Virus record (IMG/VR): IMGVR_UViG_3300050821_010293
Coordinates: 1-27,595 of that record
Source: a virus
Direction: 5' to 3' (one strand)
Length of the DNA stretch: 27,595 bases
Shown in pieces: positions 1-27,595 of this stretch (position 1 is the stretch's first letter; each line of letters opens with the position of its first letter). A model generated the notes under the pieces. It made no database searches and was not told the DNA's origin. It worked only from the letters and a program-made list of their open reading frames with translations. Made by a program: the position numbers and the translations under genes.

Positions 1-2
1 GT

Positions 3-83
3 CACGTGTCGGCGAAAAACACACTTGCCTACACCGACATCTCGGCCGAAGAAGCGTCAGCGCGCGTCCGGAACGCCCTGTGA
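3..83 (+). CDS. Tyrosine recombinase/integrase, C-terminal fragment (5' end outside window)
   Basis: Only the last 26 codons are inside the window, read in frame 3 to a TGA at 81-83. The peptide begins HVSAKNTLAYTDIS. In tyrosine recombinases the last catalytic His (of the LGH box) lies nine residues before the nucleophilic Tyr, as in XerD-type enzymes (GHSDLSTTQIYTH). Here His1 and Tyr10 have exactly that spacing, with the expected T-x-x-Y-T-x-x-S pattern and a short helical tail ending RVRNAL. That is what I see; the family call rests on this one motif. If right, the enzyme performs site-specific recombination (integration, excision or dimer resolution) just upstream of the packaging genes. 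No att site can be recognised in the 34-base gap that follows. It could also be the end of an unrelated protein. Confidence 0.5.
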   Translation, partial: HVSAKNTLAYTDISAEEASARVRNAL

Positions 84-117
84 ACTTGATTTGAGTTGAT
101 TCAAGAGGGTTTTCAAG

Positions 118-465
118 TTGGGTCAGCATGGCGGAGCACGACGGAACGCGGGCAGAAGGAAGAACGCCTCGCTGCCGCTCACGAGCGGGCTCGCGAAAGA
201 GCTCTTCGAAGATCAGGGCGTCGCGGCGAATGCAGAGAAAAAGATTGAAGCCCGGCTCTCAACCCGAGAACGCTGGCAGCGCCTGCGCGATTCAAAGGAC
301 GAGCAGCTGGCCTTTCGCGTCGAGCAGTACATCTGGGATCGGCACGAAGGCAAGCCGACCATCCGGGTCGAATCGGGTCCGGAGAAACCGCCGGCCGAGG
401 TAGAGTTTGGCAACCTTAGCATGCCCACCCAAGCTCGACCTGGCGCGGCTGGCAAACCTAACTGA
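118..465 (+). CDS. terS: Terminase small subunit (putative)
   Basis: A 115-residue basic protein directly before the large terminase. The start is TTG at 118, supported by an AAGAGGG ribosome site at 103-109 with 8 bases of spacing; no ATG gives a comparable start. The N-terminus (GQHGGARRNAGRRKNASLP) is the Gly/Arg-rich, AT-hook-like leader common in phage small terminases and other DNA-packaging proteins. The middle (about residues 25-70) is charged and probably helical. Its role would be recognising the packaging site and loading the large subunit on DNA. Its last 59 bases overlap the large-subunit gene in another frame, which suggests translational coupling. The assignment depends mainly on position and leader; I see no diagnostic helix-turn-helix. 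Confidence 0.6.
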   Translation: MGQHGGARRNAGRRKNASLPLTSGLAKELFEDQGVAANAEKKIEARLSTRERWQRLRDSKDEQLAFRVEQYIWDRHEGKPTIRVESGPEKPPAEVEFGNLSMPTQARPGAAGKPN

Positions 466-1969
466 GCGCCAGCAGGAATTTGTCGATGCCATCGCAACCC
501 ATGATTTCGTGCTCTACGGCGGCGAAGCCGGCGGCGGAAAGAGCTACGTCCTCAGATGGTGGCTGGTCCTCTATCTCATCTGGTGCTTCAAGGTCCTCGG
601 CCTTCGCAACGTGGTTGTGGGCCTATTTTGCGAGGATTACCCGAACCTTCAGGATCGCCAAGTGTCAAAGATCGAGCACGAGTTCCCCGACTGGCTCGGC
701 CGCCTCACCTATCGCCACAGCGTCTGGAATTTCCAGCTCAACTCGGAATTCGGCTCGGGCGTCATCGCCCTCAGAAATCTCGACAAGCTCGAAAAGTACA
801 AATCGGCCGAGTTCGCGGCGATCGCGGTCGATGAACTCACGCTCAACCGGCTCACGGTTTTTAACTGGCTTCGCTTCCGCCTGCGCTGGCCGGGAATCGA
901 TCGGCCGAAGTTCGCAGGCGCAACCAACCCCGGAGGACCAGGTCACGACTGGGTCAAAAATTACTGGCACCTCAAAAAGTTCCCGCCCGAGCTTGAACCT
1001 TTGCGCGACCAGTTCGTCATGGTGCGCGCGAAGGCTTCGGACAATCCGCACCTGGTTCCCGGCTATCACAAAGGCCTGCTCACGCTTCCGCCCGACATGG
1101 CGCGCATGGTGGCAAAGGGCGACTGGAACGTCTACACCGGGCAATACTTTCCCCAGTTCAACAACTGGCCGGACGACGATCCGCAAGGCCGCAAGGGAGC
1201 GCGCCACGTCATCCCCGCAGCCGACGCCATGCGGCAGATGCGGCCCTGGCACACCTACTGGATCTCGGGCGACTGGGGCTACGAGCATCCGGCCTGCTTT
1301 CACTGGCACCGCAAAGACGAGCACAACCGCATCATCACCTATCGCGAACTGTGGGACCGCCGCATAGGGGAATCAGAATGGGGACAGCGCATCACCGCAG
1401 CATCGAAGGGCGAACGGTTGAAATCGTTCCCCTTCTCCTGGGACGCCGGCCGGCTGTCGAATCGCTCGCTCCCGAAGTATCCGAAGTCGATCGTGCAGCT
1501 GTTGACCGAAGCGCTGGGCGAGGAAGTGCCAAAGCCGCATCCCGCGGACTCTTCACCGGGTTCGCGCATGTCCGGCTTTCGCCTGATGAGCCAGTTGCTC
1601 GATGCGGATATGTGGCTGATCTCGGACGCCTGCCCGCGATTGATCGAGTGCATGCCCACGCTGATCCGCGATCCCGACGATCCGGAAAATGTTTTGAAGG
1701 TGGATTATGCGGAAGGCGACACCATCGGCGACGATCCCGCGGACTCGGCGCGCATGGGGCTGCAGCATGAATTTGGAACGTCTGTCGTTCCCGTCTCAAT
1801 CATGGCCGATCGCAAAGTCGCGGAATACGCCGAATCGCGCGGGGTGGAAGTAGCCGAGATGGACCCGACCGCGCGCGCCATGATGCACCAGCGGGCGGAA
1901 TCGATCGAACGCCGCAAGCGGCGCAACCGCCGCGGCGGACTAGGAAGACCGTGGAGGCCGAGAAACTGA
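407..1969 (+). CDS. terL: Terminase large subunit (ATPase-nuclease packaging motor)
   Basis: A 520-residue protein with both terminase domains. The ATPase half has a Walker A loop GGEAGGGKS at residues 38-46, a Walker B strand ending in Asp142-Glu143 (AAIAVDEL) and a coupling motif GATNPGG at 171-177. The nuclease half (from about 283) has the RNase H-like first strand SGDWGYEHP with Asp289, and a second acidic strand FSWDAG with Asp346. It translocates DNA into the prohead through the portal and makes the packaging cuts. The start is TTG at 407, preceded by GAGG at 397-400; there is no better start before the conserved region. The C-terminus is a basic tail (about residues 490-520) rich in Arg, which may contact DNA or the portal. 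Length fits the family. Confidence 0.95.
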   Translation: MATLACPPKLDLARLANLTERQQEFVDAIATHDFVLYGGEAGGGKSYVLRWWLVLYLIWCFKVLGLRNVVVGLFCEDYPNLQDRQVSKIEHEFPDWLGRLTYRHSVWNFQLNSEFGSGVIALRNLDKLEKYKSAEFAAIAVDELTLNRLTVFNWLRFRLRWPGIDRPKFAGATNPGGPGHDWVKNYWHLKKFPPELEPLRDQFVMVRAKASDNPHLVPGYHKGLLTLPPDMARMVAKGDWNVYTGQYFPQFNNWPDDDPQGRKGARHVIPAADAMRQMRPWHTYWISGDWGYEHPACFHWHRKDEHNRIITYRELWDRRIGESEWGQRITAASKGERLKSFPFSWDAGRLSNRSLPKYPKSIVQLLTEALGEEVPKPHPADSSPGSRMSGFRLMSQLLDADMWLISDACPRLIECMPTLIRDPDDPENVLKVDYAEGDTIGDDPADSARMGLQHEFGTSVVPVSIMADRKVAEYAESRGVEVAEMDPTARAMMHQRAESIERRKRRNRRGGLGRPWRPRN

Positions 1970-1970
1970 T

Positions 1971-2369
1971 ATGCCATCGCAACTGCAACCGCCGTATCTG
2001 AACACGCCGCTCACGCAAATCATCTCGCTCGATTCCGGCCTGCCGGCAGTTGTGGTGAATGGCCTCGCGGCCGGCCAGACCGGCGTCGCGCTCTCGCAAA
2101 TCTTCACCGTATCTGAACGCCCAGGCGGCGGCGATCGCAACCTGTCGCTTCAGGCCCAGGGCGCCGGCGTGACTGGTTGCACCGTCGATATCGAAGTCTC
2201 CGCCGATGGTGGGACGACTTGGAACAAAAAGCACGTGGGCGTCGCGCTCATCACTGCCAGCGTTTCGACGCTCGCGGTTGAAGCCAACATGCAGGCGGGT
2301 TTGCAGTACCGCATCAACCCGACCTCAGTCGCCGGCGCGGCCGTCACCATCATTGCGACCGCAAACTAA
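1971..2369 (+). CDS. Small beta-rich virion protein, unknown
   Basis: A 132-residue protein starting one base after the terminase stop, with a GGAGG at about 1950-1956 upstream. It is poor in charge and rich in Gly, Ala, Val and Thr, and from about residue 55 alternates short beta strands (CTVDIEVSADGGTTW, AAVTIIATAN), as in beta-sandwich head-decoration or structural proteins. The SADGGTTWN motif is the type of turn seen in sialidase-like or beta-sandwich repeats. No catalytic motif is visible. Placement between terminase and portal and beta-rich content suggest a capsid accessory protein, but I do not recognise the family. Confidence 0.7.
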   Translation: MPSQLQPPYLNTPLTQIISLDSGLPAVVVNGLAAGQTGVALSQIFTVSERPGGGDRNLSLQAQGAGVTGCTVDIEVSADGGTTWNKKHVGVALITASVSTLAVEANMQAGLQYRINPTSVAGAAVTIIATAN

Positions 2370-2370
2370 A

Positions 2371-2649
2371 ATGACCCGCTCCGAAATCATCGCCGGCTTC
2401 CACAAGCTCTACCTCGAGAACATCGCCAAAGAAACTGCGAACCGCGGCTCTGTGGGTGCGCGCAAAGGTGGCGGCATCCCGATCGAGGCGCTGAAGAAAA
2501 TCCACGATGACACCATTGCCGATTACGTGGAGAGCTTCATCGAGCCACCGGACGACTGGGTGCATCCTCGAGTACGCAAAAGCGCGCTGCGAAAAGCGCT
2601 CGATCACCTATCGCCGCGAAAGGGGATCACCTCATGCTTCGCCGATTGA
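2371..2649 (+). CDS. Hypothetical small helical protein
   Basis: A 92-residue, mixed-charge protein (begins MTRSEIIAGFHKLY). I chose ATG 2371, one base after the previous stop, over a longer in-frame reading from 2206 that lies wholly inside the preceding gene. Composition suggests mostly helix, with IPIEALKKIHDDTIADYVES as a likely amphipathic stretch. There are no recognisable domains. The 3' end overlaps the next gene by 16 bases, indicating coupling within the late operon. Function unknown. Confidence 0.7.
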   Translation: MTRSEIIAGFHKLYLENIAKETANRGSVGARKGGGIPIEALKKIHDDTIADYVESFIEPPDDWVHPRVRKSALRKALDHLSPRKGITSCFAD

Positions 2650-2888
2650 TCTTCCGTTTGTTGGGCGTCCCCGATCTCGCCGATCGCCTGATTGATCTCG
2701 AGCGGCATTTCGTGACCAAGCGCTCGCTTGAGGGGAAACCCGTCGAAACCTTGGCCGACGTGCCTTACGCGAAGCGCAAAGAGTTGAAGCAATCCACCAA
2801 AGGCATGAACTGGCCGCAGCGCCGCTGGGCACTCGAGGCCCAGGAAGCAAAACCGAACGGCACCGTGCCGCTAAGAATGGACGCCTGA
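2634..2888 (+). CDS. Hypothetical small basic protein
   Basis: An 84-residue protein starting inside the end of the previous gene. The N-terminus is MLRRLIFRLLGVPDLADRLI, an amphipathic helix with Arg on one face, followed by an acidic/basic helix and a loop containing NWPQRRWALEAQ. No signal peptide, metal site or enzyme motif is visible. It ends one base before the next ATG. Its tight packing in the operon supports expression; I do not recognise the function. Confidence 0.65.
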   Translation: MLRRLIFRLLGVPDLADRLIDLERHFVTKRSLEGKPVETLADVPYAKRKELKQSTKGMNWPQRRWALEAQEAKPNGTVPLRMDA

Positions 2889-2889
2889 A

Positions 2890-3231
2890 ATGCACTTCAT
2901 GAATCCGCAGCGCGCTTCGCACATGCAAGCCCCACAGCAGGAACAGCCACTCGTGCAGCTCGGGCCGGGTTCGGCAAATACGCAGGATGGGACAGCCGCA
3001 TCCGGTTACGCGACGCCTGATCTCGGGCCCTTTGAGTGCGAGAACTGTAAGAAGTACGACCCACAAGGCCAGCCGCCCTGCCAAGACCCGCGCGTGCAGG
3101 CCGACCCCGAAGTCAAAGGCCAGGTCGACGCCGAAGGCTGCTGCAATTTCTTCAAGTCCGCGCACAACGAGAGCCAGCAAGAGGAGCACTCAGAGTCCGA
3201 ATCCGCGCCCGAATCCGAAAACGAGGAATAA
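2890..3231 (+). CDS. Cys-rich small phage protein with possible metal site
   Basis: A 113-residue protein with an ordered cysteine set: FECENCKKYDP (two Cys separated by two residues, near 49-52), then CQDP (near 65), then a GCC pair before NFF (near 87-88). This C-x2-C, C, CC layout ending in an aromatic residue recalls small phage proteins proposed to bind zinc or an iron-sulfur cluster, rather like HiPIP-type folds; that link is from memory. The C-terminal third is a run of Ser and Glu, highly acidic. The first residues (MHFMNPQRASHM) are nearly the same as those of the next gene, so the two share an N-terminal tag. Likely a minor head protein; role unknown. Confidence 0.75.
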   Translation: MHFMNPQRASHMQAPQQEQPLVQLGPGSANTQDGTAASGYATPDLGPFECENCKKYDPQGQPPCQDPRVQADPEVKGQVDAEGCCNFFKSAHNESQQEEHSESESAPESENEE

Positions 3232-3234
3232 CTT

Positions 3235-3546
3235 ATGCACTTCATGAACCGACAACGCGGCCGCCACATGTCCGGCGAAAGCGAGCACGAAGACGGCGGC
3301 GCCCAGAACCAAGGCCAGGGCGCGAAGCACCCGCACATCGCCATCCACTCCCATTCCCAAGGCCACACCGTGCACATCACCCATCCTGACGGGCAGCACG
3401 AATCGCACGACCACGAAGCGGGAGACGCCGAAGGCATTGCCGCCCACATTCACCAGCACATCGGGCGGGACGGCGAGCAGCGTCCGGGCGAAGGTGAAGA
3501 AGACCAAGGCGGCGCGAGCTTCGGCCGCATGGGCATCGAGCCGTAA
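3235..3546 (+). CDS. His-rich small phage protein
   Basis: A 103-residue protein with 16 histidines, mostly in the segment from about 31 to 77 as alternating H-x-H pairs (HIAIHSHSQGHTVHITHPDG, then HESHDHEAGDAEG). Such a pattern could bind divalent metals, or form strands with His on one face. A Gly/Glu-rich tail follows. A GAGG lies just upstream (about 3224-3227). It starts MHFMNRQRGRHM, matching the start of the preceding Cys-rich protein, so the pair looks like partners or products of a duplication of the 5' end. Similar His-rich proteins occur in other phage head modules, but I know of no assigned function. Confidence 0.75.
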   Translation: MHFMNRQRGRHMSGESEHEDGGAQNQGQGAKHPHIAIHSHSQGHTVHITHPDGQHESHDHEAGDAEGIAAHIHQHIGRDGEQRPGEGEEDQGGASFGRMGIEP

Positions 3547-3596
3547 AAGTTTCTGTTCCATATTTTTCAATTTCCTTTGGAGAAAAAACTACGACC

Positions 3597-4532
3597 ATGA
3601 AAAAGCTATTCTCGAAACTCAACCTGCGGACGCTGCGGCTGGCCTTGCTGACGTACGTGCTTTGCGACATCCTCGTCGGCTATGCGGGGGTATTCCCTGG
3701 CAGCAACATGCTGGCCGCGCAAACCGCGCCTTCCATCGCGTTCCTCGGCCAGAAGGCCCAATTCGCGCACAATCTGAACGGCGTCTGGTATGCCCCGGCT
3801 TACGCCACCTGGCAGGCCACGGTGCTTTCCGGAAACTCCGCCACCGGCTCGCAGTCGATCATCGTCGTCTGCAATGCAGGCGGAGTGCAGGGAGTGTGCC
3901 AACTCAATGACGGCTATTCCGTGCCGCTCGCCTCGATCTTCAACACCAACACGCCGATTTACCTGATGGATGCGAACAATGAGACGGTGACCCCGAGCGC
4001 GGTTTCAATCGGCGCTTGCTCGCCAGGCTTTCTCGGTGTAGGCGCGTCCGCGCAGTGCGCGACCATCACCGCCACCTTCTCGAATACTCACGGCGCTTCG
4101 GCGCCGGTGGTCTCAGGCGATGCGGGAATGTTTGAAGCCATCACCGACGCCGGAGTGTCCGGGGGCGGATTGGTCTATTGGGTGGCGGACACTGGAATCG
4201 TGGTCCTCTCAACGAGCGGCCTGACCACGACCACGACCACCAAGGTTCCCACCAATAGATCGAGCACCGGCTGCGCGGCCCGCGTCACCACGACCATCAC
4301 GGTTACGGCCAGCTGGGCGGTAGGCAGCACGGCCTCAGGCGCGTCATTCTGCTCTGCGAATTCCACGCTCACGGCTGGCACCACAGGCGTAGCCAACCAA
4401 GTGGCCCCAACTTCGACCGGAACCACTTCGGCGCTTGAGGCGGTGGTATTCACCGGCGCGACCTCGAACCCCGGAGCTGGCGCGATTAAAGCTCGCGTTT
4501 GGGGCTTCACCCCGGTACAACCTGCGCAGTAA
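3597..4532 (+). CDS. Secreted-looking beta-rich structural protein, unknown
   Basis: A 311-residue protein with an N-terminal leader: basic start MKKLFSKLNLRTLR, hydrophobic core LALLTYVLCDILVGYAGVF, then small residues ending near MLAAQTA (about residue 43). After this it is rich in Ser, Thr, Ala and Gly with short beta strands, paired Cys (for example CSPGFLGVGASAQC) and a run of Thr at 211-216. The C-terminus GAIKARVWGFTPV is also strand-like. A GGAG site lies 14 bases upstream. An export leader on a protein between terminase and portal is odd; either it is exported to the host envelope, or the leader is a membrane anchor or is removed during assembly. I do not recognise the family. The stop overlaps the start of the next (broken) gene. 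Confidence 0.75.
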   Translation: MKKLFSKLNLRTLRLALLTYVLCDILVGYAGVFPGSNMLAAQTAPSIAFLGQKAQFAHNLNGVWYAPAYATWQATVLSGNSATGSQSIIVVCNAGGVQGVCQLNDGYSVPLASIFNTNTPIYLMDANNETVTPSAVSIGACSPGFLGVGASAQCATITATFSNTHGASAPVVSGDAGMFEAITDAGVSGGGLVYWVADTGIVVLSTSGLTTTTTTKVPTNRSSTGCAARVTTTITVTASWAVGSTASGASFCSANSTLTAGTTGVANQVAPTSTGTTSALEAVVFTGATSNPGAGAIKARVWGFTPVQPAQ

Positions 4533-4693
4533 TGCCCTGGGAGTCGAAAGCCCAGGCCCGCTGGGGCCACTAGGCAAGCGGAGTTCGCGCGCTCGGCGGA
4601 AAACAAGCCGTCCGGGAGTGGGACTCCGCTACGCCGAAGGGCTCACTGCCTGAACGCAAACGTCATGTCATCCCGCGAAGAAAAAAGCGCTGA
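4532..4693 (+). pseudogene. Small phage protein gene interrupted by one in-frame amber codon
   Basis: Reading from ATG 4532, which overlaps the previous stop as TAATG, gives MPWESKAQARWGH, then TAG at 4571-4573, then the same frame continues as ASGVRALGGKQAVREWDSAT and PKGSLPERKRHV, ending at TGA 4691-4693. Both halves look like one 53-codon protein. I recall small phage proteins of the type MPWKSKAQARWGH, a serine or threonine, ALGG, a WD-ATPKGSLPE segment, and this matches along its length. The amber codon sits where Ser is usual, so one base change (TCG to TAG) explains it. The 3' end overlaps the next gene by 29 bases. It may be a true null allele, a sequencing error, or a gene expressed by stop readthrough. 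Function of the family unknown. Confidence 0.7.
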
Positions 4694-4910
4694 GAAAAAA
4701 GCCCGGCGAAAATTCCGTCACGAGATCGAGAAGCGCATGCTGCGCGTGGCCACTCGCCGAGTAGGGATGTGTTCGACCACGGGACAATTGCACGCCCACG
4801 CTAAAACTCTGACCGACCGCTACCTACACATGGTCGATCACGCGCCGGCGCAAGTGAAGCCGATAGAGGAAGCGATCGAACCACCCGTTGAAGTTGCAAC
4901 ACCCGCCTAG
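4665..4910 (+). CDS. Hypothetical small basic protein before portal
   Basis: An 81-residue protein with a strongly basic, helical first half (KKARRKFRHEIEKRMLRVAT) and an acidic Pro/Glu/Val-rich tail. The start ATG 4665 lies inside the end of the amber-interrupted gene. It ends in TAG at 4908-4910, immediately followed in the same frame by the portal ATG, so readthrough of one amber codon would add these residues to the portal N-terminus. No domain is recognisable; the basic helix could bind nucleic acid. Its place suggests a packaging or head accessory role. Confidence 0.6.
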   Translation: MSSREEKSAEKKARRKFRHEIEKRMLRVATRRVGMCSTTGQLHAHAKTLTDRYLHMVDHAPAQVKPIEEAIEPPVEVATPA

Positions 4911-7358
4911 ATGGACACCGACCTCTTAACTGAAGAAGACGAGCAAGAGCCTTCAACCGAAGCCTCGGCCGACGATCAGACCGAACAGGACGAAAGTCCG
5001 GTCTGGGACGATCCCCTCGCCGACGACGAGGACCTGCAGAAGGCCTTCCTCGATCTCTATCTCAAGTGCACCTCCGAAGACCGCTATGCGCGCCTGATCG
5101 AAGTCAAGGACGTAAAGCAGGCGGAGAATTACTGGGCGGGGCGGCAGTATTGGTACTGGTCGGACCGCGATGAAACCTGGAAGCCGGCGCCTGGCGTAGG
5201 CGTGTCGGCGATGGGCGATCTCGATTTCGACGAGATGCCGCGCTTTGAATTCGTCACCAATATCTACCAGGCGACCGGGCTCACTGAAATCGGAGCTGTG
5301 GCCGGAGCTCCGCCGCGCATTCGTTTCTTCCCCGATGACGCCGACAACTCCGACGACCTTGAAACCGCCGAAGGCCGCACCAAGCTCTCGCGGCTCATCC
5401 AGCGCTGGAACCCGCCGCAGATGCGCTTGCAGGAGGAGATGTACCACGCCTGGACCGGGGGCTTCATCTGCCTGCGGACCCGCTACGCCGAAAACGGCGA
5501 GAAATACGGCTTTGACCAGCGCCAGGTGCTCTCAGAAGAAGACGTGCCCGTCGATTCGACCATTCGCTGCTCGCAATGCGGCTGGTCGGCGCCGGCCATG
5601 GAAGCCATGCCTCCAGTTCCTTGCCCCTCGTGCGGCAAGATGCTCACCGATGAGGACATCTCAGAAGAAGATCCGGTGCCAGTGCCAGGCGATGGGGGCA
5701 CGGAAGAAGTCGCGCGCGGCCGCCAGGTGATCGAAATCTACGGCGCGCTCAACTGCAAGCGGCCGCAGCACACCAACTCGCAATCGCAATATCACTATTT
5801 CGCGATCGAAGAAGAGGTCCACTACTCGATCCTCAAAGCCAACGCGCCGACTGAGGAAATCGACGAAAAGATCAAACCGGGAATGAACTTCGGCCCGGAC
5901 GATGCTTTCGAGCGCAACGCGCGCCTCTCGGTCGCAGAAAACGCCAAGACGCAAACCCAGACCGGAGCGAAACAGTCGTCCCTCGTGACTTATGCGAATG
6001 TCTGGTTTCGGCCCAGCGCCTACGCGATGATGGACAGAGATCAGCGCGCCCGCGCCAAGGAGATTTTTCCCCGCGGCGCCTACATCGAGTTCGCCGGCAA
6101 CACCTTCTACAAATCGAAGCACGAGTCGATGGATGACACCGTGGTCTGCCGGCACGCCATGCCGGGACGCGGCCAGCACCGCCCAGCGGTCGGCGGATCC
6201 ATGATCTCGGTGCAGGACCGCTTCAACACTTTCTCGAACATCGAAGCCGAGACCTACGAGTACGGGATCCCAATCACCTACCGCGCCGCCGACACTTTCT
6301 CTTCGGACGCCGACGACGAACAGCGCGCGGCGCCCGGACTTGAAGTCGAAGTTGCGCTGCAGCCCGGTACCGACATCCGGCAGCGGATCCTGCAGGTCCG
6401 CGCCGATTCGGTGTCGCCCGACATGGCGAAACACACCATGGACCTGATGGGTCCGGTGACGCAGTATCTCTCGGGAGCTTTCCCCGCGCTGACTGGCGCC
6501 GCCGACGATGCCCCGGAAACTTTAGGCCAGCAGGCGATGCAGCGCGACCAGGCCATGGGCCGCATGGGCGTGTTCTACGTGAACCTGAAGCAGGCCGAAG
6601 CCGATATCCTGACGCTTGCCTGCCGGGATTTCGAGCAGCACGCGCAAGGCGAGGTGCGGATCCCTGTGCTCGCCGATTCCGGCGACTTCGAATCGGAGTC
6701 GGTCGATGTGACCGCGCTCGACGGCGAGGCCGAAGCTTATCCCGAAGGCGACGAGAACTTCCCAGAGCTGTGGAACCAGCAGCGCGCCACCCTGATGCAG
6801 ATCTCCGACTCGCCGCAAGGCGCGCTATTACTGGCCGACATGGGCAACCGCCAGCTATTCGCGAAATTGACCGGGATCCCGGATTTGAAAGTCCCCGGCA
6901 TGGACTCGTGGCAGAAGCAATTGAAAGAGATTGCGGAACTCACCAAGATTCCCAAGGGCGATGACTTACTCGCAGGCCTGGCGCCATCCGTCGAAGTTGA
7001 TTCTGACGACGATCATCCCACTGAATCCGCCTGCTGCAAGTGGTGGATGAACAACGAACGTGGCCAGAAGATGAAACGCGAAAACCCCATGGGCTGGCTG
7101 GCAGTGAAAGCCCACAAGGCGCAGCACGACAAAGCCATCCCCGCGCCGCCTCCCGACGAAAAGCCGCTCGCCGAATCGCTCAACATCGCCTTCAAGGACA
7201 TGCCGCCCGAGGCGCAGGCGCAAGTGTTAGCGAAGCTCGGGATCGAAGTCACGCCGCAAGACTTTATTGCCAAATTGATGCTCGACAAAGCAAGTAAACC
7301 AGCACCGAAACCGTTCCAACCGCCTACCGGTGCAGGCGAGACGAGGCCCAATGCTTAA
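4911..7358 (+). CDS. Portal protein (head-tail connector), large form with zinc-ribbon insert
   Basis: An 815-residue protein directly before scaffold and capsid genes. Portal features: an acidic start; NYWAGRQYWYWSDRDE at about 73-88, the YW-rich helix typical of portals; an early segment describing FEFVTNIYQATG; a central region with EYGIPITYRAADTF; and a helical C-terminal half with Gln/Ala-rich stretches (LGQQAMQRDQAMGRMG). It forms the dodecameric ring at one head vertex and is the channel for DNA. The length is close to large P22-type portals. A zinc ribbon is inserted at 220-241 (C220-SQ-C223 and C238-PS-C241), which I do not know from standard portals. The C-terminus has a separate segment with CCKWWMNNERG (about 704-714) and a Pro-rich end. 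The family call is by context and composition. Confidence 0.85.
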   Translation: MDTDLLTEEDEQEPSTEASADDQTEQDESPVWDDPLADDEDLQKAFLDLYLKCTSEDRYARLIEVKDVKQAENYWAGRQYWYWSDRDETWKPAPGVGVSAMGDLDFDEMPRFEFVTNIYQATGLTEIGAVAGAPPRIRFFPDDADNSDDLETAEGRTKLSRLIQRWNPPQMRLQEEMYHAWTGGFICLRTRYAENGEKYGFDQRQVLSEEDVPVDSTIRCSQCGWSAPAMEAMPPVPCPSCGKMLTDEDISEEDPVPVPGDGGTEEVARGRQVIEIYGALNCKRPQHTNSQSQYHYFAIEEEVHYSILKANAPTEEIDEKIKPGMNFGPDDAFERNARLSVAENAKTQTQTGAKQSSLVTYANVWFRPSAYAMMDRDQRARAKEIFPRGAYIEFAGNTFYKSKHESMDDTVVCRHAMPGRGQHRPAVGGSMISVQDRFNTFSNIEAETYEYGIPITYRAADTFSSDADDEQRAAPGLEVEVALQPGTDIRQRILQVRADSVSPDMAKHTMDLMGPVTQYLSGAFPALTGAADDAPETLGQQAMQRDQAMGRMGVFYVNLKQAEADILTLACRDFEQHAQGEVRIPVLADSGDFESESVDVTALDGEAEAYPEGDENFPELWNQQRATLMQISDSPQGALLLADMGNRQLFAKLTGIPDLKVPGMDSWQKQLKEIAELTKIPKGDDLLAGLAPSVEVDSDDDHPTESACCKWWMNNERGQKMKRENPMGWLAVKAHKAQHDKAIPAPPPDEKPLAESLNIAFKDMPPEAQAQVLAKLGIEVTPQDFIAKLMLDKASKPAPKPFQPPTGAGETRPNA

Positions 7359-8778
7359 GCACCTGCTGAATTTCTTCTTTCCGTTTTTGATGTTGACCTT
7401 TGCCGCCGCCGATGCCGCGTTGAGTGCGGGAGACGGGGCTGCGGCTGATGCCGGAGCTTCGGACGCTGGAGCTGGCGCAGACGATGGGGGTGCGGATTAC
7501 GGCCTTGATGACGACGCCGGAGCCGATGACGCGGCAGCGCACGACGACGATGCTGCGGGCGCTGATGATGCTCACGCGGACGATCATGCCCGCGAAGACG
7601 ACGCGACCAAAGACGTCGACAAGGAGACCACCGACTTCAAAGGCCTGGTCTCAAAGCGCCTGCTAGCGCTCAAAAAAGAAGCGCCTGAACTCACTGCGGT
7701 CTTCCAGAAATATCCGAAAGTCCAAGAGCAGGTCGAAGCCGCCTTCCGCCGCGACATGGCCTATAGAGAGCTCTATCCGACCGTCGCCGAGGCCCGCCAG
7801 ATGCGCGAGCAGTTCCCCGGTGGAATGTCTGATGTCGAGCAATTACTGTCGGACGTGAAGGAAGTCGAGACCCTCGACCAGAACTTCTACTCGCGAGACC
7901 GCGACGGCAACTACGCGGGCCACCGCACTATCATCGACAACCTGTTCTCGGACGATCGCGATGCGGCAGTCGCCTTGTTCCGCACCGTGCCCAAAGAATG
8001 GGCGCGCCTCGATCCGGACTCCTACCGCGAAGTGATGGGCCAAATCGTGGGCGCGACGCTTGCCCGGGCGGAAATTCCCGAAGTGCTCTCGGAAATTATC
8101 GAGGCCGCGAAAGAAGCCAAACAAGATGGCCTGGCTAAGCAGCTCGGCAAAGTTCTCAACTGGGCGGCGGGTTTCCTGCGCGAGAAGTCCGCGCCGACCG
8201 CAGAAGAGCGCCGCATTCAGGCCGACCGGGAGCAACTTGCCCGCGAACGCCAGGACCGCCACAAAGAGGACCGTCAGAGTTTCGCGCGCAATTTCGTGCG
8301 CGAGTCGCGCAAGCTGCAGATGGACGTCATCCAGAAACACCCGGCGATCAAGGCGCTCGAAAAAGCGCCCGGCATCACGCCGGAAAAACGCTCGCGCATC
8401 CAGGAGCTCGTCCGCGGACGGATCGAGAAGTACCTGGCCGCGAGCCCATCGTTCATGCGCAAACTCCGCGCGGAACACTCCGCGGGAAATTTGAAAGGCA
8501 CGCTCGACCTGCAGAAGGTGCAGTGGCAGTACCCCTGGATTCTGAACAAGTTCGTACGTGAGGTCCTGCGGGAGGAGACTCCCGCCATGGTCCGGCAAAA
8601 TCAACGGGACACGGGCAGACGCCGCACTGAACCCGTGAAGACCACCCGCCAAGGCGGCGAGCGCACCAGAGAAAAAGAACGCACCGGTCCTTATCAGGAG
8701 GGCGGGCGCTGGTTCTCGAAAGAGGGCAAGCCGTATTCAACCGCCGACATCCTGCGAGGCAAACACCTGACGACATAA
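7351..8778 (+). CDS. Capsid scaffolding protein (putative)
   Basis: A 475-residue protein between portal and capsid genes, the usual scaffold position. I chose ATG 7351, overlapping the portal stop by 8 bases and preceded by ACGAGG; a GTG at 7330 would add seven residues. Layout: a hydrophobic start (LLNFFFPFLMLTFAAADAAL, residues 5-24), an Ala/Asp-rich low-complexity acidic tract to about 85, then a long helical part with a probable coiled coil at about 285-335 (ERRIQADREQLARERQDRHK), and a basic tail ending YSTADILRGKHLTT. A basic C-terminus is how P22-type scaffolds bind the coat protein. The hydrophobic leader is unusual for an internal scaffold and resembles a signal peptide. No protease motif is evident. 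Confidence 0.65.
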   Translation: MLKHLLNFFFPFLMLTFAAADAALSAGDGAAADAGASDAGAGADDGGADYGLDDDAGADDAAAHDDDAAGADDAHADDHAREDDATKDVDKETTDFKGLVSKRLLALKKEAPELTAVFQKYPKVQEQVEAAFRRDMAYRELYPTVAEARQMREQFPGGMSDVEQLLSDVKEVETLDQNFYSRDRDGNYAGHRTIIDNLFSDDRDAAVALFRTVPKEWARLDPDSYREVMGQIVGATLARAEIPEVLSEIIEAAKEAKQDGLAKQLGKVLNWAAGFLREKSAPTAEERRIQADREQLARERQDRHKEDRQSFARNFVRESRKLQMDVIQKHPAIKALEKAPGITPEKRSRIQELVRGRIEKYLAASPSFMRKLRAEHSAGNLKGTLDLQKVQWQYPWILNKFVREVLREETPAMVRQNQRDTGRRRTEPVKTTRQGGERTREKERTGPYQEGGRWFSKEGKPYSTADILRGKHLTT

Positions 8779-8895
8779 GTTTCAGCAAAACATAAGTTCC
8801 ACCCGCGAGCGAAAAGCGCGCCTACCACGGGTTCCCGCGCTCCCGATGTCTCCGGCCCGAGCAGTTGATTCCATTCCCTTCAATCGGAGATATCC
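8779..8895 (+). other. Gap before the capsid gene
   Basis: This 117-base gap is long for this operon. It contains a nine-base direct repeat (acataagtt at 8773-8781 and 8790-8798) spaced 17 bases apart, a GC-rich stretch, and the GGAGA ribosome site at 8886-8890 for the capsid gene. I see no convincing hairpin with a T-run and no clear -35/-10 pair. It may carry processing or translation signals that raise capsid output, but this is only inferred from its position. Confidence 0.4.
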
Positions 8896-10149
8896 ATGCC
8901 AGCACAGAATTTAAATTCAGTTGCGCTGCAACTGGAAAAGGTACGGAAGACCGTACCGACCGCCTTTGAGCAGGAAGTGATTCTGCTCGATCTCATCGAC
9001 AAGCGCGGCGATGTGATCGACGCCTCGACGCGCAACATCCGCTTGCCCCAGCTCATTCGTCCGGGCGGGAAGTTTTCGCAAGGAACCGCCGACTTCGACG
9101 ACATGGGACGCGGCTCTGGAAGCACCTGGGACGTGGGCACGCTCTCGACCCTGCAATTCCGCTTCGCCTTTGAAATCTCGAAACTCTCGGAGTACGCGAC
9201 CAAAGGCAACGACAAAGCGGTCGAAGACGTGGCCGTGCGCGAAGTCGAAGAGGCGCTCAAGATGTTCAAGCGCGCCCTCGATTGCGTCTATAACACCAAC
9301 GGCACCGGGCAGCTCGACACCATTCAGTCGATCTCGGGCAACACCTTAACCGTCACCAACCCCAACATCTTCTACTTCAACCAGGACATCCAGGTCTATC
9401 CCTCTGGATTAGCGTCGGCTTCGCGCGGACTGGCAACGGTCATCGCGGTCGATCCCCTGCTGAAGACCATCACCCTAAACGCGCTGCCTCCGGGCACTTC
9501 GACGACCGACGCTCTGGTCATCAACATCTCGCAGGGCGCGGGCGGAGCGAACCCGGTTTCGCTCGAAGGCCTGCTCTATAACCACGTGGATTCGCCAAGC
9601 GGTTCATGGAACAACATGGCCCGTTCGACCTATCCCGAGGCCTTGAAAACTCCGCACGTGGCGGCAGGCGGGGCAACCATCACCCCGGCGCTGCGGCGTC
9701 TGGGCGAGAACAAGCTGCGCCGCGTTTTGGGCGTCAACTTCGAAGAGCCCATGATCGCCTACATGAACGTCGATCAGGAAGCGGCTTGGGAAAACTGCGC
9801 GATCTCGGTCACCCAGAACGTGCAGCAGGAAGTCTCAGGCGAATCTTCAGCGGACATGCTGAAGCGCAGACCGCCCAAGACCTTCGGCGGAATTCCCATC
9901 AAGACCTCGATCCACGCCACTATCCAGCGCATCGACGTGCTGCTCCTGAAGCACTGGGGACGCGGCGTGACCAAAGAGATCGGAATGTTCGAAGAGGGCG
10001 GGCAGACCACGTTCCAGATTTACGGCGCATCCGGAGGCCTCGAAGCCGGATACCTGCAGTATTTCGACGTGGTGTTCAACGTCTTCATGGACCAGCCGCG
10101 CTATGGGCTGTTCTTCGACGGCCTGGCACTGCCGGTCGGCGGCTACTAA
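8896..10149 (+). CDS. Major capsid protein, HK97-fold type
   Basis: A 417-residue protein after the scaffold, with a good GGAGA site five bases before ATG. The order of parts fits an HK97-fold coat: N-arm and long helix (residues about 8-30), an extended loop region (KFSQGTADFDDMGRG), spine helix with EISKLSEYATKGNDKAVEDV (about 94-113), a beta-rich inserted domain at about 145-215 (NTLTVTNPNIFYFNQDIQVY ... ATVIAVDPLLKTITLN), and a C-terminal axial domain with KTFGGIPIKTS (the common GIPI strand), and a final strand YGLFFDGLALPVGGY. It forms the head shell. The gene has a strong ribosome site, in line with high expression. Confidence 0.88.
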   Translation: MPAQNLNSVALQLEKVRKTVPTAFEQEVILLDLIDKRGDVIDASTRNIRLPQLIRPGGKFSQGTADFDDMGRGSGSTWDVGTLSTLQFRFAFEISKLSEYATKGNDKAVEDVAVREVEEALKMFKRALDCVYNTNGTGQLDTIQSISGNTLTVTNPNIFYFNQDIQVYPSGLASASRGLATVIAVDPLLKTITLNALPPGTSTTDALVINISQGAGGANPVSLEGLLYNHVDSPSGSWNNMARSTYPEALKTPHVAAGGATITPALRRLGENKLRRVLGVNFEEPMIAYMNVDQEAAWENCAISVTQNVQQEVSGESSADMLKRRPPKTFGGIPIKTSIHATIQRIDVLLLKHWGRGVTKEIGMFEEGGQTTFQIYGASGGLEAGYLQYFDVVFNVFMDQPRYGLFFDGLALPVGGY

Positions 10150-10230
10150 ATCACCATGCGTTGGCAGGTCTGGGTCGCTCACGAGTCAGGCCTGTCGACG
10201 CCCATCACTCAAAAGATCAGGAGAATCAAG

Positions 10231-10623
10231 ATGCACGTTACCGAAAAAGTTGTCGACGAAAACGGCGTACACATCCTCACCTCGCAGATCGAGGCCGATG
10301 GGCCGTTCGCCATTTGCTCGAAGGACGCGATGCTCACCGCCTCGGTCATTTCGCTCAAGCGGACCGATTCCGGCGGGGTGAAATTGCAAGTGGCGTTGAC
10401 CGTTCAAGAGCCAACACCACCAGCACCTGTCGTGGCCGAACCCGCAACCCCACTACCGACGGCGGAAGAAGAAGCCCTCGCGTACCTGGTGAGCGATAAA
10501 GGCCTCAAAAAGAAAGAAGCGCAGGCAGCGGTTGAGCGTTTCGGGGCGCAGAAAGTTCTCGCCAAGCGCGAAGAAGAGCGCAACGCGGAACTTGAAGCAC
10601 TGCTCGCGCCGGAAAAGAAGTAA
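10231..10623 (+). CDS. Small protein after capsid gene, possible head-decoration or linker
   Basis: A 130-residue protein. I chose ATG 10231 because AGGAGA lies eight bases upstream; a longer frame from ATG 10156 lacks a good site. Residues 1-60 look like beta strands (GVHILTSQIEADGPFAICSK), followed by a Pro/Ala-rich linker (about 60-85), then a charged helical end (LVSDKGLKKKEAQAAVERFG). This resembles a small beta domain joined to a helix that pairs with another virion protein. The neighbour is the capsid protein, so a decoration or stabilising role is plausible. I do not recognise the family. Confidence 0.65.
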   Translation: MHVTEKVVDENGVHILTSQIEADGPFAICSKDAMLTASVISLKRTDSGGVKLQVALTVQEPTPPAPVVAEPATPLPTAEEEALAYLVSDKGLKKKEAQAAVERFGAQKVLAKREEERNAELEALLAPEKK

Positions 10624-10632
10624 GATCGCGGC

Positions 10633-10926
10633 ATGAACCGTCGCGGTTTCTTAAGAAGCATCGGACTCGGCATCGGCGGGATCGCTCTCGAACAGGCGAT
10701 TCCGCTTGGCCGGGTCTGGTCGTTTCCGAAGAAGATCGTGCTCCCTCAATACCAATACATGGAGTTGCTCCATGTGCCGTTGAATCGCTGGGAAGACTTT
10801 GGGGCTATGCTGCTGCCAAACGACAAGGTTCGGTTGTATGGTGGAGCACGCGGGGGAGGCAAAGTAGCCGTGATCAAGTCGGTTGACCACGCACGGCGCC
10901 TCATCACGCTCGACTATCCCGCATGA
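10633..10926 (+). CDS. Small protein with twin-arginine (Tat) leader and capsid-like beta domain
   Basis: A 97-residue protein beginning MNRRGFLRSIGLGIGG. RRGFLR fits the Tat consensus RRxFLK, followed by a mild hydrophobic stretch to about residue 22. After a linker comes a small beta domain, residues 62-97 (DKVRLYGGARGGGKVAVIKS then VDHARRLITLDYP). Its last strands match the pattern of the capsid protein's inserted domain (ATVIAVDPLLKTITLN). GGARGGGK looks like a Walker A loop but lacks the Ser/Thr after Lys and any Walker B. The stop overlaps the next start as ATGA. Tat leaders export folded proteins, so this is unexpected in a head gene set. A weak ribosome site and short length leave some doubt about the exact start. 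Confidence 0.7.
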   Translation: MNRRGFLRSIGLGIGGIALEQAIPLGRVWSFPKKIVLPQYQYMELLHVPLNRWEDFGAMLLPNDKVRLYGGARGGGKVAVIKSVDHARRLITLDYPA

Positions 10927-11642
10927 AGCAGAACTCCCAAGAAGCCGTCATCACCCAAGAGTGCCCCCCGCACGTCGCGCGGGAGCTCACAGTCGCTGGC
11001 GGAACCAACCGTTACGGCGAACCCATGTTCCGCGTCATCTGGGGCTACAACCGCATTGTTCCGATGACCGGAGAGTGGCAGCAGTTCGAGCACCTGCAGG
11101 CGACACTCACCGACAAGCTCACCGGGCACACCGAAACGCGCACCTTTATTCGCCTGAAAGAATCGAAGATCGAAACTCGACAAGAGCCGAAGTATCTGCC
11201 TGCCAACTGCTGGCACCTCGAGAAGTGGTGCCCGCCCGAAGATTACGGATCGCCCGAGCTGTGGCGCAAGCAGGGCGAGGAAGTGATCGCCGGGTTGACC
11301 ATCGACACCGCCGGAGAGTTCCCCACGCGCGGCGAGTACGAGTTGGTGATGCCGCTCACAACCGATGGCACCTCTTGCGGGCAACCCATTCCACTCGTGG
11401 CCGATGCGGTCGCAGAACTCGTCCGCATGATCATCGTGGGTCGCGATCGCCATTCTTACGCCCAGCGCAAAGCGGCCATCGAGCAACGCCTGCGCCGCGA
11501 AGAAGAAGGCTTCTCGCGTAAGGCCATCGACATCATGAAGGACGGCATGCGGCCCTTCTGCTCGGAAGATTTTGTCACCGTGCCGAATTTGAAGACCGTG
11601 GCCGCGCTCGACCCGACGGCGAAGAAACTCACATCCCACTAA
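10923..11642 (+). CDS. Hypothetical virion protein
   Basis: A 239-residue protein starting with an ATGA overlap on the preceding gene. The middle has alternating strands and turns (NRYGEPMFRVIWGYNRIVPM), followed by a WHLEKWCPPEDYGSPELW segment and a helical C-terminal third with RKAAIEQRLRREEEGF. The N-terminal part reads like a compact mixed fold; three Cys are present (residues about 14, 97 and 107) with no clear metal pattern. It is unlike an enzyme I know. Probable minor head or connector protein by position. Confidence 0.65.
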   Translation: MKQNSQEAVITQECPPHVARELTVAGGTNRYGEPMFRVIWGYNRIVPMTGEWQQFEHLQATLTDKLTGHTETRTFIRLKESKIETRQEPKYLPANCWHLEKWCPPEDYGSPELWRKQGEEVIAGLTIDTAGEFPTRGEYELVMPLTTDGTSCGQPIPLVADAVAELVRMIIVGRDRHSYAQRKAAIEQRLRREEEGFSRKAIDIMKDGMRPFCSEDFVTVPNLKTVAALDPTAKKLTSH

Positions 11643-11659
11643 GGGGAGGGAACTACACC

Positions 11660-12535
11660 ATGAACGACGCACGCATCATCATCAACGTCAGCGACCGCGA
11701 GCACTCGCACTCGGCTGGCATTTCCGGCACCTGGATCGTCCCCGCAAAGCGCGAAGGGGAAGAGTTCGGCATGCTGGTGGTCTATAACGCCCGCGAGCTG
11801 CAGGACGTGGGGAACAACGTGAAGACCGTGCACTGGCCCTCGGCCACGTCAGTCGCGCATAGCGTCTTAAGCCGCGATTCGGACGCCACCGCCCACACCA
11901 TGGGAACCGCCGGAGGGGCGGAAAAGTGGGGCATCCTGCTCTGCGAAGCCAACCCCGACATCCCGCGCGAATTGCTGATGGCCGAAGAAGAGCAGCGGGC
12001 GTACCTCGAAGACAATCGCCCGGAGATCAAGCAGAAGCGCGACCAGAAAACGAAACTGATGCTGGCGACCACGGTCTATCCGCCGGAAGTCGCGTTGAAG
12101 CTCGACGAAATCGCCAAGCGGCTGCAATCGCTGCGGGAAAAGTTTTATGCCGAGTGCCGCAAATTGGTGCAGCGCAAGGAAATCCAGAAAGCCAAGCACA
12201 ACCTCTCGCTCGAAGACGCGCGCCTGGTCTCAGAAGGCGATCTGCTCTGGGCGGGCAATGAAGCCGCGAAGCGCAACATCAACGAGCTGCACAAATCCGC
12301 CTGCCGACGACTCGGCCAGGAGCGGCCCTGGTGCTACATCGCGCAGCAGTTGGTTGATTGTCCGGGTTGCGGCGCGAAAATCCGCGAAGACATCTTGAGC
12401 TGCCCGCAGTGCTCGGGCTGGCTCGATGAAGGCATCGAGGAGTTGCGGATCATGAAGCCGAAAGAGCGCGCCATGAAGATGTACCCGGAGCGTTACGCCG
12501 AACCGATGACGGCCTCCGGCAAAGCCCGCAGCTAA
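11660..12535 (+). CDS. Virion-associated protein with C-terminal zinc ribbon
   Basis: A 291-residue protein with a strong GGAGGG site nine bases before ATG. The first 100 residues look beta-rich, followed by long charged helices (about 125-230; for example LREKFYAECRKLVQRKEIQK). At the end is a zinc ribbon: C234-PG-C237 and C248-PQ-C251, then a further short helix. Zinc ribbons of this type bind protein or nucleic acid partners. The portal of this phage carries a similar ribbon (C220, C223, C238, C241), so the two might contact each other or share a source. Neither family nor job is known to me. Confidence 0.7.
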   Translation: MNDARIIINVSDREHSHSAGISGTWIVPAKREGEEFGMLVVYNARELQDVGNNVKTVHWPSATSVAHSVLSRDSDATAHTMGTAGGAEKWGILLCEANPDIPRELLMAEEEQRAYLEDNRPEIKQKRDQKTKLMLATTVYPPEVALKLDEIAKRLQSLREKFYAECRKLVQRKEIQKAKHNLSLEDARLVSEGDLLWAGNEAAKRNINELHKSACRRLGQERPWCYIAQQLVDCPGCGAKIREDILSCPQCSGWLDEGIEELRIMKPKERAMKMYPERYAEPMTASGKARS

Positions 12536-12542
12536 ACACAAC

Positions 12543-12746
12543 ATGCAGCCGGTAGAAATCCGCATCACCCGCCGCCGCTTCTCGGAGTTCTGGGGCGACG
12601 TGCCGCCGGAAGATTGCGCCTTCCTACAGGTCTCAACGCCGGTGGGGAATCCGGTGCTGATCTTCACCTTCGTCGAAGAGCACGAGTTGGGCGCGCAAGC
12701 GACGCAGGCCGAACTCGATTACCTCGAAAAACTTTTTAATTCGTAA
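12543..12746 (+). CDS. Hypothetical 67-residue protein
   Basis: A small acidic protein, eight bases after the previous stop. It reads as beta strands around CAFLQVSTPVGNPVLIFTFV and a final short helix (AELDYLEKLFNS). No strong ribosome site precedes ATG 12543. No motif is recognisable; its position between a zinc-ribbon protein and the adaptor suggests a small connector or regulatory protein. Confidence 0.6.
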   Translation: MQPVEIRITRRRFSEFWGDVPPEDCAFLQVSTPVGNPVLIFTFVEEHELGAQATQAELDYLEKLFNS

Positions 12747-12774
12747 ACGCTGAACTCTCCCCTTTTTTCTTCCC

Positions 12775-13563
12775 GTGCCCGTCCTCAGTTCATCCGCTTA
12801 TAACACCGCTGACGACGTGCTCACCCGCGTGCGCACCATCTGCAACGACTCCGAAGTCCAGGGCGGTGACGTGATCACCGATACTGCGCCCTTTGCGTTT
12901 GATCTGTTGAACGCGGGCTTTGAGCGGGTGCAGCTGGAACTCGCGAAATACGGCGTCGAAGTCGACACCACCGAAACCTGGCTGATCGGTTTGCCCACCA
13001 TGCCCACCATCGATCCCGAAGCCCGCATGGTGATCGATGACACCGGCTGCAACATCATCTACCCGAATGGCGTCGGAACGAGTTTCAGTTCAACCCCGGC
13101 GCTGCCTTCGGATTTGATTCTGCCGCTCAAATTGTGGGAGCGGCAAACCGGCACCACGGACCAGGCCGCGCCGCTCAAGCAACCGAACGCCGGACTACTT
13201 CCTTTCTCGCAGGATTTGTATTTGCGCCAGTGGGAATGGGAAGCGGACGGCATTCGCACGTTGGGCGCGACCCAGTCGCTCGATCTGAAGCTCAAGTACG
13301 AAAAGCATCTGCCGAAACTGGTCTCTCCGACCGATCCGGTGCCGATTCGCGGGGTGGTGAATGCGGCGGCTTACTTTTGCGCTCTCATCTTCGCCGAAGG
13401 GCGGGGCGGCGTGGTCTCGCCAAACTTTAAAGCCAACGCCCAGGAAGAAATTTTTCTGCTACAGCAGATTTCGGTCCGCCGCCGGCAGCGCAAGCAAGTC
13501 AGGCGCCGGCCGTACTCGGGGCGCGGTAGGAATGGCAGCGACTTTTACGGCAACACTTTTTAA
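12775..13563 (+). CDS. Head-tail adaptor protein (P22 gp4-like)
   Basis: A 262-residue protein in the place of P22 gp4 (first connector ring under the portal). The N-terminus is typical of such adaptors: TADDVLTRVRTICND, a short helix that begins after YNT, then LLNAGFERVQLEL, another helix. It continues with a beta-rich part containing DLILPLKLWERQ and DIKLKYEKHLP-type strands (LDLKLKYEKHLPKL), then a helical part (AAAYFCALIFAEGRGG). The last 30 residues are very basic (RRRQRKQVRRRPYSGRGRNG). Length is greater than gp4. The start is GTG at 12775 without a purine-rich ribosome site; instead a pyrimidine tract sits before it, as at 14041. Confidence 0.72.
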   Translation: MPVLSSSAYNTADDVLTRVRTICNDSEVQGGDVITDTAPFAFDLLNAGFERVQLELAKYGVEVDTTETWLIGLPTMPTIDPEARMVIDDTGCNIIYPNGVGTSFSSTPALPSDLILPLKLWERQTGTTDQAAPLKQPNAGLLPFSQDLYLRQWEWEADGIRTLGATQSLDLKLKYEKHLPKLVSPTDPVPIRGVVNAAAYFCALIFAEGRGGVVSPNFKANAQEEIFLLQQISVRRRQRKQVRRRPYSGRGRNGSDFYGNTF

Positions 13564-13594
13564 ATTCTGAAATTCGTTTAGGAGCAAAAACACT

Positions 13595-14017
13595 ATGCCA
13601 GCACAAGTTTCTCTTCAGACCGTCGATGCCTTGGGCGCAGAAATTTACGTGACCTTCAACGTCGCCCTTTCCGGAAATTACCCCGTCGGCGGCGACCCCT
13701 TGAACTTCACTTCAGGCGGAACCTTGCCCGCAACCCAAGACCCCGCATACATCGGCCTCTTGGCGGCGGTTGAAAGCTCGCAGCTCCTACAGCTCGACGT
13801 GTGGGACCAGTCGGGCAACGCCATCAACGGGGCAAACACCATCAACGTTGCCGCGGTGAAATCTTCGACCAGCCCGGCAACCGGCGGGAAAATAAAAGTG
13901 GCCGCGCTGCAAAGTCAAGGCACCTCCAAAGATGCCGAGCACGCCGCGTCAGCCTATGAAGCCGCATACACCGGCGCTTCGATCACCGGCTTTGCCGTCT
14001 TCTCGAAACTGCTGTAA
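13595..14017 (+). CDS. Small beta-rich structural protein
   Basis: A 140-residue protein with an AGGAG site ten bases before ATG. It starts with MPAQVSLQTVDALGAEIYVT and continues as alternating strands and turns (LLQLDVWDQSGNAINGANTI), with few charged residues, which suits a beta-sandwich capsid or tail accessory. It lies between adaptor and hub. P22 has no gene of this type here, so it may be a decoration or tail-ring protein. I do not recognise the family. Confidence 0.65.
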   Translation: MPAQVSLQTVDALGAEIYVTFNVALSGNYPVGGDPLNFTSGGTLPATQDPAYIGLLAAVESSQLLQLDVWDQSGNAINGANTINVAAVKSSTSPATGGKIKVAALQSQGTSKDAEHAASAYEAAYTGASITGFAVFSKLL

Positions 14018-14040
14018 AGCTAGGTCGGTTTTTCTCTTCC

Positions 14041-17000
14041 GTGTCCACTTACGGTCCCGATTTAATCGATGTGCCGATCGAGGTCTTCGGCGGCTACTGC
14101 CCGGCCATTCCTCCGTCCGATCTTCCGCCGGGCGCGGCCGAGATCGCCCAGGATGTGATGTTCCCGCAAGGCGGCCTGCGGCAGCGGGGAGGATTGCTCG
14201 CGGTTTTCGGGCCGAACAATTCCGGCATCCCCGCGAACGCCCAGATCAACGGCCTGAAGACCTATTCCACTCCCACCCTCGCGCAAAGATTGCTGGCGTG
14301 GGATTCCGTCGGCAACTTCTACAAAGAAAGTCCGCAGGGGACGCTCTCGAAGGTGGCCTCGCGGCCGTATGCCGGGCTGCTCTATCAGTCCTCGACGCTA
14401 TTTGGGCGCGAGTACCAGGCGTTCTTCAACTCACTCGGCGGCTTCGACATCCCGCGTCAGTTCGACGATCTGAATTGGGACCGGGTCTCGCAGGAAGGGC
14501 CGGGAGCATCGCCTGCGGTGGCGAACCTGGTTCCGCCTTCAGCGGCCGTCAATAACACCGGAGCGGGCGGGGCCATAGCAATCTCGACCATTACTCCCAC
14601 CGACCCGGTCCAGCACTCCTACCAGGTCCCGCAATACGACGGCCGCGGGAACCTGATCGGATACCAAACCTACACGGTCACGGTTTACACCAGCCTGACG
14701 GTTGTGACCTCAGCCGCGCATGGCTTTATTGTGGGCGAGCTGCTGGCTTTCGCCGGGGTCACGCCAGCGTCATTTAATTTCGCATCCACCCAGGTCACAG
14801 TGGTGGTGAACGCGACCACCTTCAAGGTCGGCTACAACAACACCGCAACCACCACAGGCTCGGGCGGGACCGCGACCCCACAGAACCCCAGCCTGGTCCG
14901 CAGATCGACCATTGTGACCGCCAACACCACTACCGCCCACGGCTTTCAGGTGGGCTGGAATGTGCAGATCGCAATCGGGGCAGGTTGGGATGGGACGTTT
15001 GCGATCGTGAGCGTCCCCACCCCGACCACATTCACTTATGTGCAGGCCGGTGCGGACGCCATCAACAATTCCGCCGGCACCGCGACCATCATCGGGCAGA
15101 TCGTCGCCGGCTTACATCAGGTATCTTTGTGCTTCATCACCCGCCAAGGCTTCATCACCAAAGCCGCGCCGCCGGCATATTTCAACGCCGTGGGATCGCA
15201 GCAGGGCGCGGTGTCGCAGATCGCCACCGGTCCGCCAAATGTGGTGGCCCGGCTCCTGCTTTTCACTCCAGTGATTTCGCCGCCGGCCACCACCGGCTCG
15301 TTTTATTCGATTACCTCGTTGATGCTCATCCCCGACAACGTCTCGACCACCGCGGTAGTCGATTTTTCGGACACGATTTTAATCGCAAGCTTCCAGGCAA
15401 ATTATTTGTTCTCGCAGTTGGAGCTCGGGGAATCGGCCTTCTCGATCGGCTACAACTCGCGCCTGGCCTGGCTGGGCGAGCGGGCCAAACTCGCGAACTT
15501 TCAGAATTTAAGTTTTGACGGCGGCTTTAGCGCGTCAGGGTTAGTTCCACTGGCTTGGATAGCGGATCCGGTGAACGGCGCCGGCGGCAATGGTGCGCTC
15601 AATTCCGGCCTGCCCGCCGACTGGGGCGACGCCTATGTGATCACCGGTGACGGCGCGACCGCCATCCGCGGCAAGATCACGCAACATGCCTTCCAGGATT
15701 ATCTGGGGGTTGCGAGGATCTCCCCCAACACCTCGTACACGGTGCGGGCGCGGATCCGCCTGGCGAATGGACTCGCGCAAGGGACGCTGCACATCAACCT
15801 GCAATCGACGCTCAGTGGCTTCACCACTGCGGGCATGGCAATTCCGGCGGCGCAACTCACCGCGCAGTATCAGGAGTTCACGGCTAACTTGACCGACCAG
15901 CCGCTCGGAGTGGTGCCGGGCGATCTGATCTTGCAGCTCTACGCCGATGGCACGCCCACCAATTTAGGCCAGTTCGTTGTCGATTCCATCCAGATCGTGG
16001 CGTCGAACGCCCCCTTCAATTCATCGACCGCACGGCTCTCGCACGCTTTTAATCCCGAGTCATACGACTCGACCACCGGGCAGATCCAGGTGCGGCCGTC
16101 GGACGGCGAGCAGCTGCGGGCCGGCTTCCCGCTGCGAAACAATTTGTATCTCGCAAAAGACCATTACCTCTGCTACGTAGCCGACGACGGGGTGAACGAA
16201 CCGGCAGCCTGGGCGCTGAACGAAGTTTCAGCCACGGTCGGCATTTGCGGTCCAAACGCGGTCGACTGGAACGAAGAGTGGGCGGTGTTTGCCGAACGAA
16301 GCGGGCTTTACATCGTGTGGGGATCCGACCCAGTGAAGATCACCCCGGAGATTCAGACCGACGCTTCCGGCACCGGGAAGATTTCCTGGGCGTCGATCAA
16401 CTGGGCCTTCGGACACACCATCTGGGTGCGCATCGACCGGGTCAACAAACAGATTCTCGTGGGCGCGCCGCTTTTTGGTTCGACCGTGCCGAACGTGGTC
16501 TTCATGCTGGATTACAAGTGGCTGGATTCCGCGGAAGATATCGCGAACTCGCCGCTCGTCACATATTCAGCTTTCACTGGAAAGATGCTGGCCCACGGGC
16601 GCGGCCGCCGCTGGGCTGTCTGGTCGATCGCCGCTTCCTCGATGACCTTTGCCGAGCGCGTCGATGGCACCGCTCAGCCGTTTTTTGGCAGCGCCACTCC
16701 GAACGGCAAGATCTACCAGCAAATCGACTGCGCCCAGCAGCTGACCGATGACGGGACGCCGCTTTTCGGGATCTGGCGCAGCTACGCCATTCCTTCCCAC
16801 ATGGAAGAGCAGCAGTACCAGCTGGGAGCGCACCGCAAGCTCGCCGGGTTTCTGAAATTCTCCGACAAGGGCGTGGGGCAGCTTTTCTACTCGATCTCCA
16901 CCGCGCAGCGGACAACCAATCTGCGTGTACGGACCCTGTCGGTGAATTCGACCTCCGACGGCGAGCGCCCGCTGAATATCCACGGGGAAAGGTTTTTTCT

Positions 17001-17166
17001 TACCGTCTCGACCCAAGCATTTGCGGGCGGATACGGGCAAGGCGGTTTCGGGCAGGGCGGCTTCGGTGGCGGGGCCAATCCGCAGCCGGGATGGTTCCAG
17101 CTGGAGAAATTGGTGTTGTCGCTGAAGAAAGACGCGGTCAGCGTGGTGCGGGGAGTCTCGGCATGA
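14041..17166 (+). CDS. Large tail hub/stabilisation protein (P22 gp10-like position)
   Basis: A 1041-residue protein. The N-terminus (about 1-160) describes a protein of hub type: VPIEVFGGYCPAIPPSDLPP, AQDVMFPQGGLRQRGG and later LNWDRVSQEGP, as in podoviral hub or stabilisation proteins with a beta-propeller. At about 213-280 and 288-355 are two copies of a small beta module (TSAAHGFIVGE and NTTTAHGFQVGW, each followed by a strand ending in TTF). At about 500-665 is a galactose-binding-like jelly roll (SYTVRARIRLANGL, DSIQIVAS). The rest (700-980) has repeated Trp/Gly strands (NEEWAVFAERSGLYIVWG) and a Gly-rich stretch (GGYGQGGFGQGGFGGG) near 1000. P22 gp10 is under half this length; the inserts explain the difference. 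GTG start after a pyrimidine tract. Jelly roll could bind glycans. Confidence 0.75.
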   Translation: MSTYGPDLIDVPIEVFGGYCPAIPPSDLPPGAAEIAQDVMFPQGGLRQRGGLLAVFGPNNSGIPANAQINGLKTYSTPTLAQRLLAWDSVGNFYKESPQGTLSKVASRPYAGLLYQSSTLFGREYQAFFNSLGGFDIPRQFDDLNWDRVSQEGPGASPAVANLVPPSAAVNNTGAGGAIAISTITPTDPVQHSYQVPQYDGRGNLIGYQTYTVTVYTSLTVVTSAAHGFIVGELLAFAGVTPASFNFASTQVTVVVNATTFKVGYNNTATTTGSGGTATPQNPSLVRRSTIVTANTTTAHGFQVGWNVQIAIGAGWDGTFAIVSVPTPTTFTYVQAGADAINNSAGTATIIGQIVAGLHQVSLCFITRQGFITKAAPPAYFNAVGSQQGAVSQIATGPPNVVARLLLFTPVISPPATTGSFYSITSLMLIPDNVSTTAVVDFSDTILIASFQANYLFSQLELGESAFSIGYNSRLAWLGERAKLANFQNLSFDGGFSASGLVPLAWIADPVNGAGGNGALNSGLPADWGDAYVITGDGATAIRGKITQHAFQDYLGVARISPNTSYTVRARIRLANGLAQGTLHINLQSTLSGFTTAGMAIPAAQLTAQYQEFTANLTDQPLGVVPGDLILQLYADGTPTNLGQFVVDSIQIVASNAPFNSSTARLSHAFNPESYDSTTGQIQVRPSDGEQLRAGFPLRNNLYLAKDHYLCYVADDGVNEPAAWALNEVSATVGICGPNAVDWNEEWAVFAERSGLYIVWGSDPVKITPEIQTDASGTGKISWASINWAFGHTIWVRIDRVNKQILVGAPLFGSTVPNVVFMLDYKWLDSAEDIANSPLVTYSAFTGKMLAHGRGRRWAVWSIAASSMTFAERVDGTAQPFFGSATPNGKIYQQIDCAQQLTDDGTPLFGIWRSYAIPSHMEEQQYQLGAHRKLAGFLKFSDKGVGQLFYSISTAQRTTNLRVRTLSVNSTSDGERPLNIHGERFFLTVSTQAFAGGYGQGGFGQGGFGGGANPQPGWFQLEKLVLSLKKDAVSVVRGVSA

Positions 17167-17780
17167 AGCGTTATCACGTTATTGCATTTTTATCTTTTGC
17201 TCTTTGCGCCTTCTCCGAGGCGGCCTTCGGGCAGGCCTGCGTTCCCTCGAACACGCAAGGCTGCACCCCGAATATTCAGCTGGCGTTGCCGGTGGCGAAC
17301 GCGCCCAACTGGAACCTGGCGCTGAATCAGAACTCCACCCTGCTCGACCAGTTGCTGAGCGGAAACGCGAACCTCACCAAATTGAGTTTCTCGAACGGAA
17401 CCATTAGCGGGAACGTCACCTTGCCCGGCACCATCACTTTCAGCGGTTTCCTGCAGCTGCAAGGCCCATTCAGCATCTCGCAGAATCTGTGGATCTCTCC
17501 AACCGCGCCCACCATCTCCTCCGGCTTTGGCACCTCGCCTTCCATCGTCAACTCGAACGGCAGCGCAGTCTTTGAGGTAAACGTCGGCACCGGCGGATCG
17601 GCGACCAGCGGAGTGATTGGCTTGCCGGTCGCGACCAATGGTTGGGGGTGTCTGGTGCAGGATATGAATACAAACATCGTGACTAGGGAAACCGCTTTCA
17701 CTGCGACCAGCGCAACCCTCACCGCGGCGAGCGCGTGGACAGCCAGCGACAAACTGATCGTGCAGTGCGAGGCCTTTTAA
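17163..17780 (+). CDS. Fibre-like virion protein with Sec signal peptide
   Basis: A 205-residue protein starting with an ATGA overlap on the hub gene. A longer reading from 17091 lies inside the hub, so ATG 17163 is preferred. The leader is MKRYHVIAFLSFALCAFSEA followed by AFGQA, a standard Sec signal with cleavage near Ala-Phe-Gly/Gln. The motif PNWNLALNQNSTLLDQLL (about 43-60) is of the type found near the N-terminus of phage fibre or tail proteins. After that, short beta repeats (LPGTITFSGFLQLQGPFSI) and a C-terminal beta domain follow. It occupies the place of a P22 tail needle but has no long coiled coil. Probably part of the tail fibre; why it carries a signal peptide is unclear. Confidence 0.7.
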   Translation: MKRYHVIAFLSFALCAFSEAAFGQACVPSNTQGCTPNIQLALPVANAPNWNLALNQNSTLLDQLLSGNANLTKLSFSNGTISGNVTLPGTITFSGFLQLQGPFSISQNLWISPTAPTISSGFGTSPSIVNSNGSAVFEVNVGTGGSATSGVIGLPVATNGWGCLVQDMNTNIVTRETAFTATSATLTAASAWTASDKLIVQCEAF

Positions 17781-17782
17781 CG

Positions 17783-18013
17783 ATGATGCGCTGCTGCGAC
17801 GACTGCCCGGAGTGGGCGCAGTGGCTGGCCCGCTCGCCGATTCGCGGCATCGACCCGGCAGACAAAGAAAAACAACGCGTGATCATCATCGGCTGGAAGC
17901 ACGTCGGCCACTTCTGCGGACGTCACAAGGTGGCGATGGAATCTGCGCCTTCTGAACTAGACCTTCACTTCAGCTTCATCGGAGCCGCCGCGCTTGGCCG
18001 TCATTCTGCCTAA
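17783..18013 (+). CDS. Small Cys-rich protein
   Basis: A 76-residue protein starting two bases after the previous stop (ATG 17783; a second ATG at 17786 is as likely). It begins MMRCCDDCPEWAQWLA and later has GWKHVGHFCGRHKV, giving Cys and His pairs that could hold a metal. A longer in-frame start at 17735 would lie within the previous gene. Its 3' end overlaps the next small gene by 20 bases. Unknown function. Confidence 0.6.
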   Translation: MMRCCDDCPEWAQWLARSPIRGIDPADKEKQRVIIIGWKHVGHFCGRHKVAMESAPSELDLHFSFIGAAALGRHSA

Positions 18014-18158
18014 TCTCGACCGCATCGCAAAGGCCGATCCGAAGCTCGGCGAAGCCCTCAAAAAAGCGCAGGACTATTTGAACCTGAACGTCTCCGTCGT
18101 TCCCGGCAATCGGGTGAGCCCGCCGGGTTTCGTGAATCCCACGCGGAGGCCGGGATAA
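17994..18158 (+). CDS. Very small protein, overlaps preceding gene
   Basis: A 54-residue reading from TTG 17994 to TAA 18156-18158. It begins with MAVILPNLDRIAKADPKLGE, followed by a helix ALKKAQDYLNLN and a Pro/Gly-rich tail (NRVSPPGFVNPTRRPG). It fills the only gap between the Cys-rich protein and the GNAT-like gene, and reads as a helical hairpin-type protein with a normal composition. Similar short proteins (LPNLDRIAKADPKLGEAL type) occur in phage tail modules from memory. It is short and starts with TTG, so confidence is limited. Confidence 0.6.
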   Translation: MAVILPNLDRIAKADPKLGEALKKAQDYLNLNVSVVPGNRVSPPGFVNPTRRPG

Positions 18159-18160
18159 CG

Positions 18161-18568
18161 GTGCTCGTCCGGCCTTACGAAGCCCGCGATCGCGAGCAGA
18201 TCGAAGCCTTGAAGCAGAAGCAAGGCTTTGACTACGCATCGCCCGACTGGGAGAAGCTCTTGGTCTCCTGCGTGATCGAAGCCGACGACCGAATCCAGAT
18301 GGCGGCATTCCTGAGAAAAACTTCCGAAGCCTACATGTTGGCTGATCCGGATGCGGGACGCAAGCGCGACCAGCTGGCGAATCTCCTGGTGCTGCACCGC
18401 GAGATGCTCACTCCCATGCGGCGAGTCGGTTTCTCTGACACGCATTGCTGGATGCCGCCCCAGATCGAGAAAAATTTCGGGCCGCTGCTTTTACATCTCG
18501 GCTGGCGCAAGCCGCTCTGGCCGTCGTACTCGTTTGAAGTTCCAGCAGAAACCCCACAGGTGAAATAG
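18161..18568 (+). CDS. GNAT-fold-like protein
   Basis: A 135-residue protein starting at GTG 18161, with GGAGG at about 18144-18148. The N-terminus LVRPYEARDREQIEALKQKQ has the strand-loop-helix pattern of N-acetyltransferases, and GPLLLHLGWRKPLWPSYSFE near the end resembles the last GNAT strands. The acetyl-CoA loop (Arg/Gln-x-x-Gly-x-Gly/Ala) is not clear, so it may be a structural relative rather than an active enzyme. It precedes ejection-like proteins; GNAT-like folds are also found near ejection genes in some podoviruses (from memory). It ends in TAG, directly followed in the same frame by the next ATG. Confidence 0.55.
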   Translation: MLVRPYEARDREQIEALKQKQGFDYASPDWEKLLVSCVIEADDRIQMAAFLRKTSEAYMLADPDAGRKRDQLANLLVLHREMLTPMRRVGFSDTHCWMPPQIEKNFGPLLLHLGWRKPLWPSYSFEVPAETPQVK

Positions 18569-19108
18569 ATGGCACGCGGACAAGTAGGCGCGTCAGAGAA
18601 GCAACTCGGGAAGACCAACGCGGTCGCGGGCGATCAGGGCAATAAGGCGAACGCCCTCGAAAATGAGCTGATCCCCGGCTACACCTCCTTAATGGACACC
18701 GGGTACTTCAGCCCGGCGGAAGAGGCCGCTGCCACAACGTCCGAGATGGGAGCGACCGCCGCGCCATTTTCTTCAGCCGAATTTGAAGGCCGCAACCGAG
18801 CTGCTGCTACCCGCAATCCAGCGGATGCGACCGCGCAGAGCGACCAGCTGGCGCTCGAAGAAGGCCGGGCCGCGGGCGACACCGCCGCGAGTTTACAAGA
18901 GCAGAAGATGCACAACCAGGAAGCCGGAATGTACGGCCTCTCGAATCTCCAGGGGGAAAACCTGCACGCCATGGAGTCGATGTACGGGCTGGGGCCGGGA
19001 ACGCTCGAAGCCAGAGCAGCCGGGAAATCGGGCGACGAACTGACTGCGGGTTATATCAATGCCGCTACCGGAGCGGGCGGGCGCATCGCATCAGGGTTCG
19101 GAAAATAA
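18569..19108 (+). CDS. Virion protein, probable ejection (internal) protein
   Basis: A 179-residue Ala/Gly/Glu-rich protein with long stretches of low hydrophobicity and probable helices (DQLALEEGRAAGDTAASLQE, about 91-110). It starts right after the TAG of the previous gene and stops one base before the next ATG, in one frame. No signal peptide. The composition (small residues, helical, few aromatic) and position between hub and fibre genes match P22-type ejection proteins, which pass through the tail into the host. Identification is by context only. Confidence 0.6.
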   Translation: MARGQVGASEKQLGKTNAVAGDQGNKANALENELIPGYTSLMDTGYFSPAEEAAATTSEMGATAAPFSSAEFEGRNRAAATRNPADATAQSDQLALEEGRAAGDTAASLQEQKMHNQEAGMYGLSNLQGENLHAMESMYGLGPGTLEARAAGKSGDELTAGYINAATGAGGRIASGFGK

Positions 19109-20698
19109 ATGGCATTCGATTATCCAGCGGTCGATTCGGACTACTACACCGACGACGACAAAGACAAGTACGGCGGCTTAGGTTACGCTCCGGTCACGCC
19201 CGCGCCGGATATGAGCGCAGCTACTGCCGCTCCTCCTTCTACAGTGGCGGCTTCCGCTTACCCGGCAGTGCGATCTACGGCCGTCGCTTCACCCGACGAT
19301 TTAGAAAGCCGCGCCGCTCGGCCAAAGACAGCCATTCAGGACGAGAACGCGCCGCCGGTCACTCCGCGTCCGCAATGGAAAGACTACGCCCCTGCCGAAC
19401 CGCACGGCTGGGCGAAGTTCGGGCACGTCATGGCCGCACTGAATCCCGCGACCAATGAAATCTTCAATGCCGATCCGGAACGGCGCGCCGAAGAGAAGTA
19501 CAAAAACGCGGTGGGAGAATACGAAGCCCCGGCAAAGCAAGCGCACGAGGAAGCAGAAACCGAAGAACTGGGAAAGCGCGGCGAAAAAGAAGGCGCGGAA
19601 GCGGCGAAGACGAACGAAGAAGAATTCAAAGTCGTTCCCGGCATGGTCGGGCCGAACGGCCAAGTGCTGCAGGAAGGCTCAAAAGGCACTTTGCGTTGGG
19701 GGCAGGGAATCACGGGCGCTGCACCATTAAAACCGCCGACGGACACGGCCGTGCAGAACAAAGAAAACTTCCAGCACGGCATCGGCGTACTGCGCGGCGA
19801 AGGGCTGATCGGCGCGGGCGACGTGACCGACTTCAAAAAGATCGCCGCAGCGGTGAACAACTCGAAGCAACTCTCGCCGGACGAAAAGAATTCCATGGTC
19901 GGCTACATGGGAGCGAACCCCACGCCGTCGACCAACTTGCAAGTGCACGTGGAAGGCGCGGCGGCAACGAACGCAATGAAGGAAGCGGGCAAGACCTATC
20001 TCTACAATGGCGAGCTGGTGCGCGGCGACAAAGTTCCTTCAACCGCAGACGCCACGCTGATCAAAGACCCGCAGGCCTTCCAATCAGAAGCGCGAAACGC
20101 CGACATCATCACCAAATCTTTCAATCACCTGGTTAACGATGATCACCGCATCTTCGATGATCCGCGAGCGCGCACTGTGCTCGCAACCGCGCTCGATGAT
20201 CACCAGGCTCAGCAGATGGGGATCCTGGTTGCTGGCACTGGCGGAACATTGTCGCTGCCAGGCGGCTCTGGCAAAATCATCGACCAGCTTTTAGAAAATC
20301 ACGCCGTCCCCGAGAATCTGCGCCGTTCAGTGAAGGACTACATCGTGGATTATTGGGCGATGAAAGACAAACTGATGATGGTGCAGATGGAGATGCAGAA
20401 CGGAAAGATGGGCAAGGGCAATCAGGCGTACTTCCAAGCCATGGTGTCGCAGCTGCCCGGACCCGCGACATCCGACAGCACCATGGCGCGGCGCTCACTG
20501 AGCGACTTGAGCGAAACCTTGAACGGGTTGCGCGGCACCTATGGGAATCTCACCAAAGAAACGCCCGCTTCGATCACCGGGAGTGTCGGCGGCGGCGGTC
20601 ATGACTACGGGGCAACCGACAAGCCCGAAGGTAGCACCGGAAAATTAAAAGACGGAACCCGCGTGACCGTAAAAAATGGCCACATCATCGCCCAGTGA
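19109..20698 (+). CDS. Large virion protein, probable ejection (internal) protein
   Basis: A 529-residue protein. It begins MAFDYPAVDSDYYTDDDKDK, an acidic, disordered-looking start; the first 100 residues are Ala/Pro-rich. At about 115-175 is a charged helical stretch (AEEKYKNAVGEYEAP, then GEKEGAEAAKTNEEEF). Later parts look folded with a helical domain (IVDYWAMKDKLMMVQMEMQN, about 412-431). The C-terminus, after a Gly run, has TGKLKDGTRVTVKNGHIIAQ, a small strand pair. No enzyme motif. Likely enters the host with DNA or lines the tail channel. Its YPAVDS motif is shared with the protein at 20949. The start is ATG directly after a TAA. Confidence 0.6.
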   Translation: MAFDYPAVDSDYYTDDDKDKYGGLGYAPVTPAPDMSAATAAPPSTVAASAYPAVRSTAVASPDDLESRAARPKTAIQDENAPPVTPRPQWKDYAPAEPHGWAKFGHVMAALNPATNEIFNADPERRAEEKYKNAVGEYEAPAKQAHEEAETEELGKRGEKEGAEAAKTNEEEFKVVPGMVGPNGQVLQEGSKGTLRWGQGITGAAPLKPPTDTAVQNKENFQHGIGVLRGEGLIGAGDVTDFKKIAAAVNNSKQLSPDEKNSMVGYMGANPTPSTNLQVHVEGAAATNAMKEAGKTYLYNGELVRGDKVPSTADATLIKDPQAFQSEARNADIITKSFNHLVNDDHRIFDDPRARTVLATALDDHQAQQMGILVAGTGGTLSLPGGSGKIIDQLLENHAVPENLRRSVKDYIVDYWAMKDKLMMVQMEMQNGKMGKGNQAYFQAMVSQLPGPATSDSTMARRSLSDLSETLNGLRGTYGNLTKETPASITGSVGGGGHDYGATDKPEGSTGKLKDGTRVTVKNGHIIAQ

Positions 20699-20789
20699 CG
20701 GAGCGCCAGAAGCGCTTGCTTATCCACCAGCAGAGAGCGGCAAAGCCAACTGGGATCGCGAGTATTCCCGCAACGATTAGGAAATCCAT
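20685..20789 (-). CDS. Candidate small membrane protein, minus strand (second of pair)
   Basis: A 34-residue minus-strand reading frame, beginning MDFLIVAGILAIPVGFAALC, then WWISKRFWRSVTGR. It has one strong hydrophobic segment (residues 3-22), aromatic residues at its edge, and a basic C-terminus, as in small single-span membrane peptides. It starts four bases after the stop of the candidate gene at 20794-20898 on the same strand. The last 14 bases overlap the end of the large + strand gene. The alternative on the + strand (20695-20949) cannot be excluded, and the hydrophobic reading could be by chance. Confidence 0.4.
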   Translation of the reverse strand: MDFLIVAGILAIPVGFAALCWWISKRFWRSVTGR

Positions 20790-20793
20790 AGGA

Positions 20794-20898
20794 TCAGAAC
20801 CCCCGTCCCGCGAACGCATAGATGTATGCCCCAAGCGAAATGATGCCCAGAGCGATTGCCGCTGCCTCAACTGCCCGAATTGTGAGTCTCTGAATCAT
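20794..20898 (-). CDS. Candidate small membrane protein, minus strand (first of pair)
   Basis: A 34-residue minus-strand reading frame, beginning MIQRLTIRAVEAAAIALGII and ending SLGAYIYAFAGRGF. Basic residues precede a hydrophobic span (about 12-29), a normal single-span layout. It has the same length as its neighbour downstream on that strand. It lies in a gap where base composition is lower in GC (94 of 180 at 20761-20940) than the operon. A minus-strand -35/-10 pair (20906-20934) ends just before its ATG, which would give an almost leaderless transcript. It resembles a moron-like insertion. Evidence is internal only. Confidence 0.4.
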   Translation of the reverse strand: MIQRLTIRAVEAAAIALGIISLGAYIYAFAGRGF

Positions 20899-20905
20899 GT
20901 CCCCG

Positions 20906-20934
20906 ACTCTAACCCTTCACCCTATATCTGGCAA
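20906..20934 (-). promoter_or_regulatory. Putative minus-strand promoter in repeat copy 1
   Basis: On the minus strand, TTGCCA (20929-20934) and TAGAGT (20906-20911) are separated by 17 bases, close to the sigma-70 consensus (5 of 6 and 4 of 6 matches). The expected transcription start falls next to ATG 20898 of the candidate membrane mini-gene, so translation could be nearly leaderless. The -35 and most of the spacer are part of the 27-bp repeat. Confidence 0.35.
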
Positions 20935-20940
20935 GAGCTA
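20914..20940 (+). repeat. 27-bp direct repeat, copy 1
   Basis: This 27-base segment occurs again at 22036-22062 with one mismatch (T at 20923, G at 22045). Core: atatctggcaagagcta. It lies 8 bases before ATG 20949. Together the two copies flank the 20949-21956 gene. It is too long and well matched for chance. It may be a regulatory site or the trace of cassette insertion or duplication. Confidence 0.85.
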
Positions 20941-20948
20941 AGTTTCTA

Positions 20949-21956
20949 ATGCCTCCGCAAGCCGCAGCACAGCAAGAAGTCAGCTGGGACGAAAAGCCGC
21001 AGCAGCAGGGCGCCCCAGCTGCGTCGGACATTCAGTGGGATGACGAGCAAAAGCCTCTCCCGGCGCAACCTTCCTGGACGCGGCGTCTCTGGGCAGGCAT
21101 GCAGCATGGGACGGGCGATAACAGTGACACCCCGCCCTCGCATGGCACCTGGGCGCATCCGGATTTTGCGGACGATCCCATGCTCCCCGGCTCGGGCGTC
21201 TACCGCGACATCAAAGCCCACAACTACGCTGGAGCTGCGGGCCGCGTGCTCGGCCCAGCCGCCGAGCTTGCGCTGATGGTCGGGGGAGGACGCGGGCGAG
21301 TCGAAGCGCCGCCGGAGCGGATTCCGCTGTGGAAGCAGCCGTGGGTTGAGCCAGCCCCGGCCCCGCCCGCTGTTGATGTGACACCGATGACTCCGCGACC
21401 CGTTCATGCTTCGGGGACGCAAGCGCCGCCGAGTGCACCCGTTGGGCCGCGGATCCCTCTCTGGCAAAGGGCAGGAGTGGAAGCTGGCCCTCCGCCGTCA
21501 ACTGTCGACGCCACGCCTTCGGAGCCTTACCAGCCGGTGCGACCTCCGCGCGTTACCGCAACGCCCGCACCCGCGCAGGTTCCGGTTGAAGCGCCATTCC
21601 AGCGCCCCAATCTGCCCGCGCCTTACGCCACCGAAAACGCCGCCTGGCGCAGATATCCGGCGGTCGATAGCGCGCAGGATTTGGCCGAGACCAAAGACAT
21701 TCAATCGAACGTGCGCGATCAGGCCGAAGGCGAACAGCGCAACATGCTCAAGCGGGGAACTGAAGAAGGCTTCGCGCGCAACACCCGGCCTAGGACTGCG
21801 AAGGGCGAGCTGACGAAGCAGTTTCAGAGCGGAAAAGCTGGCGCAAAGGCTTCCGGCAATGATTACCCGGGAGTGGATTTAAATTCAGAAAAAGAGTTGA
21901 CCGATCTTTTGAAGCGTTCGCTCGAACTCGCGACCAAGGTGAAGCCGAGAAAATAG
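20949..21956 (+). CDS. Pro-rich virion protein, possible ejection or tail accessory
   Basis: A 335-residue protein, low in hydrophobic residues and rich in Pro and Ala. N-terminal repeats (VSWDEKP and IQWDDEQKP), a Trp/Arg patch (PSWTRRLWAGMQHG, about 41-54), and two copies of a longer unit (RIPLWKQPWVEPAP, about 123, and RIPLWQRAGVEAGP, about 168), each followed by a TVD/AVD-TP segment. The C-terminal third (from about 230) has WRRYPAVDSAQD and YPGVDL, and ends in helices (ELTDLLKRSLELATKVK). YPAVDS also starts the 19109 protein. No ribosome site is clear; the start overlaps a TAA as TAATG. Ends in TAG. Its function is unknown; it follows ejection-like genes and is flanked by the 27-bp repeat. 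Confidence 0.6.
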   Translation: MPPQAAAQQEVSWDEKPQQQGAPAASDIQWDDEQKPLPAQPSWTRRLWAGMQHGTGDNSDTPPSHGTWAHPDFADDPMLPGSGVYRDIKAHNYAGAAGRVLGPAAELALMVGGGRGRVEAPPERIPLWKQPWVEPAPAPPAVDVTPMTPRPVHASGTQAPPSAPVGPRIPLWQRAGVEAGPPPSTVDATPSEPYQPVRPPRVTATPAPAQVPVEAPFQRPNLPAPYATENAAWRRYPAVDSAQDLAETKDIQSNVRDQAEGEQRNMLKRGTEEGFARNTRPRTAKGELTKQFQSGKAGAKASGNDYPGVDLNSEKELTDLLKRSLELATKVKPRK

Positions 21957-22035
21957 CTTCGCCGAAGTAGTTGCCCCACGGCATCCGATCTTCCGCTTTT
22001 ACCCAGTCGGGAAACATCGCGATTTTCATTCAACA

Positions 22036-22062
22036 CCTTCACCCGATATCTGGCAAGAGCTA
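22036..22062 (+). repeat. 27-bp direct repeat, copy 2
   Basis: The second copy, 26 of 27 identical to 20914-20940, in the 127-base gap before the fibre gene at 22084. On the minus strand it again gives TTGCCA (22051-22056) and, after 17 bases, TTGAAT (22028-22033), so the -35, spacer length and most of the spacer are the same while the -10 differs. This supports a minus-strand promoter reading but does not prove it. Confidence 0.85.
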
Positions 22063-22083
22063 TCTTTCCCCGGCTAAATTCTC

Positions 22084-24414
22084 ATGCGTAAATTCCTGAC
22101 TCTGGTTGTTTTGACGGCTTTCTTTGCGGCCCTGCCCGCGTCGGCGCAGAACACCCGCGTCGATGGCATCGCGCTCACCCGTAGCGGTCAACCCGCGCCC
22201 GGAGCAACCGTCGCCGTCTGTTCGCAGGTCGCTATCACCGCGGCTTCTGAATCTGGCTTCACCGTCACCATCGCCTCCACCCTAAACCCAAGTGTCGGCT
22301 CGATTGTGACCATCACCGGGATCACGCCTCTCGCCTACAACGGCACCTGGACGGTGGTTTCCAGTTCGTCAACCCAATTCACTTACGCCAACACCGTTTC
22401 CGGAATCGCGGCTGCGACCGTCTTCGGCTCTGCCACCATCACCAATCCGGGGCAGTCCTGCGCACCGCTCGCCACCCTTTGCTCGGCGCTCAACGATCTA
22501 CTATGCGGGCAGCCAAACCCAGTCCAGGCCGACGGGCTGGGGAACTACCACTTTTACATTCCGACCAGCACCGCCTACACCCTCGAAATTTACGGTTCTG
22601 GGCTGATCGCAAAATTCATCCCGGATCAGATGGCTGGCGGGGTGGACCCCTGTCTCTCGGTTGTCAATGGAGTGCTGGTCACCCCGTGCACGCTTCAGGT
22701 CTCCGTGCCCGGCGGTGAGGGCTCGCTCACCATGTCCGAGAACGGCGTCCTGGCCGCTCCCCAAACTGGCAACGCTAAATTCGGGCCGCTCAATGGACGA
22801 CCGCACTTCATCGACGGCACGCTGAACCAAGACCTTCTGGCCGCCGATTTAATCAACGCCGCACCCGGCACAACGAATGCGATCCCAGGACTCAACAGCA
22901 ACGGCGACGTGGCCATGGCGCAGTTGGTCACCAACCCAGGTGCGTGTAACGGCACGGTTGCGGTCCTGGGGAACAATACCTGCGGAACACTCTCTGCCTC
23001 GCTTCCCACTTCCAATCCGGAAGACATTCTCGCCGGTCCCACGGCTTACGGGGCTTCGCCAGCCCCAGCTACGAACAAACCTATGGACCCGCGCATGTTG
23101 CCAGCTACATTCTGCGCGGTCGATCACCAGATCATTTCTTCCGCTGTCGACGCGAACGGCCGGCCGAATTTCCTCGCCACCTCGGGCAGTACGTCGATCG
23201 CCATCAACGGCGGGACCACATCGCTCACGATGTGCATCGGCGGGAAGTACCAGGTCCTCAGCTCGAACGTCACCCCGTCGCTCACTTCGACGGCCGGAAT
23301 TTATTTCGTGTTCGCCAAGCAGGACGTGTCGAACGCGAGCCTGGTGGTGGGCGATTTCGGAGGAACGCTCAATCCCCCGTCCTACGCCTACATCGCGCCC
23401 ACCTGCCCGTCGAATGCTGGCACGCAAAATTCTTACTGGTTCGATCTTTCGTCGAACACCATGAAAGTGTGCACAGTGAACAGCGGCTCGTATGCCGCGG
23501 CCTCGCCCCCGGTGATATTTCTCGGCGTTGCTGACAACACCGGCGCGGCCATCGATCAGGTGATCGCCGAGCCTTACCGGCTCGATCCCTACCGGCGCTT
23601 CCAGATTTTCCGCGACGCCGCCGATGGTTCGTTCAGCGCGTCTTCCGGAGGGACCTCGAACAAGAGCGGCGAGTACCACTACAGCTCCTATCTGCTGACC
23701 GGCACTGCGACCCAAACGCCCTCGACCAATGCCGGCCTGATTATTTATTCGCAAAATCCCGTGATCCTGATGGGCTCAGCGATGCTGGGCGGCGCTGGGC
23801 AAGGATTTGGCGGGGCCACTGGCGGAGTCAATAACGGCCCGACCGGTGTCGTTGGCGGTTTCGGTGGGGCCGGGGGTGGCGGCGGGGGCGGCACGGGGAA
23901 AACCGGCGGCGCCGGCGGACCGCGTTCGACTTTCGCATCGATTTCGAATAATCCCGCAGGTGGAGCGGGCGGAGCAGCGGGAGCCAATAACGGCACCGCC
24001 GGATCCAGCTCAGCGTCCTCGATCGCGCAGCTCTACGGCTTTGGCCCTTTCTACGTCCCGAATTGCGCGGGCTCGCCTGGTGGAGCGGGCGGCGGCGATG
24101 GCACTAATGCCGGCGCATCCGGAGGCGGGGGCGGGGATTACATCCAGGTCGTGGCGCCCGCGCTCTTGGTGGCCGGCACAGCAGCGATCCGCGCCGATGG
24201 CGCAGCGGGAGCGAATGGTGCGGCCGGCAATGTTGGCGGAGGCGGCGGAGGTGGCGGCGGCTGCGTGCTGTTGACGGTCGGCTACGCCAACGGCGTGACC
24301 CTGGGGACAAACGTGAGCGCGAATGGCGGCGCCGCGGGAACGCACTTTGGAACCACGGTCGGGGACGGCGCGGCTGGAGGAACTGGAATCGCCAAGCTGG
24401 TGAACGTGCTGTGA
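22084..24414 (+). CDS. Tail fibre or adhesin with Sec signal peptide and glycine-rich domain
   Basis: A 776-residue protein. The leader MRKFLTLVVLTAFFAALPAS plus AQ is a clear Sec signal. Next is a carboxypeptidase-regulatory-like domain (VDGIALTRSGQPAPGATVAV), which resumes after an insert at about 49-121 with CAPLATLCSALNDLL and ADGLGNYHFYIPTS. The insert is the same kind of beta module seen twice in the hub (TITGITPLAYNGTW, TQFTY). A middle section of beta strands follows (TFCAVDHQIISSAVDANG; GGKYQVLSSNVTPS). From about 555 to the end is a Gly-rich region (AGGGGGGGTGKTGGAGG) ending in a strand-rich tail (GYANGVTLGTNVSANGG). Gly-rich folds of this type occur in phage adhesins such as T-even gp38, where polyglycine helices display receptor-binding loops. 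Likely binds the host surface. A signal peptide on a tail fibre is unusual. Confidence 0.75.
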   Translation: MRKFLTLVVLTAFFAALPASAQNTRVDGIALTRSGQPAPGATVAVCSQVAITAASESGFTVTIASTLNPSVGSIVTITGITPLAYNGTWTVVSSSSTQFTYANTVSGIAAATVFGSATITNPGQSCAPLATLCSALNDLLCGQPNPVQADGLGNYHFYIPTSTAYTLEIYGSGLIAKFIPDQMAGGVDPCLSVVNGVLVTPCTLQVSVPGGEGSLTMSENGVLAAPQTGNAKFGPLNGRPHFIDGTLNQDLLAADLINAAPGTTNAIPGLNSNGDVAMAQLVTNPGACNGTVAVLGNNTCGTLSASLPTSNPEDILAGPTAYGASPAPATNKPMDPRMLPATFCAVDHQIISSAVDANGRPNFLATSGSTSIAINGGTTSLTMCIGGKYQVLSSNVTPSLTSTAGIYFVFAKQDVSNASLVVGDFGGTLNPPSYAYIAPTCPSNAGTQNSYWFDLSSNTMKVCTVNSGSYAAASPPVIFLGVADNTGAAIDQVIAEPYRLDPYRRFQIFRDAADGSFSASSGGTSNKSGEYHYSSYLLTGTATQTPSTNAGLIIYSQNPVILMGSAMLGGAGQGFGGATGGVNNGPTGVVGGFGGAGGGGGGGTGKTGGAGGPRSTFASISNNPAGGAGGAAGANNGTAGSSSASSIAQLYGFGPFYVPNCAGSPGGAGGGDGTNAGASGGGGGDYIQVVAPALLVAGTAAIRADGAAGANGAAGNVGGGGGGGGGCVLLTVGYANGVTLGTNVSANGGAAGTHFGTTVGDGAAGGTGIAKLVNVL

Positions 24415-24416
24415 GG

Positions 24417-27400
24417 ATGAGACTCGCTCCATTCATCGCGGCGCTTTTGTTTTTGCTTCCGCTCGAAGCCTGCGGGCAGTGCGCCGTCCTTTCGAGTGGC
24501 AAGCTCAGCGGTGCGTCCTTGTGCCAGCAGCTATTGCCGCAGCTGGTCAGCATTGCGATCTCTCCCGCCTCATTCACCGGACTCGACGGCTCGAGTGTTC
24601 TTTTCACCGCGACCGGAACTTATTCGGACGGCTCGACCTTAGATGTCACGCTGAAAAATCCCAACACTACCGCGACCACGATTTGGGCGAGTTCGCTGAC
24701 TTCGATTGCCACGGTCGGAGCTACGGCCAATCCTCAGCCTTTTGTTTGTGCGGGTGTGGGATCCACTTCGGTGACCGCGACAGTAAATGGCATCGTTGGC
24801 CAGGCTACGCTCTCGTGCACGCAGCCGCCCGATATCACCACACTCTCGATCTCCCCGGCGACCGTGAATCAGCCTTACAATTCCGGCGCCATCATCGCCG
24901 TCGGAGGAAATCAGCCCTACACCTGGACGCTGAATTCAGGAACGCTTCCCGCCGGCATCGATGGCAATTGCTCGACCAGCGGATCGCTGATCGCAGCGCC
25001 GCCCTGCTTGGGAGTGACGGTCACCTTGAGCGGGACGCCGACCAATGTCGAGACGGACTCTCCCTGCATAAAAGTTCGCGACACGGTCACCGGCAACAGC
25101 GACATCCAGTGCTATTCGCTGCCGGTGCAGGGTGTGCAATCGGGGACACCCATCCTGCCGCAGCTCTGGGCGAACGAAGGCGAATCGATTTTAGGTTCCT
25201 ACACCAACACGCCGACCATCGACGGCGTCTCTACCTGGCTCTGCCACGGGGTGAGCAAAGGGCCATACGCGAAGACCTTTGCGGGGATCGACTCTGCCGC
25301 GACGGACGCGGCGAATTGCCGCCAGGCGAACGGGGATTCAGCGAGCCTCGTCGTTCCGGTCGGAAGCCTGATTCACGGGACCATCAACAACACCTCGCAA
25401 GGCGTGCGCCTCCCGCAGATCACCGGCGACAATTCCACCTCACCCATCGTTCTCGATTCGAGCAACCCGCTGCCAGTGGGAACTCAGTTCGGAACCTGGA
25501 ACCTTGCGAGCGTGAATGGTCTCACCTATTCAGCCGGTGTCGTGACCGCGACTCCTGCGAACACCATGGCCGCCGCGCCCGCCGTGGGCGAGCTGGTCAC
25601 CATCTGGCAACCGGACGATCGCAGCTTCGGCGGGCAGTACCTGGTCTGCGGACCACCGACGCCGGGCTGCATCACGCCGACCACAACGCAATTCACTTAC
25701 CTGACCTTCCCTTACACGCCGGGATCGAGCGCGACCCAAAATGGCCGAATTCTGGCGTTCCAAGGGCAGGCCATGCTCAATTCGCTTTCGGTCGCTGGTT
25801 GCGCTTCTGACAATTCCGGCTGCACCGCTACGGCACAATTCGCCGCCAGTCCTGGCCTTTCGGTGAACGACAAATTTGACCTGGTGGGCAGCTCCTTCGC
25901 GCCGCTCAACACCACCTGGTATGTGGCGTCAGTATCGAATGTTTCAGGCGGCTCAACCAACACCGGTGCCGTGGGGCCAGGAACGATGGCAGACGGCGGC
26001 GGCGGTTCATGCACATGGGTAATTGGCGCGTCCTCGACCTGTTCACTCGGCTCTGGCGTAACCGACTTCCTCAATAGTTCTGCGTATGGTTTTTCGATCC
26101 CAACCGGATCGACTATCAACGGAATTAAAGTTGTAGTTAAGGCCTTTGAAAACAACCCGATCACCGGCAACACGCAGGACAACTATGCCAAGCTGATGAA
26201 GGCGGGTACTGCGGTAGGATCAAACCTCGGCACCAACACTGTATTTCCTACTTCCTGTTGTATCACCCTGACCTATGGTGGCCCCACCAACCTTTGGGGA
26301 ACAGCTTGGACAGCATCCGACATCAACAACAATGGCTTCGGTTTTCAGTGGCAGGCCACGGGCACCAATCCTCCCACCGTGACCTCTGAGACCGTCACGG
26401 TTTACTACACAACTACGACCTGCACCAACTGCCAGATCACCTGGAACACCTACTCTGAATTCATCGGCGCGATGACGCCCGGAACGCCGGGCTCGATCCG
26501 CAAGGTCAATCACATCATCCAGGACCAGCTCAGTTGCTGCATGTACACCTTGCAGATCGACGGTGGCACCAGCCCGCTCGTCAACTTCGACGACCAGGCG
26601 CACAACTACGCCGTTTACGACGCCGAGATCCGCGAGTCGCAAACTTACTCGGGCACGGGCACAATCTCAGAGCTCACGCTTTTGGCCGGGCACGACCTGA
26701 TCGATGGCGGGGCCATGACCGCTTCCGGCTGTAATGGCTCACCCGCGCAACCCAACTGCACCATCCCGGTCCATGTTGGCTTTGATCGCGATTACCTTCA
26801 CGGCTACGACTTCCCCAAAGTCACCGCGACTGGATCCCACATCCTGAATGCCGTGTTCATGGGGTGTAGCTACTGCTATTTCACCCATTCGGGGACTGAT
26901 GCGATCCACGTCAACAACACCGAGTCGCACGACATTCTGATCGAATCGGGGCCCGGGCCGTTCAAAATCTGGCGCGACACTTTGGGCGGCGGGAATATGT
27001 CGCCGTTCATCGCCTACAACTCGCAAACCACGCTGCTTTCGACTTGCGGCGTCATCGGTGAGTGCCCTCCGGGAGACTTAGAAATCCGGCAGAACTTCAT
27101 CACCGGAAATCCGTTCAACTGCATGAACGCGGCGGTCAAGAGCGTGGCCGGCCCGAGCGGGAACGCCTTCGTCGGCTACGTGTGGAAGAACAAATATGAA
27201 GTGAAGTCCGGGATCCGGATTTTATTCGACGGCAACGTCATGGAGTGGGCCTGCGGATCGAGCGGCCAGCAGAACGGTGAGCTGTTCGATGAAAACGCCT
27301 CGGCGGGATCGACCGCGAAATGGTCCGCCACCAACCGGGTGCAGGACTTCACCTTCACCAACAATTTAGGCCGCTACGCTTCGATGGCGATGGCCATTTC

Positions 27401-27595
27401 TTCGCGCTGCAAACCGGATTCTGGCGTCTGCTATCCGGTGCAGAGGTTCCAGGTTTCAAACAATTTGTTTTATGGCCTCGGCGATCCGACGCGCTTCAGC
27501 CGCACCGGATGGGACCCGGTGCGCAAGAGCTGGTACGGAGTGCAGCCGCTGCTCTCCGCGCTTTATTTGACCAACAGCCATGAGGATTTCACCTG
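24417..27595 (+). CDS. Very large fibre or spike protein with Ig-like and beta-helix-like parts (3' end outside window)
   Basis: An open frame of 1059 codons from ATG 24417 (preceded by GAGG and two bases after the previous stop) to the window end, with no stop; I translated it line by line. Leader: MRLAPFIAALLFLLPLEACG, a Sec signal, possibly a lipobox (LEAC). At about 43-134 is a Big-2-like Ig domain (ISPASFTGLDGSSVLFTATG, ending VTATVNGIVGQATLSC). At about 138-240 is a putative-Ig type domain (SISPATVNQPYNSGA; PYTWTLNSGTLPAG). Two copies of the small beta module seen in the hub follow (about 367-443 and 458-507). The last 300 residues contain repeated short strands with Asn and Gly (DAIHVNNTESHDILIESGPG; FTFTNNLGRYASMAMA; FQVSNNLFYGLGD), as in right-handed beta-helix spikes. 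No catalytic residues can be assigned. Likely the terminal host-binding spike. Confidence 0.75.
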   Translation, partial: MRLAPFIAALLFLLPLEACGQCAVLSSGKLSGASLCQQLLPQLVSIAISPASFTGLDGSSVLFTATGTYSDGSTLDVTLKNPNTTATTIWASSLTSIATVGATANPQPFVCAGVGSTSVTATVNGIVGQATLSCTQPPDITTLSISPATVNQPYNSGAIIAVGGNQPYTWTLNSGTLPAGIDGNCSTSGSLIAAPPCLGVTVTLSGTPTNVETDSPCIKVRDTVTGNSDIQCYSLPVQGVQSGTPILPQLWANEGESILGSYTNTPTIDGVSTWLCHGVSKGPYAKTFAGIDSAATDAANCRQANGDSASLVVPVGSLIHGTINNTSQGVRLPQITGDNSTSPIVLDSSNPLPVGTQFGTWNLASVNGLTYSAGVVTATPANTMAAAPAVGELVTIWQPDDRSFGGQYLVCGPPTPGCITPTTTQFTYLTFPYTPGSSATQNGRILAFQGQAMLNSLSVAGCASDNSGCTATAQFAASPGLSVNDKFDLVGSSFAPLNTTWYVASVSNVSGGSTNTGAVGPGTMADGGGGSCTWVIGASSTCSLGSGVTDFLNSSAYGFSIPTGSTINGIKVVVKAFENNPITGNTQDNYAKLMKAGTAVGSNLGTNTVFPTSCCITLTYGGPTNLWGTAWTASDINNNGFGFQWQATGTNPPTVTSETVTVYYTTTTCTNCQITWNTYSEFIGAMTPGTPGSIRKVNHIIQDQLSCCMYTLQIDGGTSPLVNFDDQAHNYAVYDAEIRESQTYSGTGTISELTLLAGHDLIDGGAMTASGCNGSPAQPNCTIPVHVGFDRDYLHGYDFPKVTATGSHILNAVFMGCSYCYFTHSGTDAIHVNNTESHDILIESGPGPFKIWRDTLGGGNMSPFIAYNSQTTLLSTCGVIGECPPGDLEIRQNFITGNPFNCMNAAVKSVAGPSGNAFVGYVWKNKYEVKSGIRILFDGNVMEWACGSSGQQNGELFDENASAGSTAKWSATNRVQDFTFTNNLGRYASMAMAISSRCKPDSGVCYPVQRFQVSNNLFYGLGDPTRFSRTGWDPVRKSWYGVQPLLSALYLTNSHEDFT

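Follow-up and report, generated by a model that had tools for sequence, protein, structure and literature searches.

The gap between two late genes of an uncultivated phage is, in our moderately confident judgement, an inserted, autonomously transcribed, moron-like unit on the minus strand, predicted to yield two small membrane peptides from a near-leaderless message. The window, by which we mean the whole stretch of DNA analysed (27,595 nucleotides), is a 27.6-kb phage fragment from IMG/VR that carries a terminase large subunit gene and a major-head-protein-like gene. Its late genes form a one-way series on the plus strand, the last two being long tail-like genes, the final one truncated by the end of the window. 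The gap is flanked by an upstream late gene of 529 aa (19109–20698, plus strand), which is conserved in relatives, and by a downstream late gene of 335 aa (20949–21956, plus strand), which starts with short N-terminal repeats (SWDE/QWDDE). The N-terminus of the latter family (20949–21050 in the window; homologues for example in L055, L057, L060, L064 and L065) is a fast-evolving linear motif, a short tandem element such as SWDE/QWDDE, PDFIPA, ETLPADFFDK or WTDVE that varies among relatives and is duplicated in most of them.

A lineage-specific insert with two minus-strand frames

Relatives were gathered through the head protein, which identified 21 IMG/VR loci at 73–98% identity, and gene order was collinear across the relative records. 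In 14 relatives, namely all 13 head-protein records in which the junction could be read plus the more distant L003, the homologues of the 529-aa and 335-aa genes abut or overlap, with gaps of –41 to +9 nt; the record of the closest relative (G001) stops short of the junction. Therefore, the 250 bp at 20699–20948 represent an insertion at a gene boundary that is specific to the lineage of the window, and extra genes are placed here between genes adjacent in relatives, as is expected of a moron. The DNA of the gap had no match in the relatives, INPHARED held no match to the head protein or to the DNA of the region, no relatives were found in GTDB genomes (A1 or A4), and IMG/VR scans with a neighbouring conserved gene returned no additional records. 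The lower GC content that had been remarked upon is real (0.54 in the gap versus 0.606 in the window) and agrees with the deviating base composition of morons, which is however a weak criterion in this case, since the junction between the 335-aa gene and the following 776-aa gene is also low in GC (0.512).

The sequence-only reading had described two 34-codon minus-strand frames in series, four bases apart and each with one hydrophobic span, and this description is correct to the base. The first frame, ORF1 (20794–20898, minus strand; MIQRLTIRAVEAAAIALGIISLGAYIYAFAGRGF), has its hydrophobic span at residues 12–30, and its stop codon is separated by 4 nt from the ATG of the second, ORF2 (20685–20789, minus strand; MDFLIVAGILAIPVGFAALCWWISKRFWRSVTGR), the span of which occupies residues 3–21 and the final codons of which overlap the 3′ end of the 529-aa gene. 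The Kyte–Doolittle maxima, calculated with a 19-residue window, were 1.94 for ORF1 and 2.38 for ORF2. Two basic residues precede the span of ORF1 and one follows it, while in ORF2 none precedes the span and four follow it, in a basic C-terminus. According to the positive-inside rule, the ORF1 peptide would thus have its N-terminus inside and the ORF2 peptide its C-terminus inside, so that the two are predicted to lie antiparallel in the membrane.

Predicted promoter position and leaderless spacing in the phage group

A promoter just before the first minus-strand ATG had also been proposed, and the site was borne out: a –35-like hexamer TTGCCA (20929–20934, minus strand) and a –10-like hexamer TAGAGT (20906–20911, minus strand) are separated by a 17-nt spacer, with 7 nt between the latter and the ATG of ORF1. 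This sigma-70-like site scores 9 of 12, and taken alone it is no better than chance, considering that one such site was found where 2.3 are expected in 9.6 kb. Its position is more distinctive: of the 10,642 ATG-initiated frames of 25 codons or more in the clade, just 14 are preceded at 6–8 nt by a promoter scoring at least 9/12. It has been reported that predicted leaderless genes are common in some bacterial phyla, with a TANNNT signature about 12 bp before the start (PMC3160421), and TAGAGT begins 13 nt before the ATG, within the expected 12–13 nt. The same study predicted leaderless genes in all three Acidobacteria genomes examined (PMC3160421), any assignment of a host to this phage group being a guess.

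This spacing recurs in the phage group. We scanned 658 kb from 17 relatives for sigma-70-type sites lying ahead of ATG-initiated frames of 25 codons or more. With the window excluded, 7 of the 56 sites scoring at least 10/12 had such a start at exactly 7 nt, whereas the other distances averaged 0.55 (Poisson P about 2e-6), and shuffled sequence gave a flat profile; leaving the window out did not affect the peak. The genes behind the leaderless-spaced sites of the clade are accessory and often nuclease-like, small zinc-binding-like proteins also being represented. These include an HNH-like gene in the late operon of G008 (oriented 10587–11003, minus strand), recognised by eye with no Pfam match, and, in the late operon of G013, an Endonuclease VII-like gene (oriented 23355–23876, plus strand), both with a strong promoter 6–7 nt before the ATG, as well as an HNH_3-like gene with a sub-threshold Pfam match (G013, oriented 31330–31803, minus strand), whose promoter lies 6 nt before the start. 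At the large late genes there was no TANNNT peak at –13, indicating that leaderless starts are not general among late genes. The sharp peak at 7 nt, often before nuclease-like accessory genes, points to leaderless accessory genes as a habit of this phage group.

The strongest support for the minus-strand unit comes from one of the relatives (G005, locus L060, IMGVR_UViG_3300010396_000438), in which 494 bp separate the homologues of the 335-aa and 776-aa genes, one junction further along the same operon. This interval contains two ORFs, 44 and 55 aa long and both having hydrophobic spans (L060 2616–2750 and 2747–2914, on the plus strand of the record and opposite to the late genes), which overlap by 4 nt at stop and start, and their promoter, TTGACT-17-TAGCGT, is located exactly 7 nt before the first ATG. 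No similarity was detectable between these peptides and those of the window; what the two pairs share, judging from their sequences, is architecture rather than a demonstrated homology.

Competing readings of the insert

It might be argued that the insert is non-coding or decayed DNA in which hydrophobic frames and a promoter-like site coincide by accident, a reading that we regard as unlikely. In agreement with it, neither peptide has a homologue above chance in the relatives, INPHARED phages, Pfam, PHROGs, NCBIfam or PADLOC, so that Ka/Ks is not computable; codon usage does not separate the two frames from spurious ORFs, being uninformative for such short peptides and favouring neither strand; promoter sites of 9/12 strength are expected by chance; and both peptides are very small. 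However, when the gap was shuffled 5,000 times with its dinucleotides preserved, 0.8% of the shuffles gave one minus-strand ORF with a predicted span and none gave the tandem pair; to count, an ORF had to begin with ATG, run to 30 codons or more and contain a hydrophobic span, criteria that were set post hoc, after the pair had been seen. The leaderless spacing, which matches the clade peak, and the analogous unit of G005 also speak against coincidence. A different proposal, which seems improbable, takes the competing plus-strand frame (20695–20949), with a GTG start and a Cys/Arg-rich product of 84 aa, as the gene; the product would be a late protein whose translation is coupled to that of the genes on either side. 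This frame spans the entire gap without a stop, as the corresponding frame did in 1.8% of shuffled sequences (one or more of the six frames did so in 13%), and it overlaps the stop of the upstream gene (GTGA) and the start of the downstream one (TAATG). Moreover, ORF1 is codon-for-codon antisense to it, so that the hydrophobicity of ORF1 could mirror a hydrophilic plus-strand product. On the other hand, the Cys/Arg-rich composition is what is expected opposite the Ala-rich codons of a membrane span, the codon score of the frame falls at the 65th percentile of spurious ORFs, and there is no homologue of it in the 14 relatives or in the family libraries. Additionally, TAATG is the native junction of the 529-aa and 335-aa genes in several relatives, and the downstream overlap thus requires no plus-strand ORF. 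The sequence-only reading was to be abandoned if related phages kept the plus-strand frame and disrupted both minus-strand frames; in fact they carry neither, because the insert is absent there. The plus-strand frame is probably non-coding.

The stretch could also be mainly regulatory, with the minus-strand ORFs incidental, and here the evidence concerns a 33-bp direct repeat, of which one copy (20914–20946) lies just before the 335-aa gene and the other (22036–22068), identical at 30 of 33 positions, before the 776-aa gene. The repeat is present at both junctions and nowhere else in the window, and no match to its 21-bp core is expected in shuffled sequence. Its position before both genes would suit a plus-strand promoter, an operator or a recombination boundary, but it accounts for only 33 of the 250 bp and leaves the remainder unexplained, it was not seen in the relatives, and the plus strand offers no consistent ribosome site or sigma-70 promoter, which makes this reading very doubtful. 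An exact 17-mer of the repeat had two matches in IMG/VR, each in an unrelated context. On the minus strand, the first copy holds the –35 hexamer and most of the spacer of the predicted ORF1 promoter, and the second is accompanied by no good –10 hexamer; the repeat might have been left behind by a second promoter or unit, mark a recombination boundary or act as a plus-strand signal. We also considered that the repeat might encode a motif, PSP-x-IWQELSF, its copies differing by a synonymous AGT/TCT change, and rejected this because the second copy lacks a start codon that could serve that frame.

Proposed expression, known counterparts and biological meaning

Under the preferred reading of a minus-strand unit, a host sigma-70-type promoter would start the RNA at the ATG of ORF1, or one base before it. 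ORF1 would then be translated without a Shine–Dalgarno site, and ORF2 by ribosomes that start again 4 nt further on, reinitiation or coupling being likely at this distance, yielding two single-span inner-membrane peptides made independently of late transcription. The moron-like reading proposed at the outset is supported in part, namely in its layout, with a separate predicted promoter, a predicted near-leaderless message and insertion into a one-way late operon, as judged from the synteny of 14 relatives and the G005 unit. A terminator of its own, as morons often have, was not found, no terminator-like site following directly on ORF2; this feature is not universal, and its absence limits the claim to "moron-like".

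The unit may plausibly be expressed from a prophage. The window fragment is without an integrase; a tyrosine integrase was found in one relative (G014) and small serine recombinases in two (G002 and G003), whereas several more distant relatives (G007, G009, G010, G011 and G017) carry a family A DNA polymerase, and this split of the head-gene clade suggests mixed replication styles behind one structural module. As a separate observation, some relatives have lysis genes between the homologues of the 335-aa and 776-aa genes: an endolysin-like gene is located there on the late strand in G009 (L066) and G010 (L067), the G009 protein having a PHROG endolysin match and its gene adjoining a holin-like membrane ORF.

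As regards function, the peptides would most likely modify the membrane of the host, either in a lysogen or ahead of late expression. One candidate purpose, superinfection exclusion or protection of the host, is in our view rather unlikely, no known exclusion or defence family having been matched above chance in Pfam, PHROGs, NCBIfam or PADLOC, and lysis or toxin-like roles are less likely. A search for the T7-type RNA polymerase family also gave no match, which shows nothing, as its controls were equally silent. The small hydrophobic type I toxins Ldr, TisB and Fst, about 30 aa long, resemble the predicted peptides in spanning the membrane once with basic residues at one terminus; however, the ORFs of the window stand in tandem, and no antisense antitoxin RNA was recognised, Rfam giving no match. 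Superinfection-exclusion morons of the HK97 gp15 type are small membrane proteins from separately expressed accessory genes, as is proposed for the window, but family searches detected no sequence relation between them and the window peptides. Such morons are cited in a study of Tab of Pseudomonas phage JBD26, a single 83-aa protein that blocks virion assembly and is expressed from the prophage, on the minus strand and from its own promoter, inside the late operon (PMC10884400). The window likewise has small putative minus-strand genes in the late operon with their own predicted promoter, but it encodes two 34-aa predicted membrane peptides and the junction is different. In Cluster O mycobacteriophages, the leaderless leftward promoter PL2 of Corndog gene 53 is situated in the structural operon (PMC4351075), and it resembles the window in being directed against that operon and in having transcription predicted to begin right at the start codon, on its first base, although it serves a different gene in a mycobacteriophage, whereas the window belongs to an unrelated group of uncultivated phages and has a membrane unit of two ORFs. 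With Tab and PL2 as precedents, a backward accessory unit with its own promoter plausibly belongs to a known style of phage moron.

A wider proposal, put forward tentatively and against the odds, is that the late operon of this phage group serves as a docking platform at whose gene boundaries autonomous leaderless units, among them HNH-type nucleases and paired membrane peptides, become inserted in either orientation, and that two-peptide membrane units constitute a novel type of module for modifying the host, recurring with no similarity in sequence. Gene callers routinely overlook very short membrane genes that run antisense to a phage operon, and the group-wide spacing of 7 nt between promoter and ATG offers a practical means of locating accessory genes of this kind. 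The same spacing predicts leaderless translation in the hosts of this phage group.
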